DNA of 64,000 bases from contig JAFSQE010000007.1 of assembly GCA_017446775.1 (NCBI GenBank), positions 1 to 64,000 on the forward strand, written 5' to 3'. Below are positions 1 to 64,000 of this stretch, piece by piece (within the stretch, counting starts at the first letter, position 1; each line of letters opens with the position of its first letter). The position numbers and the translations under genes were made by a program. A model generated the notes under the pieces. It ran no database searches. It saw only the letters and a list, made by a program, of their open reading frames with translations, and had not been told where the DNA came from. This stretch comes from Bacteroidales bacterium (GTDB lineage: Bacteria; Bacteroidota; Bacteroidia; Bacteroidales; UBA932).

Positions 1-1
1 G

Positions 2-550
2 GACAAAGTTTACTTGTTGCTGGCTGTAATGGTCGCTACCGTCCTGCTGATAGTGATACTTCACCATTACGTCTGGAGAACAATCACACAGACAGGTTCG
101 ATCCGCAGCGAGAGAGATATTTCGCCAATGCTCATCAACCCGGCATTTTTGGGGCTCATACTCACAGCGTCGGCAATCGGAGATTACTTCTGGACCAAAT
201 GGATAGACAAACGGTTCAAGGCTAAAGACCCCACCATCACCTTCTTCTCCGAACGCAAGAGCGTCACACTACGTCTAGCCGACATCGCCTATATAGAATC
301 CAACGACACAGAGGTACGAATAGTCACTGTCACGGCAGAATCATACCGCAATAAAACCGGTATCAGCCAATGGGAAAATCTTCTTGGTGATGAATTCCTT
401 CGGATTCACAGGTCATATCTGGTCAATACAGCTCACGCTACCCTCATAGCCCCCGATACCGTCACCGTTGCCGACGCCCGCCTTCCCGTCTCCCGCAAAT
501 ACAAAGAATGGGTGTGCGCGGTGTTGCAAACAGAATCGAGGGCCTGTTGA
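2..550 (+). CDS. membrane-anchored LytTR DNA-binding regulator (5' partial)
   Basis: The reading frame is open from the first bases of the window with no upstream stop, so the gene starts outside; a TTG at 14 is possible but unconvincing. The visible N-terminal part has two hydrophobic stretches (about residues 1-20 and 45-60), consistent with the end of a membrane domain. After that comes a LytTR domain, with the typical 'LADIAYIESNDTEVRIVT' and 'FLRIHRSYLVN' segments. LytTR domains bind DNA; membrane LytTR proteins in Bacteroidota act as one-component regulators or as partners of LytS-like kinases. Its target cannot be told from this window. Confidence 0.85.
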   Translation, partial: DKVYLLLAVMVATVLLIVILHHYVWRTITQTGSIRSERDISPMLINPAFLGLILTASAIGDYFWTKWIDKRFKAKDPTITFFSERKSVTLRLADIAYIESNDTEVRIVTVTAESYRNKTGISQWENLLGDEFLRIHRSYLVNTAHATLIAPDTVTVADARLPVSRKYKEWVCAVLQTESRAC

Positions 551-572
551 CAAATCGTCCGGGATATGGCGT

Positions 573-659
573 GCTCCCAATGGCGTCAAATTTCTGCCAT
601 TGGGGGCAAAATTGGCCGTTTTTGCTCCCAATGGGGGTTGGAAAACTTCCATTGGGGGC
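573..659. repeat. left REP-like palindrome array, two units, 51-bp period
   Basis: Two imperfect hairpins begin at 573 and 624. Each has an 11-base left arm GCTCCCAATGG (573-583 and 624-634) and a right arm CCATTGGGGGC (597-607 and 649-659), with loops of 13 and 14 bases. The inter-hairpin spacer 608-623 is A- then T-rich. The same arms and the same 51-bp period return at 1914-2050 on the other side of the transposase gene. This is the layout of REP/BIME arrays around a RAYT gene. Confidence 0.85.
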
Positions 660-687
660 AGGGAGGGTGAAAATAGAAGCAAAAAGA

Positions 688-720
688 TTTGGAATCCGGG
701 CTTTCCGGTTATTATATTTG
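688..720 (+). promoter_or_regulatory. promoter of the RAYT gene
   Basis: TTTG at 688-691 and TATATTTG at 713-720 match the Bacteroidota -33 (TTTG) and -7 (TAnnTTTG) elements with a 21-bp gap. The start codon of the transposase follows 35 bases later, and there is no obvious Shine-Dalgarno sequence. Confidence 0.6.
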
Positions 721-755
721 TGTTGGCAGAGCACTGTGGCTTTGACAAATAGATT

Positions 756-1637
756 ATGAACGAGGCGGTGAAGATTTGGCTTGTCACTACAGATCATCTG
801 GAGGATGGATTGTGGTTTCCGGAAGAGGCGGATTTTAAGGCGGGGATGAATTATGTTGCGGTGCTCGCGGCCGAAGAGTCGGTGTCCGTACTGGCTTTTG
901 TACTGATGTCAAATCATGTGCATTTTGTTCTGGCGGGTACGTGCGAGGATGTTGAGCATTTCATCAATGAACTCAAGCGGCGGAACTCGAAGTATCTTCG
1001 CATCAAATACGGCATCGATAAACTTCTCAAGGGCAATGATGTGGATCTTAGGGAGATACCGATTGAAAACGAATCGGTGGAACGTGCTGTGGCCTATGTG
1101 CAGATGAACCCGGTGGCGGCAAACATCTGTGCCTACCCGACCCAGTATCCGTGGGGAAGCGGAAACGTATTTTTTAACGTTACGGCCCCAAAAGGCGTCC
1201 GTCTGGATTCCATCTCTAGCCGCGCGCGCATCAGGATTCTCCATAGCAAGTCTTATGTGCCGGGTCACTGGCTGGTAGGGGAGGACGGGTACATACTCCC
1301 AAGTTCTTATGTCAAGTGGGAGAATGTAGAGAAGATGTTTCGCACCCCCGGCCGGATGGACTACTTTTTAAGGACTTCCTCAAAGGCGAGGACCAGACTG
1401 GAGTCAGGAGAAAGGGCAATTCCGGGATTCAAAGATCAGACGGTTTTGTTGGCTCTTCCCGATTTGTGCCGGACTCTATTCCAAAAAGAGTCTTTCGAAG
1501 AGCTTTCTCAGAATCAGAAAGTCGAGATGCTCCGCCAGTTACGTTACCGTTTCTCCAGCAACGTTCATCAGCTGGCCCGCGTGACGCACCTTAGCTATGA
1601 TGCCGCAGCCAAACTGATGGACTCCCACGTTGATTAA
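756..1637 (+). CDS. REP-associated tyrosine transposase (RAYT, Y1/TnpA_REP family)
   Basis: This 293-residue protein has the HUH motif H54-V55-H56 inside 'MSNHVHFVL', the metal-binding core of Y1 single-strand transposases. The helix 'AVAYVQMNPVAANICAYP' carries the likely nucleophile Tyr114 and the 'NPV' and 'YPW' hallmarks of RAYTs. RAYTs nick and rejoin single-stranded REP hairpins and are usually single-copy, domesticated genes. A C-terminal region (about 150-293) beyond the catalytic domain ends in a helix-rich segment that may bind DNA. The gene lies between two arrays of one palindrome, which supports the call strongly. It has its own promoter. The base composition looks less G+C-rich than the PUL downstream (by eye only). 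Confidence 0.9.
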   Translation: MNEAVKIWLVTTDHLEDGLWFPEEADFKAGMNYVAVLAAEESVSVLAFVLMSNHVHFVLAGTCEDVEHFINELKRRNSKYLRIKYGIDKLLKGNDVDLREIPIENESVERAVAYVQMNPVAANICAYPTQYPWGSGNVFFNVTAPKGVRLDSISSRARIRILHSKSYVPGHWLVGEDGYILPSSYVKWENVEKMFRTPGRMDYFLRTSSKARTRLESGERAIPGFKDQTVLLALPDLCRTLFQKESFEELSQNQKVEMLRQLRYRFSSNVHQLARVTHLSYDAAAKLMDSHVD

Positions 1638-1683
1638 TACTGGTGTGAGAAATCATGGGTAGCGGTCATAGCGAATGCTTAAG

Positions 1684-1843
1684 GTTGGCACTTGCCTCAA
1701 AGAAACCGTGGGCGCCCGTGCCCTCGTAAAACGGGAGGGGCCCGACGCAGACAAGTTATCAGCGCAGCGGATGACGCAGGAAGCGTTGGGAGGGATGGAA
1801 TGAGCGCTAAGCGAATGGAAGTTTCAGTGAGGCAAGTGCCAAC
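1684..1843. other. 160-bp inverted-repeat element, candidate structured RNA
   Basis: GTTGGCACTTGCCTCA (1684-1699) is the exact reverse complement of TGAGGCAAGTGCCAAC (1828-1843). A second 5-bp pairing, GAAAC (1702-1706) with GTTTC (1821-1825), continues the stem after a 2x2 internal loop. The enclosed, mostly G+C-rich segment has further local pairing, for example CCCGT with ACGGG and GGGC with GCCC around 1711-1750. The short open frame across it (1692-1889) has no recognisable protein. It does not match any RNA family I can recognise, and could be an ncRNA, a small non-autonomous element or part of the RAYT unit. The rest of the gap (1638-1683 and 1844-1913) shows nothing clear. Confidence 0.5.
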
Positions 1844-1913
1844 GAAGCGGGGTGGCAGAATAGGGGGCATAGAGGATGTACGGTATTGACTGGAATAAAT
1901 ATCAAGCCGGTAT

Positions 1914-2050
1914 GCTCCCAATGGGGTAAAACTCCCGCCATTGGGAGCAAAATCGATCAAAAATGCGCCCAATGGAAGTTTCTGCCCGCCATTGGGAGCA
2001 AAATCGATCAAAAACGCTCCCAATGGAAGTTTCTGCCCGCCATTGGGAGC
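1914..2050. repeat. right REP-like palindrome array, three units, 51-bp period
   Basis: Hairpins start at 1914, 1965 and 2016, exactly 51 bp apart. Left arms are GCTCCCAATGG (GCGCCCAATGG in unit 2) and right arms CCATTGGGAGC (1938-1948, 1989-1999, 2040-2050), with 13-base loops. Units 2 and 3 have identical loops, and the spacers differ only in their last base (AAAATCGATCAAAAAT/C), so recent unit duplication is likely. Because 51 is a multiple of three, the array yields a repeated but meaningless peptide in translation. Confidence 0.87.
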
Positions 2051-2179
2051 ACCTGGGCGATGGATCGCGAGAAGTATTCGGTCAAGTCCAGGACAATCTT
2101 AAAATAATAGCAAAAAACTGAAGCCGAATGGCTGGTATTTGCTAAAAAATTCTTAAAATTGTAAAAAATATCACCCGCA

Positions 2180-2211
2180 TAGTCAATCGGTTGACTAAAA
2201 CCGGTTGACTA
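2180..2211. promoter_or_regulatory. LacI-type operator pair upstream of the first PUL operon
   Basis: TAGTCAATCGGTTGACTA (2180-2197) is an 18-bp near-perfect palindrome centred on CG, the usual symmetry of LacI-family operators. A second, overlapping copy (2194-2211) keeps the right half CGGTTGACTA but has a degenerate left half. The pair ends 22 bp before the PfkB kinase start. Promoter elements here are weak; TATTTG at 2136-2141 could act as a -33. The first ten bases recur at 21057 before the second operon. The LacI gene at 29181 is the obvious candidate regulator. Confidence 0.6.
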
Positions 2212-2233
2212 ACTGATTAAAAGACAATTGAGT

Positions 2234-3241
2234 ATGGAACGTAAAGGTATCATCGGCGTAGGCAACTGGATCGTGGATTCGGTCAAGTTTATTACTGTTT
2301 ATCCCCAGAAGGGGAATCTTACCAACATTGTGGGGCAGGACCAGGGCCTGGGCGGATGTGCCCACAACGTGCTGGCAGATTTGGCAAGCCTTAAAAGCGG
2401 ACTGCCGCTATATGCTGGCGGATGCATAGGCGATGACGAATATGGCCATATGTGCCTGGATGCCTGCGACCGTCTTGGTATCGACCGTTCCAATATCAAG
2501 GTTCTCCCTGGCGAAGCGACCTCTTATACCGATGTGATGTCTGAAATCGAGGGTGGACGTGCACGCACGTTCTTCCACTGTCGCGGTGCGAATGCCCGAC
2601 TTACGGTGGAGCAGGTGCTGGACTGCGAATGCCCCGCCAAAATCTTCCACCTGGGCTATCTGCTGTTGCTTGATGGCCTTGACAAGGAGGATCCCGAATA
2701 CGGTGTTGCGGCTGCCCGTGCGCTGGACGGCCTTAGCAAGCAGGGCTACGAGACCAGCGTGGATGTCGTTTCTGAAGAGAGCGACCGCTACCAGAAAATA
2801 GTGCTGCCCTGCCTGCCCTATACCGATTACTTCATAGTGAACGAAGTCGAGGCGGAAAAGAGTCTGGGCATAACCCTGCGCCGCGGCGACGGAACCATCG
2901 ACTTTAAGGATGTTGAAGCTGCCGCCCGCGCCCTGCTGGACAAGGGCGTTCGCAAGATGGTCGTCATCCACTTCCCCGAGGGCGGCGTGGTGGCTACCAA
3001 GGACGGCCGCTGCTGCAGCGCACCCAGCTTCAGCCCTGCAAAAGATGAGATAGTATCCACCGTGGGTGCCGGAGACGCTTTCTGCGCCGGGTCGCTCTAT
3101 GCCATCCACGAGGGGTATGGGCTCAAGGATCTTCTGGACTTTGCGAGTGCCTGCGCCCGCTTTAACCTGTTCAGCAGTACATCTACCGGTGGTGCCCCCA
3201 CTATTGGAACGGTAAAGGAGTTTATCGCCAGCCGCAAATAA
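2234..3241 (+). CDS. PfkB-family carbohydrate kinase (fructokinase-like)
   Basis: A ribokinase-fold kinase of 335 residues. The N-terminal 'GGCAHNVLADLASL' segment (about 37-50) and the C-terminal 'TVGAGDAFCAGSL' box, which carries the catalytic Asp and the anion hole, are both intact. Start ATG 2234 is preferred to a TTG two codons upstream. It is the first gene of the operon, directly after the operator pair. The next genes are an aldose-ketose isomerase of the D-lyxose/D-mannose type and a mannitol-1-phosphate dehydrogenase, so D-fructose to fructose-6-phosphate is the most sensible reaction. The family also covers ribose, adenosine and ketogluconate kinases, so the substrate is inferred from context. 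Expected in the cytoplasm. Confidence 0.85.
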   Translation: MERKGIIGVGNWIVDSVKFITVYPQKGNLTNIVGQDQGLGGCAHNVLADLASLKSGLPLYAGGCIGDDEYGHMCLDACDRLGIDRSNIKVLPGEATSYTDVMSEIEGGRARTFFHCRGANARLTVEQVLDCECPAKIFHLGYLLLLDGLDKEDPEYGVAAARALDGLSKQGYETSVDVVSEESDRYQKIVLPCLPYTDYFIVNEVEAEKSLGITLRRGDGTIDFKDVEAAARALLDKGVRKMVVIHFPEGGVVATKDGRCCSAPSFSPAKDEIVSTVGAGDAFCAGSLYAIHEGYGLKDLLDFASACARFNLFSSTSTGGAPTIGTVKEFIASRK

Positions 3242-3313
3242 TCTGCAGTGCGGACATGCCTTACGCAGTAACATCTTCCATAAACAAGAGCAAATAACTA
3301 AACAATATACGAT

Positions 3314-3988
3314 ATGAAACGTTCCCAGATCAACGCGATTATCCGCGAAAACAAAGAGCTTTGCCGCAAAGGACATTTCTTCCTACCCGCATGGGCAGAC
3401 TGGACCCCCGCCGACTGGGCAAAGAAAGGTAAAGAGTGCATAGAGATCAAGCGCAACTGCATGGGTTGGGATATCACCGACTTTGGCAGCGGCGATTTTG
3501 AGAAGATTGGCCTGAGCCTGATAACCCTGCGCAACGGCAATCCCCAGTTTGACCGCAAACCCTATTGCGAGAAGATAATGATGGTACGTCCCGGCCAGGT
3601 GACCCCGACCCACTTCCACTGGAACAAGATGGAGGATATCATTTTCCGCGAGGGCGACGGCGAATTCTGCATGAAACTCTGGAATGCCGACCCCAAGACA
3701 GAAGAACTCATCGAGGGCGGCACTGTAAAGCTTAAAGTGGACGGTGTCGAGACCGAATTCGAGGCGGGCAAGACATATAAGATTAAGAAGGGGCAGAGCG
3801 TATGCTACACCCCGTATATCTACCACACATTCTGGGCAGAGGGCGCTACCTGCCTTATCGGTGAGGTATCCATGGTGAACGATGACGCTACCGACAACCG
3901 CTTCTGGGAGCCCATCGGCCGCTTCCCCAAGATTGAAGAGGACGAGCCCGCAGAGGCACTGCTCTGCACCGAATACCCCGAACTCTAG
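3314..3988 (+). CDS. D-lyxose/D-mannose isomerase-like cupin protein
   Basis: A single-domain cupin of 224 residues resembling D-lyxose ketol-isomerases. The segment 'THFHWNKMEDI' gives two metal-ligand His and a Glu, and 'YTPYIYHTFWAEG' gives the final His of the usual H-x-H...E...H set. Enzymes of this family interconvert D-lyxose with D-xylulose and, often, D-mannose with D-fructose. Among four GH92 alpha-mannosidase-family genes, mannose to fructose is the likely physiological direction, feeding the PfkB kinase upstream. No signal peptide is seen, so it is cytoplasmic. Specificity remains an inference. Confidence 0.85.
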   Translation: MKRSQINAIIRENKELCRKGHFFLPAWADWTPADWAKKGKECIEIKRNCMGWDITDFGSGDFEKIGLSLITLRNGNPQFDRKPYCEKIMMVRPGQVTPTHFHWNKMEDIIFREGDGEFCMKLWNADPKTEELIEGGTVKLKVDGVETEFEAGKTYKIKKGQSVCYTPYIYHTFWAEGATCLIGEVSMVNDDATDNRFWEPIGRFPKIEEDEPAEALLCTEYPEL

Positions 3989-4081
3989 GGTCTCCCACTT
4001 TACGTGAACGAAGGGAGAATTACTGGTTGTGCCAGGGAAATGTTGGATAACAGTAAAACGGTAGAAGACCAAATAAGGTAT

Positions 4082-5296
4082 ATGAAAAGTAGTGTGATGT
4101 ACGGCGGCGGCAATATCGGCCGCGGATTTATCGGAGCGCTTTTGAGCCGCTCCGGATATGAGGTTACATTCGTGGATGTGGCCGTTCCCGTTGTGGAGGA
4201 GCTGCAGAGCCGCCGATGCTACCCGCTGAGGATAGTCTCCAGCGAAGGCAACACCGACTTGACCATAAACAACGTTACTGCCGTTAACGGCAACGACACC
4301 GCCGCCGTGGCGCAGGCCATCGCGCATTGCGAAATCATGGCCACCGCCGTGGGCGCCCGCATCCTCAAGTTCATCGTCCCCAACATAGTGGCCGGCCTCA
4401 GACAGCGCTGGGCAGAGGGTGGCGCACCGCTGAATATCATCATCTGCGAAAACCTTAACGACGCCAACAAGATTATAGAGGGGATGATAAAGGAGCAGCT
4501 CACGGCAGAAGAGCGCGAAAAGTTTGATGCAACCGTCGGGCTGGTGGAGGCCTCCATCGGCCGCATGGTTCCGGTGCAGACCGATGCCATGAAAGACGGC
4601 GAGCCGCTGCGTGTGTGCGTAGAGAGCTACGGCTTCCTCCCGGTGGACAAGGCTGCCTTCAAGGGAGAGATCCCGCAGATAGAGGGGATGGTTCCGTTTG
4701 AGCCGTTCGACTTCTTTATCAAGCGCAAGCTCTTCATCCACAATATGGGCCACGCCACCACCGCCTATCTGGGCGGGCTGCTGGGCGATGAGTTCGTATG
4801 GCAGGCAATCGGCAATCCGGTAATCCGCCTGATTGCCCAGAATGCCATGACAGAGAGTGCGATGGCCCTCAGCCGCCATTACAATGTGTCGCTGGAAGGC
4901 ATCCTGCTGCATATCACCGATCTGCTGGGGCGCTTTGCAAATGTGGCGCTGGGCGATACCTGCGCCCGCGTGGGTGGCGACCCTGCCCGCAAGCTTGCTC
5001 CCGCCGACCGCATGATCGGTTCCTCCCTTATGGCACTGAAGCAGGGCATCACCCCGGCCTACATCGCCGTGGGCGCTGCCGCCGGCATCAAACGCTACCT
5101 GGACGAGGCTGGGCTGGAGCAGAGCGTCGCCGCTGCAGAGAAGGTTCTCGCCGAGGTGAGCCAGTTGGCTGCCGACAGCTCGCTTGCAAAGCTGATAATC
5201 CCTTACTACAAGATGATAATTGACGGTTGCACATTGGACGACCTGCTCAAGGCTGCCGATGCAACCAAGAAAGCATCCATGGATAAAGTCATCTAA
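4082..5296 (+). CDS. mannitol-1-phosphate 5-dehydrogenase family protein
   Basis: A polyol-specific long-chain dehydrogenase of about 404 residues. The N-terminal NAD-binding loop 'YGGGNIGRGFIGALLSRSGY' is close to the MtlD consensus. The catalytic Lys-Asn-His set sits in 'KLFIHNMGHATTAYLGG'. ATG 4082 puts the Rossmann loop at the N terminus as in MtlD; a GTG at 4004 would add 26 unlikely residues. The reaction would be fructose-6-phosphate plus NADH to mannitol-1-phosphate or the reverse. After isomerase and kinase it could serve as a redox valve or allow mannitol use; which is not visible. No mannitol PTS is present. The next gene starts 3 bp later. Confidence 0.85.
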   Translation: MKSSVMYGGGNIGRGFIGALLSRSGYEVTFVDVAVPVVEELQSRRCYPLRIVSSEGNTDLTINNVTAVNGNDTAAVAQAIAHCEIMATAVGARILKFIVPNIVAGLRQRWAEGGAPLNIIICENLNDANKIIEGMIKEQLTAEEREKFDATVGLVEASIGRMVPVQTDAMKDGEPLRVCVESYGFLPVDKAAFKGEIPQIEGMVPFEPFDFFIKRKLFIHNMGHATTAYLGGLLGDEFVWQAIGNPVIRLIAQNAMTESAMALSRHYNVSLEGILLHITDLLGRFANVALGDTCARVGGDPARKLAPADRMIGSSLMALKQGITPAYIAVGAAAGIKRYLDEAGLEQSVAAAEKVLAEVSQLAADSSLAKLIIPYYKMIIDGCTLDDLLKAADATKKASMDKVI

Positions 5297-5299
5297 AGC

Positions 5300-7417
5300 A
5301 TGAAACGCGCGTGTCTCATACTATTGGCGCTGCTTGCAGCCGCTTGCTCAAGGGTGGATTACACCTCCCTGGTAAACGTGTTTGCCGGAAGCGATGGTGC
5401 GGGACACTGCCATCCGTGCGCTGCTCTGCCGTTTGGCGCCGTGCAATGCGGCCCCCAGACCGGCAACTACGGCTGGGACTACTGCGGCGGCTATCAGTGG
5501 CGTGATACGGTTATGATGGGCTTCTCCCAGAACCGGATAGACGGCACCGGGAGCAGCGAGCTGGGCGATTTGCTGATGATGCCCTTCACCGGCGAGGCGC
5601 TGCGCGAGAGCTACACCAGCCGATTTGACAAAACTACTGAAACTGCCACCCCGGGTTATTACAGCTGCGATCTGACCGATTTCGGGATAAAGGCCGAGAT
5701 GACCTGCACCCCGCACGTGGCCATCCATCGCTACACCCCCGGCGGCCAGAAACCGGTGAAGCTGCTGCTCGATTTGCAGAGCGCGCAGATCGGTGGCCTG
5801 GACCGCATGTACAAGCGGGTGGTGGATTGCGACGTGGATTATTCCGACCCGATGCGGGTGACCGGTTACACCCACTCCAAGGCGTGGAACGACCGAACCA
5901 TCTATTACGAGATAACCTTCAACCGACCCTACACCGTGGCGGCCGAACTGCCGCTGCGCGACACTGCAGAGAAATATCACCGCACCGTGCTGGACTTTGG
6001 AAGCAGCACCGAACCGCTTATGGTTAAGGCCTCCATATCGATAGAGAATACAGCCGGTGCACACGGCAATATCGATGCGGAACTTCCCGGATGGGACTTT
6101 GACAAGGTGCGCCGCAACGCCGGCAAACTCTGGAACGAACATCTGGGGCGCATAGAGATAGTGGGGAGCGAAGAGCAGCAGAGGATATTCTACACTGCGA
6201 TGTATCACCTGATGCTCCATCCCAACGATATCTCAGATGTAGACAAGCCCGCTTTCTATTCCACACTCTCGCTTTGGGATACTTTCCGTGCCGCACATCC
6301 GCTGTTCACCATTATCGCGCCCGAAATCGTGGGCGACGTGGTTAACTCTTTCATGCGCTACTACCGCGCGCAGGGCTTTCTCCCCATCTGGACGTTGTGC
6401 GGCACCGATAACTACGGCATGATTGGCAACCATAGCGTGCCGGTGATTGTGGATGCGTATCTGAAGGGATTCAAGGGATTTGACCCCGACACCCTCTATT
6501 CTGCGATAAAGCGGTCGCTTACAGAAGACCATATCAAATACGACTGGGGCGCATACGACGCCTGCGGCTATTTCCCGGATGATGTGACCCTGGTAGAGAG
6601 CGTCTCCCGCACACTGGAGTGCGGATTCGACGACTGGTGTGCGGCCCGCATGGCCCGCGAGCTGGGGCATGAAGAGGATGCCGCCTTCTTTGAAAAGCGT
6701 GCCGGCTACTGGCACAACGTATTCGACCCCGAAACCCACCTGATGCGTGCCCGCAACAGTGCAGGGGAGTGGGAGACCCCGTTTGATGCGTTCCACGTGG
6801 CTCACTGGAAAACCGGCGGAGCCTATACAGAGGGCAACGCATGGCAGTATACCTGGCATGTGCTGCAGGATGTCCCCGGGCTTATGGAGGCTATGGGTGG
6901 ACGCGAGGCATTCGTGGCAAAGCTCGACAGCCTCTTTACCCTGCACGGCGACTTTGGCAGCGGCGAATCTGTGGATGTGAGCGGCCTGATTGGTCAGTAC
7001 GCCCACGGCAACGAGCCCAGCCACCATATTATCTATATGTATTCGCTTGCCGGCGAGAGCGACAAGGCCGCCTCCCTTATCCGCGAGGTGTGGACTTCTC
7101 AGTATAAAGACGGCCCCGACGGCCTTACAGGCAACGACGACTGCGGCCAGATGAGCGCGTGGTACATATTCTCTGCACTGGGATTCTACCCTGTGAACCC
7201 CTGCTCCCAGGAGTATGTAATAGGCGCGCCGCAACTTAAAAAGATGAAAGTACACCTTCCCGGCGGCAAGACATTCACCGTGAAGGCAGACGAAATATCA
7301 GACGTTAACTACCGTGTAGCCTCGGTTACCCTCAACGGAAAACCGCTTGAGAAAATGACCATTTCCCACGAGGATATCCTTAAGGGCGGCACGCTTTGCT
7401 TTACGATGCGCCAATGA
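5300..7417 (+). CDS. GH92 family exo-alpha-mannosidase, lipoprotein
   Basis: A GH92 enzyme of 705 residues. The signal peptide ends in a lipobox (LLALLAAAC, Cys16), so it is lipid-anchored. Family marks in order: 'HPCAALPFGAVQ' near residue 35; 'SLWDTFRAAHPLF' near 320; 'YTEGNAWQYTW' with the predicted catalytic acid Glu511; 'HGNEPSHHIIYMYS' near 570; and 'GNDDCGQMSAWYIFSALGFYP' near 615, which carries the Asp residues of the general base. GH92 enzymes are calcium-dependent, inverting exo-alpha-mannosidases. The exact linkage (1,2, 1,3, 1,4 or 1,6) cannot be read reliably from the sequence. The stop overlaps the next GH92 start (ATGA), so the two are translationally coupled. Confidence 0.95.
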   Translation: MKRACLILLALLAAACSRVDYTSLVNVFAGSDGAGHCHPCAALPFGAVQCGPQTGNYGWDYCGGYQWRDTVMMGFSQNRIDGTGSSELGDLLMMPFTGEALRESYTSRFDKTTETATPGYYSCDLTDFGIKAEMTCTPHVAIHRYTPGGQKPVKLLLDLQSAQIGGLDRMYKRVVDCDVDYSDPMRVTGYTHSKAWNDRTIYYEITFNRPYTVAAELPLRDTAEKYHRTVLDFGSSTEPLMVKASISIENTAGAHGNIDAELPGWDFDKVRRNAGKLWNEHLGRIEIVGSEEQQRIFYTAMYHLMLHPNDISDVDKPAFYSTLSLWDTFRAAHPLFTIIAPEIVGDVVNSFMRYYRAQGFLPIWTLCGTDNYGMIGNHSVPVIVDAYLKGFKGFDPDTLYSAIKRSLTEDHIKYDWGAYDACGYFPDDVTLVESVSRTLECGFDDWCAARMARELGHEEDAAFFEKRAGYWHNVFDPETHLMRARNSAGEWETPFDAFHVAHWKTGGAYTEGNAWQYTWHVLQDVPGLMEAMGGREAFVAKLDSLFTLHGDFGSGESVDVSGLIGQYAHGNEPSHHIIYMYSLAGESDKAASLIREVWTSQYKDGPDGLTGNDDCGQMSAWYIFSALGFYPVNPCSQEYVIGAPQLKKMKVHLPGGKTFTVKADEISDVNYRVASVTLNGKPLEKMTISHEDILKGGTLCFTMRQ

Positions 7418-9426
7418 AAAAGATGATGATACTCTTTGCGGCGGCCCTCGTAAGCATCGGTGCCGCGGCCGGCAATGCGAGATATGTGAACATGTTCATG
7501 GGCACGGCTGGCGACCACGGTCAGGTGAGTCCAGCGGCACAGGTGCCGTTTGGCCTGGCGAGCGTCTGCCCGGATTGCATTGTCAAAGAGCGCCACGCAG
7601 GATATGACTTTGAAGTGCCGCAAATCAGCGGCATCTCCGTAACGCGCATGAGTGGCACCGGCGGCGACGGCACCGGCGGCAACCTGCGCATACTCCCGGC
7701 CAATCCGGGCACAGAAGTATCGATAGTGAAGGGTACAGAAAAGACGGTTCCAGGTTTCTACGGCGCCACTCTGAGCAACGGCGTAAAGGTGGAGCTCACC
7801 GCAAACAAACATTGCGCGCTGGAGCGGTACATCTTCCCCAAGGCAGCAGAGAAGGTGTTCTATGTCGATTTCAACTCTGCTATCGACCCTCGCCGCAGCG
7901 AGTGCGCTTATATTATCCACGGGAGCGGCATCAGCGGCTGGGTACAGACCAGCACAGTCTGCAACTTTGGCGCATACAAGCTCTACTTCTATATGACGGC
8001 CAGCGAACCGTTTGCCGTGGAGACATCCGATGCCACCACCGCTGTGTTGAGGTTTGCGCCCGATGTCCGCGATGTACAAATCCGTATCGGCCTGTCGTCT
8101 ATAGATTGTGACAGCGCCCGCGAAGAGCTCACGGCGGTATCGGCTAAAGATTTCAAGGCGATGACGGCCGCAGCACGTGCAGAGTGGGATAAGATGCTGG
8201 ACAGGGTAGATGTCAAGGGTGGTAGCAGTGAACAGCGCGATCTGTTCTACACCAGTCTGTACAGAGTTTGCCTGAGTCCGTTTGACGCCACCTTCGGCGG
8301 CCGTTACCGCGCTGCGGACGGCGAAATCCGCGATGCCGGCAACCGCACCTTCTACAGCGGATGGAGCATGTGGGATACCTATCGCACCAAGTTCCCCATG
8401 CTGGCGCTGCTTTTCCCGGACCGGATGGGCGACATCTGCTTCTCTCTGGCAGAACTCTACAAGGCGGGCAAACTCAACTGGGCCACTATGACAGAGCCAG
8501 TCCCCACGGTACGCACAGAGCACAGCCAGGTCACCATGCTGGATGCCTGGGTCAAGGGTATCCGTGATTTCGATTTGGCATCTGCATTTGTTTTTATGGA
8601 GGCCGAGGCCGAAGCAGGCCGTGCCCCCGGCGCCCGCAACGGGCTTACCCGCAACTCCCCGGACCAGAAGATGGAGACGGTATACGACCTGTGGGCGTTG
8701 AGCCGCATCGCATCGGAAATCGGGAACAGGGAGGCTCAGGCCAGATACGCTTCCGAGGCGGAGCAGCTCTTTGAGCAGACCTGGCAGGGCGATTTTATGA
8801 ATATCGACGATTCATATACCCTGATGCGGGGCAACGGGCTCTATCAGGGGACCCGCTGGCAATACCGCTGGGCGGTGCCCGTATTTGCCGGGAAGATGTC
8901 GGAATGGGCAGGGAAGGAGACACTCGCCGCCCAATTGGACGAGTTCTTTGCACGCCACCTGTTCAATCAGGGTAACGAGCCCGACATACACACCCCGTTC
9001 ATGTTCCATATGTTCGGCCACCCGGAAAAGACCGATTCTCTGGTACAAGCTCTCCTTACAGACGATAATATGATACACCTTTACGGCGGCAACGCGGAGT
9101 TCCCGGAGCCGTTTGTTGGGCGTGCATTCCGCAACCGCCCCGACGGTTATGCCCCCGAGATGGACGAGGACGACGGCACCATGAGCGCCTGGTATATGTT
9201 CGCCCAGATGGGCTTCTATCCCACCTGCCCCGGCAAGGCAGAATATCAGTTCTTCTCGCCCCTTTTCAGCAGGATAACCCTCCATCTGAACGGCCACGAC
9301 GTGAAGTTAGTGCGCCGCTGCGCCCCCGGCAAGATGAAGAAGGTAACCGTGGACGGCCAGCTGCTGACAGATTTTACCATAACCCATAATCAGCTTTGCA
9401 CAGCAAACAAAATAGAAATCGAGTAG
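7414..9426 (+). CDS. GH92 family enzyme with Gln in place of the catalytic acid
   Basis: A GH92 protein of 670 residues with an ordinary Sec signal peptide and no lipobox, so periplasmic or exported. The family fold is clear: 'SPAAQVPFGLASV' near 33, 'SMWDTYRTKFPML' near 315, 'GNEPDIHTPFMFH' near 520, and 'DEDDGTMSAWYMFAQMGFYP' near 585. In the motif that reads EGNxWQYxW in the GH92 at 5300, this protein has 'LYQGTRWQYRW': Gln478 replaces the acid Glu. That change has been described for GH92 enzymes that act on mannose-1-phosphate diesters, where no acid is needed for the leaving group. ATG 7414 overlaps the upstream stop; an earlier ATG at 7396 would spoil the signal peptide. Confidence 0.93.
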   Translation: MKKMMILFAAALVSIGAAAGNARYVNMFMGTAGDHGQVSPAAQVPFGLASVCPDCIVKERHAGYDFEVPQISGISVTRMSGTGGDGTGGNLRILPANPGTEVSIVKGTEKTVPGFYGATLSNGVKVELTANKHCALERYIFPKAAEKVFYVDFNSAIDPRRSECAYIIHGSGISGWVQTSTVCNFGAYKLYFYMTASEPFAVETSDATTAVLRFAPDVRDVQIRIGLSSIDCDSAREELTAVSAKDFKAMTAAARAEWDKMLDRVDVKGGSSEQRDLFYTSLYRVCLSPFDATFGGRYRAADGEIRDAGNRTFYSGWSMWDTYRTKFPMLALLFPDRMGDICFSLAELYKAGKLNWATMTEPVPTVRTEHSQVTMLDAWVKGIRDFDLASAFVFMEAEAEAGRAPGARNGLTRNSPDQKMETVYDLWALSRIASEIGNREAQARYASEAEQLFEQTWQGDFMNIDDSYTLMRGNGLYQGTRWQYRWAVPVFAGKMSEWAGKETLAAQLDEFFARHLFNQGNEPDIHTPFMFHMFGHPEKTDSLVQALLTDDNMIHLYGGNAEFPEPFVGRAFRNRPDGYAPEMDEDDGTMSAWYMFAQMGFYPTCPGKAEYQFFSPLFSRITLHLNGHDVKLVRRCAPGKMKKVTVDGQLLTDFTITHNQLCTANKIEIE

Positions 9427-9435
9427 TCAAATAAT

Positions 9436-11703
9436 ATGAAAAGAACCGCTGTAATACTTGCCTTATTGGTGCTTCTGATGCCGGCAACGGCTTCAGCCAA
9501 GGGTGATTTCTCCCCTGTTGACCAAGTGAATGCCCTGGTGGGGACAATGTCTCAACCCTTTTTCTCGCAGGGCAACATCTATCCGGCCATAGGCCGCCCG
9601 TGGGGCACCCACCTGTGGACACCCCAGACAGCGCCAAACAGAGACACCTGGACATATACCTACACCGCAAACAAGATTCGCGGCATAAAGATGACCCACC
9701 AGCCCAGCCCCTGGGTGGGTGACTACGGCCAGTTCAGCCTGATGCCGGTTACCACAGCTCCGGTAGTTACCGACGAAGAGCGCGCCAGCTGGTTCACGCA
9801 CAAGGCGGAGATAGCCAAGCCATATTATTATAATGTCTTCCTGGCAGAGCATGAAACCACTTTTGAGCTGACTCCCACCATGCGCGCAGCCCGCGTAAGG
9901 ATAACCTATCCGGAGCGGGAGCAATCTTATCTGGTGGTGGATGCCTTTGAAAAAGGTCCCGCCGGCGGTTCTGAAATCCGCATAGAGGGGAACCGTATCT
10001 ACGGTATCTCCCGCAAGATCCATAACCAGTCGCTCAATGCCGCCAACCAGCTCTGGTTTGTGATAGAGAGTGATACGCCGTTCGAGACGGCAGAGGTCCG
10101 GACTCCTGAAGAGGGTCACGCCATTGCCCTGGTGGGCTTCAAGACCACCCGCGGCCAGAAAGTCAATCTTAAAGCGGCAGCATCTTTCATCAGTGCCGAC
10201 CAGGCGGAGCAGAACCTCAAGGAGCTGGACGGCAAGGACTTTGATGCTGTTATGGCGGAGGGCAGGGCAGAGTGGAACAGCCAGCTGGGCCGCATCCGCA
10301 TAGAGGGCGGCACTCCGGAACAGCAGAAGACCTTCTACAGCTGCCTCTACCGCAGCATCCTGTTCCCGCACGACCTCTCCGAGATTACTGCCGACGGCCG
10401 CAGGGTGCACCGCAGCCCCCACGACGGCAAGGTCCACGACGGATATCTGTTCACCGACACCGGTTTCTGGGATACTTTCCGCTGCCTGTTCGGCCTGCTG
10501 GACCTGGTTTGGCCTGCACAGGCCGCCAAGGTGCAGGAGAGTCTTGTAAATCACTATCTGGAGAGCGGGTTCCTTCCCGAATGGTGCAGTCCGGGTCATT
10601 GCCCCACCTGCATGATCGGCAACAACAGCGCCTCAGTGGTGTCCGAGGCATGGGCAAAGGGGCTGCGCGGATACGACATAGAGAAACTGTGGGAGGCACT
10701 CAAGCACGGTGCCCACGCCGCGCTTGAAAATGCCACCGCTACCGGCCGTCTGGGCTGGGAGGAGTATGACAAGCTCGGATATGTCCCGTGCGACATCGGC
10801 ATCCGCGAGAGTGCTGCCCGCACCCTGGAATATGCATACGACGACTGGTGTATCTGGAGTCTTGGTAAACAGCTAGGCAAGAGCGAAGCGGAACTCGCCC
10901 CCTATGCAAAGGCAGCTCTCAACTACCGAAACCTCTACCGGCAGACAGCCGGGATGATGAGTGGCCGCAATGCCGACGGCACCTGGCCGGTCCCGTTCAA
11001 CCCGTTCAAATGGGGTGGCGATTTTACCGAAGGGAACGCCCTGCAGTATACCTGGAGCGTATTCCACGACCCTTCCGGCCTGGCATCCCTGATGGGCGGA
11101 TGGGACGAGTTTGCCCAGGCACTGGACAATTTGTTTGAACTGCCACCCATTTACGACGACAGCTACTACGGATTCACCATCCATGAGATACGTGAGATGC
11201 AGGTGATGAATATGGGTAACTATGCCCACGGCAACCAGCCGGCGCAGCACGTCATCTATCTTTACGACTGGTGCGGCCAGCCCTGGAAGGCTCAGGCTCG
11301 CGTTCGCGAGGCGATGGACAAGCTCTACCATGCCGGCCCCGACGGCTACTGCGGCGACGAAGACAATGGCCAGACATCGGCCTGGTATATCTTCTCTGCA
11401 ATGGGATTCTATCCCGTATGCCCCGCCTCTGCAGAGTACGCACTGGGTTCGCCGCTGTTCGACAAGGTTACCATCACAACGGAGAATGGCAAGAAGATAG
11501 AGATAAAGGCCAAAGGCAACGGGGCGGAGAATGTCTATGTAGAGAGCGTCAAGCTCAACGGCCGCCGGCACGCCGCCAACTATGTTACGCACACTCAGCT
11601 GGCGGGCGGTGCAAAGCTTGATTTTAGGATGTCTTCCAAACCCAACACCCGGCGCGGTACGGCAGAGAGCGACCGCCCGTACTCTTTCAGTGACAATAAT
11701 TAA
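9436..11703 (+). CDS. GH92 family exo-alpha-mannosidase, secreted
   Basis: The third GH92 in tandem, 755 residues, with a Sec signal peptide (cleavage near ATASA-KG) and no lipobox. The N-terminal region 'SQGNIYPAIGRPWGTHLWTP' is the GH92 start variant with a Trp. Further on are 'GFWDTFRCLFGLL' near 350, 'FTEGNALQYTWSV' with the acid Glu532, 'HGNQPAQHVIYLYDW' near 597, and 'GDEDNGQTSAWYIFSAMGFYP' near 640. It differs from the two upstream copies in its +1-site motif (GNQPAQH), so it probably cleaves another linkage. It starts 9 bp after its neighbour. The C-terminal 25 residues extend past the usual family end. Confidence 0.94.
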   Translation: MKRTAVILALLVLLMPATASAKGDFSPVDQVNALVGTMSQPFFSQGNIYPAIGRPWGTHLWTPQTAPNRDTWTYTYTANKIRGIKMTHQPSPWVGDYGQFSLMPVTTAPVVTDEERASWFTHKAEIAKPYYYNVFLAEHETTFELTPTMRAARVRITYPEREQSYLVVDAFEKGPAGGSEIRIEGNRIYGISRKIHNQSLNAANQLWFVIESDTPFETAEVRTPEEGHAIALVGFKTTRGQKVNLKAAASFISADQAEQNLKELDGKDFDAVMAEGRAEWNSQLGRIRIEGGTPEQQKTFYSCLYRSILFPHDLSEITADGRRVHRSPHDGKVHDGYLFTDTGFWDTFRCLFGLLDLVWPAQAAKVQESLVNHYLESGFLPEWCSPGHCPTCMIGNNSASVVSEAWAKGLRGYDIEKLWEALKHGAHAALENATATGRLGWEEYDKLGYVPCDIGIRESAARTLEYAYDDWCIWSLGKQLGKSEAELAPYAKAALNYRNLYRQTAGMMSGRNADGTWPVPFNPFKWGGDFTEGNALQYTWSVFHDPSGLASLMGGWDEFAQALDNLFELPPIYDDSYYGFTIHEIREMQVMNMGNYAHGNQPAQHVIYLYDWCGQPWKAQARVREAMDKLYHAGPDGYCGDEDNGQTSAWYIFSAMGFYPVCPASAEYALGSPLFDKVTITTENGKKIEIKAKGNGAENVYVESVKLNGRRHAANYVTHTQLAGGAKLDFRMSSKPNTRRGTAESDRPYSFSDNN

Positions 11704-11720
11704 TCAACAATCATATACCA

Positions 11721-14700
11721 ATGAATTACTTAAGAAAAATCATCCCGATCGTCTTGTCGCTTCTGCTGGCAGTAACGGCTGCAAATGCCGCCAATGTCTC
11801 CATTAGCGGCGTGGTGATCGACAACACCGGGGCGCCGATCCCCGGAGTTGTGCTTGTGGGACCTGGCAACGTCCACTCCGTTACGGACCTGGACGGACGC
11901 TTTGCCATGCAGGTTCCGGAGGGGGCGGAGGTCAAGGCTACCTGTCTGGGCTTTCTCCCGTATTCTTTCAAGGCCAAAAAGGGTACCAAAATAACGATTA
12001 CCCTTATGGAGGACCACGAGAGCCTTGAAGAATCGGTGGTTGTGGGCTACGGTGTACAGAAAAAAGCGGTCATCACCGGTTCTGTGACCAACGTGGCTGC
12101 GCGGGAAATCAACACCACCACCGCCAACGACTTGGTTACCAAGCTGCAGGGCAAGGTCTCCGGTCTTAACATCCGTAACAACACCTCTACTCCGGGTGCC
12201 TACGACCACTCTATCAACATCCGCGGCTTTGGCGGTCCGTTGTATGTGATAGACGGCATCAACCGCGACGGCACCGACTTCAACAAGCTCAACGCAGAGG
12301 ATATCGAGAGTATCACCCTGCTTAAGGATGCTTCTGCCGCCATCTACGGTATCAACGCCGGCAACGGTGTGATTATCGTAACCACCAAGAGCGGCAGCAA
12401 CCAGGGTAACACCCGCTTCCAGTTCAACGCCAATATGGGTATTTCCACACCTACCGACCGTGTGCGTATGGCCAATGCCTATGAGTATTACTGGTTGCGC
12501 AACGCCGCCAATATAAATGCCGGCGACCCCGAGTTCATCTCCCGTGACGAACTTGAGGCGTGGAGGATTGCCTGCGAAACAGGTTCTGACTACCAGACAT
12601 TCGGAAAGGACGGTGAGATTATCCACCACCAGAACACTGACTGGTACAAGGAGACATGCAAGGATTTCAGCCTCCGTCAGGAATATTCCCTCTCTGCCGA
12701 CGGCGGTAACAAAAACGTGAAGTACTACTTCAACGTGAACTACTCCAACGACAACGGTCTGCTCAAGAGCGGAGACATCAACTACGACAAGTGGAGTTTC
12801 CGCAGCGTTATCACCGCCAATCTGGCCAAAGACCTCAAGCTGACGGCCAACGTGTCCGGTTACATGGACGACCGCTGGGACCCCGCGGCAGATATGTTCA
12901 ACGTGTTCCGCGGAACTATCTGTCTGCTGCCTACCGGCAGTGTATATGCCAACCCGTACGTAGAGCCGTATAATACTTATCCCTACTACCACAGCGTAAA
13001 GGAGGGTCAGAGCTACAATGCGGTGGCCCAGTCTTATATCTCTGATTGCGGCTACCACCACTATGTGAACAATGCTATCCAGAGCGTGTTCTCGCTCTCT
13101 TACACGCCGGAGTGGCTCCCCGGCTTCGAGGCCAAGGGTACGGTGTCGTTTGACAAGCGTTTTGCCCAGACCAAGATTCTGCGCAAGAACTGGAAGATGT
13201 ACACCTACAACGAGCTCACCGGCACTGTGGCAGACGAGGACTGGAACCCCAACGTACAGATAAAGAACAGCGACAACTTCCTGCACGTGTATAACTATCA
13301 GGGACAGTTGAATTACAACAGGGACATAGACAAGCACCATATCGGCGCCTCTGTCATCGCTGAGGCATCGGTACGCGACAACGACTGGAACAGCATCAAC
13401 AAGTATTTTGACTTCTTCACCCAGGCAGAACTTGATTACGCCGGCGACAAGGACCAGAGCACCGGCGGTAACGAAGACCATCAGCGCAAGCTCGGTTTCA
13501 TTGGCCGTTTCAATTACGACTATGCCCACAAGTATCTGCTGGAGGCGGCTGTCCGCCGCGACGGTACATACCGCTACCATCCCGATGTCCGCTGGGGTAC
13601 CTTCCCGGTGTTCTCCGCCGGCTGGCGTATCTCGGAGGAGAAGTTCATGAAAGAGAACGTCAGGTGGCTCAGCAACCTCAAGCTGCGTGCATCGTGGGGT
13701 ATTCTGGGTGAGGATGCCGGCGATGCGTTCCAGTGGATCAGCGGCTACGGCATCGGTGGCGGCGGCTGGTGGGAATATGTCCCCGGCAGCGTCAGCTACG
13801 GTGTCACCAGCCCCGCGCTGGTCAACGAGCACCTCTCCTGGCTCAAGTCCTACCTGGCCGACATCGGTCTGGACATCGGCCTGTTCGACAACAAACTCTC
13901 CGTAACCGTGGATGTTTTCCAAAAGGACAAGACCGGTCTGTTGGAGCGCCGAAGCGTGGACTTGCCCAACACTTATGGCGCGGCCTTCCCCCAGGAGAAC
14001 TTGAACAGCAACCGCACCAAAGGTATCGAGTTCAGCTTCGACTGGCAGGACCGCATAGGCGACTTCTTCTACTCAATCAAGGGTAACGCCACCTATGGCA
14101 GAACGATGGATATGTATGTAGAACATGGCCCTTACACCAGTTCCTGGTCTGTGTACCGTAATGCCAAAGACTATCGTTGGAACAACCTGGGATGGGTTTA
14201 TACTTTGAAAGGCCAGTTCCAGACGGCAGAAGAGATAGAAGCGGCTCCCGTATACAGCACTGCCATCGGTAACAGGTATATGCAGCCTGGCGACTGGATT
14301 TTTGAGGATGTGAACGGCGATGGTACCATCGACGGCGATGACTACCGGCCGATTACCTTACAGCCGGATAAAGCGCCGATATGGAACTATGGTCTCACAC
14401 TTGACGGCAGTTTCCGTGGTTTCGACTTCAGCGTCCTTTTGCAGGGTGCAGCCGGTTTCACGGCACATTACAGTGGCCCTTACGCAGAACCCTTCTGGCT
14501 TGGCGGAAACGCCCCGGCATATATGATGGATTCCTGGCATCACGAGGACCTGTTCGACTCCAGCAGCCCCTGGGTACCCGGCTATTTCCCTGCGATACGA
14601 ACGGGGGACAAGGCTTGTAACTACAACTCCCCCAGCAGCTTTACATACAAGGACTGCTCTTATGTCCGTCTCAAGAACGTCGAGCTGGGTTACACCTTCC

Positions 14701-14888
14701 GCCAGAAGTTCCTCAAGATGGCGCACATAGAGAAGGCCCGCATATTCCTCAACGTGAACAACCCGTTCACCTTCTGCAACAGGTTCATCAAGGCGTTCGA
14801 CCCCGAGAAGGTGGCCGGACAGCAGAGCCTCGGATGGAACTATCCGCTGCTTATGACTTTCAACTCCGGTATAAACATCAATTTCTAA
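11721..14888 (+). CDS. SusC/RagA-type TonB-dependent outer-membrane transporter
   Basis: A TonB-dependent receptor of 1055 residues. A Sec signal peptide (about 1-24) is followed by a carboxypeptidase-regulatory-like beta domain ('SGVVIDNTGAPIPGVVLVG'), a TonB-box region 'ESVVVGYGVQKK', a plug with 'LYVIDGI' and 'ESITLLKDASAAIYG', and a long beta-barrel ending in the terminal aromatic 'SGININF'. It imports oligosaccharides in complex with the SusD protein encoded next, driven by TonB-ExbBD. Its place after three GH92 genes suggests mannose-containing oligosaccharides, which is inference. Confidence 0.96.
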   Translation: MNYLRKIIPIVLSLLLAVTAANAANVSISGVVIDNTGAPIPGVVLVGPGNVHSVTDLDGRFAMQVPEGAEVKATCLGFLPYSFKAKKGTKITITLMEDHESLEESVVVGYGVQKKAVITGSVTNVAAREINTTTANDLVTKLQGKVSGLNIRNNTSTPGAYDHSINIRGFGGPLYVIDGINRDGTDFNKLNAEDIESITLLKDASAAIYGINAGNGVIIVTTKSGSNQGNTRFQFNANMGISTPTDRVRMANAYEYYWLRNAANINAGDPEFISRDELEAWRIACETGSDYQTFGKDGEIIHHQNTDWYKETCKDFSLRQEYSLSADGGNKNVKYYFNVNYSNDNGLLKSGDINYDKWSFRSVITANLAKDLKLTANVSGYMDDRWDPAADMFNVFRGTICLLPTGSVYANPYVEPYNTYPYYHSVKEGQSYNAVAQSYISDCGYHHYVNNAIQSVFSLSYTPEWLPGFEAKGTVSFDKRFAQTKILRKNWKMYTYNELTGTVADEDWNPNVQIKNSDNFLHVYNYQGQLNYNRDIDKHHIGASVIAEASVRDNDWNSINKYFDFFTQAELDYAGDKDQSTGGNEDHQRKLGFIGRFNYDYAHKYLLEAAVRRDGTYRYHPDVRWGTFPVFSAGWRISEEKFMKENVRWLSNLKLRASWGILGEDAGDAFQWISGYGIGGGGWWEYVPGSVSYGVTSPALVNEHLSWLKSYLADIGLDIGLFDNKLSVTVDVFQKDKTGLLERRSVDLPNTYGAAFPQENLNSNRTKGIEFSFDWQDRIGDFFYSIKGNATYGRTMDMYVEHGPYTSSWSVYRNAKDYRWNNLGWVYTLKGQFQTAEEIEAAPVYSTAIGNRYMQPGDWIFEDVNGDGTIDGDDYRPITLQPDKAPIWNYGLTLDGSFRGFDFSVLLQGAAGFTAHYSGPYAEPFWLGGNAPAYMMDSWHHEDLFDSSSPWVPGYFPAIRTGDKACNYNSPSSFTYKDCSYVRLKNVELGYTFRQKFLKMAHIEKARIFLNVNNPFTFCNRFIKAFDPEKVAGQQSLGWNYPLLMTFNSGININF

Positions 14889-14894
14889 AGGAGG
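14887..14894 (+). promoter_or_regulatory. strong Shine-Dalgarno sequence before susD
   Basis: AAAGGAGG overlaps the SusC stop codon and lies 7 bp before the SusD ATG at 14902. Strong Shine-Dalgarno sequences are uncommon in Bacteroidota, where most starts here have none. A similar AGGAGG precedes the second susD. Confidence 0.6.
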
Positions 14895-14901
14895 CGCGCA
14901 T

Positions 14902-16875
14902 ATGAAAAAGACTATCATAATCACATTGATGATTGCGGCAATCGCCACATCGGGGTGTCAACCTCTCAATGATTTCCTAGACGTGAAGCCAACCAACAAG
15001 GTGTCTGCCGACGAGGTGGTCTCCTCTCCCGCCGGCATCCAGGCTTTTCTGGCAAACCTCTATTACAGAATGCCCATCGAGGCGTTTGACTTCACTGCAG
15101 AGAGCAAGCCTTGCCCCGACCAGAAATACCGGGACGGTTTCCACTTCAACGACGGCGCCCCCAACAACAGCGCGCGTTATGTATGGGTGCTCACCGACGA
15201 CTGCACCGGTCCCGAAATGGACGATATCCCCAACGACAATTATTACTTGTATTGGGATACCGCATTCGAACTGATTCACGACTTGAATGAGTTTACTGCT
15301 CTGATTCCTACACTGACATCGATTAACGATGATACCCGCAAGGAACTTACCGGTCAGAGCTGGTTTATCCGCGGGCAGGTCTATTTTGCACTCGCCCGCC
15401 GCTACGGTGGTGTGCCCAAGATAGAAACCGTGGTGCCTCTGGATATAAACAACGACGAGGACTTGGATGAGGTCATAGCCAAACTCAGGATACCCCGTAT
15501 GAAAGAGGTGGAGACCTGGGATTATATACTCCAGTGCTTTGATAACGCCGCCGCGAACCTCAGCGAAACCGACAACGGCCACCACACCATGGCCACCAAG
15601 TGGACGGCGTTAGCCTACAAGAGCCGTGCTGCGCTGCACGCCGCTTCCCTTGCCAAGTACTGGGACGAGGCTCCGCTTACCGGCGAGGCTGTGGATGCCG
15701 GATGCGTCGGTGGTTTTACGGAAGAAGATATGAACCGCTATTATCAGGCTTGCCTTGACAGCAGCAAGGAGCTTATAGAGAGCGGTCGCTTCAGCCTGTA
15801 TATGCCCAACCCCAAGAATCCCGAAGAGGCTACTGAAAACTACATCCACATGTTCCAGAAGCCCGAAGATGCCTACTGCGAGACCATCTTTGTGAAGGGT
15901 TTCTACAAGAAGGGCCGCAAGTACGGCACCAACCAGGACGTATGGGGGCAGCCGGCTCAGACCGGCGGCGCCTGGCCGCATCCCGGACGTATGAACCCCA
16001 CCCTGGAGTTTGTGGACAACTTTGAGAACTACGACAATCCCGGCGAGAGTGCTAAGCTTGTCACCTACGACGGCGAGAAATTTGACTATGACGGCTACAA
16101 GGAAGACCGCGTATACCGCAAGTTTGACAATCCTCTGGATATGTTCGCAGGCAAGGACGCCCGCCTGGCGGCCATCACCATCCTGCCCGGATCCAAGTGG
16201 AGAGACACGCTAATAGTGATCCAGGCCGGAGTCATAGACATGCAGGGCAAGATACACCACGACATCCGCGGCGATATGAAAGCCCAGTATATGGGCTGGG
16301 ACGGCAAGGTCCACTATCAGTTCGGAGCTGCCGACAACAAATTCTTCAGCGGCTTCTGTTACGAACGCGGCAACAACACCCGCACCGGCTTCAGTTTCCG
16401 CAAGTATATGGATCCGACTTTCGTATCGTCAGGTTCGGTTTGGAATGAATCCACCACAGACTGGATTGATATCCGTTATGCAGAGATTCTGCTGAACTAT
16501 GCCGAGGCCTGTGTAGAGAGCGGTCTGGGCGATGCCGGCCTGGCCGCACAGTGCATGAACGCCACCCGTCACCGCGCAGCGTTCAAAACCGACATTCCGC
16601 TCACGCTAGAGAACGTGCTTCGCGAGCGCCGTTCCGAACTCGGTATGGAGAACGCCCGTCACTGGGATCTTATGCGCCGCCGTGAATATCACAAGATATT
16701 CCGCAGTTACCGCCGTGGCGCCCTTGAACCCATTCTGGATCTTCGCGATGGCAAGACCTTCTTTGTGAGAACTTACCGTCAGTATCCGGCAATTCTAACC
16801 TTCCGGGAGAAGTTCTATTATCGTGGAATACCCGGCTGGAATGTCAGCGGACTTATTAAGAATCCCCAGCAATAA
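14902..16875 (+). CDS. SusD/RagB-family glycan-binding lipoprotein
   Basis: A surface lipoprotein of 657 residues (lipobox ATSGC near residue 19) with the SusD N-terminal signature 'LNDFLDVKPTNKVSADEV'. The TPR-like part includes 'SWFIRGQVYFALARRYGGVPKI' (about 152-173), and the C-terminal SusD part has 'IRYAEILLNYAEAC' and 'VLRERRSELGMENARHWDLMRR'. SusD proteins form the lid on the SusC barrel and capture glycan. It is longer than the usual 500-600 residues, with extra loops around 370-480. Translation probably depends on the strong upstream Shine-Dalgarno sequence. Confidence 0.96.
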   Translation: MKKTIIITLMIAAIATSGCQPLNDFLDVKPTNKVSADEVVSSPAGIQAFLANLYYRMPIEAFDFTAESKPCPDQKYRDGFHFNDGAPNNSARYVWVLTDDCTGPEMDDIPNDNYYLYWDTAFELIHDLNEFTALIPTLTSINDDTRKELTGQSWFIRGQVYFALARRYGGVPKIETVVPLDINNDEDLDEVIAKLRIPRMKEVETWDYILQCFDNAAANLSETDNGHHTMATKWTALAYKSRAALHAASLAKYWDEAPLTGEAVDAGCVGGFTEEDMNRYYQACLDSSKELIESGRFSLYMPNPKNPEEATENYIHMFQKPEDAYCETIFVKGFYKKGRKYGTNQDVWGQPAQTGGAWPHPGRMNPTLEFVDNFENYDNPGESAKLVTYDGEKFDYDGYKEDRVYRKFDNPLDMFAGKDARLAAITILPGSKWRDTLIVIQAGVIDMQGKIHHDIRGDMKAQYMGWDGKVHYQFGAADNKFFSGFCYERGNNTRTGFSFRKYMDPTFVSSGSVWNESTTDWIDIRYAEILLNYAEACVESGLGDAGLAAQCMNATRHRAAFKTDIPLTLENVLRERRSELGMENARHWDLMRRREYHKIFRSYRRGALEPILDLRDGKTFFVRTYRQYPAILTFREKFYYRGIPGWNVSGLIKNPQQ

Positions 16876-16889
16876 AAAAGGATACGCAT

Positions 16890-18770
16890 ATGAAAAAGAT
16901 ATTTAACTGGTTATTGATTCTCTCTGTGTCAGCTGCTCTTACAGCCTGCCTGGGAGATAACTATCCGCAGCCCGATTCTGCTTTTCACGGCGGCGTATTC
17001 GATGCCGAAACCGGCGAATTGATGCTGCAGGACATCGGTGGCGAGGGCTCTCAGATAGAGGTGCTGGAGTGGACCAAGGACAAAGATGGAAATCTTATTT
17101 ATCCCAGACCCGACACCCGCCGCCTGAATTTCATGACCGACGGCAACTATCGCGACAACAACTTCTTCAAGGGAGACTACCGCGTGCAGTTCAACCTGAC
17201 CAACTTCAATCCCGCCACTGTGCAACTCAGCAGCAAGGATTCCGAGATTTGGGACGACAGCGTAACCGTTACGGACGAGGAGACCGGCGAGACCAGGACC
17301 ACCGATTTCAAGGTGATCCATCTGGACGGTGACACCGAGATGAACATTACCGCGATGCCCTGGTGCAGGGTGACCGTCAAGGATATCCACTTTGACGAGG
17401 AAAAGCAGCGTGTGTTTGCGCAGTTCGAGGTGGAATGCACCACTGCCGACCCGCTCAAAGAGGTCGGCGTGTTCTGCGACGAGTCGCAACACGTGTCATA
17501 CAGTATAAACTACTTTGGTGCACAATCTACAAAACAGGTGAAAGTGGACAAGGTGCTCAAGGAACCCACGGTCTTCACCGTCAAGATGCCTCTTGAAATG
17601 TTCCAGGACAAGGACAGCGGAAAGGACTATTATGTCCGCGTCGGTGCCCACACATCGGCTGTGGATGCCCGCTGGAATTATTCCAAGGCCGTGAAGATTC
17701 ACATCGATATGAAGCCGGTTGAGACCAAACCCCTTGGTATCGGCTGGGATCTGTTCAACAAGGAGTACGAGCAGATCTGGCTGAACGGCAAGCACAAGAG
17801 CCTGGACCAGATCTATTTCGATGACAAGGATTTCAAGAGCGGCAACGGTTGCTACGTAACGGTATCTGGTCCTGTAACCGAGGATGCCGGCTACCGGTTC
17901 ACCACATATATCTCACCGGGTGAGGGCAAGGGCGGTATCAAACCGACATTCGATATATCCGGTATCCCCGAGCAGGGTTGCCATATGCTGCTCACTCTCT
18001 ATATTTCAGATGCTTCCAAATTCAAATACAATGCGGACAGTCAGATCGAGATTGGTTCCAATGCAGTATTCGACAATGAGGAGATATGCTGGATATTCGG
18101 CGAGTTCCGTTTCAAGAACGGCTGGCAGACGCTTGACCTCTCGGTGGCGAAGCCTTCTCAGATAGTGGGCTCCGTGCGCCGCAACCATATGAACTGGTTC
18201 CGTTTCTATCACAAGGACTTTGACGGAAACGTCACAGTCAAGTTCGATGAGATCCGCTTCTACTACAAGACTCTGCTTGAGTCCTGCGATGCAGTTGCTG
18301 GATGGCAGGGATCAGGGGAGGTTACCCTAGACGAGAGCATCTGCCAGGAGGGCGAAGGGTGTGTATCTACCACCAACAATGGCAGCCTGATAAGCCTGCA
18401 GAAGACCTGGGGCAGCGAGTATGTCCCGACGCCCAGAGAGGGAGGTCACTTCCAGTTCTATCTTTATGTCTCCGATGAATCTGCATTCAACGGTGTGGAA
18501 AACCAGGTTGAGATTGGCAGCGGCGGAAGGGCTGATGTCAATGAACTCCACTGGGAACTCCCGACCCTTGAGAAAGGCTGGAATCTGGTTGACCTGAAGC
18601 TGGAAGATGCCATAGCCGTAGGAGGCGATATGGACCTTAGGAGCATGAACTGGTTCCGTGTATTCTCCAAGACCAACAAGGCGGCCGGCGACGTCACCAT
18701 GAAGGTAGACCGCCTGCGCTTCTATAAAGAAGGTTACAACAGAGAAGATATTGCCGATTTTGCGGATTAA
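16890..18770 (+). CDS. DUF3823-type surface lipoprotein with two beta-sandwich repeats
   Basis: A lipoprotein of 626 residues (lipobox ALTAC). The N-terminal third ('AFHGGVFDAETGELM' onward) looks like DUF3823, a domain often encoded just after susD. Two related domains follow, about 317-460 and 487-626. Each has a 'LYISD/LYVSD' strand, a 'SQIEIGS/NQVEIGS' strand, a 'GWQTLDLS/GWNLVDLK' strand and an 'MNWFRF/MNWFRV' strand, ending in 'DEIRFYYK/DRLRFYKE'. These resemble galactose-binding-like sandwich modules and recur in the next protein. A SusE/F-like glycan-binding role on the cell surface is the best guess. AAAAAAGGA precedes the ATG. Confidence 0.8.
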   Translation: MKKIFNWLLILSVSAALTACLGDNYPQPDSAFHGGVFDAETGELMLQDIGGEGSQIEVLEWTKDKDGNLIYPRPDTRRLNFMTDGNYRDNNFFKGDYRVQFNLTNFNPATVQLSSKDSEIWDDSVTVTDEETGETRTTDFKVIHLDGDTEMNITAMPWCRVTVKDIHFDEEKQRVFAQFEVECTTADPLKEVGVFCDESQHVSYSINYFGAQSTKQVKVDKVLKEPTVFTVKMPLEMFQDKDSGKDYYVRVGAHTSAVDARWNYSKAVKIHIDMKPVETKPLGIGWDLFNKEYEQIWLNGKHKSLDQIYFDDKDFKSGNGCYVTVSGPVTEDAGYRFTTYISPGEGKGGIKPTFDISGIPEQGCHMLLTLYISDASKFKYNADSQIEIGSNAVFDNEEICWIFGEFRFKNGWQTLDLSVAKPSQIVGSVRRNHMNWFRFYHKDFDGNVTVKFDEIRFYYKTLLESCDAVAGWQGSGEVTLDESICQEGEGCVSTTNNGSLISLQKTWGSEYVPTPREGGHFQFYLYVSDESAFNGVENQVEIGSGGRADVNELHWELPTLEKGWNLVDLKLEDAIAVGGDMDLRSMNWFRVFSKTNKAAGDVTMKVDRLRFYKEGYNREDIADFAD

Positions 18771-18819
18771 GGAACAAATAACTATAATCATAAAAATCAA
18801 CAAATCAAACTTTTAGCTT

Positions 18820-20946
18820 ATGAAAAAGTATTTAATGGCTTTGTTGGCAGTTGCCTTTGTGCTGACTGCCTGCACGCCCAAGGAGGTGCTCCCTTCAAGT
18901 ATCTCCCTGAACAAGACAGAGCTCAATCTGGTAGAAGGCGACAGCTTTACCATCCAGGCTCTGGTGAACCCCTCTGACGCGGTCAACAAAGAGTTGACCT
19001 GGGCTTCCAGTGCAGAGGCCGTGGCTACCGTAGACCAGACCGGTAAGGTGGTTGCTGTAAAGCAGGGTGAGGCTACCATCACCGCCACCGCAAAGGCGGC
19101 TTCTGCAGTGAAGGCTACCTGCAAGGTGACAGTTACAGAGAAAGCTATCCCCGTCGAGGCGGTCCAGCTCTCCGAGGCAGGCCCCGTAACGCTTGCCCAG
19201 AACGAGACCCTGGAGTTAACGGCCGTAATTACTCCCTCCAACGCTACTGACAGTAACATCGAATGGAAATCAGATGATGTTTCTGTGGCTACTGTAGATG
19301 CCAACGGCGTTGTCACAGCCCTTGGCAAGGGTACTGCACGTATCACCGCAACCGTGGGTGGCGTTACCAGCGAGCCTCTGGTGGTCACCGTAACGGTGCC
19401 GATGCCGATGTTTGCAAAGTTCGAGTCTATGGAGCTTCGCGTGGGGAACAGACTTACCGGAGATACTTCTGTATGGGTATACTATGGTACCGAGGACGAT
19501 TATCTCAACCGGGTTGAGATGAAGTATTGCGATGCAGAGGTCTCTTCAAGCGACGAATCTGTGGTCAAGGTTGTAAAACCTATCGCATTCCCCGACCCTA
19601 ACGATCCGACCCAACCGATGGATCCCACAGACGAGAACCTCACACTTGACGTTACTGCAGTGGGACCGGGTGTGGCAGAAATTACCATCGAGGATGTCAA
19701 TGGTGCCAAAAAGGTGATACCTGTAGTGGTAACGGCCAAGTCCGAGATAACCTACGACTGGCTGCCCGGGAAAGAACTGGTATCTACAAAGACACTTTAC
19801 AATGAAGACACCAAGATTGGCTGGCGTGCCGACTACTGTGACATTACACTTGGCGAAGGCTATGCTCCAGGCACCGAGTGTGTACACTTCAGCAACTATA
19901 ACGGTGTTTCAAGCACCACCAATACCAACTATCTGATTGCATCGTGCAAATTCTATCCGGTTGACATCGAGGAGATACCCAACCCCGCACTGTATATCCG
20001 CTTCTATATAAGCGACACCACTGCGGTTAAGTTTGACGGGGCAAATTCTCAGATAGAACTTACCAGCGGTGGAGACATGGATAATCAGGAGCTCACCTGG
20101 ACAGGTGGCAGAGTGTTCAAGAACTGGTATTCCAAGGTCGATCAGGAAGAGAATGGAGACATAAAGAAGCTGTACGATATCAGGAATGGCTGGAATACCC
20201 TTGTCCTTCCGCTTGAAGACTATGCAGAGTATATAAATGGCGGTGGTAAGATGTACCCGAATTCTGCGGGAGTATTCAACCCCTTCAACCCCAAGAAAGT
20301 CTGCTACTTCAGGTGGTATTCCAATCCGTGGGAAACAGACCTGATGGGCAAGAACTTTGAATTTGCAATAGATCAGTTCCGCATCGTAGACTGGACCGAG
20401 TATGTCTCTGTAGAAGAGAAGACCAGGGAACTGTGGATGGAGAGCGGTACTGCCAACAACTGCGCGGCTTACGCCTATCTGGAGAACAAAGATGGACACG
20501 AAGGCGTGTTTGGCGGTAAGGACGAGTTTATGGGCACAGGCGCAATTTCCAATTTCTGGCTGCGCGACTGGGGTGGTACCGGCCGCTGGGCTGCCCGCGA
20601 GTGGTCTCTCCCCCCGAACGTTGCCATAGAGGATTTGAAATTTGTATGGCAGCTGTGGGTGGATGATCCCGATTTCATCGGTGCCCTGGATACCCGTCTG
20701 GAGATATGCACAGGTTCAACAAAGTATGACACAGATAACTTCACATGGTCATACCTCCCGGGTAAGCTCAAACTACAAAAGGGATGGAACATAATAGAAG
20801 AGGACTTTGCCGCGGCTACGGTCGCCGGGAAAAAACTGAATCCCCGCAGCCTCTATACCTTCCGCCTTGTCTGGACCAATTCAGACGGCATACAGCCCTC
20901 CCGCCATTCATACTTTATAGATGATATCCACATTGTGAAGAAATAA
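18820..20946 (+). CDS. BIG2-domain surface lipoprotein, putative glycan-binding protein
   Basis: A lipoprotein of 708 residues (lipobox VLTAC). Two bacterial Ig-like (BIG2) domains lie at about 27-107 and 112-190 ('VSLNKTELNLVEGD'-type starts, 'VATVDQTGKVVAVKQGEATITA' and 'VATVDANGVVTALGKGTARITA'). A further beta-rich segment follows, then two modules (about 350-527 and 585-708) like those in the preceding protein ('SQIELTSGG', 'GWNTLVLPLEDY', 'FRWYS', 'DQFRIVDW'; 'TRLEICTGS', 'KGWNIIEEDF', 'FRLVW', 'DDIHIVKK'). The Ig-like part probably acts as a spacer holding binding modules off the membrane. Last gene before the terminator. Confidence 0.8.
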   Translation: MKKYLMALLAVAFVLTACTPKEVLPSSISLNKTELNLVEGDSFTIQALVNPSDAVNKELTWASSAEAVATVDQTGKVVAVKQGEATITATAKAASAVKATCKVTVTEKAIPVEAVQLSEAGPVTLAQNETLELTAVITPSNATDSNIEWKSDDVSVATVDANGVVTALGKGTARITATVGGVTSEPLVVTVTVPMPMFAKFESMELRVGNRLTGDTSVWVYYGTEDDYLNRVEMKYCDAEVSSSDESVVKVVKPIAFPDPNDPTQPMDPTDENLTLDVTAVGPGVAEITIEDVNGAKKVIPVVVTAKSEITYDWLPGKELVSTKTLYNEDTKIGWRADYCDITLGEGYAPGTECVHFSNYNGVSSTTNTNYLIASCKFYPVDIEEIPNPALYIRFYISDTTAVKFDGANSQIELTSGGDMDNQELTWTGGRVFKNWYSKVDQEENGDIKKLYDIRNGWNTLVLPLEDYAEYINGGGKMYPNSAGVFNPFNPKKVCYFRWYSNPWETDLMGKNFEFAIDQFRIVDWTEYVSVEEKTRELWMESGTANNCAAYAYLENKDGHEGVFGGKDEFMGTGAISNFWLRDWGGTGRWAAREWSLPPNVAIEDLKFVWQLWVDDPDFIGALDTRLEICTGSTKYDTDNFTWSYLPGKLKLQKGWNIIEEDFAAATVAGKKLNPRSLYTFRLVWTNSDGIQPSRHSYFIDDIHIVKK

Positions 20947-20977
20947 ATAATTCACAAGACCTAAACTTGGATAATTC

Positions 20978-21008
20978 GAGGGTGGCCAGTTTGGCCACCC
21001 TCTTTTTT
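20978..21008 (+). terminator. Rho-independent terminator of the first PUL operon
   Basis: A perfect 11-bp stem, GAGGGTGGCCA (20978-20988) with TGGCCACCCTC (20992-21002), loop GTT, followed by six T (21003-21008). It lies 31 bp after the lipoprotein stop codon and separates the two transcription units. Confidence 0.92.
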
Positions 21009-21017
21009 GCCCTTTCC

Positions 21018-21050
21018 AGTTGCAGATTTGCCGAATATGATATAATTTTG
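21018..21050 (+). promoter_or_regulatory. promoter of the second PUL operon
   Basis: TAATTTTG (21043-21050) fits the Bacteroidota -7 element TAnnTTTG. AGTTG at 21018-21022 lies 20 bp upstream as a -33 candidate. Transcription would start near the operator at 21057. Confidence 0.5.
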
Positions 21051-21056
21051 AGAGAT

Positions 21057-21074
21057 TAGTCAATCGATTTAATA
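21057..21074. promoter_or_regulatory. LacI-type operator at the second PUL operon
   Basis: TAGTCAATCG is identical to the left half and centre of the operator at 2180, and the right half (ATTTAATA) is degenerate. It begins 6 bp after the -7 element and reaches the ATG at 21074, so a bound repressor would block the start of transcription. (By my count the first T is 21057.). Confidence 0.55.
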
Positions 21075-22444
21075 TGAAAACACTCGGTAAAATCGCCTTG
21101 ATGATAATTTTAATGGGGGCGTTCTCCTGCACCAAGGTTGTCAAGGAGTATTATGAGATACCAGTTGAGGTTCCGGTAGAGTCGGAGGACGGAGACAAAC
21201 TGTTTGCCTACTCCATCCAGGCATTTGAAGTGCTGCCCACCAACAGCGCAGCAGAGAACAAGGTTCGCCTGCAGAACGCAATCGACTGGGCAACGGACCG
21301 TGGCGCGGTACTTTGGGTGGAACCGGTAGAGGGCGGATATCCCATTCAGGGCGGCATCGTTCTCAAGAAGAACGTCTCTCTGGTCGGGGTTCATGGCCCC
21401 ACCGGCCGCGGTACGGTGAAAGTGACAACAGACGAAGCGGGCAATGTTATAGACCGCAAGCCCACCGGCTCGCTGTTTGTGATTACGGACAAGAACCACC
21501 CCTTTATCACGGTGCAGAGCGCAACCCAGATCAAGGGCATCCAGTTCTATTATCCGGAGCAGGGGTTCAACGATGCCGGCAAGATTGTGGAGTATCCCCC
21601 CACAATCCAGGTGTCGCAGGACCAGGCGGTGCATGGGGTGACCCTCCAGAACCTGACCTTCTACGGCTGCTATTTTGCGATGGATTTCCGCGCAAAGGAA
21701 AAAAGTCCCTGCGAGCAGATCCTTTTTGAGCACTGCTACGGCTATCCCATAGGCGGCCGCTTTATAGCGATTAACTATTGCTACGATATCCCACGCATAC
21801 TCCACTGCCATGTGAATCCGGCCATAATGCGTGAGTTCAGGGGCGACTACAACCATGTTATCAACGACTACGTCGTTAACCAGAAGACCTACGCCTATTG
21901 GATAGACCATACCGACAATGCCCAGGTGATGGACATCTTTACCTTTGGTACCTACGGCGGCATATATCTTGGCCCATATACCTACGGCCAGCTCACCAAC
22001 TTTAACTTTGACCAGGTGTGCAATGGCGTTTTAAAGGATGGCAACACCTATTTCAACCGCATCTGGGAGGTGGCCCAGGGCTCTATCATCGCCAGCGTCT
22101 CGCCAGACGGGAAAGTGGCCAATATCCACCCCTTCATCGTCCAGGGACAGGGTCAGATATCAATCACAAACGTAGACTGCTTCTCCGGCAGGGCGCATGC
22201 AGATGTTTTGACCACCCAGGGCGTCTCTTACGATTTTTTGAAGGTCCAGGGCAGCAACTGGGTGTTGGTTACCGGCGTCAATTGCCGCATGCGCAACTAT
22301 CAGTCCGATGTCCCGATTACTGTGGCCAACACCCAGGCACAGGTAAGTTTTATCAACTGCTCCAACAAGGATGGTTATCTGTTCGATTTCCGCCGCAGTG
22401 GAGATAATCCTAACGACAAAGGCACATACAAGGTATATGATTAA
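21074..22444 (+). CDS. right-handed beta-helix (pectate-lyase-like) lipoprotein
   Basis: A lipoprotein of 456 residues (lipobox MGAFSC). The segment 'NKVRLQNAIDWATDRGAVLWVEP' (about 58-80) is the N-terminal turn typical of pectate-lyase-3/GH28-related folds, followed by repeated short beta-turns ('IKGIQFYYP', 'VTLQNLTFYGCYFAMDF', 'EQILFEHCYGYPIGG'). The fold call is good; catalytic residues of a known GH or PL family were not recognised. It is the first gene of the second unit, under its own operator, and its last bases overlap the next susC start. It could be a lyase, a hydrolase or a binding protein. Confidence 0.7.
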   Translation: MKTLGKIALMIILMGAFSCTKVVKEYYEIPVEVPVESEDGDKLFAYSIQAFEVLPTNSAAENKVRLQNAIDWATDRGAVLWVEPVEGGYPIQGGIVLKKNVSLVGVHGPTGRGTVKVTTDEAGNVIDRKPTGSLFVITDKNHPFITVQSATQIKGIQFYYPEQGFNDAGKIVEYPPTIQVSQDQAVHGVTLQNLTFYGCYFAMDFRAKEKSPCEQILFEHCYGYPIGGRFIAINYCYDIPRILHCHVNPAIMREFRGDYNHVINDYVVNQKTYAYWIDHTDNAQVMDIFTFGTYGGIYLGPYTYGQLTNFNFDQVCNGVLKDGNTYFNRIWEVAQGSIIASVSPDGKVANIHPFIVQGQGQISITNVDCFSGRAHADVLTTQGVSYDFLKVQGSNWVLVTGVNCRMRNYQSDVPITVANTQAQVSFINCSNKDGYLFDFRRSGDNPNDKGTYKVYD

Positions 22445-25400
22445 AAGACTCAGGCTTGCCGTGCTGCCGTTACTGCTGCTTGTGGCGACGGTGGCGGCGG
22501 CGCAAACCAACCGGGTGACGGTTACCGTTACCGATTCGGCGGCAGAACCGCTGCCGGGGGCGTTCGTACAGATCGAGGGCACCCAGAGCGGCACCGCTAC
22601 CGACCTGGACGGCCGGGCGGTTTTGGAAAAGGTGCCGGAAGGCGCCATCGTCAAGGTTACAATGCTGGGCTTTGCCGATGCCCGGCAACAGGTTGGCGGA
22701 CGCAGCGCCGTCAACATCGTTTTGCAGACCGACACACAGGCCCTGGAAGAGGTGGTGGTAATTGGTTACGGTACAGCAAAGCGGAAGGACTTTGTGGGCA
22801 GCGTGTCATCTGTCCGCCTGGAGAATTCTCCCGTTGCGCTGATGAACAACTCCAACGCCCTGGAAACCTTGAAGGGTACCGTGGCGGGTCTGGATATCGG
22901 TGCCGTAAGCAATGCCGGCGGCCAGCCCTCCATGCAGATGCGCGGCCAGCGCTCCATATCGGGCAGCAACGCCCCGCTGATCGTGGTGGACGGCGCAATC
23001 TATATCGGTGGCCTTAATGAGATCAACCCCGCCGACATAGCCACCATCGATGTCCTCAAGGATGCCAGCAGCGCCGCCGCCTTTGGCTCGCGAAGCTCCA
23101 ACGGCGTGATACTTATCACCACTAAAAAGGGCACGACAGAGAAGCCGGTGGTCACCTTCAACGTATCTGCCGGCCCGCAGTTCTGGAGCAACAAGCCCAA
23201 GCTCCTGAGCCCGGACCATTACATCCAGGCGGTTCAGGACCGTTTGCAGAGCACCGACGTAAGCTGGATGACGCCGCAGGAGAAAGAGAACTACGATGCG
23301 GGCATTGTTACCGACTGGCTAGATTTTGCCACCCGCATCGGCCTCAAGCAGGATTATCAGGCCAGCGTATCGGGAGTGGGCAAGAGGGTCAACTATTACC
23401 TCTCCGGGTCGTGGGCTGGCAACAACGGCATAGTGGTGGGCGATGATTTCCAGCGTACTTCTCTGCTTTGCAAGATATCCACAGACATCACCTCCTGGCT
23501 TAACCTGGCCATCGACGGAGCTTACACCCAGCAGGATTATTCCGGGGTGGCAGCCAACATCGGGACGGCCTATTTCATAAGCCCTTACGGGCAACCCTAC
23601 CGCTTCGGTACCACTCTGCTGGAGAAATATCCCGTAACCCAGAGCGATGGCTATCAGAACCCGCTGTGGCAGGCCGACCCCGACAACCGCCACAACAAGG
23701 AGATACGCGATTCCTACCGCCTCAACACCGCCGTCACCGTAAAGTGTCCGTGGGTAGAGGGTCTGAGCTTCAAGCTTAATTTCCTCAAACACGACATAGA
23801 GGCTTACTCTGAGAACTTTGTGTATGAGAACTACTATGTGAAGGATGGTTCTTACAAAGACGAAACCCGGTACGCCCCCTCTACGCTGCAGGGTTTTCTG
23901 GTGAACGCCAACGGCTCCATAAAGCACGAGAAGACCAACGGATACGTGCTGGATATGATATTGAACTATGCCCGTGAGTTTGGCCGGCACAGTGTGGATG
24001 CCACCCTGGTATCCACCCGCGACTGGACCACATACGACTGGGACCAGACTTCCGGCAGCAACTTCTCCAGCAACGGAAATACCCTGCTGGGCATCGCCGG
24101 TCTGCAGAAGGCAGACCATATAGAGTTTGCCCAGAACGGCTCTTCTGCCGCCAACGTCGGCTATCTGGCCCGGGTGATGTACTCCTTTGACAAGCGCTAT
24201 TCTCTAACCGCCTCTTACCGCCGCGACGGATCTTCGTTCTTTGGCGTAAACAAGAAGTGGGGCAACTTCTTCTCTTTCGGCGCAGCATGGACTCCCAGCA
24301 GCGAGGCATTCTGGAGCGACGGATTGCGGGCCACACTCACCGATCTGAAGGTGAAGGCATCCTGGGGGCGCAACGGCAACCAGGGGCTGCCGGCATTCGG
24401 CACCCTCTCTGCCATCCAGAACGGCACCTCCGGCGGGATGCGATATGAGTTTGACGGCGACGACATTGTCTACGGCCTGATACAGAGCGGCCTGGGCAAT
24501 CCGGAGCTTGGCTGGGAATCTACCGACGCCCTCAATGTCGGCTTTGAATCGGCATGGTTCGGCGGCCGGCTGCATCTGGACGTTGACGGATACTATTCGC
24601 AGACACACGACCAGATCTTTTCCCGCGACATCCCCATCCCCAACGGTTTTGAGCGGATGTCCTCTTCTATGGGACAGATAGACAACTGGGGCGTGGAGGC
24701 GACTTTAGGCGGCACCCTGGTGCGTGCCGGCGACTTTGCCTGGAACACCGGATTCACCTTCTGGTGGAGCCGCAACAAGCTGGTCCACCTCTATGGCGAA
24801 GACCTTGACGGAGATGGCAAGGAGGACGACGATGTGGCATCGTCCCGCTTTATCGGCCACGGCCTGGGCGCCATTTACGGCTATGTGCAGGACGGTATCG
24901 TCCAGGTAGACGACTACGACTATATCGGCATCTACGGCACAGAGCCGGGCTATCCCAAGTATGTGGATCTGACCGGAGACGACCGCATAACCACAGAGGA
25001 CCGCACAATCCTGGGCTATACGTCGCCCAACTTCAAGCTCAACTGGCACAATACCTTGAGTTGGCGTGGGCTGGAACTCTATGCGATGCTCACCGGAACC
25101 TTTGGCGGCGACCACCACTGGCTGCGGAGCAACCCCAACGCCTACCGCATCAACGGTTACGGCTATCCTACCGGGAACTGCCTGGATATCCCTTACTGGA
25201 CAGAGGAGAATCCTTCCAACATCTATCCCAAGGCGTCATTCACATCCGACAGCCGTTTCATTGGCCTGCAAGACCGCACATTTGTCCGGCTGCAGGATAT
25301 CACCCTGACCTATAACTTCCCGCGCCGGTGGCTCTCCAGGGCCAATGTCGGCGCTCTGAAGGTCTATCTTACCGGCCGCAACCTGCTCACCCTCACCAAA

Positions 25401-25496
25401 TGGGTGGGCGACGACCCCGAGACCGGATCTTACGTGCTCACCAACGCCATGCCCGTGGCCAAGTCGCTCTCGCTGGGCATGACCATCAACTTTTAG
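22437..25496 (+). CDS. SusC/RagA-type TonB-dependent transporter (second)
   Basis: 1019 residues. ATG 22437 lies inside the end of the preceding gene (8-bp overlap) and gives a clean Sec signal peptide ending in TVAAAQ; a more upstream in-frame start would bury it. Domains: a carboxypeptidase-regulatory-like domain ('VTDSAAEPLPGAFVQIEG'), TonB box 'EEVVVIGYGTAKRKDFVGSV', a plug with 'LIVVDGAIYIGG' and 'IDVLKDASSAAAFGSRSSNGV', then a barrel ending 'SLGMTINF'. Its sequence is clearly different from the SusC at 11721, so the two probably take different oligosaccharides. Confidence 0.96.
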   Translation: MIKRLRLAVLPLLLLVATVAAAQTNRVTVTVTDSAAEPLPGAFVQIEGTQSGTATDLDGRAVLEKVPEGAIVKVTMLGFADARQQVGGRSAVNIVLQTDTQALEEVVVIGYGTAKRKDFVGSVSSVRLENSPVALMNNSNALETLKGTVAGLDIGAVSNAGGQPSMQMRGQRSISGSNAPLIVVDGAIYIGGLNEINPADIATIDVLKDASSAAAFGSRSSNGVILITTKKGTTEKPVVTFNVSAGPQFWSNKPKLLSPDHYIQAVQDRLQSTDVSWMTPQEKENYDAGIVTDWLDFATRIGLKQDYQASVSGVGKRVNYYLSGSWAGNNGIVVGDDFQRTSLLCKISTDITSWLNLAIDGAYTQQDYSGVAANIGTAYFISPYGQPYRFGTTLLEKYPVTQSDGYQNPLWQADPDNRHNKEIRDSYRLNTAVTVKCPWVEGLSFKLNFLKHDIEAYSENFVYENYYVKDGSYKDETRYAPSTLQGFLVNANGSIKHEKTNGYVLDMILNYAREFGRHSVDATLVSTRDWTTYDWDQTSGSNFSSNGNTLLGIAGLQKADHIEFAQNGSSAANVGYLARVMYSFDKRYSLTASYRRDGSSFFGVNKKWGNFFSFGAAWTPSSEAFWSDGLRATLTDLKVKASWGRNGNQGLPAFGTLSAIQNGTSGGMRYEFDGDDIVYGLIQSGLGNPELGWESTDALNVGFESAWFGGRLHLDVDGYYSQTHDQIFSRDIPIPNGFERMSSSMGQIDNWGVEATLGGTLVRAGDFAWNTGFTFWWSRNKLVHLYGEDLDGDGKEDDDVASSRFIGHGLGAIYGYVQDGIVQVDDYDYIGIYGTEPGYPKYVDLTGDDRITTEDRTILGYTSPNFKLNWHNTLSWRGLELYAMLTGTFGGDHHWLRSNPNAYRINGYGYPTGNCLDIPYWTEENPSNIYPKASFTSDSRFIGLQDRTFVRLQDITLTYNFPRRWLSRANVGALKVYLTGRNLLTLTKWVGDDPETGSYVLTNAMPVAKSLSLGMTINF

Positions 25497-25500
25497 GAGG
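25495..25500 (+). promoter_or_regulatory. Shine-Dalgarno sequence that decides the second susD start
   Basis: AGGAGG abuts an ATG at 25501 with no spacer, but lies 9 bp before the ATG at 25510. The spacing favours 25510, which also gives a normal lipoprotein signal peptide. Confidence 0.55.
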
Positions 25501-25509
25501 ATGCGAAAG

Positions 25510-27315
25510 ATGAAAAGATACAGATTGATTATTTTGGCGGCGGTGGTTGCTGCCTCCGCACTTGTCAGTTGCAACGACGACGAGTTTCTCACAGAGCATC
25601 CCAAGTATTTCTATACGCTGGACAACGTGTTCACCACCTCGAGCCAGGTGGACCTGGCGCTGGTGACCTGCTACAGCGAGGTGCGCAAATACTACAATCT
25701 GACCAGCGATGGCAAGCGTCACCTGCTGGCGTGGACGGGTGCCAACGGAACCGATATGTTTGACGTACCCACCACCCGCCGCAACCTTCAGTTCAACAAC
25801 TACGGCACGCTCACCACAGAGACGGGCGACTACAAGACCATCTTCACCGACTTCTACAAGCTGATTTCCAGCGCCAATCTGGCACTCTACGGCGCCGGCC
25901 TGGACTATATCACATGGGATTCGGAAGAGAGCCGCAGCTATATCATCGCCCAGGCCCGTTTCTTCCGCGCATGGGCCTACCGCAACCTTGGCGAACTCTT
26001 TGGCGGAGTACCCATCGTAGAGGATATCACCACCGAGGCTCGTTACGACTATCGCCGCGAGACGCGTCTGGATACATATCAGTATGCGATAGACGAGCTG
26101 GAGGCCATCCTGGAAGACCTGCCGCTCACGGCACCGGAAAGGGGGCGGATAGTGCGCGGTGCAGCGCAGCATAACCTGGCCCAGCTCTATATAGACAAAG
26201 GGGTGGTGCTTGAGGCGGAGGGCAAAAGAGGCGATGCCGTAAAGGCCTACAACAGCGCCATCGCATACGCCACCGATGTGATAGATGGGGGTACCTTCCA
26301 CCTTATGACAGAGCGCTTCGGCGTCCGCAAGGACGAGGGGCCGAAGTATTACTACGACTATACTCCGGACGAGAAAACCGGCAAGCTGCGCGAGGACCGC
26401 ACCTATGCTTCTGCCGGGGTCTACATCTCCGGCAACGTCTACTGGGATCTGTTCCAGCCCGGCAATCAGGATTATGAGGACGGCAACTATGAGTCCATCT
26501 GGGTAGCCCGCACATCCTCCCTGGAGGCGGCTCTGAACAAGGACGGCGATGCCCGTCTGAACTTCTCCCGCAGCTACGGGGCATGCTTTAGGGATATCCT
26601 GCCAAAAGACCTCATTGGCCTCACCCCCGACGTGGGCGGCCGCGGTGTGACCTGGATCATGCCCACCGCGTATGCCCGCGACCAGGTATATGATGGCGTT
26701 TGGGCAAAGGATATGCGCAACAGCGAGGCCTGCTTCCGCCGCACCTTCCTGGGCAACGTGCCCACAAGTCAATACTACGGCAAGATTATCCCCTGGGATG
26801 TGATCTACCGCAAGGGTGCCAACCAGGACACCCGGGATGCCGCCTACACACAGTGCTTCCCGCTCTCGTGCAAGATGCACCTCGACTCTTACATAGATGA
26901 TTCGGCAGGGGGCAACCGCACCTACATCTACCGCGACCAGTATATCATCCGCCTGTCGGAGACAATCCTCTTAAGGGCAGAGGCCAAGTGGCGCATCAAC
27001 AGTCCCAAGGGCGCTGCGGACGATATCAACCTGCTCCGCTCCCGCGCAAACTGCGCGCACAAGGTTACTGCCAGCGAGGTCAATCTGGAGCTGATTCTGG
27101 ACGAGCGCTGCCGCGAACTCATTTTTGAGGAGAACCGCTGGAACACCCTGCTAAGGCTGGGTGGCACGGTGGCGGTAGACCGCATCCGCGAGTATTCATA
27201 CTGGGATGCCCCCCGCAGCGCCACCATGAAAAACTTTAATCTGTGGCCCATCCCGCAGAGTTTCATAGACACCAACAAAGACGTTAAAATAGAACAGAAT
27301 GAAGGCTGGGATTAA
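25510..27315 (+). CDS. SusD/RagB-family glycan-binding lipoprotein (second)
   Basis: 601 residues from ATG 25510 (ATG 25501 would add three). The lipobox is ASALVSC. SusD marks: 'DDEFLTEHPKYFYTLDNVFTT' at the N terminus, 'IAQARFFRAWAYRNLGELFGGVPIVEDI' (about 150-177) in the TPR-like core, and 'IIRLSETILLRAEAKWRINSPKGAADDINLLRSRA' followed by 'ILDERCRELIFEENRWNTLLRLG' near the C terminus. It partners with the SusC directly upstream. The following gene starts 17 bp before its stop codon. Confidence 0.95.
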   Translation: MKRYRLIILAAVVAASALVSCNDDEFLTEHPKYFYTLDNVFTTSSQVDLALVTCYSEVRKYYNLTSDGKRHLLAWTGANGTDMFDVPTTRRNLQFNNYGTLTTETGDYKTIFTDFYKLISSANLALYGAGLDYITWDSEESRSYIIAQARFFRAWAYRNLGELFGGVPIVEDITTEARYDYRRETRLDTYQYAIDELEAILEDLPLTAPERGRIVRGAAQHNLAQLYIDKGVVLEAEGKRGDAVKAYNSAIAYATDVIDGGTFHLMTERFGVRKDEGPKYYYDYTPDEKTGKLREDRTYASAGVYISGNVYWDLFQPGNQDYEDGNYESIWVARTSSLEAALNKDGDARLNFSRSYGACFRDILPKDLIGLTPDVGGRGVTWIMPTAYARDQVYDGVWAKDMRNSEACFRRTFLGNVPTSQYYGKIIPWDVIYRKGANQDTRDAAYTQCFPLSCKMHLDSYIDDSAGGNRTYIYRDQYIIRLSETILLRAEAKWRINSPKGAADDINLLRSRANCAHKVTASEVNLELILDERCRELIFEENRWNTLLRLGGTVAVDRIREYSYWDAPRSATMKNFNLWPIPQSFIDTNKDVKIEQNEGWD

Positions 27316-29170
27316 GATACTTTGCCTGGCAGCGGTGATGTTTGCCGTGCTGGGCTGCGAAGATATGTCGGGGATGAAACCCGCCGACCCTGTCGTGGTG
27401 AACGATGGCGATATCGTGATTCTGGATTTGAGCCAGTGGCGCGACATCACCGCCAAAGATTCCCTGGGCGTGGTGCGCCTGTGGGAGACGATGCACCTGA
27501 CCAGTACGCTGCAGGGTATTGTGAACCGCGACCAGCCGCGTCTGTATATCAAATACATCAGTACCGACGGGGTGGAGGTGGACCAGTTCTGGTGGGACAA
27601 GTGTGTGGGCGATGGCAAATGGCTCTCCGGCCGCCGTACCGTGACCATGTACGACCCGGTAAAGGTGCTGGATCTTTTCCGCGACAAGATACAGGGAATG
27701 GTTGTCTATGACCCTGCGGTGGCCTCTACCAGCTGCGTGGCCTCTACCGTGGCCGGTGCAGAAGATTGCGTGGCGGTGCGCTACGACATGCGTCCGGGCA
27801 GCGTCTACACCCGCCTTGTCAAGCGCGAAATTCCAGTAAAGGTCTGGCTGCTGAACCAGGACGGCACCTCAAAGTTCCACACCAAGCTGGAACCTTATCG
27901 CTGGGCGGTGGACAACTACCTTAAAACCGGCAAATGCAGCGGCGAGACAGCCGGTTACTACATAGACCAGTACTGGATGAAGCAGCCCGGCAATGCCGGA
28001 ATGAACCATCACCAGCTCACAAACCACGATTATTTCGTATCTCACAAAGGATTCATCTTCGATCTCTCTCCCTGGGACGACGAGCCCGCTTCCGATGCGA
28101 TAGACGAGGGCAACGGCGACAGGGATATGTTCATAGAGATACTGCGCGAGATCAATATCCTCAATGGCGGCCAGCGTTTCTGCCACGTGGGGGGCTTTGC
28201 CCCCTGGGCGCACAAGTATTCCGATAATTTCAGGGTGACACACCCCAGCAAGCACGCCGCTGCTCAGACAGAGTGGGAGGTGGTTTATCTGCTGAGCGCA
28301 TTCAACGCCTATAAGGACGCCGACGCCGCCAGTTACGGCGCTATGGCCAATGCCTCTTTCTGGCAGCATTATCCCGTAAAGGAGAGCTATCCCCAGGGCT
28401 GGGTTACACGAGAACAGCTCAAGGCCAGGGGTTATATCAACGCCAACGGCCGAGTGAACACAGCCAACAAGTATGTCCTCTTTTATGTGGGCGACTATGA
28501 TGCTGCAGCCTGGATTTATCAGAAGATGCCAACCCTGTGGGAAGATCCCTCACGGGGCAGCGTCCCCATGATGTGGAGCATCAATCCCTCGCTGGCGCGC
28601 CGCGCCCCCATGATTATGGACTATATGCGCACTACAGCCACCGATATGGACTATTTCGCAGCCGGCGACAACGGGGCCGGCTACCTGAATCCCGGAATGT
28701 TGGAAGAACCCCGCCCCGTGAGCGGACTGCCCAGTGGCGTGGCTGCCTGGGCGGCCCACAACAAGGCCTATTATGAGCAGTGGGGATTGAGTGTGACCGG
28801 CTTTGTGATAGACGGCAACGGCCCCGGGATGTCCAATGCCGGCTTTAAGGCCTATGCTACTTTCAGTCCCAACGGAATCTGTCCGCAAAGGTTACCGGAC
28901 GGCAGGCAGACATATATGGTAGACGGAATGCCGATGCTGCGCTGCGGCGGGGCAAGCGTGGGTGCCGACCGGATAGAAGATGCCGGACAGACAGCCATTT
29001 CTATGGTGCAGGACCATCCCGACCTCCCGTTCTACTGGATCCGCACCATCCTGAAGTCCCCCACCTGGCACAAGGGGGTCAAGGATTATATGGAGAGTGC
29101 CGATAATAAAATCGTAGTGCTCGACGGTCCAAGCTGGTACGAGCTGCTGCGCTGTTATCTTGAACAATAA
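27299..29170 (+). CDS. GxGYxYP-family lipoprotein, putative glycoside hydrolase
   Basis: 623 residues with a lipobox (FAVLGC). It resembles the two-part GxGYxYP family, often encoded beside SusCD pairs and suspected to be glycan-active but with little biochemistry. The N-terminal part has 'STLQGIVNRDQPRLYI' (about 65-80); the C-terminal part has 'FYVGDYDAAAWIYQKMP' and the signature as 'GDNGAGYLNPG' near 458-468, so the second Tyr of the name motif is Asn here. Conserved-looking polar stretches 'MMWSINPSLARRAPM' and 'FVIDGNGPGM' also fit. Translation is probably coupled to the overlapping susD. Confidence 0.75.
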   Translation: MKAGIKILCLAAVMFAVLGCEDMSGMKPADPVVVNDGDIVILDLSQWRDITAKDSLGVVRLWETMHLTSTLQGIVNRDQPRLYIKYISTDGVEVDQFWWDKCVGDGKWLSGRRTVTMYDPVKVLDLFRDKIQGMVVYDPAVASTSCVASTVAGAEDCVAVRYDMRPGSVYTRLVKREIPVKVWLLNQDGTSKFHTKLEPYRWAVDNYLKTGKCSGETAGYYIDQYWMKQPGNAGMNHHQLTNHDYFVSHKGFIFDLSPWDDEPASDAIDEGNGDRDMFIEILREINILNGGQRFCHVGGFAPWAHKYSDNFRVTHPSKHAAAQTEWEVVYLLSAFNAYKDADAASYGAMANASFWQHYPVKESYPQGWVTREQLKARGYINANGRVNTANKYVLFYVGDYDAAAWIYQKMPTLWEDPSRGSVPMMWSINPSLARRAPMIMDYMRTTATDMDYFAAGDNGAGYLNPGMLEEPRPVSGLPSGVAAWAAHNKAYYEQWGLSVTGFVIDGNGPGMSNAGFKAYATFSPNGICPQRLPDGRQTYMVDGMPMLRCGGASVGADRIEDAGQTAISMVQDHPDLPFYWIRTILKSPTWHKGVKDYMESADNKIVVLDGPSWYELLRCYLEQ

Positions 29171-29180
29171 TACTGCCACT

Positions 29181-30167
29181 ATGACATCGATGCAAGACAT
29201 AGCCGACAGGCTTAACGTATCCAAAAGCACGGTATCGCTGGTGCTCAGCGGCAAATCGGCCGGCCGGGTCAGCGAACAGGTGCGCAACAGGGTGCTTGCC
29301 ACCGCCCGTGAGATGGATTATCACCTTAACGAGCTGGCGCGCAGCCTCAGGGTGGGATCTTCTAACCTTATCAGCGTGATTGTCACCGATATCTCCAACG
29401 AATTCTTTGGCCAGATGACCTTCCACATCCAGGAAGAGGCCAAGAAAGCGGGTTATCTGGTGCTTACCATCAACAGTAACGAGAACGACGGGGAGTTCGA
29501 GCAGATGGCCCGTATCCTTATCAGCAAGAAGGTCGACGGCATAATCGCCGTGCCTACTCCGGCCGGAGCCACCGCCCTTAAGATGATTCAGGACCAGAAG
29601 GTGCCGCTTGTCACAGTAGACCGTCTTTGCGAGGGAGTCGATGCCGATTATGTGGGGGTCGACAATTATGAGGCTTCAAAGAAGTCGGTGTCGGAACTGA
29701 TCGCCCAGGGATTCAGGGACATCATTATGATGCGTCTCGATTTGGATATCCCGCCCCTGAACGAACGCGAAAGGGGATATGTCGATGCTATGAAAGAGGC
29801 CGGTCTTGAGCAGTACATAGACCTGCACCGCATCAGATTCGGCGAAGGGATGGAAGAGGATCTGGACAGGTCTCTGGGAAAGGCACTCAAATCGGATGCA
29901 GTGTTCTTTACATCCCACCGTGTATTTACCGAGGGCATGAAAAATGTAGCAAAGGTTGGCGGAGTCCCCCAGGGACAGTGCGTGCTCTGCTTTGACGATG
30001 TGCGGCCGTATATGACCGGCACCTCGGATATCCGCTACATAGAGCAGCCGATAGCCCAGATTGCCCAGAAGGCGTTTGAGCTGCTGCTGGCAAAGATCCG
30101 GGGCGAAAAGAGTACCGGACGATATATATTCCCAACCCGTTCAATAACCAGACAAAACTTTATGTGA
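29181..30167 (+). CDS. LacI-family transcriptional regulator of the PUL
   Basis: 328 residues. The N-terminal helix-turn-helix 'MQDIADRLNVSKSTVSLVLSGK' plus the hinge helix 'NELARSLRVG' bind DNA; from about residue 60 there is a periplasmic-binding-protein-like sensor ('LISVIVTDISNEFFGQM', 'VDGIIAVP', 'VPLVTVDR', 'YVGVDNYEAS'). ATG 29181 starts the HTH cleanly. It lies inside the second PUL unit and both units carry the same CG-centred palindrome, so autoregulation and control of both operons are likely. A sugar or sugar phosphate from the pathway is the expected effector. LacI control is less usual for PULs than hybrid two-component or sigma/anti-sigma systems. Confidence 0.93.
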   Translation: MTSMQDIADRLNVSKSTVSLVLSGKSAGRVSEQVRNRVLATAREMDYHLNELARSLRVGSSNLISVIVTDISNEFFGQMTFHIQEEAKKAGYLVLTINSNENDGEFEQMARILISKKVDGIIAVPTPAGATALKMIQDQKVPLVTVDRLCEGVDADYVGVDNYEASKKSVSELIAQGFRDIIMMRLDLDIPPLNERERGYVDAMKEAGLEQYIDLHRIRFGEGMEEDLDRSLGKALKSDAVFFTSHRVFTEGMKNVAKVGGVPQGQCVLCFDDVRPYMTGTSDIRYIEQPIAQIAQKAFELLLAKIRGEKSTGRYIFPTRSITRQNFM

Positions 30168-32335
30168 TGAAAAAGATATTGCTTGTGACGCTGATTCTTG
30201 CCGCCGCTGTGGCGTGCAGGAACTCTTATGTGGATCCCCTTGAGAGTGTGGATCCTACCATCGGCGGAGTGGGGGTGCTGCTGCAGCCAACCCGTCCCAC
30301 GGTGCAATTGCCCAACCAGCTGGTCCGCTGGTCGCCTGCCCGCGCCGATTTGCTGGACGATCGCGTGTGGGACTATCCGCTCACGCTTACCACACATCGC
30401 CTGCAGTCGGTGTTCGGCTTCCTGCCGCTTGCTGAGGGGTTCTTTGACCGTCCATGGCAGAACGCATGGCAGATCTACGACCAGGAGGTCACCACTCCAT
30501 ACGATTATCGCTCCTGCCTGGAAGGGTGCGATATACGCTTTACGGTGGCGCCTAAAAGCGGTATCATCGAGGTTTGTTTCCAGGGCCCCGGTCTGCTGAG
30601 GTTCCATGCGCTGCAGGGACGCGGTTCGTTTGTCCTGGATGGCGATGTGCTGCGTTGCAGCGAGGCCTTCGCCGGGATGAACGCATACGCAGCGGTACTT
30701 TTCGACTGCCCGGTGGAGGTGGTAGAAACGGCCGCCGGCGGCAACCTGATCCTGCTCCGTCCTTCTTCAGATAAAGTGACGCTGCGCTACGGCATATCCT
30801 ATATCGATTGCGACCAGGCGCTGGCAAATCTGCAGCGGGAGATTCCTGATACCGATTTTGAAAAGGTCCGTTCCGCAGCCCGCGATACCTGGGAGAAGAC
30901 CCTTGGCCGCATTGCGGTGCGCGGCGGCACAGAAGACCAGCAGCGGCTGTTCTACACATCGTTCTGGCGATGCTGCGAGCGAATGGTCGATATCAGCGAA
31001 TACGGACGCTACTACAGCGCCTTTGACCATAAGGTGCATGAGAGCGAGCAGCCTTTCTATGTAGATAACTGGCTCTGGGACACCTATGTGGCGCTGGAGC
31101 CTCTGAATACCATTCTCGACCCCGCCAAAGAAGAGGACAAACTCCGCAGCTATGTACAGATGTACCAGCAGAGTGGTACGATGCCCTCGTTTGCAGTTGT
31201 CTGGGGCGACTGGCCTGCGATGACCGGCAACTTTGCCGCCGTATGGATGGCAGACAGCCGTGCCAAAGGTCTGAACTTTGACGTTGAGACCGCCTACGAG
31301 GGTGTCCGCGCAAATTCGCTGGATGCCACGCTGCTACCCTGGCGCAACGGCCCCAAATGCGAGCTGGACGACTTCTACAACGAGCACGGCTGGTATCCCG
31401 CGCTGCACCCCGGCGAGCCGGAAACGGTAGCGGCTGTGTCGATGCCCTGGGAGAGGCGGCAGGCGGTGTCTCTTTCTACCGTGTTCTCTTATGCCGACTG
31501 GGCCACAGCGCAGCTTGCCCGCGAAATCGGCCGCGACGAGGATGTCCCCCTGTTCCTGGAGCGCGCAAAGTATTATCGCAACGTGTATCGCCCCGACAAG
31601 AAGATGCTCTGGCCGCGCGATAAGGATGGCAATTGGATAGAGGGTGTGGATCCCCGCTACATGGACCGCGCGTATTACACAGAGAATAACGCCTACACAT
31701 TCCAGTGGGATGTCAAACATGACCTGGAGGGGCTGTTCTCCCTGATGGGCGGACGCGAGGTGGCGGAGAAGAACCTGGACGATCTGTTCCGCATCCAGAT
31801 AGATATGGCCAAGTTCAACTTCTTTACCATACTGCCCGATGCTACCGGTATGGTGGGGCAGTTTGCGATGGGCAACGAGCCCAGCTTCCATATCCCGTAC
31901 ATCTATAACTATCTGGGCGCACCGTACAAGACCCAGAAACGCATCCATCAGCTTATCGACAACCTGTTCTCCGATACTGTCTCGGGCATTCCGGGCGACG
32001 AGGATGGCGGCGGTATGAGCGCCTTTGTGGTGTTCTCCATGATGGGCTTCTTCCCAGTGACCCCCGGTGTGCCGGTATATGCCATCGGCAGTCCGTTCTT
32101 TGAGAAGACCACCATCACTCTCCCTTCCGGCAAGACATTCACCGTTCGCGCCAGAGACTATTCCGGTAAGAACAAGTATATCCAGAGCGCCCGCCTCAAC
32201 GGCAAGATACTGGATCGCAGTTGGTTTACCCACGACGAACTCATGGCCGGCGGCACCCTGGAACTTGCAATGGGGCCTCGCCCCAACAAAGAGTGGGGCC
32301 GCGACAACCTCCCGCCGTCGAGAATTGAAGAATAG
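30167..32335 (+). CDS. GH92 family enzyme, lipoprotein (fourth copy)
   Basis: 722 residues with lipobox AAAVAC. ATG 30167 overlaps the LacI stop by one base (TGATG). The family pattern is recognisable but divergent: 'TRPTVQLPNQLVRWSP' replaces the usual N-terminal His/Gly motif, then 'WLWDTYVALEPLN' near 303, 'YYTENNAYTFQWDV' with acid Glu506 (EGN becomes ENN), 'GNEPSFHIPYIYNYLG' near 570 and 'GDEDGGGMSAFVVFSMMGFFP' near 608. The altered substrate-side motifs suggest a specificity unlike the three upstream GH92 copies. It closes the second PUL unit; I see no clear terminator after it. Confidence 0.92.
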   Translation: MKKILLVTLILAAAVACRNSYVDPLESVDPTIGGVGVLLQPTRPTVQLPNQLVRWSPARADLLDDRVWDYPLTLTTHRLQSVFGFLPLAEGFFDRPWQNAWQIYDQEVTTPYDYRSCLEGCDIRFTVAPKSGIIEVCFQGPGLLRFHALQGRGSFVLDGDVLRCSEAFAGMNAYAAVLFDCPVEVVETAAGGNLILLRPSSDKVTLRYGISYIDCDQALANLQREIPDTDFEKVRSAARDTWEKTLGRIAVRGGTEDQQRLFYTSFWRCCERMVDISEYGRYYSAFDHKVHESEQPFYVDNWLWDTYVALEPLNTILDPAKEEDKLRSYVQMYQQSGTMPSFAVVWGDWPAMTGNFAAVWMADSRAKGLNFDVETAYEGVRANSLDATLLPWRNGPKCELDDFYNEHGWYPALHPGEPETVAAVSMPWERRQAVSLSTVFSYADWATAQLAREIGRDEDVPLFLERAKYYRNVYRPDKKMLWPRDKDGNWIEGVDPRYMDRAYYTENNAYTFQWDVKHDLEGLFSLMGGREVAEKNLDDLFRIQIDMAKFNFFTILPDATGMVGQFAMGNEPSFHIPYIYNYLGAPYKTQKRIHQLIDNLFSDTVSGIPGDEDGGGMSAFVVFSMMGFFPVTPGVPVYAIGSPFFEKTTITLPSGKTFTVRARDYSGKNKYIQSARLNGKILDRSWFTHDELMAGGTLELAMGPRPNKEWGRDNLPPSRIEE

Positions 32336-32348
32336 TTTTGTACATTTG
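32333..32348 (+). promoter_or_regulatory. candidate -7 elements before the DUF4234 gene
   Basis: TAGTTTTG (32333-32340, overlapping the GH92 stop) and TACATTTG (32341-32348) both match TAnnTTTG. No well-spaced TTTG -33 was found for either, so this is a weak call. Confidence 0.3.
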
Positions 32349-32383
32349 TAAACAATTAACCTTAATCCATAAACCTAATCAAC

Positions 32384-32782
32384 ATGCTGCGTACAAACAG
32401 AGGATTGCTAAAGTACGTTTTACTTTCAATCATTACCTTTGGTATCTATGGCTTATTTGTGATGTCCCATATCTCGGAAGAGATCAACCAGGTAGCTTCG
32501 CCGCGAGACAAAAAGCACACGATGCACTATCTGTTACTATTCTTCATCGTTGGTCCGTTGACTTTCGGTATCGCCGATCTGGTGTGGAATCATCGCATCT
32601 GCAACCGTATCGGGGATGAGTTGCAAGCCCGCAATATACCCTACTATATCAGTGCGGGAACTTTCTGGGGCTGGTGCATTCTGGGCTCACTTATTGTAGT
32701 AGGTCCGTTTGTATTCATTCACAAACTGTTCAAGGCGATGAATCTGGTAAATTCCGACTACAATGCAAAACAAGTAATATAA
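32384..32782 (+). CDS. DUF4234-family small membrane protein
   Basis: 132 residues with three or four hydrophobic segments (about 10-28, 48-64, 87-108). The opening 'LLKYVLLSIITFGIYGLF' and 'ISEEINQVA' fit DUF4234, a family of small inner-membrane proteins of unknown function. It is followed 9 bp later by the isomerase-like gene, so the two may be co-transcribed. No enzymatic motif is visible. Confidence 0.75.
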   Translation: MLRTNRGLLKYVLLSIITFGIYGLFVMSHISEEINQVASPRDKKHTMHYLLLFFIVGPLTFGIADLVWNHRICNRIGDELQARNIPYYISAGTFWGWCILGSLIVVGPFVFIHKLFKAMNLVNSDYNAKQVI

Positions 32783-32791
32783 TAATCGATT

Positions 32792-33397
32792 ATGAAGAAA
32801 GTTGCTGACAAACAAATCCTGATGGCAGCCGATTTTGCAGGCTACCCGCTTAAAGAGGCTATCAAAGAGTATCTTGAAAAGAAGGGCTGGACGGTTACCG
32901 ATATCGGTGTAAAGGCCGATTCTGACCCTGAAGACACAGAACTTATGTTCCACCGTATCGGCCTCCGCGTCGGAGCCATGATTACAGAGAAGGAATTCGA
33001 GCGCGCCTTGATTTTCTGCGGCACCGGCATGGGTATCCACATCGCGGCCAGCAAGTGCCCTGGCGTGCATGCAGGCGTGGTAGAGTCTGTTCCGGCGGCT
33101 TTCCGTGCCATCACCGGCAACGGTGTCAACGTGCTGGCAATGGGTGCCTTCTATGTAACTCCCGAGCTGGGTAAACAGTGTGCAGACGCATTCCTGTACA
33201 ACGACTTTGGCAGTGGCTGGGAGTGGTGGCCCGACTTTGACAAGTTCCACCAGATCGCCATCGACGAGCTTAACGCCTTCAATTATGAAGAGTACAAGGC
33301 TAACGGTTTCAAGGTGAAACACCTTGGTGACTGCCACTGCGAACTCTACGACCGCCCCGAAGGCTTCTCTTCCGTGCCCCTGATGTGTAAACGCTAA
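32792..33397 (+). CDS. divergent RpiB/LacA/LacB-family sugar-phosphate isomerase
   Basis: 201 residues, longer than the usual 140-150 because of a C-terminal extension from about 150 on. The family Cys-containing loop is kept ('FCGTGMGIHIAASK'), and so is the N-terminal Asp. The usual Asp-His pair of RpiB is Asp-Phe here ('AADFAGYP'), and the 'QHN' motif that carries the ring-opening His reads 'TGN'. LacA-type proteins also depart from the RpiB His at the first site, so the substrate may be a hexose or ketose phosphate other than ribose-5-phosphate. A canonical RpiB is encoded at 50716-51150. A role in PUL sugar metabolism is possible but unproven. Confidence 0.8.
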   Translation: MKKVADKQILMAADFAGYPLKEAIKEYLEKKGWTVTDIGVKADSDPEDTELMFHRIGLRVGAMITEKEFERALIFCGTGMGIHIAASKCPGVHAGVVESVPAAFRAITGNGVNVLAMGAFYVTPELGKQCADAFLYNDFGSGWEWWPDFDKFHQIAIDELNAFNYEEYKANGFKVKHLGDCHCELYDRPEGFSSVPLMCKR

Positions 33398-33433
33398 GTG
33401 GACGAGGTCCCCTCCAGGGTGGGGGGACCTCGT
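33398..33433. repeat. palindromic repeat, copy 1
   Basis: It starts directly after the stop codon of the isomerase-like gene. ACGAGGTCCCC (33402-33412) pairs perfectly with GGGGACCTCGT (33423-33433). It begins with the same GTGGACGAGGT as the palindrome at 33483. No T-run follows, so it is not a standard intrinsic terminator. Confidence 0.65.
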
Positions 33434-33482
33434 ACGGCTGATTGTGCCAAAGTGGTGATTATCAGCCTGTTGCTAAAAATAG

Positions 33483-33521
33483 GTGGACGAGGTACCCCGT
33501 GTTTCAGGGGACCTCGTCCAC
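33483..33521. repeat. palindromic repeat, copy 2
   Basis: GTGGACGAGGT (33483-33493) pairs with ACCTCGTCCAC (33511-33521), continued by CCCC with GGGG after one bulged A; loop GTGTTTCA. It lies between two convergent genes, 85 bp from copy 1. Confidence 0.68.
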
Positions 33522-33540
33522 TTGCTTATCAGGTTGAGCC

Positions 33541-35478
33541 TTACAGAAGCCTGATAAAGTGGCCGCCCACTACGGCGCGAGCCTTGAAACCGCGGCGGTG
33601 AGGTGCGTGGGTAAAGTACCAGTCGCTCATGGGGACCCGGTCGCGGGTCTCGTTGTAGAAGCGCCACATGGGGGCAATCAGGGCTTCGAAATCTTCCGCA
33701 GAGTCGGCCAGGGTTGCGCTCCAGACTATCCAGTCACTCTTGGTGTACATCTCACGGTTGTCCAGCGGCAGGCCATAAGCGTTCTGGTGGTTGAGGTACC
33801 AGGCAATCTCTGTGGCGCGGACATCATCCGGGAAAAGCCCGAGATTAAGAATCTTGTCCCAAACCATATTGTATTTCTGGCTCCAGGTCCCCGGTTTGTC
33901 GAAAGTCAGGCGGTAGTGGTCGCCATCGGATGCCATCAGAACCCATTGCGAGGCCATTTCGCGGGCTGCGGCAGTATATTCTGCGGCGATATCGCCCTTG
34001 CCAAGCGTTTCTGCCAGGCGCCCGTAGCAGGCCAATGCCACAATCGCCTTTATTGAGAGGTTGGCATTGTGGGCAAAGTGGCCGGCAAAGTCGTCTGTGC
34101 AGAGCTGGTTCTCAGGGTCGAGGCCAAATGTGCGCAGATATTGCGCCCAGGTAGTGAGGGTTTCCCAGTGACGGGCTGCGTAGGAGCCGCTCTTTTCAAA
34201 GTGGCAGATGGCGGCAGTGAGGATAATCATGTTGCCGGCCTCCTCCACCGGCATGTCACCGGGGTAGGTCTGTCCCTCTGCGATTGGGTAGGTCCCCACG
34301 TCGTGTGCCGGGAAGGGCTTGGTCCATCGGCCTGACTCCGAGTAGTAATAGTTGGCATTTATCATTGCCTCTGCCATGCGCGGGTTGTACTTCAGATAGA
34401 GCGGGGCGGCTGGGTATGAGATATCCACCGTGCCGATACTGCCGTTGCTGTTGTTCTCTTTGCTCAGCAGCAGCAAATCACCGTTTGGCGCCTGAACCAG
34501 TTTCTGCGCGCAGATGCTCTGTCGGTAGGAGAGTGCGCAGAGTTCTGCATATTGGCTGCCACCGGCGGCGGTAGCATCGGCCATCAGCCGGTTATCGAAA
34601 CCGTCGCAGCGCTTTATCAGCCGCTTGTAATCTTTGCGCGCCGCCTCAAACTGACTCTCGATTGTGGCGTCACCGCTGCGGTTCCAGTAGGGGCGCAGTT
34701 TCTCGCCAAAATAGCGGATGGAGTAGATGTCATCGTAGCCGGCCATAATAAAGCCGGAGGCATTGCAGCTGTGGCCCATGTCGCGGATAATGGACAATGA
34801 ACCGTCTGATTGGACAGAAGCCGCCACACCACGCTTTTCGGCCGCCAGATAAAAGTACCCCCAGTCGATGCGTACGTCATCGCCCTTGCGCGAGAAGTAC
34901 TCCTGGCTCCTGGTCCCGGTGCGGAGCAGCACCAGAGAGCCACTCTCAGATTTCCCGGACACCGTTCCCTGCTCCGGCGTGTTCACAGCCCAGAGCGGGG
35001 AGGCCATAAAGCGGATTGATACCGAATGTCGTTTGCCGTCGGTGGACTTAACTTTGTATGAGATATAGTTCACCGGCCGGCTTATAAGCTCCGGAGTGTC
35101 CAGAAGCAGAGGGGCGGTGAAGGTCAGTTCAAGGTCAACCGGCCCGCAGGTAAAACCGTAGTGAGTCTGCGTTGCCTGAACGTCGGCATAAAGCTGATGT
35201 GCCGTTTCGCCGTCTCCCGCCCCCATAAACCGGTATTGCTCGCCATCTACGGTGATAAATCCCCGCAGCGGGAAAGGTTTCTCCGTCCAGTGGCGCACAT
35301 CATCGTCGTATAGGTTGTCTGTCATGCTCCAGCCGTTGGTGTACGGGTCTATGGTAATCAGCGGATAAGCGGGGGCGCGCATGGCGTTGCGGCTGCTCCT
35401 GGGCGCAACGGCCTGGGCAGCCGGGCTGGCAAAACCGATGGCGAGCGCAAGAAGGGCGATAGCGAGAAAACGGATCAT
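33541..35478 (-). CDS. DUF4965/DUF1793 glutaminase-A-like secreted protein
   Basis: 645 residues with a Sec signal peptide (MIRFLAIALLALAIGFASPAAQA). The order fits the glutaminase-A-like family: an N-terminal beta-rich domain beginning 'PLITIDPYTNGWSMTDNLYDD', then a DUF4965-like part ('LCALSYRQSICAQKLV', 'SKENNSNGSIGTVDISYPAAPLYL'), then an all-helical (alpha/alpha)6-like DUF1793 part ('MPVEEAGNMIILTAAI', 'GTWSQKYNMVWDKILNLGLFP', 'DWIVWSATLA'). Such proteins are common in Bacteroidota near sugar-use genes, and the name glutaminase rests on few characterised fungal members. A glycoside hydrolase activity is equally possible. Monocistronic, divergent from tatD. Confidence 0.78.
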   Translation of the reverse strand: MIRFLAIALLALAIGFASPAAQAVAPRSSRNAMRAPAYPLITIDPYTNGWSMTDNLYDDDVRHWTEKPFPLRGFITVDGEQYRFMGAGDGETAHQLYADVQATQTHYGFTCGPVDLELTFTAPLLLDTPELISRPVNYISYKVKSTDGKRHSVSIRFMASPLWAVNTPEQGTVSGKSESGSLVLLRTGTRSQEYFSRKGDDVRIDWGYFYLAAEKRGVAASVQSDGSLSIIRDMGHSCNASGFIMAGYDDIYSIRYFGEKLRPYWNRSGDATIESQFEAARKDYKRLIKRCDGFDNRLMADATAAGGSQYAELCALSYRQSICAQKLVQAPNGDLLLLSKENNSNGSIGTVDISYPAAPLYLKYNPRMAEAMINANYYYSESGRWTKPFPAHDVGTYPIAEGQTYPGDMPVEEAGNMIILTAAICHFEKSGSYAARHWETLTTWAQYLRTFGLDPENQLCTDDFAGHFAHNANLSIKAIVALACYGRLAETLGKGDIAAEYTAAAREMASQWVLMASDGDHYRLTFDKPGTWSQKYNMVWDKILNLGLFPDDVRATEIAWYLNHQNAYGLPLDNREMYTKSDWIVWSATLADSAEDFEALIAPMWRFYNETRDRVPMSDWYFTHAPHRRGFKARAVVGGHFIRLL

Positions 35479-35502
35479 CGTAAAGCATTATTTGTTTGGT
35501 AA

Positions 35503-35537
35503 AGATAACACATGGCCGCGATAAAAGAGTATCTTTG
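35503..35537. promoter_or_regulatory. divergent promoter elements between the DUF4965 gene and tatD
   Basis: On the plus strand TATCTTTG (35530-35537) is a perfect -7 element 40 bp before the tatD ATG. On the minus strand TATCTTTA (35510-35503) is a near-match 24 bp before the DUF4965 start. The plus element lies after the alternative tatD start at 35512 and so argues for ATG 35578. Well-spaced -33 elements are not clear. Confidence 0.45.
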
Positions 35538-35577
35538 CGAGGATAAATACCAAGGGCAGATTATTATAGGCGGCCAA

Positions 35578-36354
35578 ATGATTGACACCCACTCACATAT
35601 CTACGACGAGGCATACAAGGCCGATTTTGAGCAGGTCGTAGAACGGGCCAGGCGGGCCGGTGTAGAGAAGATAGTGATGCCCGGCATCGATTCTTCCTGC
35701 CATGCCGATATGGTTTCGTGCGCCGATGCTCTTCCGGGCTTCGCCTTTGCCGCCATCGGACTCCACCCCACCGAGGTGAACGAGAACTGGCGGCAGGAGC
35801 TGCAGTTTGTATATGACCATTATGCCGACCGGCAGTGGGTTGCGATTGGCGAAATCGGTATGGACCTTTACTGGAGCAAGGATTATCTGCAGCAGCAGAA
35901 AGAGGTGTTCTGCGCGCAGCTGACCCTGGCTTACGAGAAAGACCTGCCGGTGATAATCCATGCCCGCGAAGCTACAGAAGAGATTTTTGAGTGTATAAGA
36001 CGGGTCGCAAAGCCGCTGCGCGGGGTATTCCACGCCTTTACCGGCAGCTATGAAACCTACCGGCGCATCAAGTCTGCCGGCGATTTCTACGTGGGCATCG
36101 GCGGGGTGGTTACCTTCAAGAACGCGCATGTTGCGACGGCGCTGGAGCGCATCCCGCTGGAAGATATCCTGCTTGAGACCGATGCTCCGTATCTGACTCC
36201 CGTCCCGTACCGCGGCAGGCGCAACGAGAGCGCGTATGTGCGCTATGTGGCAGACAAGATCGCCGCCATAAAAGGGGTTGATTTCGATACCGTAGAAAAA
36301 ATCACGACAGATAGTGCCGAGAAATTATTTCGATTTTTGAAAAATATTCCATAA
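35578..36354 (+). CDS. TatD family metal-dependent deoxyribonuclease
   Basis: 258 residues. All TatD metal-site motifs are present: 'MIDTHSH' at the N terminus, 'GEIGMDLYW' near 88, 'VIIHARE' near 127, 'GVFHAFTGS' near 150 and 'LLETDAPYLTP' near 200. The family has 3'-5' exonuclease/DNase activity linked to DNA repair. ATG 35578 places the HxH motif at the usual position; ATG 35512 would add 22 residues that no TatD needs and lies upstream of the best promoter. A cytoplasmic housekeeping protein, unrelated to its neighbours. Confidence 0.93.
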   Translation: MIDTHSHIYDEAYKADFEQVVERARRAGVEKIVMPGIDSSCHADMVSCADALPGFAFAAIGLHPTEVNENWRQELQFVYDHYADRQWVAIGEIGMDLYWSKDYLQQQKEVFCAQLTLAYEKDLPVIIHAREATEEIFECIRRVAKPLRGVFHAFTGSYETYRRIKSAGDFYVGIGGVVTFKNAHVATALERIPLEDILLETDAPYLTPVPYRGRRNESAYVRYVADKIAAIKGVDFDTVEKITTDSAEKLFRFLKNIP

Positions 36355-36410
36355 CTTGCACGACATTATTGCAAACTAGACAAAATCTATATTTAACTAA
36401 TTAAAAACCT

Positions 36411-37208
36411 ATGAAAAAAGTTTTCATGTTTTTGGCAGTTGCAGGTCTTCTGACCTTTACTGCTTATCAATCAGCAATTGCGCAAGACGAAGAGGCTACT
36501 GAGCAGACAGCTGCAGCAGCAGAAGAGGTTGCAGCAGAGGAAGCTCCCATTAACCCGTTCGAGGCAGAGGGTGGCGACCAGCCGCTTCACCAGCAGCTCA
36601 AGGCTAAATTCATCGAAGGTGGTGCAGGCTTCATGGCACTGGTGCTCATCTGCCTTATCCTTGGTCTGGCTATTGCAATCGAGAGAATCATTACCCTTAG
36701 CCTTTCCCAGACAAACACCGCCAAACTGCTCGACAGCATCGAGGCAGCAATCAAGGCTGGCGACGTTGAGAAAGCAAAGGATATCTGCCGCAACACCCGC
36801 GGCCCTGTGGCAAGCATCTTCTATCAGGGTCTTATCCGTATGGATCAGGGCGTAGAGAACGTAGAGAAGGCTGTTACTTCTTACGGTTCTGTACAGATGA
36901 GCCAGTTGGAGAAGGGTCTGAGCTGGATTTCCCTGTTCATCGGTATTGCTCCTATGCTCGGGTTCATGGGTACCGTGATTGGTCTGATCCAGGCATTCGA
37001 TGCAATCGAAGTTGCAGGTGATATCTCCCCGAACCTGGTTGCAGGCGGTATGAAAGTCGCCCTTATCACCACCGTCGGCGGTCTTATCGTTGCTATCATC
37101 CTTCAGTTGTTCTATAACTACCTCGTTTCCAAGATCGACACCATCGTTACCCAGATGGAGGACGCTTCCATCAGCTTTGTCGACCTTCTGGTAAAATATC
37201 AGAAATAA
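36411..37208 (+). CDS. exbB: ExbB/TolQ/MotA-type proton channel protein
   Basis: 265 residues. An N-terminal signal-like segment and an acidic Ala/Glu-rich stretch (about 25-55) precede the three membrane helices (about 74-92, 170-195, 213-240), as is common in Bacteroidota ExbB. The core 'LGFMGTVIGLIQAFDAIE' and 'TTVGGLIVAIILQLFYNYL' are typical of the family. With two ExbD genes in the same operon it forms the motor that uses proton flow to energise TonB and, through it, receptors such as the two SusC proteins here. TATATTTA at 36388 is a possible -7 element. Confidence 0.9.
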   Translation: MKKVFMFLAVAGLLTFTAYQSAIAQDEEATEQTAAAAEEVAAEEAPINPFEAEGGDQPLHQQLKAKFIEGGAGFMALVLICLILGLAIAIERIITLSLSQTNTAKLLDSIEAAIKAGDVEKAKDICRNTRGPVASIFYQGLIRMDQGVENVEKAVTSYGSVQMSQLEKGLSWISLFIGIAPMLGFMGTVIGLIQAFDAIEVAGDISPNLVAGGMKVALITTVGGLIVAIILQLFYNYLVSKIDTIVTQMEDASISFVDLLVKYQK

Positions 37209-37254
37209 TCTTCCTTGAAGGGTAGTAATATTAACAATTGAAAAAAATGAAACA

Positions 37255-37671
37255 ATGAAACTGGCTAAATATTTAAAATGGATTCTTCTGGGAATCTCTG
37301 CGATATTGCTGGTTGTGTTCTTTCTCATGCCGCACGAAACAGCCAGCGATCTGATGGTGGATGTCTACACTTTCTGGGCATACGCACTTATCGCTATAGC
37401 ATTGTTGCTGGTTGTGCTGTTCCTGCTCATTGACGTGAGCAAGTCCAAGAAGAGACTGATTGCCTTCTTGGCTGTGATTGTCGGTGCGGTGCTTCTGGTG
37501 GCAGTATGCTACCTGCTCGCGCCCGGCGGAGAGGTCCAGACAAGCGTGGATTATACCCCGAAGGTATCAAAGTTTTCAGATGCAGCGCTCTATGTGACAT
37601 ACGCAATGATTGCCGCATCTCTGGTAGCGATAGTGGCATCTGCCATACGCAACGCTATTAAGAATCGTTAA
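37255..37671 (+). CDS. small four-helix membrane protein inside the exbBD operon
   Basis: 138 residues, not recognised as a named family. Four hydrophobic segments are visible (about 9-25, 39-62, 66-87, 108-128), with a short polar loop 'GGEVQTSVDYTPKVSKFSD' before the last. It lies 46 bp after exbB and 11 bp before the first exbD, so it is almost certainly co-transcribed. Its position suggests an accessory part of the energy-transducing complex; no motif confirms this. Confidence 0.7.
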   Translation: MKLAKYLKWILLGISAILLVVFFLMPHETASDLMVDVYTFWAYALIAIALLLVVLFLLIDVSKSKKRLIAFLAVIVGAVLLVAVCYLLAPGGEVQTSVDYTPKVSKFSDAALYVTYAMIAASLVAIVASAIRNAIKNR

Positions 37672-37682
37672 TTATTAGGAAC

Positions 37683-38264
37683 ATGGCATCAAAAAAGACT
37701 CCCGAAATTAATGGAAGCTCAATGGCCGACATCGCCTTCATTGCGCTGATATTCTTCCTGATGGTTACGACTATGGACCAGGAGAAAGGTCTGCCCCGCC
37801 GTCTGCCCCCCATGCCCGATGAGAACATCAAGCTGGAGAACGAGAAGGTGAACCGTCGTAACATTGTCATCGTGAAGATCAACGTCAACGACCGTGTGTT
37901 TGCCGGGGATGAACCGATAGATGTCAGTCAATTGAAGGATAAGATTGTAGAGTTTCTCACCAACCCCAACAACGACCCCAACCTGCCGGAGAAAACCGTT
38001 AAGGATATCGAAGGCTATGGTCCGTATCCCGTTTCAAAGGGGGTGATATCTCTGCAGAACGACCGAGGCACCACCTACAGCAAGTATATCGCCGTGCAGA
38101 ACGAACTGGTTAAGGCAATTAACGAGATTCGCGACGACTTCTCCGTAGCCAACTATGGCAAGAAGTACGCACAGCTCGACGATGACAAGCAGAAAATCGT
38201 GCGCAAGTGTATACCTCAGCAGATTTCCGAGGCAGAGCCCAAGGACACCAAGCTAAAGAAATAG
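37683..38264 (+). CDS. exbD: ExbD/TolR family protein (first of two)
   Basis: 193 residues with one N-terminal membrane helix (about 15-32) bearing the functional Asp: 'SSMADIAFIALIFFLMVTTMD'. The periplasmic part has ExbD strands ('IVIVKINVNDRVFAGDEPIDVSQLKD') but is longer than usual, with a roughly 45-residue insert including 'EKTVKDIEGYGPYPVSKGVIS'. Works with ExbB as the stator/rotor core. The next exbD starts 12 bp later. Confidence 0.9.
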   Translation: MASKKTPEINGSSMADIAFIALIFFLMVTTMDQEKGLPRRLPPMPDENIKLENEKVNRRNIVIVKINVNDRVFAGDEPIDVSQLKDKIVEFLTNPNNDPNLPEKTVKDIEGYGPYPVSKGVISLQNDRGTTYSKYIAVQNELVKAINEIRDDFSVANYGKKYAQLDDDKQKIVRKCIPQQISEAEPKDTKLKK

Positions 38265-38276
38265 GAGACACACAGT

Positions 38277-38741
38277 ATGGCTAAATTCAAAAAAAGCAAC
38301 AAAGGGGAACTGCCGACAATATCTACCGGCTCGCTTCCCGACATCGTGTTCATTATCCTTCTGTTCTTTATGGTGACCACCAGTATGCGCCAGACAGAGC
38401 ACATGGTAATGGTGTCGCTGCCTGCAGCATCTGAGATTGCCAAGCTTGAGCGCAAGGACCTCTCGTCTTATGTATACGTGGGGACACCTCTGCCCAAGTA
38501 TCAGGGCAAGTATGGTACAGACAGCCGTATCCAGCTCAACGACTCTTTCCGCACTGTAGATGAAATCCGTGATTTCGTGGCTGCAGAGCGCGAGAACCTT
38601 TCCGAGCAGGACCGTCCGTTCATGACCATCTCCATCAAGGCCGACAGGGACACCCGCATGGGTATCATCACCGACATCAAGCAGGAGCTCCGTCGCTGCA
38701 ACGCGCTCAAGATTCTCTACGGCGCAAATGCAACCGACTAG
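38277..38741 (+). CDS. exbD: ExbD/TolR family protein (second of two)
   Basis: 154 residues. The membrane helix and proton-carrying Asp lie in 'TGSLPDIVFIILLFFMVTTSM' (about 16-36). The periplasmic domain ends with 'DTRMGIITDIKQELRRCNALKILY', the usual ExbD helix-strand close. Two different ExbD subunits after one ExbB are common in Bacteroidota. The operon probably ends at the hairpin just downstream. Confidence 0.9.
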   Translation: MAKFKKSNKGELPTISTGSLPDIVFIILLFFMVTTSMRQTEHMVMVSLPAASEIAKLERKDLSSYVYVGTPLPKYQGKYGTDSRIQLNDSFRTVDEIRDFVAAERENLSEQDRPFMTISIKADRDTRMGIITDIKQELRRCNALKILYGANATD

Positions 38742-38759
38742 GGGCTTCCCCGATAACAG

Positions 38760-38796
38760 TAAGAAATGGGTGGCAGTTTTTGTTACCCATTTCTTA
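38760..38796 (+). terminator. stem-loop after the exbBD operon
   Basis: A 12-bp perfect stem: TAAGAAATGGGT (38760-38771) with ACCCATTTCTTA (38785-38796), 13-base loop. The downstream side is A/T-rich but lacks a clean T-run, so it may be a weak terminator or a processing/stability hairpin between exbD and the phosphatase. Confidence 0.55.
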
Positions 38797-38813
38797 TATA
38801 AAAACAAAAAGAG

Positions 38814-40031
38814 ATGAAACACTTTAAACTGATATTGGCTACGGCCCTGATGGCACTTGTGGCAACCTCCTGCTGCCAGAAACCCCAGGCGAAGTATGTA
38901 TTCCTTTTTATAGGCGACGGCATGGGCTTTGGCGCAGTGTCGGTGGCAGAAACTTATGTCGCCCAGGCAGAGGGTGAGGGTGCCATCGGAATGGGGCAGC
39001 TCGCATTCTCGTCGTTCCCGGTGATGGGTGCCTCCGCAACATTCTCTGCCAACCGCCAGCGCACCGACTCGGCAGCCGGCGGTACAGCTCTCGCCTCCGG
39101 TGAGAAGGTGAACAACAGCAGCATCTGCATAGCTCCCAGCGGCGACACTCTCAAGAGCATCGCCTACAAGATTCACGATGCCGGCTACAAGGTAGGCCTT
39201 GCCGCCACGGTGTGCATAGACCACGCCACCCCGGCTGCATTCTTTGGCCGCAGTGCAGACCGCGGTAACTATTACGAGATAGGCAGCCAGCTGGCTACAT
39301 CCAATTTTGAATACTTTGGCGGCGGCGACTTCAACCGTCCCGACCAGGAGCAGCCCGACTGCTTTACACGGGCAGAAGAGGCCGGATACACTATTGCCTA
39401 CGGGCGCGATGAATTCTCGCAGAAGAAGGCTGACGCGCGCAAGATAGTCTTCTTCCAGAAGCGCGAGGCAGAGCGGGCTACCAATCAGCTTCCTACACAT
39501 CTGGAGCGCCTGCAGCGCAACAATCCCGACGATCTGACGCTGGCAGAGCTGGTAGAGAGTGGCATCGGTGTGCTGGAGAACCAGAAGGGCTTCTTTATGA
39601 TGGCAGAGGGTTCCATGATAGACTGGGCGGCCCACAGCAACGACCTCCCCGGTCTGATATATGAGATGCTGGACTTTAGCGATGCCATAGCAGTAGCCAT
39701 GGAGTTCTACCGCAAGCACCCCAAGAACACCCTGATAGTCGTTACAGCCGACCACGAAACCGGCGGTCCCGCCTGCAACAAGCCGCAGCTGAACAAGGTT
39801 AAGGCGATGTGCGAGCCAAAGGGAGAAACCAACGTGGACAACTACATGTCGGGCGAGAATAATCAGGCAGCGATATCGCTTGAAGCCGGTATCGGCTGGA
39901 CAGCTGGTACCCATACCGCAGACCGTGTGCCGGTATATGCAATCGGTGCAGGCAGCGAACTGTTTGCCGGAGAAATGGACAATACCGACATTCCCCGTAA
40001 AATATGTGAGGCGATGGGTGTAAACTTCTAA
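38814..40031 (+). CDS. alkaline phosphatase family lipoprotein
   Basis: 405 residues with lipobox LVATSC, so exported and lipid-anchored. Alkaline phosphatase motifs are complete: 'FLFIGDGMGFGAV' (metal Asp), 'RTDSAAGGTALASG' with the nucleophilic Ser, 'IDWAAHSND', 'VVTADHETGG' and 'GWTAGTHTADRVPVYAIG'. It would release phosphate from phosphomonoesters in the periplasm or at the surface. Nothing nearby (no Pho box that I recognise, no phosphate transporter) shows its regulation. The stop codon is 20 bp before the next lipoprotein. Confidence 0.93.
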   Translation: MKHFKLILATALMALVATSCCQKPQAKYVFLFIGDGMGFGAVSVAETYVAQAEGEGAIGMGQLAFSSFPVMGASATFSANRQRTDSAAGGTALASGEKVNNSSICIAPSGDTLKSIAYKIHDAGYKVGLAATVCIDHATPAAFFGRSADRGNYYEIGSQLATSNFEYFGGGDFNRPDQEQPDCFTRAEEAGYTIAYGRDEFSQKKADARKIVFFQKREAERATNQLPTHLERLQRNNPDDLTLAELVESGIGVLENQKGFFMMAEGSMIDWAAHSNDLPGLIYEMLDFSDAIAVAMEFYRKHPKNTLIVVTADHETGGPACNKPQLNKVKAMCEPKGETNVDNYMSGENNQAAISLEAGIGWTAGTHTADRVPVYAIGAGSELFAGEMDNTDIPRKICEAMGVNF

Positions 40032-40039
40032 TTTTTTTC

Positions 40040-40047
40040 CATCTTTG
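40040..40047 (+). promoter_or_regulatory. possible -7 element four bases before an ATG
   Basis: CATCTTTG (40040-40047) differs from TAnnTTTG at one base and ends 4 bp before the ATG at 40052. If used, the transcript would have almost no leader, like the rfbC/LOG region at 47082-47107. Confidence 0.3.
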
Positions 40048-40051
40048 CAGT

Positions 40052-40447
40052 ATGAAAAAGATTTGGACTCTCTTACTGGTGGCTTTTGCAGCCCTGACCG
40101 TTGTCTCTTGCGAACAGGAACCCCTTCCCGGGAAGCTCGTGGGCGACGTGTCTTATCAAAACAGAGGGATTGTCGGTGTAACTGTGACCCTCACAAGCGA
40201 AACGGAAACTTTCTCCACCACAACCATTGCAGACGGTTTCTTCAAGTTTGAAGAGCTCCCTGCAGGTGATTATATCGTTTCCTGCAACTACAATGGATAT
40301 ACGCCCGAAGTCTATTTCAAATACTACGAGAAGAGCGGGAATCCCCGCTTGGTTACCGTCCTGGCCGGAGATATCCACACCCGTAACGTGATAATCCCCA
40401 GTACCGAGGATATCGGCCTTGGAGGGGATGATGACGATGAGGACTAG
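40052..40447 (+). CDS. small lipoprotein with carboxypeptidase-regulatory-like domain
   Basis: 131 residues with lipobox LTVVSC. A single beta-sandwich of the carboxypeptidase-regulatory type covers about 30-112 ('GDVSYQNRGIVGVTVTLTSE', 'TTIADGFFKFEELPAGDYIVSCNYNGY'). The C terminus is a very acidic tail (GGDDDDED). No enzyme is attached. Such stand-alone domains may bind ligands or act as adhesins; the role here is unknown. A strong stem-loop follows. Confidence 0.75.
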   Translation: MKKIWTLLLVAFAALTVVSCEQEPLPGKLVGDVSYQNRGIVGVTVTLTSETETFSTTTIADGFFKFEELPAGDYIVSCNYNGYTPEVYFKYYEKSGNPRLVTVLAGDIHTRNVIIPSTEDIGLGGDDDDED

Positions 40448-40471
40448 GGCGCTTACCACCCGAAATACAGA

Positions 40472-40497
40472 AATGGCCGGCATCAGTGCCGGCCATT
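40472..40497. terminator. bidirectional terminator between convergent genes
   Basis: A perfect 11-bp stem AATGGCCGGCA (40472-40482) with TGCCGGCCATT (40487-40497), loop TCAG. CTTATTAT follows on the plus strand and TTCTGTATTT on the minus strand, so it can serve both the small lipoprotein and the GT2 gene. Confidence 0.8.
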
Positions 40498-40501
40498 CTT
40501 A

Positions 40502-41509
40502 TTATAGGCGCAGGTCGTCAAAGGTCAGGCGGCCCAGGGATCGGAAGTAGCGCAGCACTATGCTGCCGTCGTAGCGGCCTACATCGTTGCCGTCTTCGCT
40601 GAAAGAGGAACACTCTATATCGGGGGCCAGTCGGCGATAGTCCCTCTTGGCGCGCCACACCGCCTTGAAATAGCTCCATCGGCCCGTGAACAGATACACC
40701 AGGGATGCGAAAAAGTCAAGCATCTTGCGGGCAGAGAGAATACGCTTCAAATCGCTTGTGGGGAGATTTTTGCGCAACATCAGCAGGCTGTTGCGGTAGT
40801 TCAGGTACAGCTTGCGCGCACTGGTGTTGTCTAACGACGCTCCGCCCAGGTGATATACCACCGCCTGTGGCACAGCCCATACCTGATGCCCCGCCAGTTT
40901 CGCCCGCCAGCAGAAATCGATCTCCTCCATGTGGGCAAAGAACATCTCGTCCAGTCCGCCCAGATAGTGATAGAGGTCGCTGCGCACCATCATGCAGGCG
41001 CCGCTTGCCCAGAAACACTGCTGCGGTTCGTCGTACTGTCCGCGGTCTTTCTCAATATGATTCAGGATGCGTCCGCGACAGAAAGGATAGCCGTAGCGGT
41101 CGATATAGCCGCCCGCAGCACCGGCATATTCGAAACTGTCGCGCGCCGCCAGAGAACGGATCTTGGGCTGGCAGATTCCCACATCGGGATTGTCCTCCAT
41201 GAAGGCAGTGAGTGTGGCCAGCCATCCTTCAGAAACCTCGACATCGCTGTTGAGCAGCACATAATAATCGGCTTCTATTTGTTCCAGGGCGCGGTTGTAG
41301 CCCCCGGCAAAGCCGTAGTTCTTATCCAGCGCCACAATCCCTACCGCTGGATAGTTAGTCTTGAGCCATAAGAGAGAATCGTCTGTAGAGCCGTTGTCGG
41401 CAACAACCACGAAACAGTTCTCTTTGGGGATATTATTTAGTAAAACCGGAACGAACCGCTCCAAAAGGGATCGGCCGTTCCAGTTTAATATGACTATAGC
41501 AACGTCCAT
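40502..41509 (-). CDS. family 2 glycosyltransferase (rhamnosyltransferase-like)
   Basis: 335 residues. GT-A fold motifs: 'VAIVILNWNGRSLLERF' at the N terminus, 'VVADNGSTDDSL' near 35, 'NYGFAGGYNRALE' near 63, 'LLNSDVEVSEGWL' with the DxD-like pair near 87, and 'HMEEIDFCWRAKLAG' near 190. This is the WbbL/rhamnosyltransferase-like GT2 group that builds surface polysaccharide. It begins directly after the POT transporter stop (TAAATG) at the end of a minus-strand operon whose first gene makes dTDP-rhamnose precursor (rfbC), which fits a rhamnose donor but does not prove it. Confidence 0.9.
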   Translation of the reverse strand: MDVAIVILNWNGRSLLERFVPVLLNNIPKENCFVVVADNGSTDDSLLWLKTNYPAVGIVALDKNYGFAGGYNRALEQIEADYYVLLNSDVEVSEGWLATLTAFMEDNPDVGICQPKIRSLAARDSFEYAGAAGGYIDRYGYPFCRGRILNHIEKDRGQYDEPQQCFWASGACMMVRSDLYHYLGGLDEMFFAHMEEIDFCWRAKLAGHQVWAVPQAVVYHLGGASLDNTSARKLYLNYRNSLLMLRKNLPTSDLKRILSARKMLDFFASLVYLFTGRWSYFKAVWRAKRDYRRLAPDIECSSFSEDGNDVGRYDGSIVLRYFRSLGRLTFDDLRL

Positions 41510-43039
41510 TTAACTGTCGGCAGTAGCGGCCTCCAGCTTCTTCATCATTGCAAACATAAAGATGGCAGAGATTACGCATACGCCAAGGAATACTGCCCAT
41601 ACCACCCAGAGGGGAAGGCCACCCCAGAGGTGACCGCCAACCTGTACCAGGAAGTTGCCCAGCGCAGTTGCGACAAACCACATACCCATCATCATACCCT
41701 TGTATTTGGGAGGAGCTACCTTTGAGACGAAAGAGATACCCATCGGGCTCAGGAGCAACTCTCCGAAGGTGAGGATAAGGTATACGGTGATGAGCCAGTA
41801 CGGCGATACCAGGGTCTCCGGCATGCCGGCCTCGCGTGCAGCGGCCTGAACCTCGGGGGTGTTGAGGCCGATGGAGGCGAACACCATAAGCCCGAATGCA
41901 ACTGCTGCCACAAGCATACCGTAGGCAATCTTGCGGGGAGCAGAAGGTTCTTTGCCTTTGTTTGCCAGGGCTCCGAAAATGGCCATTGACACAGGCGTGA
42001 GGGCAACTACATAGAATGGATTGAAGTGCTGGAAAATGGGGGCGCTGATCTCTACGGCGCCACTGAGGCGTGTGTACTGCCAGCAGAGGAATGCACAGGC
42101 AACCGCAACCACACCCACGCCAATCAGTTTGCCGCGGCCGGTGGCCTCTTTGTCAAATACAGAGAACAGGGCATATACTATGGCGATTACCGCTACCAGG
42201 TTCCACACATTGAACGGCATGGAGGCTATGCCATCTATGCTGCGCTCTGTGAATTCGTTGGCGAAGTAAGTCAGGGTAAGGCCGTTCTGGTGGAAAGACA
42301 TCCAGAAGAAGATAACAACGGCAAACACCAGGAAAAGGGCCACCATGCGCTTCTTGGTCTGCTCCGGGGTGAGGGTATCCACAACCTTGGCCTTGTCTCC
42401 CTTTGCATGACCGCCCTCTACATGGCGGAACCAGTTGCGGAAAGCGTAGTATATGATGATTGAAACTATCAGGGAGACGCATGCTACGGCAAAGGAGAAG
42501 TGATATGCGGAGTTGCCGTCAAATCCCAGGCTGATGGCCCATTCGCGGATCTTGATGGCTGCGGTGGGTGCAAACAGGGCGCCGATGTTGATTGCCATGT
42601 AGAACAGAGAGAAGCCGGAGTCGCGTTTGGCTGCATATTTGGGGTCGTTGTACAGATCGCCGACCATGACCTGGAGGTTGCCCTTGAACAGGCCTGTGCC
42701 GAATCCGATAAGCAACAGCGCAGCCAGCATACCAACCAGGGCCACGGTACCGCCACCAAGGGGAACGGAGAGCAGCAGATAGCCAAGGAACATTACGATA
42801 ATGCCGGTAGTGACCATCTTCCCGAAGCCGAACTTGTCTGCAAGGATACCGCCGATAAGGGGGAAGAAATACACCAGCATCAAAAACGAGCTGTAGATTG
42901 TGCCGGCAGTACCTGCCGAAAGACCGAAGTTGGCCCTTAAGAAGAGGGCAAACACGGCAATCATGGTGTAGTAGCCAAAGCGCTCGCCGGTGTTGGCAAG
43001 TGCAAGGGCGAACAAACCTTTAGGTTGATTCTTGAACAT
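41510..43039 (-). CDS. POT/PTR family proton-coupled peptide transporter
   Basis: 509 residues with about 14 membrane helices. The N-terminal family motif appears as 'NTGERFGYYTMIAVFALFL', with Asn for the first Glu of ExxERF, which I believe is usual in Bacteroidota members. The second signature covers 'LIGGILADKFGFGKMVTTGIIVMFLGYLLL'. It imports di- and tripeptides with protons. The dipeptidase pepD lies 21 bp upstream in the same operon, so uptake and hydrolysis are encoded together. Confidence 0.92.
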   Translation of the reverse strand: MFKNQPKGLFALALANTGERFGYYTMIAVFALFLRANFGLSAGTAGTIYSSFLMLVYFFPLIGGILADKFGFGKMVTTGIIVMFLGYLLLSVPLGGGTVALVGMLAALLLIGFGTGLFKGNLQVMVGDLYNDPKYAAKRDSGFSLFYMAINIGALFAPTAAIKIREWAISLGFDGNSAYHFSFAVACVSLIVSIIIYYAFRNWFRHVEGGHAKGDKAKVVDTLTPEQTKKRMVALFLVFAVVIFFWMSFHQNGLTLTYFANEFTERSIDGIASMPFNVWNLVAVIAIVYALFSVFDKEATGRGKLIGVGVVAVACAFLCWQYTRLSGAVEISAPIFQHFNPFYVVALTPVSMAIFGALANKGKEPSAPRKIAYGMLVAAVAFGLMVFASIGLNTPEVQAAAREAGMPETLVSPYWLITVYLILTFGELLLSPMGISFVSKVAPPKYKGMMMGMWFVATALGNFLVQVGGHLWGGLPLWVVWAVFLGVCVISAIFMFAMMKKLEAATADS

Positions 43040-43060
43040 ATTTTAAGTTATGATTAGTTA

Positions 43061-44524
43061 TTACTTTTTGGGAGCGTTCTCCAGCACCTTGACCACGAAG
43101 TCCCAGAATTTGCCCACGGAAGCGACGTTAACGCGCTCGTCGGGTGAGTGGGGGGAGCAGAGGGTAGGGCCGATGGATACCATGTCGAGGCCTTTGTAGG
43201 TGGCACCAATTATGCCGCACTCCAGACCTGCATGGATAGCCATAACCTTTGGCTCAATGCCGTACATATCCTTATAGACCTTTTTCATGGTGGCCAGCAT
43301 GGGAGATTTCATATCGGGAGCCCAGCCGGAATAGCCGCCGGAATATTCAACCTTGGCACCGGCAAGCTCCATTACGGCGCGCATAGCCTCTGCCAGGTCG
43401 TTCTTTGCCGTATCCACCGAGCTGCGAAGCAGGCAGTCGATATCGATGCTGTGGCCGTTGGAGCGGACAATAGCCAGGTTGGAAGAGGTCTCCACCAGGC
43501 CGGGGACGTCGGCACTCATACGCACGACGTTGTTGGGGCATGCCAGAACGGCCTTGACCATACGCAGAGCAACTCCACCCTTCATTACGCGTTCTGCCTC
43601 GCAGGGCTTCACAAACATATCCACGGCGGGATCGATGCTGCCGATCTCGCTCTTTACGGCCTCGAAAGTCTCGGCCACCGTCTTTTTCAGGGCAGATGCC
43701 TTTGCGGCGGGCACGGCCACTACAGCCACCGCCTCGCGCGGAATGGCATTGCGAAGGTTACCGCCGGCGATGCTTGCCAGACGGCCATCCATATCGCGTA
43801 GCACGGGGAGCAGGGTGCGGGCCATAGTCTTGTTGGCATTGCCGCGACCCTCGTTAATTTCCATTCCGGAGTGGCCGCCACGCATCCCTTTGACAGTGAT
43901 TTTAAAGAACTTGTATCCATCCGGAGCGGCTTCTGTGCGATATGGGAAGCTGAAGTGTGCATCCAGGCCGCCGGCACAGCCGACATAAATCTCACCCTCT
44001 GTCTCGGAGTCGAGGTTGAGCAGGATTTCTCCTTTGAGTTTGCCCTTCTCCAGACCGAATGCGCCGGTCATACCAGTCTCCTCGTCTATCGTAAAGAGGG
44101 CCTCGATGGGGCCGTGCCTGAGATCTTTCGCCTCCAGGATAGCCATAGCGGTGGCCACGCCCATGCCGTCGTCGGCACCCAGTGTGGTGCCGCGGGCCTT
44201 AACCCACTTTTCTCCGTTAATTTCATACTCATAGGCATCAACCGGGTCCTTCTCCCAGTCGTGGGGAGTATCGGCATTGTTCTGCGGAACCATATCCAGA
44301 TGGGCCTGCAGGATTATGCCCTTGCGGTTTTCCATCCCGGCAGTGGCCGGTTTGCGGATAATAATATTGCCCAATTTGTCGCGGTAGGTCTCAAGGCCAA
44401 GGTCGCGACCGAATTTCTCTGCAAATTCTACCGCCTTGATCTCTTTCTTACTGGGGCGGGGTACCTGTGTGAGCGCATAAAAGTTCTTCCACACGCGCTC
44501 CGGTTTCAAGGATGCAATCGTCAT
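43061..44524 (-). CDS. pepD: aminoacyl-histidine dipeptidase (cytosol non-specific dipeptidase)
   Basis: 487 residues, an M20 family metallopeptidase of the PepD type. Metal and catalytic motifs: 'GIILQAHLDMVPQ' near 70, 'TTLGADDGMGVATAMA' near 115, 'ALFTIDEETGMTGAFGL' near 141, 'LLNLDSETEGEIYVGCAGG' near 168 and 'MAIHAGLECG' near 430. It cleaves Xaa-His and many other dipeptides in the cytoplasm, and its genetic link to the POT transporter supports this. It follows the DUF4831 gene by 18 bp. Confidence 0.95.
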   Translation of the reverse strand: MTIASLKPERVWKNFYALTQVPRPSKKEIKAVEFAEKFGRDLGLETYRDKLGNIIIRKPATAGMENRKGIILQAHLDMVPQNNADTPHDWEKDPVDAYEYEINGEKWVKARGTTLGADDGMGVATAMAILEAKDLRHGPIEALFTIDEETGMTGAFGLEKGKLKGEILLNLDSETEGEIYVGCAGGLDAHFSFPYRTEAAPDGYKFFKITVKGMRGGHSGMEINEGRGNANKTMARTLLPVLRDMDGRLASIAGGNLRNAIPREAVAVVAVPAAKASALKKTVAETFEAVKSEIGSIDPAVDMFVKPCEAERVMKGGVALRMVKAVLACPNNVVRMSADVPGLVETSSNLAIVRSNGHSIDIDCLLRSSVDTAKNDLAEAMRAVMELAGAKVEYSGGYSGWAPDMKSPMLATMKKVYKDMYGIEPKVMAIHAGLECGIIGATYKGLDMVSIGPTLCSPHSPDERVNVASVGKFWDFVVKVLENAPKK

Positions 44525-44542
44525 ATATTTTCAGTATAATAA

Positions 44543-45586
44543 TTACAGGGGGAATGAGAGCATCTCGCCAAACTGGTACATGGGGATGCGGGTCTGCAGC
44601 AGCAGCTGTGCACCGTCGTATACGCGTGCGGTGGCGGTGCGGGGTACACGGTAATATATCACATCGCCCTTGGCCGATACTGCGGGGGCATCGACCTTGT
44701 CGTCCAGCTCCAGATCCAGCACTATCGGACGTCCGGAGAGGTCGCTGACGGGTACCAGCCCCTCGGTGTCGGAGAGGCGGAACGCTACATACTTGTGGTC
44801 GCGACGGCCGGCCTGGGGCACTACGTCAAAGTTCATGGTCTGTACCGACTCCACGGTGGTGCCGTAGAACATGCTCATATACTCATCTTCCATCCGCATT
44901 AGCTCTTTGATCGCAGCGTCCATCGCCTCGCCGCTGTAGGTGGCGTCGGTGTCGCCGGTAACTATCGCCATGCGCATCGAACGGAGCCTGAAGATGGTTG
45001 CAGCTGTCTCTGCCGCCTTCTTCTCTGCCGATTTCTCTACCACCTGACTCTGGGAAACAGCCACTTTATCATAGCCGTGGGCGGTCTTTACGCTCTTGTA
45101 AAGGGTCGTGGTAGCGGTAGAGAGATTGTTCTCCACATCCTTGCCTGCAAAGGCATCGTTGCCGGCAAGCGAGGGGAACCGCCAGGTCTGCTCCTTGCCG
45201 GTGTAGCTGTCGGCAGCCACCACCAGGCCCTGGGAACAAAGCTGCATGAAACCTTCCATCGCCCCGGCCTTTTTGAGGTTTACCGCAATCCGGATTGCCG
45301 GATCGGCCTCAAGGTAAGGCACCATCTTTATCGATTTCAGGTAATAACTTACCCCGTTTGAGGTGCGCGCCTCGCTGCCCATATATTTCTTGGCATATTC
45401 TGCATAGGGACCTGCGATAAAATCTTCCCGGACGGCCTCCACAGTGAAGGTGACGCTGGTCACGGGGAGCGAATATACCGCCGTACCGCCTTTGGCGCCG
45501 GCGTTCTGCGGAATCGCCTGTGCAACGGCTGCCGTAGAAACTGCCATCAGCAGCGCGACAAGCATGACTTTGAAAGTGTTTTTCAT
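44543..45586 (-). CDS. DUF4831-family secreted protein
   Basis: 347 residues from ATG 45586, which gives a clean signal peptide (MKNTFKVMLVALLMAVSTAAVAQ). A further upstream in-frame start at 45706 would overlap the acyltransferase gene and hide the signal. Two beta-rich halves are seen: 'YSLPVTSVTFTVEAVREDFIAGPYAEYAKKYMG' (about 32-64), and a C-terminal part with 'YVAFRLSDTEGLVP' and 'IYYRVPRTATARVYDG'. It matches the Bacteroidota DUF4831 family of unknown function. It starts 4 bp after the acyltransferase stop. Confidence 0.78.
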   Translation of the reverse strand: MKNTFKVMLVALLMAVSTAAVAQAIPQNAGAKGGTAVYSLPVTSVTFTVEAVREDFIAGPYAEYAKKYMGSEARTSNGVSYYLKSIKMVPYLEADPAIRIAVNLKKAGAMEGFMQLCSQGLVVAADSYTGKEQTWRFPSLAGNDAFAGKDVENNLSTATTTLYKSVKTAHGYDKVAVSQSQVVEKSAEKKAAETAATIFRLRSMRMAIVTGDTDATYSGEAMDAAIKELMRMEDEYMSMFYGTTVESVQTMNFDVVPQAGRRDHKYVAFRLSDTEGLVPVSDLSGRPIVLDLELDDKVDAPAVSAKGDVIYYRVPRTATARVYDGAQLLLQTRIPMYQFGEMLSFPL

Positions 45587-45590
45587 ATCG

Positions 45591-46523
45591 TTATAAAGTT
45601 TTTCCCTCTTTATTGCAATTGTAGGGCCACAGGTTTTTCCAGCGGCGGTGGCTCCAAAGCCAGCTCTCCTTGCGGCAGAGGATATCCCTCTCGAGCAGGG
45701 CGGCATAAGTGCCGGTTACCTCTCCCGGAGCCGTTTTTGAAGCGTCGGAACAAATTTGCGAAATTTTAATGACATATTCACCTCTTTTGACCTTGTCCAG
45801 GTAAACATATAGCACAGGGAGGTGCAATTTGCGGGCGATTGCCTCCGCCCCGCCGTGCCATTCGGTCTGCAGGCCGAGAAATTCTGTGGTGAGCGCCCCC
45901 CCTGAATAAGGATACTGGTCGGCGATAAAGAAGTACAGCCGCCTGCTGTCGCGCCTCTGGAGCATATAACGCAGAATCTTGTGCGATGGCACCAGGGCGC
46001 CAGGCGTATTCAGCCGGTGGTGGCGCAGAACAAGGAACAGCTGTTCTGAGAGTTTGCTGTGCAGAGTCTGATAGGTCACCGTCATATCCTTGGGCGCGAA
46101 GGCGGGGTGCTGCATATAGCTTGTCAGGTCACTGGCCAGTTCCCAGTTGCCGGTGTGCGCGAGCAGGGTAACGACACCCGGCGAATTGAGATACGCCCTG
46201 TTTATTACCTCTTCAGACGATGGGTCGACCCGGTAGAAGCCCTTGCGGCTGATGTGGCGTCCGCTGCGGGTCATTGCCCACACGGTCTCTGCGACCACAT
46301 CGCCCAGATGCCTGTAATAATCGTTCTTCAGCTTTTCGCGCGCCTGCGGCGTCATATCGGGAAAGGCTCCTTCCAGGTTGGTGTCGATCACATCGCGGCG
46401 ATACCGGAAAACGTCGCGCAGAAGCCAGGTGATGATCCGGGCAAAGAGGTAGTGGACGCGCAGCGGAAGCAGCGAGAGCACGTACAGCGGTGCGAGTATC
46501 AGCCAGGCCAGGAGGCGGTACAT
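45591..46523 (-). CDS. lipid A biosynthesis acyltransferase (LpxL/HtrB-like)
   Basis: 310 residues with an N-terminal membrane anchor (about 5-22). The acyltransferase motif HxxxxE appears as 'LLAHTGNWELASDL' near 120, followed by 'RRLYFFIADQYPYSGG' near 195 and 'HGGAEAIARKLHLPVLYVYLDK' near 223, all typical of the LPLAT group that adds secondary acyl chains to lipid A at the inner membrane. It starts 6 bp after rfbC. Its exact acyl position cannot be told. Confidence 0.9.
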   Translation of the reverse strand: MYRLLAWLILAPLYVLSLLPLRVHYLFARIITWLLRDVFRYRRDVIDTNLEGAFPDMTPQAREKLKNDYYRHLGDVVAETVWAMTRSGRHISRKGFYRVDPSSEEVINRAYLNSPGVVTLLAHTGNWELASDLTSYMQHPAFAPKDMTVTYQTLHSKLSEQLFLVLRHHRLNTPGALVPSHKILRYMLQRRDSRRLYFFIADQYPYSGGALTTEFLGLQTEWHGGAEAIARKLHLPVLYVYLDKVKRGEYVIKISQICSDASKTAPGEVTGTYAALLERDILCRKESWLWSHRRWKNLWPYNCNKEGKTL

Positions 46524-46529
46524 ATCCTT

Positions 46530-47075
46530 CTAACGTTTTTCGGGCAGGAAAAACGGTGCGGTTGCGTCTTTCTCAGAGAGAATGATTTCGCCTTCAGGCA
46601 GCATCCATCCGATGCCGAAGGCGGGGTCGTTCCAACGGTAAGAACCTTCTGAAGCGGGGGCGTAGTAGCTGCTGCATTTGTACTGGAATATGGTGTCGTT
46701 CTCCAGCACGGCATATCCGTGGGCAAAGCCGCGCGGGATGTACAGCATCCGGTGGTTTGCCCCGCTGAGCTCTACAGAGATGTATTTGCCGAATGTGGGG
46801 GAGTTTTCGCGGATATCCACAGCCACGTCCTGCACGCGCCCCTTGACCACGCGCACCAGCTTGGCCTGTGCCGCATCGCCCTTTTGGAAATGGAGACCGC
46901 GAAGCACGCCCCGTTTTGCAGACAGACTCTCGTTGTCCTGCACAAACTCAATGTCTGCAACCTCCCTTCTGAACTCGTCGGCGCGGAACGCCTCGAAGAA
47001 ATATCCGCGCGCATCGCCCCACACCTGCGGCTCGATTATAACGGGCCCCTCTATGTCTGTTTTGATATAGTTCAT
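46530..47075 (-). CDS. rfbC: dTDP-4-dehydrorhamnose 3,5-epimerase
   Basis: 181 residues, the usual RmlC length. Catalytic and binding motifs: 'DNESLSAKRGVLRGLHFQKG' with the catalytic His, 'KLVRVVKGRVQDVAVDIREN', 'MLYIPRGFAHGYAVLENDTIFQYKCSSYYAP' with the Tyr, and 'RWNDPAFGIGW'. It makes dTDP-4-keto-L-rhamnose for surface polysaccharide. rfbA, rfbB and rfbD are not in the window. It heads the minus-strand operon, with a -7 element only 6 bp before the ATG. Confidence 0.96.
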   Translation of the reverse strand: MNYIKTDIEGPVIIEPQVWGDARGYFFEAFRADEFRREVADIEFVQDNESLSAKRGVLRGLHFQKGDAAQAKLVRVVKGRVQDVAVDIRENSPTFGKYISVELSGANHRMLYIPRGFAHGYAVLENDTIFQYKCSSYYAPASEGSYRWNDPAFGIGWMLPEGEIILSEKDATAPFFLPEKR

Positions 47076-47081
47076 AGATTA

Positions 47082-47102
47082 CAAATTTAATAACTATCTT
47101 TG
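47082..47102. promoter_or_regulatory. overlapping divergent promoters of rfbC and the LOG gene
   Basis: In the 31-bp gap the minus strand has TAAATTTG (47089-47082), 6 bp before the rfbC ATG. The plus strand has TATCTTTG (47095-47102), 4 bp before the LOG-family ATG. Both match TAnnTTTG. Such short gaps predict leaderless or nearly leaderless mRNAs and mutually exclusive polymerase binding. Confidence 0.5.
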
Positions 47103-47106
47103 AATT

Positions 47107-47670
47107 ATGATTAAAACTGTGGCTGTGTATCTCGGGTCGCGACCGGGGAATGAACAGAAGTTTATACGCAATGCGTATCAGTTGGGCCGGTTGCTGGCCG
47201 CCCGTGGCATCCATATCGTATATGGCGGGGCTTCGGTGGGCACCATGAAGGCGCTGGCCGATGGCGCTGCATCTGCAGGTGGATACATCACCGGCGTGTT
47301 CCCGGCCGGCTTCAAGGGTAAGAGAGACAATGCCGATGCAGGGGTGCCCGTCGGCCCGGAAGGGGTGACCCTTACAGAGACCATACTGGTGGCCGATATC
47401 GCAGAACGCATCGCGACCATGGAGCGACTCTCCGATGCGATGATATTTTTGCCGGGCAGCTTCGGCACCATGACAGAGGCCTTCAGCTGGATGGAGGAGT
47501 GGCAGCTGGGATATCACTTCAAACCCGCCTTCGTGCTTAATACCGACGGCTACTACGATGGGCTGCTGCATCAGTTTGACACAATGGTCGCAGCCGGCTT
47601 CATGGATGCGGACGACATGGGCCTTCTGCACGTCGCCCGCGATCCGGAGTCCCTGGTAGAGGCTCTTTAA
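47107..47670 (+). CDS. LOG family protein (TIGR00730 type, phosphoribohydrolase-like)
   Basis: 187 residues with a Rossmann-like fold. The LOG signature PGGxGTxxE reads 'LPGSFGTMTEAFSWMEEWQLG', and the earlier loop is 'IVYGGASVGTMKALADGA'. Family members hydrolyse nucleoside monophosphates such as cytokinin ribotides or AMP, releasing ribose-5-phosphate. The Gly to Ser change in the signature is mild. It diverges from rfbC and converges with dprA 4 bp later. Confidence 0.88.
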   Translation: MIKTVAVYLGSRPGNEQKFIRNAYQLGRLLAARGIHIVYGGASVGTMKALADGAASAGGYITGVFPAGFKGKRDNADAGVPVGPEGVTLTETILVADIAERIATMERLSDAMIFLPGSFGTMTEAFSWMEEWQLGYHFKPAFVLNTDGYYDGLLHQFDTMVAAGFMDADDMGLLHVARDPESLVEAL

Positions 47671-47674
47671 TCCA

Positions 47675-48790
47675 TCATCTTGCAGAATATTTGTTCCCGG
47701 AGAGGGTGTAAACGGTGCCGGAAAGTTCCATCTCGAGCAGCGGGAGGGCAATGTCTGTGGTGGCGCAACCCAGAAACAGAGATATGGCGCGGATGTCAGA
47801 TTCCGGGTTTTCGCGCAGGAAATCGAGGATTTTCCCTTTGACGGAATCCTTATCCACGCCGCTGTCTGAACAAAAGTCAAGCGGAAGGAGGGTGTCGGCA
47901 GTATCCCATCCCATACTGCTGATGATGCTCCCGGCGCCGGTGGCGATGGCGGCGGTGTTGTTCTCTATAAGGTCGTTGCAACCCTTAAAGGTGGTATCGT
48001 CTATGCGGCCGGGCACGGCAAACACGCTGCGGTTATAGTCCTGCGCCAACTGGGCGGTGATAAGGCCTCCGCCCCTGGCTTTTGATTCCACCACCAGCGT
48101 GCAGTCCGACAGGCCTGCGATGATGCGGTTGCGTCTTACGAAATTGATGGGATAGGAGGGGACGAACGGGGAGAATTCGGTTACCAGCGCCCCGTGCCCC
48201 TCCAGGATCTGCCCAGCAAGCTGTTCGTTGGAGGGCGGATAGGTTGTGTCGAATCCCGTCCCCATCACCGCAACGGTGTCGAGCCCGTACTTTAAGGCGA
48301 ACGTATGGGCGTGGGTGTCGATGCCCAGCGCCATCCCGCTCACGATAACCGGCTTTATGGCCAGAGCTGCCAGATTTTCGATAATCCGTTCGCAGTAGCG
48401 GCGGCCGTACTGGGTGCTGGCACGGGTGCCCACAATGGCGATAAACCGGGGCCGGGAGAAGTCACAATGCCCCTTTGTATAGAGCAGCAGCGGGGCGTCG
48501 GGGCATTGCCGCAGCCGGGCGGGGTAGTTGCTGTCTGTATAACATAACATCTCCAGGCCGTGCTCCAGTGCCCAGTCGATGTCTCGTGCGGCGGCATCGG
48601 CCATGTAATGGCTGAAAAGCTTGCCCGCAATACGTTCCAGCGGAGGAAAGATCTTTACGGCTTCCCGCTGCCCAATCTCAAAGATGGCAGTGGCGCTGCC
48701 GAATGTTTCAAGAATTTCACGTGCGGGGGTGCTGTTCCCCTCGAAACAGCCCGCCAGGCGGGCGGTGTCAATCAAATAATCCCGTCTCAT
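47675..48790 (-). CDS. dprA: DNA-processing protein DprA
   Basis: 371 residues. The Rossmann domain (about 75-290) has 'FIAIVGTRASTQYGRRYCERI', 'VSGMALGIDTHAHTFALKYGLDTVAVMGTGFDTTYP', 'GALVTEFSPF' and 'RNRIIAGLSDCTLVVESKARGGGLITAQLA', which is textbook DprA. A C-terminal winged-helix-like domain follows (about 305-365). DprA loads RecA on incoming single-stranded DNA. It is last in the minus-strand cluster after queA. A palindrome GTTTTTAAAAAC lies in the 97-bp gap (48871-48882). Confidence 0.95.
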   Translation of the reverse strand: MRRDYLIDTARLAGCFEGNSTPAREILETFGSATAIFEIGQREAVKIFPPLERIAGKLFSHYMADAAARDIDWALEHGLEMLCYTDSNYPARLRQCPDAPLLLYTKGHCDFSRPRFIAIVGTRASTQYGRRYCERIIENLAALAIKPVIVSGMALGIDTHAHTFALKYGLDTVAVMGTGFDTTYPPSNEQLAGQILEGHGALVTEFSPFVPSYPINFVRRNRIIAGLSDCTLVVESKARGGGLITAQLAQDYNRSVFAVPGRIDDTTFKGCNDLIENNTAAIATGAGSIISSMGWDTADTLLPLDFCSDSGVDKDSVKGKILDFLRENPESDIRAISLFLGCATTDIALPLLEMELSGTVYTLSGNKYSAR

Positions 48791-48887
48791 TACGATTTGC
48801 GTTTTTGGCGCAATGTAACCAAACGGGACTCAACAGGGCGGACAAAATCTCAAATTCTGCCCTTGTGTATGTTTTTAAAAACAGAGA

Positions 48888-49937
48888 TCAGATTATCAAC
48901 ATTGCATCTCCGTAGGTGCCGAACTGGTAACCCTCCTGGAGAGCGACCTCGTATGCATGCATCACGTTACGATAGCCACCAAAGGCAGCCACGTTCATCA
49001 GCATGGTTGATTTGGGGAGATGGAAGTTGGAAATCAGGGCATCCGGTATGGAGCACTTGTAGGGGGGGAAGATAAACTTGTTGGTCCAGCCTTCGAACTC
49101 CTCTATCTCTTTGGTGGTGGTGACAAAGGTCTCCAGGCCGCGCAGGACGGTGATTCCGACAGCCACAACCCGGTGTCCGGAGCGCTTGGTCCTGTTCACC
49201 ATCTCTGCAGTCTCTGCCGATATCGACAGCGGCTCGCTGTCCATCTTGTGCTTTGAGAGGTCCTCTACATCCACGGTGTGGAAGTGGGCATTGCCCATGT
49301 GCAGGGTGATGAACGCCTGGTTCACCCCTTTGATCTCGAGCCGTTTGAACAGGATGCGGCTGAAGTGCAGCCCGGCAGCGGGCGATGCCACAGCCCCTTC
49401 GTTCTTGGCGTAGATGGTCTGGAACCGCTCCTTGTCTATCTCCTCTGCCCTGGGGCGGATCCACTTTGGTACCGGCAGCGACCCGATGGAATAGAGCGCC
49501 TTTTTGAACTCTTCATATGGACCGTCGTAGAGAAAGCGGAGGGTGCGGCCGCGGGAGGTGGTATTGTCTATAACCTCTGCCACCAGAGAATTGTCGTCAC
49601 CAAAATAGAGCTTGTTGCCAATGCGTATCTTGCGGGCGGGGTCTACCAGGACATCCCACAGGTGCTGGTCGCGGTTTAGCTCACGCAGCAGGAAAACCTC
49701 GATCTCGGCACCGGTCTTCTCCTTGTTGCCGTAGAGTTTTGCGGGGAACACCTTGGTGTCGTTGAACACGCAAAGGTCTCCGTCGTCGAGATAATCAATG
49801 AGGTCTTTGAAGATTTTGTGCTCTATTTCGCCCGTGTCCTTGTGCAACACCATCAGGCGGCATTCGTCGCGTTCTTCAGAAGGATATTTTGCTATTTGCT
49901 CAAGGGTGAGCGGGAATTCGAATTCTTTTTGTTTCAT
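48888..49937 (-). CDS. queA: tRNA preQ1(34) S-adenosylmethionine ribosyltransferase-isomerase
   Basis: 349 residues, normal QueA length. Motifs: '[23 protein letters not shown]' near the N terminus, '[20 protein letters not shown]' near 50, '[17 protein letters not shown]' near 180, 'THFH'-equivalent '[27 protein letters not shown]' near 210, and '[35 protein letters not shown]' near 285. It makes epoxyqueuosine in tRNA. It starts 15 bp after truB, so the two tRNA-modification genes are co-transcribed. Confidence 0.96.
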
Positions 49938-49952
49938 GCGGTTTACCGGTAA

Positions 49953-50657
49953 TCAACCCGCGAAGTTATTCGATGAAAGGAAATAATCCAAAGAAATTGC
50001 GTTATTTATTTCAAAATCACCGCTTAATGTGCGTCTGAGGGCGGTAAGATGGGCACCGCTGCCCACCGCAAGACCCAGATCCCGCGCAAAAGAACGGATA
50101 TAGGTCCCTTTGCTGCAGCGGATGCGGACGGTGGCCTGCGGCCGGAGGGAGGGGGCGCTGCCAAAATCCAGCAGTACGGCCTCTTCTATTATGATGGGGG
50201 CTGCCTTAACATCTACCGGTTCTCCGGCTCGGGCATACTCGTAGGCCCTTATACCGCCTATCATCTTGGCAGAAAAGATTGGAGGGACCTGCTCTTGCGG
50301 CCCGATAAAGCGCGCAAGAGCCTCCTCAACTATGTTTTTTGTGATGTGTTCGTGTGCGTATGTCGCATCGATCTCCTTCTCCAGGTCGTAGCTCGGAGTG
50401 GTTGCGCCAAACTCTATGGTTGCGACATACTCTTTGGTGTGGGCCTGCAGCTGTTCTGCTATCTTGGTGGCGCGTCCTACGCAAACCAGCAGCAACCCTG
50501 TTGCCAGGGGGTCCAGGGTGCCGGCATGTCCCACCTTGAGATTCTTCTGGTGGAAGTGCTTCTGCAGGGTGAATTTGATCTTGCGCACCGCATCGGCGCT
50601 GGTCCAGCCCAGGGGCTTGTCCAGAACTATGACCATCCCGTCGGGATAGCTCTCCAT
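49953..50657 (-). CDS. truB: tRNA pseudouridine(55) synthase
   Basis: 234 residues from ATG 50657. The start of the domain 'GMVIVLDKPLGWTSADAVRKI' and the catalytic Asp in 'VGHAGTLDPLATGLLLVCVG' are intact, followed by 'YVATIEFGATTPSYDLEKEI', 'PPIFSAKMIGGIRAYEYARAG' and 'RCSKGTYIRSFARDLG'. The frame is open further upstream into rpiB, but those residues do not fit TruB. The C-terminal PUA-like domain of longer TruB proteins is reduced, as is common in Bacteroidota. It modifies U55 in tRNA. Confidence 0.93.
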   Translation of the reverse strand: MESYPDGMVIVLDKPLGWTSADAVRKIKFTLQKHFHQKNLKVGHAGTLDPLATGLLLVCVGRATKIAEQLQAHTKEYVATIEFGATTPSYDLEKEIDATYAHEHITKNIVEEALARFIGPQEQVPPIFSAKMIGGIRAYEYARAGEPVDVKAAPIIIEEAVLLDFGSAPSLRPQATVRIRCSKGTYIRSFARDLGLAVGSGAHLTALRRTLSGDFEINNAISLDYFLSSNNFAG

Positions 50658-50715
50658 GCTGGCAGCTATCGGGCCGGAGAAGTTGCGGTCGAGGATGGTT
50701 GCGGCAATCACAAGA

Positions 50716-51150
50716 TTATCTGCATGGGATTTTGTCGATGCGTTTCTGATGACGTCCACCCTCGAACTGCGCCCCCAGATAGGCCTCCAGGATTGCAAGG
50801 GCCTGCTGCCGGCTTATGAAGCGGGCGGGCATGGAGAGGATGTTGGCGTTGTTGTGCTGCTTGGCAAGAGCGGCGATCTCGGGGCACCAGCACAGCGCGG
50901 CGCGGACCCCCTGGTGTTTGTTGAGGGTCATTGTGATGCCGTTGCCGCTGCCGCACATCGATACTCCGAAATCGACCTCGCCGCGTTCCACTGCATTGGC
51001 AAGAGGATGTGCTGTGTCGGGATAGTCCATGCTCTGGGGAGAGTTGGTGCCAAAGTCGGTAACCTTGTATCCTTTTGCGGCAAGGATACCCTTGATGTAT
51101 TCTTTAAGTTCGTAACCTGCATGGTCGCAGGCCATACCTACAGTTGCCAT
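50716..51150 (-). CDS. rpiB: ribose-5-phosphate isomerase B
   Basis: 144 residues, canonical length. 'VGMACDHAGYELKEYIKGIL' has the Asp-His pair, 'MCGSGNGITMTLNKHQGVRAALCW' the Cys loop, and 'LAKQHNNANILSMPARFI' the ring-opening His. Conserved Arg residues lie near the C terminus ('GGRHQKRID'). It interconverts ribose-5-phosphate and ribulose-5-phosphate in the pentose phosphate pathway. It begins directly after ftsZ ends, and serves as the in-window comparison for the divergent paralogue at 32792. Confidence 0.95.
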   Translation of the reverse strand: MATVGMACDHAGYELKEYIKGILAAKGYKVTDFGTNSPQSMDYPDTAHPLANAVERGEVDFGVSMCGSGNGITMTLNKHQGVRAALCWCPEIAALAKQHNNANILSMPARFISRQQALAILEAYLGAQFEGGRHQKRIDKIPCR

Positions 51151-51151
51151 A

Positions 51152-52414
51152 TTAAAGTTCTGCTTGTTTTTCTATGTTCTGCTTTATCTGTTCCTGACGT
51201 TGCTTGCGGAGCATCCGGTCGCGGCGGTCAAACGCCGTCTCGCTCTCTTTCTGCTGCAGGTCTTCCGAATTGTCCACAATAAGGGCAGGTTTGCCGATAT
51301 AGCGGTCGCGCTTGGTCACGGAGATAAAGTCGCCGTTGTTAATCGGCAGGCCGTGACGGACATAGGTCAGGTCTTCGTCGCTCACATCCACGATTATTAT
51401 CTTGTCGCGGTTAACGCTGTCCAGGTCTACCTGGGGCAGGTCGGTCATCTCGTATCCGGTGGCTACTATGGTTACGCTGATACGGCCACCCAGGCTATCG
51501 TCGCGCACGACGCCGCACTTGAAGTTGCTGGCCCCGCCGGTGGCGTTTATCACATAGTCCATAATCTGCTGTTTCTCCTCTACGCGAAGTTCGCTCGCAG
51601 AGATGTTCACAAGCGCCTTGCTGGCCTTGGTGATGTCGCAGTTGCTCATCAGAGGGGAGCTGAGGGCGGTCTCTACCGCATAGCGGGCGCGGTCGGTCCC
51701 CTCTCCGCTGCCGATGCCCATGAACGCCATGCCGCTGTCCTTCATAATCTTCTTGACATCGGCGAAATCGACATTGATAAGGCCGCGGCAGGAGATGATG
51801 TCGGTGATACTTTTCACAGCGGTGGCAAGCACTTCGTTGGCGCGGTCAAGGGCGTCGAAGAACTTGAGGTCGGGATAGACTTCGTAGAGCTTCTGGTTGT
51901 CTATGATAAGCAGCGAGTCCACGTGGCGGTTGAGCTCGCGGATACCCTCTGTGGCGCGGTACATGGCATCGGGCCCCTCGTCGCGGAAGGGGATGGTGAC
52001 CACCGCTACCGTGAGCAGCCCTTTCGATTTGGCGGCCTCTGCGATTACGGGAGCAGCGCCGGTACCGGTGCCGCCGCCCATGCCGCAGGTGATGAACACC
52101 ATCTCGTTTGTGCCGGTGAGGATGTTGTTTATGTCATCTATCGACTCGGTTGCGGCCTTTTTGCCCACGAGATAGTCCGTGCCGGCACCCAGACCTTTGG
52201 TGATGACACCGCCCAGCTGCAGTTTCTGCGGAACCGGGCTGGCACTAAGGTGCTGGAAATCTGTATTGCACACCACATAGTCGATGTGCTCCATATTCTG
52301 CTCGTACATGTAGCTGACGGCGTTGGTGCCGCCGCCGCCCACACCGATGACCTTGATAATGTTCTTCTTCTCGCTCCAGTCGTCGGGGATAATTGAGTCG
52401 TATGGTTTATTCAT
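51152..52414 (-). CDS. ftsZ: cell division protein FtsZ
   Basis: 420 residues from ATG 52414; ATG 52429 (11-bp overlap with ftsA) is also possible. The GTPase domain is complete: 'IKVIGVGGGGTNAVSYM', the tubulin signature 'CGMGGGTGTGAAPVIAEAAK', 'IPFRDEG' and the T7 loop 'LINVDFADVKKIMKDSGMAFMG'. The linker is short. The C-terminal peptide that normally docks FtsA (PAF/PAYxR type) is present only as 'ETAFDRRDRML' and is followed by a basic Gln/Lys/Arg-rich tail to 'QAEL'. It forms the division ring. Last of the division genes proper in the operon. Confidence 0.97.
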   Translation of the reverse strand: MNKPYDSIIPDDWSEKKNIIKVIGVGGGGTNAVSYMYEQNMEHIDYVVCNTDFQHLSASPVPQKLQLGGVITKGLGAGTDYLVGKKAATESIDDINNILTGTNEMVFITCGMGGGTGTGAAPVIAEAAKSKGLLTVAVVTIPFRDEGPDAMYRATEGIRELNRHVDSLLIIDNQKLYEVYPDLKFFDALDRANEVLATAVKSITDIISCRGLINVDFADVKKIMKDSGMAFMGIGSGEGTDRARYAVETALSSPLMSNCDITKASKALVNISASELRVEEKQQIMDYVINATGGASNFKCGVVRDDSLGGRISVTIVATGYEMTDLPQVDLDSVNRDKIIIVDVSDEDLTYVRHGLPINNGDFISVTKRDRYIGKPALIVDNSEDLQQKESETAFDRRDRMLRKQRQEQIKQNIEKQAEL

Positions 52415-52418
52415 ATTG

Positions 52419-53906
52419 CTAGTGTTCATCTGATGATATGTCAAATAGGCCTCTGATAAAGCCGTTGGCTTTCTGTTCCAGTTTGCTGGGCTGGCGGGGT
52501 GGCTGTACGGGGGTGACAACCTCCTCGGTCTCCTCCTCGTCCTCTTCCTCTTCTTCCTCTTCCTGTGCCCGGCGCTCTTCTTCTTTGCGGCGTGCCTTCT
52601 CTGCCGCCAGCTGGGCTTTCATCCGCTGCTTCTCTTCTTTCTCCATGCGGCGTTTTTCGCGCGGCGAGAGGCGCCTGATTATCTGGTCCTTGAACATGTC
52701 GGTCTCTTTCATGGGTTTGGCCTCCCTCACCACTGCGCGCCCGCTGTCTATTTCGCTCAGGTTGTTGAAGCTGTCTATCAGCGCACCCAGGATAGAGCAG
52801 GCGGTGGTATCAAAGCAACTTTGCTTTGAACTCTCCGATATGTTGCCCTGGGCGTTGGCAAGGCGGACCCTCATGCCGGTAATGGCGCGGGCAAGCTCTT
52901 TGATATGTTCCATATAGGCCGTGCCGCCGGTTATTACCAGCCCGGTGGGAATCTTGTTTATGTATCCCGACTTCTCTATCAGGTAGTAGGCAGCCTCCAG
53001 AATCTCGCTCACGCGCGCCTCGACAATCTGCTGCAGAAAGTCCAGCGGGACATCCTTGGTCTCTCCGCCGCCGACACCCTGCACCACAAGCTTCTTGTTC
53101 TCAGTGAACCCTTCGTCTATGCAGTTGCCGTATTTCATCTTGATTATCTCGGCCACGTCGGTGGTCAGGCAGGTATGGTAGCGGATGTCGCTGGTGATGG
53201 TGTTCCCGGCAAAGGGGATGACCCCCACCGTGCGCACGATGCGGTCTTTGACAACCACCACGTCTGTGGTTCCGGCGCCGATATCAAGCAGTGCGACACC
53301 GTTCTCCATCTCGTTTTCGTTAAGGGTGGCGATGGCGCTGCCGATGGGCGAGAGCACGGTGCGGACAACCTTCATGCCGCACTTCTCTATCACGTCGCGC
53401 TTGTTGCGGTCGGCGCTGTACTTGCCAAGTATAAGGCGGTAGCGGGCCTCCACATAGTTGCCGCACATACCCTCTACCTGATCCGGAGGGTTGCCGATGC
53501 TGTCGTCTATGTCATAAGCCTGGGGGATGACCTCCAACACGGTCTCGCCCGCCACGGTCTCTGCCTGAAAGGCCTTGTCGCGCCATTGCTGCAGCTCTTC
53601 CGGAGTGATGTAGTTGCTGCCGCTGCGCTTTGCCCTTAGGGTATAATCCATGGTGCGAAGGCTCTGGCTGCCGGAGCAAAGGATTACGTCCGTGACGCTT
53701 TCGCCAAACCCCGACTCTATCTCCCGCTTGCACAGGGAGAGAGCCTCAATGATGCGCTGGGAGTTCTGGACGTCGCCGCGGGACATCCCCTTGGCCACCG
53801 GCACAACCTTGTGGTGCAATACCCTTATGCCGCCTTTGCCCAATTCCGCAACCGCCATGGCTACCTTTGAGGTGCACAATTCTACTGCTACTAAAAAGTC
53901 GTTCAT
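52419..53906 (-). CDS. ftsA: cell division protein FtsA
   Basis: 495 residues, longer than the usual 400-430. The actin-like core has 'LVAVELCTSKVAMAVAEL' (phosphate 1), 'NGVALLDIGAGTTDVVVVKD' (phosphate 2) and 'TGLVITGGTAYMEHIKELA' (adenosine). From about 410 there is a charged helical region rich in Lys/Arg, then a run of Glu/Asp ('EEEEEEEDEEETEE'), then Pro-rich sequence, and finally a short amphipathic helix 'KANGFIRGLFDIS' that should bind the membrane. It tethers FtsZ to the membrane. The extended acidic/basic linker is the unusual part. Confidence 0.96.
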   Translation of the reverse strand: MNDFLVAVELCTSKVAMAVAELGKGGIRVLHHKVVPVAKGMSRGDVQNSQRIIEALSLCKREIESGFGESVTDVILCSGSQSLRTMDYTLRAKRSGSNYITPEELQQWRDKAFQAETVAGETVLEVIPQAYDIDDSIGNPPDQVEGMCGNYVEARYRLILGKYSADRNKRDVIEKCGMKVVRTVLSPIGSAIATLNENEMENGVALLDIGAGTTDVVVVKDRIVRTVGVIPFAGNTITSDIRYHTCLTTDVAEIIKMKYGNCIDEGFTENKKLVVQGVGGGETKDVPLDFLQQIVEARVSEILEAAYYLIEKSGYINKIPTGLVITGGTAYMEHIKELARAITGMRVRLANAQGNISESSKQSCFDTTACSILGALIDSFNNLSEIDSGRAVVREAKPMKETDMFKDQIIRRLSPREKRRMEKEEKQRMKAQLAAEKARRKEEERRAQEEEEEEEDEEETEEVVTPVQPPRQPSKLEQKANGFIRGLFDISSDEH

Positions 53907-53911
53907 ATAGA

Positions 53912-54685
53912 TTATTTACAGATTATTTGGTCTTTGTATTTGAGGTTGACTGTAGTGTAATGCTTCTTCTCCTTGAGGGCCTGGGGGCGGATGGTGCGGT
54001 AGTAGCCCGCCATCTTGGTGAACTTTGTGAGAGCATCGTCCGTCGAGCCGAAGATGAACTTCTCGTTGCAACTGTTGGTATACAGCACTATGTCGCCGTT
54101 GCCCTCTACCCATATCTGCTCTATCTCGCGGCTCCAATAAGAGTTGTTGCGTATCGTCTCGGTGAGGCCTATCAGGTCGCGGAGCCATTCACGCCCGGCG
54201 GTGGGATACCCGCCGCGGACGGTGTCGGCCTTGAAACGGAGGTTGCCGCACACTATCGGCAAATCCAGCGAAACTTTTCCCCTCAGGGGCAGGATATAGC
54301 CGCTGCTGTCCGAGTAAAAGCCGCCGTTTTCGCACTGGAAGCGCACCACAGGGTTGCGCTGGGTTACCTCCAGCACCAGGGTGGCGGGGTTGCGGACAAA
54401 CGCCTCTGCCCGGCAGATGGCGCTGTTCCCGCACACAAACTGCTCTATGGAGTGGACGTTGATATCGTTTATCAGAGTGCCGGAAACGGCCGCATTTACC
54501 ATGTCGGCCACCTCTTTCTCCGAGATGAAATTCTGGCTGTGGCTGTTGGTAATCACCACATCGATCCTGTCGCACCGGAGCTTCGCCCTCTGCTGTGCCG
54601 CATACCGCTCTGCACAGTAGAAGTATCCGCACAACAGAGTGCAGACCAGCGCGAAGCAGGATATGACCAGAATCTTTCTAAACAT
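53912..54685 (-). CDS. ftsQ: cell division protein FtsQ/DivIB
   Basis: 257 residues with a single N-terminal membrane helix (about 5-25) and a periplasmic part. The POTRA-like region is 'RIDVVITNSHSQNFISEKEVADMVN' (about 40-64), followed by 'TLVLEVTQRNPVVRFQCENGGFYSDSSGYILPL' typical of FtsQ beta-domains. It links early and late division proteins. The start overlaps the murC stop by 8 bp, and it ends 5 bp before ftsA. Confidence 0.9.
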   Translation of the reverse strand: MFRKILVISCFALVCTLLCGYFYCAERYAAQQRAKLRCDRIDVVITNSHSQNFISEKEVADMVNAAVSGTLINDINVHSIEQFVCGNSAICRAEAFVRNPATLVLEVTQRNPVVRFQCENGGFYSDSSGYILPLRGKVSLDLPIVCGNLRFKADTVRGGYPTAGREWLRDLIGLTETIRNNSYWSREIEQIWVEGNGDIVLYTNSCNEKFIFGSTDDALTKFTKMAGYYRTIRPQALKEKKHYTTVNLKYKDQIICK

Positions 54686-56033
54686 TCTTCAGGGCCTCTT
54701 CTATCTGTGGTACAAAACGGTCTATGTCACCCGCGCCGAATGTTATCAGACAATCGGTGTCGCGGCTCAGGATGGTTTCCATAAGCTTGTCCTTGGGCAC
54801 CAGGCACTTGTCGGGGATGGTCACCTTGTCAAGAATCATCTCTGAGCTGACCCCTTCTATGGGGAGCTCGCGTGCCGGATATATCGGCAGCATTATCAGT
54901 GTGTCAAGCTTGCTCAGGGCTGCTGCAAACTCGTCTGCAAAGTCGCGGGTGCGGGTGTACAGATGCGGCTGGAAGATGCCGCACAGCTTGCGTCCCGGGA
55001 AGATTTCGCGTATCGAGCTTATGGCCGATGCAATCTCTGCCGGGTGGTGGGCGTAATCATCTACATACGCTATCCGGTCTGTGTTGATGTGTATGTCAAA
55101 GCGCCGCTCAACCCCAGAGAAGGTGGCTATTGCGCCCTTTATCCGCTCCGGCTCCACACCGTAGAGCAGGGCTACGGCCGATGCCGCAACTGCGTTCTCT
55201 ACATTGACCCAGCCGGGAATGCCCACCGTGCAACCTGTAACCTTACCGCCGGGATAGTTGAGGGTGAAGGAGAAATGTCCCCCTTTCAGTGGTTTGATAT
55301 CCGATGCATAGAAATCGCAGGGGGTATCGTAGCTGTAGTTCAGTATCCTGGCTTTGACGTTATCGGTGTGCAGGTCGACCCCCAGTTTGGCAACGACATA
55401 ACCGTCTGCGGCGACCTGCGATGCGAAGCTGGCAAAGGCCTCCTTCACCGCCTCGTGGGTGCCGTAGATATCCAGATGGTCGGCGTCGATGGCGGTAACC
55501 ACCGCAATCTTGGGGCGCAACTGAAGGAAAGAGCGGTCGAATTCGTCTGCCTCGGCAACCAGCACATCGCTGCGGCTCATCAGCAGGTTGGTGTGGTAAT
55601 TCTTGGAGATACCGCCCAGAAACGCGGTGCAGCCGTTCTCTGTGGCGCTGGTAAAGATATGCGCCAGCATGGTGGAGGTGGTGGTTTTGCCGTGGGTGCC
55701 AGATACCGCCAGACAATCTTTGTCGGCAGCTATCTGCCCCAGGGCGCGGGAGCGCTTGCACAGGCTGTAGCCCCTCTGGCGCACGTATTGCAGCTCCTGC
55801 AACTCTTCGGGAATGGCAGGGGTATATATGACAAAGGTTTTCTCTACGTTGATGGGGACAAGGTCGGGCCGGTCTTCGTAGTGAACCATTATCCCTTCGC
55901 TCTCCAGCTGGGCGGTGAGGTGGGAGGGGGTACGGTCGTAGCCCGACACATTCTTGCCGATGTATTTGAAATACCGCGCAAGGGCGCTCATCCCTATTCC
56001 GCCTATCCCTATGAAATAATAATTGTCGTACAT
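54678..56033 (-). CDS. murC: UDP-N-acetylmuramate--L-alanine ligase
   Basis: 451 residues from ATG 56033, which follows the murG stop by 2 bp; the only in-frame upstream start is a TTG inside murG. Mur ligase motifs: 'YYFIGIGGIGMSALARYF' (UDP site), 'CLAVSGTHGKTTTSTMLAHIF' (ATP P-loop), 'VAEADEFDRSFLQL' and 'YVDDYAHHPAEIASAI' with the ATP-binding His/Asp. It adds L-Ala to UDP-MurNAc, the first peptide step of cell-wall precursor synthesis. Confidence 0.97.
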   Translation of the reverse strand: MYDNYYFIGIGGIGMSALARYFKYIGKNVSGYDRTPSHLTAQLESEGIMVHYEDRPDLVPINVEKTFVIYTPAIPEELQELQYVRQRGYSLCKRSRALGQIAADKDCLAVSGTHGKTTTSTMLAHIFTSATENGCTAFLGGISKNYHTNLLMSRSDVLVAEADEFDRSFLQLRPKIAVVTAIDADHLDIYGTHEAVKEAFASFASQVAADGYVVAKLGVDLHTDNVKARILNYSYDTPCDFYASDIKPLKGGHFSFTLNYPGGKVTGCTVGIPGWVNVENAVAASAVALLYGVEPERIKGAIATFSGVERRFDIHINTDRIAYVDDYAHHPAEIASAISSIREIFPGRKLCGIFQPHLYTRTRDFADEFAAALSKLDTLIMLPIYPARELPIEGVSSEMILDKVTIPDKCLVPKDKLMETILSRDTDCLITFGAGDIDRFVPQIEEALKNV

Positions 56034-56035
56034 GG

Positions 56036-57136
56036 TTACCTGCAAAGTTTTAAAACCTCCGCCGCGATATCGGCGGCAGCATTCTTTTTGCCCAACTTGA
56101 CGATTTCCCGCTCCATGGAGGCTATCTTCTCCGGGTCTTCAAGAAGAGCCTGGGCCGTATCCATCAGCTTTTCGCGGGCATCGGCATCCAGCACCATCAT
56201 CGCGGCGTTTTTCTCTACCAGCGCCATGGCGTTGTGCCGCTGGTGGTCTTCTGCCACGTTTGGCGACGGAACGAATATGGTCGCCTTGCCCTCTACGCAC
56301 AACTCGGATATGGTCCCGGCGCCTGCACGGGAGATAATCACATCTGCCACGGCGTAGGCCAGATCCATCCGGTCTATGAAGGTCAGGTTCTTGACTGCGG
56401 GGCAGGGATGCTCCTTAAGGAACGCCTCAACCTCGCTCTTGTAATACCTGCCGCTCTGCCAGAGAATCTGGATGTCAGAGTCAGCCCCCTTCTCCAGAAT
56501 CCACCGCTGCACGCTCTCGTTCAGGGTGCGGGCTCCAAGGCTGCCGCCCACCACGAATAATGTCTTCCTGGCGGGATTCAGCCCGTAGTACTCATAACCC
56601 TGCTCGCGCTGGGCTGCTGTCGGGGGATTGATATCCTTGCGGATGGGGTTGCCGGTGAATAATATCTTGTCTGCGGGGAAGAATTTCTCCATCCCGTCGT
56701 ATGCCACGCAAATCTTTTGTGCTCGGCTGCCAAGCTTGCGGTTGGTGAGCCCGGCAAACGAGTTCTGTTCCTGTATCAGGCAGGGGATTTTTTTGCCGGA
56801 CGCTGCCCAGAGCATCGGGCCGCTGGCATATCCGCCGACCCCGACTGCCACATCCGGCTTGAAATCGCGGATAATCTTGCGTGCCTTGGCAATGCTGCCC
56901 AGCACCTTGAACGGCAGGAGGAGATTCTTTGGCGAGAGCTTGCGCTGCAGCCCCGCCACCGGCAGGCCGATTATCCTGTAGCCGGCCTTGGGGACGCGCT
57001 CCATCTCCATCTTGCCAAGTGCCCCTACAAACAGTATCTCGCACTCGGTGCCGCTGGCCTTGAGCGCATCCGCAATGGAGATTGCGGGGAAGATGTGTCC
57101 GCCGGTCCCGCCGCCGCTTATTATTATCCGTTTCAT
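56036..57136 (-). CDS. murG: UDP-N-acetylglucosamine:lipid I GlcNAc transferase
   Basis: 366 residues, GT28 family. 'RIIISGGGTGGHIFPAISIADAL' is the N-terminal Gly-rich loop, 'VGVGGYASGPMLWAA' the second, and 'VVGGSLGARTLNESV' plus 'VIISRAGAGTISELCVEGKATIFVPSPNVAEDHQRHNA' form the UDP-GlcNAc site. It makes lipid II at the inner face of the membrane. The start overlaps the ftsW stop by 4 bp (ATGA). Confidence 0.97.
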   Translation of the reverse strand: MKRIIISGGGTGGHIFPAISIADALKASGTECEILFVGALGKMEMERVPKAGYRIIGLPVAGLQRKLSPKNLLLPFKVLGSIAKARKIIRDFKPDVAVGVGGYASGPMLWAASGKKIPCLIQEQNSFAGLTNRKLGSRAQKICVAYDGMEKFFPADKILFTGNPIRKDINPPTAAQREQGYEYYGLNPARKTLFVVGGSLGARTLNESVQRWILEKGADSDIQILWQSGRYYKSEVEAFLKEHPCPAVKNLTFIDRMDLAYAVADVIISRAGAGTISELCVEGKATIFVPSPNVAEDHQRHNAMALVEKNAAMMVLDADAREKLMDTAQALLEDPEKIASMEREIVKLGKKNAAADIAAEVLKLCR

Positions 57137-58458
57137 TTCTCCTCGATTTTTATCGTTTCAGGAATATCTTCGCCTGCGGGGTCAGCCGCCTCTGCATCCT
57201 CTGCATTCCCTGCAGCCTCGGCCGCAGCCGCCGCCTCTGCCGCTTTGCGCTCTTCTTCAAGCTTGTTCACGGTGCGGCTCACAGAGAGTATTATTCCAAA
57301 TGCCGCGCTCAGCACCAGATATGCCGTGCCGCCGTGGCTTATAAGCGGGAGCGTATGTCCCGTGATCGGTAACAGCCTCACATTTACCAGAATGTGCAAA
57401 AAGGCCTGGGTCGTTATCAGAAACGCCAGCCCCAGCACCAGCGCCTGCGAGAATGCGTCGGGGCACCGGAACGAAAGGCTGATGCACCGGAACAGGAATA
57501 TCAGGTAGAGCAGTACGATAAGCACGCCCCCCACAAGTCCTGTCTCTTCTATGATGGATGCAAAGATAAAGTCGGAGAAAGCCATGGAAAGCGAATGGCG
57601 GGCGCTGCCGTTACCGACCCCTTTGCCCAGCAATCCGCCCTCTTTGATGGCGATCTTGGCGCTCTCGCTCTGCCTCTCTTCACGGTCCATCTGCTCTTTC
57701 TGCTCGCGGGTCATCTTGGAAAGGTCCAGGGTGGAGTCGCTTTTGCCCACAAAGTTCCCGATACGGCTCTCTGCAGTGCCCAGACGGTTGAATATAGGGA
57801 ACTCTGCCGCCTTGGGAGAGATGGCTACCGAGAGGTGGAAGATGCCGAACAGCACAGCCACGGCGGCCACCGCCAGCCCCATGGTCCACAACAGGAACTT
57901 GAAGCGGACCTCCATGAAGTAGAACACCATCATGCTCACCAGTGCCAGCAGCAGTGCCGACGAGAAGCTGTTGACCATGATGCAGGCGCAAACCGCAACC
58001 ACCCATACGAGCAGTTTGAGGCAGAAGCCCTTGAATGTCTGGATCTCGCGGCTGTATTTTTCAAGTCCCCAGCTGATAAACATAATAAGGCCGACCTTCA
58101 CGAATTCGAACACCTGCAGGGTATGTCCAAACAGCTTGAGTCCGCGCACGGCACCGTTGCGGTTGTCCTGCAGCTGCGGAACGAACAGCATAAGGAGCAT
58201 CACTACCGATATGCCAAAGACATACGGCGCGACCTTGCGGTAGAAGTTATAGTTGAACGCGTAGCATAAAAACAGGGCGGCAAAGCCCAGCGCCACGCTG
58301 CCGAACTGTTCTACGTAGATAGATGTCTTGCTCATGATGTCGGGATTCCTCCGGGTAAGGAAAGACCCCACAGAGAACACTGCGATGATGGAAATCATCG
58401 CAAATATGGCCACTATGAACCATATAACCCTGTCTCCCCTGAGCCTGACTTTTGCCAT
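57133..58458 (-). CDS. ftsW: FtsW-type septal peptidoglycan polymerase (SEDS family)
   Basis: 441 residues with about ten membrane helices. SEDS marks include 'VFEFVKVGLIMFISWGLEKYSREI' (the conserved Lys/Ser region), 'GKGVGNGSARHSLSMAFSDFIFASIIEETGLVGG' with the catalytic-loop Asp/Glu, and 'RLLPITGHTLPLISHGGTAYLV'. The C-terminal cytoplasmic tail (about 405-441) is Ala/Glu-rich and acidic. It polymerises lipid II at the septum together with the class B PBP encoded upstream (ftsI). Confidence 0.95.
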   Translation of the reverse strand: MAKVRLRGDRVIWFIVAIFAMISIIAVFSVGSFLTRRNPDIMSKTSIYVEQFGSVALGFAALFLCYAFNYNFYRKVAPYVFGISVVMLLMLFVPQLQDNRNGAVRGLKLFGHTLQVFEFVKVGLIMFISWGLEKYSREIQTFKGFCLKLLVWVVAVCACIMVNSFSSALLLALVSMMVFYFMEVRFKFLLWTMGLAVAAVAVLFGIFHLSVAISPKAAEFPIFNRLGTAESRIGNFVGKSDSTLDLSKMTREQKEQMDREERQSESAKIAIKEGGLLGKGVGNGSARHSLSMAFSDFIFASIIEETGLVGGVLIVLLYLIFLFRCISLSFRCPDAFSQALVLGLAFLITTQAFLHILVNVRLLPITGHTLPLISHGGTAYLVLSAAFGIILSVSRTVNKLEEERKAAEAAAAAEAAGNAEDAEAADPAGEDIPETIKIEEK

Positions 58459-58462
58459 CGTC

Positions 58463-59797
58463 TTACAAATCTCTTACGGCCTGTTTGAACTGCCGGCCGC
58501 GGTCTTCATAGTTCTTGAACAGATCAAAGCTTGCGCAGCAGGGCGAGAGCAGCACCGTGTCGCCCTCCGCGGCCAGCAGGCTGGCCTGCTTTACTGCGTC
58601 CACGGCAGAGCGGGTATCTACGATCGCAGATACCTTATCGTCGAATGCGGCGTGAATCTTGGCGTTGTCCACACCCATGCAGACTATCGCCTTTACCTTT
58701 TCGCGTACCAGGTCAAACAGGGCAGAGTAGTCGTTGCCCTTGTCGGTCCCGCCCAGTATCAGCACAACCGGGGTTGTCATGCACTCCAGCGCATACCAGG
58801 TGGAGTTCACGTTGGTCGCCTTGGAATCGTTTATGTAAAGCACCCCCTTCACGCTAAGCACCTTTTCCATACGGTGTTCCACCGGCATGAACGATGTGAG
58901 GGCGCTGCGGATATTATCGTTGGTGATGTTCATCAGCTTACCGGTGAGGGCGGCGGCCATGGTGTTGTACACATTGTGCCTGCCCTGCAGCGAGAGGTCG
59001 CTTACCGGCATCTCGTAGGGGTCACCGTTGTAGTTGACATGCATCCGGCCGCCCAGGGTGTAGGCACCAACCTCGACCTCTTTCTCCTGGCTGATGGGGA
59101 GCATCTGCGCCTTGATCACTATCTGGTTGAGGTTCTTGATGGTGATTTCGTCGTCGGAACAGAATATGAAGCAGTCCTCCGCCGCCATGTTCTGGGTGAT
59201 GCGGAACTTGGCGTTGACATAGTTCTGCAGGTCGTATCCGTAGCGGTCCAGATGGTCGGGAGTGATATTCAGCAGGATAGCGATGTCGGCCTTGAAGTCG
59301 TACATGTTGTCCAGCTGGAAGCTGCTGAGTTCCAGCACGTAGATATCGTAATGCTCGGTGGCTACCTGGAAGGCGTAGCTGCGGCCGATGTTGCCGCCCA
59401 GCCCCACGTTGAGCCCGACGTTCTTGAGCATATAATATATAAGCGAGGTGGTGGTAGTCTTGCCGTTGCTGCCTGTGATGCATATCTTCTTGGCGTTATC
59501 GTAGCGTCCGGCAAACTCTATCTCGGAGATGATGGGAATCCCAAGTTCCACGGCCTTCTCTACCAGCGGCGCGGTGGACGGGATGCCGGGACTCTTTATG
59601 ATCTCGCTTGCGCAGAGCACCTTCTCCCACGTGTGACCCCCCTCTTCAAAGGGGACGCCATACTTCTTGAGCGTCTTCTTGTATGCCGACGACAGGGTGG
59701 ACATGTCCGACAGGAACACGTCAAAGCCCTTTACCTTGGCCAGCACGGCAGCGCCGACGCCACTTTCTCCTCCGCCTAAAACGACTATTCTATCCAT
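58463..59797 (-). CDS. murD: UDP-N-acetylmuramoyl-L-alanine--D-glutamate ligase
   Basis: 444 residues. 'IVVLGGGESGVGAAVLAKVKG' is the N-terminal UDP-binding loop, 'ICITGSNGKTTTTSLIYYML' the ATP P-loop, 'GGNIGRSYAF' and 'VLELSSFQLD' are typical of MurD, and 'YINDSKATNVNSTWYALE' plus 'LILGGTDKGNDYSALFDLV' mark the C-terminal domain. It adds D-Glu. It lies 3 bp after mraY and 4 bp before ftsW. Confidence 0.97.
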   Translation of the reverse strand: MDRIVVLGGGESGVGAAVLAKVKGFDVFLSDMSTLSSAYKKTLKKYGVPFEEGGHTWEKVLCASEIIKSPGIPSTAPLVEKAVELGIPIISEIEFAGRYDNAKKICITGSNGKTTTTSLIYYMLKNVGLNVGLGGNIGRSYAFQVATEHYDIYVLELSSFQLDNMYDFKADIAILLNITPDHLDRYGYDLQNYVNAKFRITQNMAAEDCFIFCSDDEITIKNLNQIVIKAQMLPISQEKEVEVGAYTLGGRMHVNYNGDPYEMPVSDLSLQGRHNVYNTMAAALTGKLMNITNDNIRSALTSFMPVEHRMEKVLSVKGVLYINDSKATNVNSTWYALECMTTPVVLILGGTDKGNDYSALFDLVREKVKAIVCMGVDNAKIHAAFDDKVSAIVDTRSAVDAVKQASLLAAEGDTVLLSPCCASFDLFKNYEDRGRQFKQAVRDL

Positions 59798-59800
59798 ATA

Positions 59801-61060
59801 TTATCTGATCTTGAGTGTAACGATTGTAAGTACGGCCAGGATGATGGAGACTATCCAGAAGCGTGAGACGATGTGCGCCTCGGGATGGATGCCGACGGGC
59901 TTCTGGATCAGAGCCTCTGGATCCTCTTTCTGGAAATGGTGGTGCAGGGGCGACATGCGCAGCACCCTGATACCCTTGCCGTATTTTTTCTTGGTGTATT
60001 TAAAATATCCCCTCTGGATTATTACAGAGAGGCTTTCTGCCAGATATACTCCGCACAGGATGGGGAGCAGCAGCTCTTTGCGGATAAGCACTGCGCACAC
60101 TCCAATCACGCCGCCCAGCATCAGGCTTCCGGTGTCGCCCATGAAGACCTTGGCAGGGAACGAGTTGTACCAGAGAAAGCCCAGCAGGGCACCTACCAGC
60201 GCAGCCATATATACCGCAATCTCGCCACTTGCCGGGATATACATTATATTCAGGTAGTCGGCATACACGACGTGGCCCGACAGGTATGCCAGTATGCCCA
60301 GCGTTGTGCCCACTATGGCCGCGACCCCGGCAGAGAGGCCGTCCATCCCGTCGGTAAGGTTGGCTCCGTTGGAGCAGGCGGTGATGATGAATATGATTAC
60401 CAGGATATATAGAATCCAGGTCCACCACTTGCCGGCTTCTCCCTTGAGGGGTGAGAGCCAGGAGTAGTCAAATTCGTTGTTCTTTACAAACGGTATGGTG
60501 GTCTTGGCGTTGTTCTCCACAACCACCGACGCCACTTGCTCCTCTGTCTCAGCCTCAGCCCCGGCGCCCTGTTTGCCGACGCGGAACCCCAGCTGGCTGC
60601 TGAAAAGGAGCGTGAGCCCTACCACCAGGCCCAGAATCACCTGGGCAAGGATTTTCTTCTTGCCGGAGAGGCCGTCCTTGTTGTGCTTTACGATTTTTGC
60701 GTGGTCGTCCAGATAACCTATGAAGCCCAGCCATACGGTGGCGATAATCAGCAGGATATTGTTCAGGTTGGTGAGGTCGCCAAACAGCAGTATCGGTACC
60801 AGAACCGCCAGCGCTATTATCATACCGCCCATGGTGGGAGTCCCTTTCTTGCTCAGCTGCCCTTCCAGCCCAAGGTCGCGGATCTCTTCTCCGATCTGTT
60901 TTGCACGGAGCTTGCGGATAATCCTGTTGCCGGCCCACAGCGCGGTTACGATAGCCACCAGCGCGCAGCATACTACCCTGAACGAGATGTAGTTCATAAG
61001 GCCTGCGCCTGCAAAGTGGACCCCTTGGGAGTGTAACCAGTTGAAAAGGTGATATAGCAT
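59801..61060 (-). CDS. mraY: phospho-N-acetylmuramoyl-pentapeptide transferase
   Basis: 419 residues, about 60 longer than Proteobacterial MraY. Family motifs: 'KKGTPTMGGMIIALAV' near 72, 'GFIGYLDDHAKIVKHNKDGLSGKKKILAQ' with the DDxxK catalytic Asp pair, 'TDGMDGLSAGVAAIVG', and 'RMSPLHHHFQK' near 380 with the His cluster. The extra length is a periplasmic insert around 178-212 ('EAETEEQVASVVVENNAKTT'), which I believe is common in Bacteroidota. It makes lipid I. Confidence 0.97.
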   Translation of the reverse strand: MLYHLFNWLHSQGVHFAGAGLMNYISFRVVCCALVAIVTALWAGNRIIRKLRAKQIGEEIRDLGLEGQLSKKGTPTMGGMIIALAVLVPILLFGDLTNLNNILLIIATVWLGFIGYLDDHAKIVKHNKDGLSGKKKILAQVILGLVVGLTLLFSSQLGFRVGKQGAGAEAETEEQVASVVVENNAKTTIPFVKNNEFDYSWLSPLKGEAGKWWTWILYILVIIFIITACSNGANLTDGMDGLSAGVAAIVGTTLGILAYLSGHVVYADYLNIMYIPASGEIAVYMAALVGALLGFLWYNSFPAKVFMGDTGSLMLGGVIGVCAVLIRKELLLPILCGVYLAESLSVIIQRGYFKYTKKKYGKGIRVLRMSPLHHHFQKEDPEALIQKPVGIHPEAHIVSRFWIVSIILAVLTIVTLKIR

Positions 61061-61072
61061 AGCGGGTATTTT

Positions 61073-62533
61073 CTATAGTGAATTGAATACTTCTGAAATG
61101 ACCTCCTTGTCGTCGAAATGATGTTTCTGCGTACCGATAATCTGGTAATCTTCGTGCCCCTTGCCGGCCACCAGGATCACAGATCCCCTGGGTGCGAACA
61201 GGATGGCGCTGCGGATAGCCTCGGCCCGGTCTGTGATGAATACCGATTTGGCACGGGATGCCGCATCCAGTCCAGCGCGGATGTCTTCGATAATGGCTTC
61301 CGGTTGCTCTGTGCGGGGGTTGTCGGAGGTTACCACCACACGGTCGGCATATTTTGCCGCAATCTGTCCCATCTCGGGGCGCTTGGTGCGGTCGCGGTCG
61401 CCTCCGCATCCGAACACGCATATCAGGTATTCGCCCCTGGCCGCCTCCTTGAGGGTCTTGAGCACATTCTCCAGCGCATCTGGGGTGTGGGCGTAATCCA
61501 CCACGGCGGTTATGTTATTACCGCCCTTGATATATTCCAGCCTCCCGTCCACGGCCTTCATGCCGCTTATAAGGGTAAGCGTCTGCTGTTTGTCGGCACC
61601 CAAAAGTATTGCGGTGGCATACACCGCCAGCAGGTTATATGCGTTATGGGCTCCGATAAAGCGGGTCCAGACCGGCACGCCGTCTATGGTGAGCTGCATT
61701 CCGTCCATGGTCTCTTCCATAAGCCGGCAGCGGAAATCGGCCATCTTGCGGCATGAGTAGCGGTAGATGTGTGCCTTGCAGTTCTGCACCATCACCTCGC
61801 CGTTGGCGTCGTCGATGTTGACCAGCGCGAAAGCCTCTTTGGGAAGGCCGTCGAAGAAGGCCTTCTTGCAGTCGCGGTAGTTGCTGAATGTCTTGTGGTA
61901 GTCCAGATGGTCGTGTGTCAGGTTAGAGAAGATGCCGCCGCGGAACGTAAGTGCAGCGATGCGGTCCTGGCTCACGGCGTGTGAGCTGACCTCCATGAAG
62001 CAATAGGCGCACCCGGCGTCGGCCATCTGTGCCAGCAGTGCGTTCAGCTCCAGCGGGTCGGGGGTGGTGTGGTCGGTGTGATAGCGCTTTGCACCGATAT
62101 AGTTGGCTATGGTGGATATCAGGCCGCATTCGTAACCGAGCGCGGTGAAAAGCCGGTAGAGCAGGGTGGCGGTGGTGGTTTTGCCGTTGGTGCCGGTAAC
62201 TCCCACCAGGGCCAGCTTGGATGACGGATTGTCGTAGAAATTGGCTGCCAGGGTGGCCAGCGCACGGCGGCTGGAGGCGACCCTAAGGTAAACCACGCGG
62301 TCCGCATCCACCATCTCGAAGGCCTCAGGCTTCTGGTATACGATTGCCGTGGCACCGTTCTCTATGGCTTTTGATATGAATCTGTGACCGTCCACCGCAT
62401 TGCCTTCTACCGCTACGAACAGGCTGCCGGGGGTGCATTTGCGCGAGTCGGTCTGTATGCCGGCTATCTCAACTGCACGTCTGGCAGAAAACTCAAGTAT
62501 GTCGAGTCCGGAAATGAGTCTGTCGAGTGTCAT
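61073..62533 (-). CDS. murE: UDP-N-acetylmuramoyl-tripeptide synthetase MurE
   Basis: 486 residues from ATG 62533, which overlaps the ftsI stop by 4 bp. 'GIQTDSRKCTPGSLFVAVEG' binds the UDP-sugar, 'ALVGVTGTNGKTTTATLLYRLF' is the P-loop, and 'AVVDYAHTPDALENVLKTL' and 'VVVTSDNPRTEQPEAIIEDI' follow. The DNPR motif in the last is the signature for meso-diaminopimelate as substrate, so this cell wall is probably the meso-DAP type. Confidence 0.97.
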   Translation of the reverse strand: MTLDRLISGLDILEFSARRAVEIAGIQTDSRKCTPGSLFVAVEGNAVDGHRFISKAIENGATAIVYQKPEAFEMVDADRVVYLRVASSRRALATLAANFYDNPSSKLALVGVTGTNGKTTTATLLYRLFTALGYECGLISTIANYIGAKRYHTDHTTPDPLELNALLAQMADAGCAYCFMEVSSHAVSQDRIAALTFRGGIFSNLTHDHLDYHKTFSNYRDCKKAFFDGLPKEAFALVNIDDANGEVMVQNCKAHIYRYSCRKMADFRCRLMEETMDGMQLTIDGVPVWTRFIGAHNAYNLLAVYATAILLGADKQQTLTLISGMKAVDGRLEYIKGGNNITAVVDYAHTPDALENVLKTLKEAARGEYLICVFGCGGDRDRTKRPEMGQIAAKYADRVVVTSDNPRTEQPEAIIEDIRAGLDAASRAKSVFITDRAEAIRSAILFAPRGSVILVAGKGHEDYQIIGTQKHHFDDKEVISEVFNSL

Positions 62534-64000
62534 AGCTTCTCTGCAAGTGAAAGGTTTACACAATCTGTGTCAATATTTATAATCGTACCTGCCCTGGGGC
62601 TTTGCTCCACAATCTTGCCGCGCCCCTTGGCTGCTACTTTATATCCCTGTGATTCAAGTATATACATGGCATCGCGAAGTCCCATCCCAACGACGTTGGG
62701 GACCCCGTGTATGGTGTCGTTCTGGCTGCTGTGCCGCTCCTGGGCTATCTGAGGCATTGCGCCAGAAGATAGGATGGGCGAGTTCCAGCCGGGCGACGAA
62801 GCGTAGATATTGTCTATGATTTCGCACGCGACCGGGCCGCCCCATGTACCTCCGTAGAAGTTTTTGGCGGCCAGTCTGGAGTACACAACCACTATTATGG
62901 AGTACTTGGGGTTCTCGTAGGGGAAGAATCCCACAAAAGAACCCTGGTGTTTCTTGCGCCCGGAAGCGTCTACATACCCTCCCTGCGGCAGTGAGATACG
63001 GGCGGTGCCGGTTTTGCCTGCCACGTTTACCTTGCAGTTGGCAAATGCCCGGCGGGCGGTGCCGTTCTCTCCGATAACCACCCCCCGCAACGCCTCTCTG
63101 GCCTTGGCGGCGGTCTCTTTCGAGCAGACTCGGCCGATGGTCTCTATCGGGTAGGTATATTCCACCTCCCCGCCTCGCTGCAGATTCACAAACAGGTGCG
63201 GTTTTACCATCACGCCGTCGTTAGCTATCGCATTGTAGAAGTTAAGGATATGGAGCGGAGTGAGCTCTACGGCGTACCCCATGCCTATCTGCGGCAAATC
63301 GGCGGCGCTCCATTTCGGGCTTCCAGGGTCGCTGATGCGGGCCTTGCCCATTCCGGGCAGGTCAAAGTCGTAGTTATAGCTTATGCGGCGTTCGTTGTTG
63401 AGTTTGTCCACAAATTCCTGCGGATTCTTGTCGTATTTCTCACCTGCGATGCGGCGGAACACGTTGTTGGAGGATATCTCCAGTCCCTTGCGGATGGTTA
63501 TCGTGCTGTAATTGCGCAGATATGTATCCTCGAAGGGCTTCTTTACCCTGTAGTAGTGCCAGAACACATCGGCGCTCTGCTGGGTATCCAGGGTGATCTT
63601 CTTATCCTCGAGGGCGGTTACCAGGGTCGCCAGCTTGAACACGCTGCCAGGCTCGCCAAGGCGGCCGATGGCATAGTTGTACTGCTCTGTGAACTTGCCC
63701 TTCTCGTCCTTTTCCATATTCACCATTGCCCGGATTTCGCCGGTTGCGACCTCCATCACAATCACGGTGCCGGCTTCCAGGTCGGGCTCGTTCTCTATCT
63801 TGCGCAGCAGCGCCCTCTGGGCGATATCCTGCATGTCGATATCAATCGATATCTGCACATCCTGTCCGTTAATCGCAGCAATTTCTGCCTTCTCTGCGTC
63901 GGGAATCCAGATGCCTTTGTCTATCAGGCGCATGGGGCGTACTCCGGGGGTCCCGCGGAGCACCGAATCCAGGGCGCCCTCCACACCGATGCGCGGCCTG
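62530..64000 (-). CDS. ftsI: class B penicillin-binding protein, FtsI-type, with C-terminal PASTA domain (partial)
   Basis: The frame is open to the window edge, so the N terminus (membrane anchor and dimerisation part) lies beyond 64000. The visible part begins in 'RIGVEGALDSVLRGTPG' and holds the transpeptidase triads: 'GSVFKLATLV' (SxxK Ser), 'SSNNVFRRIAG' (SxN) and 'AGKTGTARISLPQGG' (KTG). The last 60 residues ('PNVVGMGLRDAMYILESQGYKV' ... 'VEQSPRAGTIIN') are one PASTA domain. It crosslinks septal peptidoglycan with FtsW. Confidence 0.95.
   Translation of the reverse strand, partial: RPRIGVEGALDSVLRGTPGVRPMRLIDKGIWIPDAEKAEIAAINGQDVQISIDIDMQDIAQRALLRKIENEPDLEAGTVIVMEVATGEIRAMVNMEKDEKGKFTEQYNYAIGRLGEPGSVFKLATLVTALEDKKITLDTQQSADVFWHYYRVKKPFEDTYLRNYSTITIRKGLEISSNNVFRRIAGEKYDKNPQEFVDKLNNERRISYNYDFDLPGMGKARISDPGSPKWSAADLPQIGMGYAVELTPLHILNFYNAIANDGVMVKPHLFVNLQRGGEVEYTYPIETIGRVCSKETAAKAREALRGVVIGENGTARRAFANCKVNVAGKTGTARISLPQGGYVDASGRKKHQGSFVGFFPYENPKYSIIVVVYSRLAAKNFYGGTWGGPVACEIIDNIYASSPGWNSPILSSGAMPQIAQERHSSQNDTIHGVPNVVGMGLRDAMYILESQGYKVAAKGRGKIVEQSPRAGTIINIDTDCVNLSLAEKL

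Follow-up and report, generated by a model that had tools for sequence, protein, structure and literature searches.

For the TnpA-REP protein of E. coli, a RAYT, hairpin recognition, nicking, and rejoining have been shown in vitro; its helix alpha-3 contacts the REP (PMC8266576). REP classes follow their RAYT, and deviations are attributed to mutation or to loss of the RAYT (PMC3686654); the principle of enzyme-repeat coevolution is already known. Among the TnpA-REP subclasses, 2.6 (RAYT group 5) comes mostly from Bacteroidetes and is described with “atypical secondary structures”. The long subclasses 2.1 and 2.3 are reported without REPs, and the C-terminal helix-turn-helix (HTH) of subclass 2.1 is given as Bac_DnaA_C, HTH_23, or HTH_28 (PMC6006769). 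TIRtrons, or TIRYTs, comprise RAYT-like genes with non-GTAG flanking repeats, some of them double palindromic, and some of these families are dispersed (PMC3733652).

The present study concerns a RAYT gene near the start of a 64,000-nucleotide stretch of Bacteroidales DNA (the whole of which is called “the window”). The locus is probably part of a REPtron-like system, in which a chromosomal RAYT would act on its own non-autonomous family of palindromic doublets. Architecture, concentration in one clade, covariation, dispersed copies, a difference in unit number, and presence or absence at given sites were all read directly from the sequences; the mechanism is inferred.

Architecture of the locus

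The features are collected in Table 1. Five palindromes, two to the left and three to the right of an HUH/Y1 gene, had been described in a first-pass annotation of this DNA, and all five were confirmed, as was their start-to-start period of 51 bp in both arrays. The arms had been held to be identical; this was not the case, since GCGCCCAATGG stands in place of GCTCCCAATGG in the copy at 1964. When arms of 12 nt are taken, the loop measures 14 nt in the copy at 623 and 13 nt in the other four. As a tandem repeat, the right array has period 51 and 97% matches. The palindrome pattern was matched six times, counted strand-wise, in the window and never in 100 shuffles. Chance palindromes were considered and excluded by the shuffles, the flank enrichment, the doublet-score controls, and a reversed-pattern control (the last three are given below).

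Table 1. Coordinates of the features around the RAYT gene
Feature	Position	Strand	Remarks
LytTR-domain gene	14-550		start of window
Left doublet	572-660	.	dyads 572-608 and 623-660; linker AAATTGGCCGTTTT
RAYT (TnpA-REP type HUH/Y1 protein) gene	756-1637	+	293 aa
Structured element, RNA-like	1682-1854	+	downstream of the RAYT gene, before the right array; 43 pairs in a model of 167 positions
Right array, three dyads	1913-2051	.	dyads 1913-1949, 1964-2000, and 2015-2051; linkers AAATCGATCAAAAA
pfkB-type gene	ends 3241		after right array

The RAYT protein

The identification of the gene as a RAYT was borne out by the closest fold, the Y...NP signature, and placement in a tree. The HUH motif (NHVH) occupies residues 53-56, and Y114 lies within YVQMNP; H54, H56, and Y114 were invariant in 15 of 15 sequences. 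The best fold match was 4ER8, the E. coli RAYT with a REP hairpin. This entry surfaced by fold alone; no RAYT was matched when solved sequences were searched with a profile. The Pfam Y1_Tnp score was 23.9 bits (cut-off 23). The NCBIfam REP_Tyr_transpos equivalog scored 40 bits (E 3.4e-10), below its cut-off of 80, and by that model the protein is at best a remote member. In the tree, the window RAYT grouped with that of E. coli, and a 100/100 branch separated the two from 29 other Y1 proteins of Bacteroidales. These outgroups, most of which show Y...Q, came from the 30 best Y1_Tnp loci (one was dropped for a stop in frame); weaker, perhaps RAYT-like matches of other families were left out of the tree. 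The last residue of the Y...NP signature across 81 loci (the window and the best 80 of 289 relatives) was P in 10, C in 32, and S in 18, with 21 missed by the search expression. Matched protein segments in the clade spanned 277-305 aa.

The HUH core covers residues ca. 1-140, with a helix at 63-85 after the HUH strand; a helical middle part follows, and the C-terminus (ca. 220-293) is a four-helix HTH-like domain. In fold comparisons of the latter, ParB rows were in a near-tie with DnaA. Once overall identity was allowed for, the protein segment most closely linked to dyad sequence was residues 66-80, inside helix 63-85. This link passed when the segment was tested alone (0/2000) and failed the test over all segments, and the helix is suggestive only as a specificity determinant. 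From its location behind the HUH strand, we take the helix as the counterpart of E. coli alpha-3.

The doublet as repeat unit

The arrays had been described as repeats of one palindrome at a 51-bp period. That wording was not upheld: the repeat unit is an 88-bp doublet, made of a 37-bp dyad, a 14- or 15-bp A/T-rich linker, and a second 37-bp dyad. The doublet score was based on two dyads with alike arms (cut-off 58) and was applied to the same 81 loci, i.e. the window and the best 80 of 289 relatives. A doublet was found at 75 of the 81, the other six falling below the cut-off. With four other period ranges, only 0-1 of these loci reached it; dinucleotide shuffles gave 0/81, with a maximum of 45. 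None of 13 more distant RAYT loci outside the clade passed, two of them reaching 57. Control stretches 2.4-2.85 kb off the gene passed in 3 of 79 cases (70, 69, and 65), perhaps as further copies. For other Bacteroidales Y1 proteins, flanks were cut at fixed coordinates around the 30 best Y1_Tnp loci named above; 11 were too short, and one of the remaining 19 passed (L199, 64), which by eye is a 26-bp tandem repeat. Because the detector selects the best symmetric stretch, arm symmetry is not independent evidence, and the claim rests on these controls. At one RAYT locus outside the clade (L026), dyads were seen at a 72-bp period.

Dyad density was 2.88/kb in the RAYT flanks vs. 0.30/kb in control flanks (450-bp flanks, 80 loci). 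The modal dyad length was 37 (39 of 87). Spacings were counted at 80 of the 81 loci (L065, kept in the doublet-score tests, was omitted here); those of 51 (26 pairs) and 52 (18 pairs) stood out, the others having 1-3 pairs each. The half-spacing of 26 (63 pairs) represents a dyad between neighbors. The first-pass annotation had stated that a 51-bp period keeps the reading frame and that copies elsewhere are likely hidden in spurious predicted proteins. The former is true of some lineages, while others have 52, which breaks the frame; the latter happens only now and then, frames of at least 120 codons crossing the doublet in 3 of 19 fetched stretches of the type called C below.

Of 132 arrays located no more than 1.2 kb from the gene, 94 had exactly two dyads, 22 were single, three had three, and 13 had four to twelve. 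Arrays of at least two dyads stood on both sides of the gene at 35 of the 75 doublet loci, downstream only at 21, and upstream only at 13; the remaining six had none under the stricter arm match used for this count. The center of the 14-bp linker was G, G, C, C in 88, 80, 86, and 84% of 49 loci, respectively, and the whole word GGCC was present in 34 of 70 linkers. The stem foot was TGC in 176 of 300 arms. Of the stretches folded as single-stranded DNA, five of five formed separate hairpins at minimum energy (z from -4.9 to -8.9). GT[AG]G occurred in all four arms at 3 of 75 loci, in any arm at 19 of 75, and in no arm of the copies in the window; the GTAG guide that marks classical REPs is not conserved in this clade. 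The loops of the two halves were more alike in direct orientation at 45 loci and in inverted orientation at 19, with 4 equal (68 of the 75 loci, those with both dyads of 37 bp).

Copies in the genome and covariation with the RAYT

Dispersed copies, expected by the first-pass annotation, do exist in the genome of the window (G000), where 11 copies have the exact core. Allowing as many as two mismatches with a loop of 13 nt gave 18 copies, and the reversed-pattern control gave 0. Two exact copies with a 14-nt loop and a degenerate partner at C24 bring the number to 21 monomers (more degenerate copies lie outside the search). They occupy 10 sites, as nine doublets and one triplet; none is solitary. 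The five dispersed sites for which the full sequence was inspected (L001-L004) fall, as judged by eye, between the long open frames. Among 46 distinct 37-bp monomers of this kind (type A), the core CC[C/T]AATGG was almost fixed and the loop sequence free. Compensatory stem change within type A was weak, positions 5-12 barely varying; stem position 4 was often unpaired (Watson-Crick in 26 of 46). One of the 46, L122_3385, resembles a chance match.

Exact matches of three palindrome types were sought in 26 genomes of one genus, and no genome held more than one type. Type A (CCCAATGG) was present in five: 11 copies in G000, 15 in G010, 7 in G021, 6 in G018, and 3 in G023. Type B (TATGGGTCC) was present in three (G008, G019, and G005), with exact copies at the RAYT locus alone, and type C (GCGGTAGGT) in three (24 copies in G004, 8 in G015, and 6 in G001). 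The first-pass annotation had suggested comparing the palindrome with the presence of this RAYT. Over 25 genomes, exact CCCAATGG occurred in each of the four that have a RAYT of 70% identity or more and, against the expectation, in one (G023) of the 21 without; the one-sided Fisher probability of the co-occurrence was 4e-4. RAYT/palindrome pairs with differing stems can stand side by side in one genome, e.g. in G010 and G018.

RAYT identity was correlated with arm similarity across the 75 doublet loci from the window and the best 80 of 289 relatives (Mantel r 0.435, 0/5000 permutations), and after thinning below 70% identity (r 0.311, 46 loci, 0/5000). Because the gene and its flank share descent, which explains part of this signal, it is an association and not a proof of recognition. 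Enzyme and repeat appear to have evolved together. Together, the genome-wide copies and the co-occurrence support the earlier claim of a RAYT with cognate, dispersed palindromes in the Bacteroidota.

Four repeat-bearing genomes had no detected close cognate RAYT: G023 and G017 (type A), and G015 and G001 (type C). Copies in relatives without such a RAYT, which the first-pass annotation had counted against the pairing, thus occur, but at low copy only (three exact in G023; three with 1-2 mismatches in G017, found in a looser type A search of 10 genomes). The doublet G023:C98 sits at the site occupied in G000 (C23) and G021 (C2), so inheritance with loss of the RAYT is the simple reading there. 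Compared with the RAYT locus of G004, that of G015 has the inter-doublet stretch inverted and the RAYT reduced to ca. 30 codons. At the locus that it shares, G001 has a RAYT 70% identical, in opposite orientation to its neighbors, with another palindrome type beside it. Because these are metagenome assemblies, single junctions could be artifacts.

Movement and distribution

The left doublet, with conserved flanks, was also found in G021, G018, and G010. At the place of the right array, the window genome has three dyads and G021 two, a difference of one 51-bp unit. At an intergenic site between the same two genes, a doublet was present in G000 and G021 and absent in G018; G010 also has a doublet there, with the right-hand gene alone in common. 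At a second site, behind a common gene, the doublet was present in G000 and G010 and absent in G021, G041, G006, and G018; the right sides differ. No precise empty site with exact ends was found at the compared sites, the junctions of which were too diverged.

The gene upstream of the RAYT is common to G000, G021, G018, and G010, each of which has one RAYT copy at least 70% identical. A search of 72,556 plasmid and 50,697 phage records gave no match. Among 247 sampled genomes of the order (E ≤1e-10), the RAYT was matched only in its own genome and, at 31%, in one genome of another genus of the family. Of 289 relatives, the best 80 carry the label Bacteroidales or Bacteroidia, except one Prevotellaceae and one Clostridia (a 3.4-kb contig), and many of their titles name ruminant stomach samples.

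A structured element beside the RAYT

A strongly covarying element of 167 nt, absent from the first-pass annotation, lies downstream of the RAYT gene (Table 1). Positions 1676-1850 gave a much more stable fold than their shuffles (z -5.8), and an Rfam search up to E 1 gave no match. When six sequences were compared, 22 of 44 predicted pairs showed at least one sequence in which both sides had changed and pairing was kept. When 11 sequences were fitted to the model, 95.7% of cells paired and 26 of 43 pairs changed on both sides; the covariation score reached 0.561, compared with 0.225 after shuffling and no more than 0.123 when partners were slid. Of five measures, the one for further pair types stayed within the shuffles (50 vs. 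47.6, 126/500). In a model-independent alignment, 19 of 36 pairs were still changed on both sides. The set includes close kin (L061, L074, and L083; L206, L207, and L222). The strand given here, which is also that of the RAYT, is favored by one U-G pair that never varies and by a G-U pair that is common.

With overlapping loci counted once, 11 of 13 element copies above 25 bits adjoin a doublet (0-60 bp). Of the other two, L134 has no doublet within 500 bp, and L210 is cut by a contig end, with a doublet 96 bp off. A weak match (L038, 16.9 bits) has a doublet 100 bp off. In three cases (L222, L207, and L212), the element sits between doublets of two different palindrome types. A second covariance model, run on 52 sequence sources, found no additional copy. 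Because most of the searched loci were chosen for a RAYT or a doublet, the tight adjacency is informative and co-occurrence is not. The element is tied to the RAYT system by association only. A three-part system, in which this structured RNA would travel with the lineage-specific doublets of the RAYT, either as cargo that is mobilized or to control or guide the enzyme, is a speculative and rather improbable extension. The element is a separate new RNA candidate.

Proposed mechanism and alternatives

In the REPtron-like reading, each dyad would fold to a hairpin on single-stranded DNA. The HUH domain, probably via the helix after the HUH strand, would read the lineage-specific stem, and Y114 would nick beside the stem foot or within the linker. 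On rejoining, 51-bp units or entire doublets would be moved, duplicated, or removed. The role of the GTAG guide may fall to the shared foot, which is TGC or nearly so, and these dyads may also be bound in double-stranded form by the C-terminal HTH-like domain. Recognition of hairpins, nicking, and joining of single-stranded doublets are likely the mechanism.

That same C-terminal domain is the starting point of the main rival, in which the RAYT has been domesticated as a double-strand DNA-binding protein acting on doublets spaced ca. five helical turns. The bound doublets would organize or insulate gene ends, and mobility would be past or rare. We consider this unlikely.

The presence of an HUH/Y1 protein, together with arrays of at least two dyads on both sides at 35 of 75 loci, could also be read as an autonomous IS200/IS605-like insertion sequence made up of the gene and its flanking palindromes. 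This is largely refuted and very improbable: the window protein has YVQMNP and not the Y...Q of IS200-type proteins, it falls with the E. coli RAYT and off the 29 other Bacteroidales Y1 proteins, one copy at least 70% identical lies behind the same upstream gene in each of four genomes, and the gene is absent from the searched plasmid and phage records. A third possibility is that the palindromes serve as ordinary terminators or as RNA elements of 3' ends and lie near a RAYT by chance, as the several copies directly after stop codons or between genes might suggest. This is refuted as a full account and hardly credible in view of the RAYT-flank enrichment, the fixed doublet geometry, the covariation with the RAYT, and the non-overlapping types.

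Comparison with known systems

To return to the REPtron-like reading, the numerous RAYT/palindrome pairs, uniform in frame and diverse in stem, form a set from which to learn how an HUH protein picks a hairpin without GTAG. The set also suits testing how RAYTs spread repeats, which remains to be elucidated (PMC8266576).

The first-pass annotation had called the locus a complete REPtron-like unit in a Bacteroidota genome. A RAYT flanked by dispersed repeats stands; qualifying it, GTAG is not conserved, copies are few, and those of type B are confined to the RAYT locus. As in REPtrons, the RAYT is single-copy, chromosomal, and not mobile as a unit. BIMEs or REPINs consist of two REPs in inverted orientation and, in well-known cases, number hundreds to thousands of copies. 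Here the copy number is low (21 monomers in G000; 24 exact copies of type C in G004), the arms are symmetric, and the loops favor the direct orientation.

The system resembles the REPtrons of E. coli and other Proteobacteria (TnpA-REP groups 2 and 3; PMC8266576, PMC6006769) in its RAYT-side HUH/Y1 protein with the 4ER8 fold, in palindromes that flank the gene, in dispersed copies, in enzyme-repeat coevolution, and in doublets and tandem arrays. Unlike them, it has no conserved GTAG, a symmetric foot, a fixed 37-14/15-37 geometry, a C-terminal HTH-like extension, a low copy number, and loops more often direct than inverted. With subclass 2.6, as described in PMC6006769, it shares the phylum and non-canonical flanking structures with genomic copies. 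By that description it is set apart by length (277-305 aa against a median of 179 aa), by YVQMNP in place of YIH[QN]NP, and by a long C-terminal part. Subclass 2.1 (RAYT group 1), likewise compared by description, is similar in length and perhaps in the HTH-like domain at the C-terminus, which here comes close to the DnaA fold; it is reported without REPs, whereas the cognate palindromes are plain here. TIRtrons/TIRYTs (PMC3733652) are alike in their RAYT-like genes with non-GTAG flanking repeats, partly double palindromic and partly dispersed; the available text on them contains no mention of a fixed 51/52-bp doublet or of palindrome diversification within a genus. Doublet geometry without GTAG, combined with many types in a single genus, was not met in the portions of the literature searched, mostly papers accessible without subscription. 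The system is REPtron-like and a new variant, seen here in Bacteroidales genomes only.

Repeats and structured elements around the RAYT gene

Relatives of the structured element (see table) were found to adjoin doublets, the paired-dyad repeat units, at loci of six genomes of the genus (G004, G001, G005, G008, G019 and G021), and the G021 copy is missing an inner stretch. No match to the element in the window was returned by an Rfam search. Immediately 5' of the pfkB-type gene, a 14-bp near-repeat pair, AATCGGTTGACTAA and AACCGGTTGACTAA, forms a dyad that appears operator-like; a similar dyad was observed at locus L009.

Structured and repeated features in the window
Feature	Position	Size or period	Setting
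Covarying structured element	1682-1854	167 nt	downstream of RAYT
Near-repeat dyad	2180-2212		
Short tandem repeat	50399-50438	period 18	
Short tandem repeat	52531-52564	period 15	

Doublets at other loci

The segment flanked by two doublets has opposite orientations in G004:C88 and G015:C61 (L224 and L225), and the RAYT at this locus is truncated in G015. The doublets could be recombination ends. To the right of a type A doublet in L116 (G018:C92), a stem-loop was noted by eye, with the outer stem ATGAAAGC/GCTTTCAT; parts of it were matched at many sites across the genus genomes, and it is perhaps a second structured repeat family. At 2045-2310 of L120 (G010:C118), two near-identical doublets, 168 bp apart, lie within a GCCGGGCATGACGGATGCGG-type tandem repeat.

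RAYT-type loci with different repeats

Another RAYT-like gene of the window's own genome (292-1143 of L109, G000:C15) is followed by a long stretch of short GCCTGACCGT-type tandem repeats in place of dyads. Beside a RAYT outside the clade (L026, G014:C73), the dyads are GACTAGACA, with a GGCC-containing linker between them; their 72-bp period may represent a second geometry.
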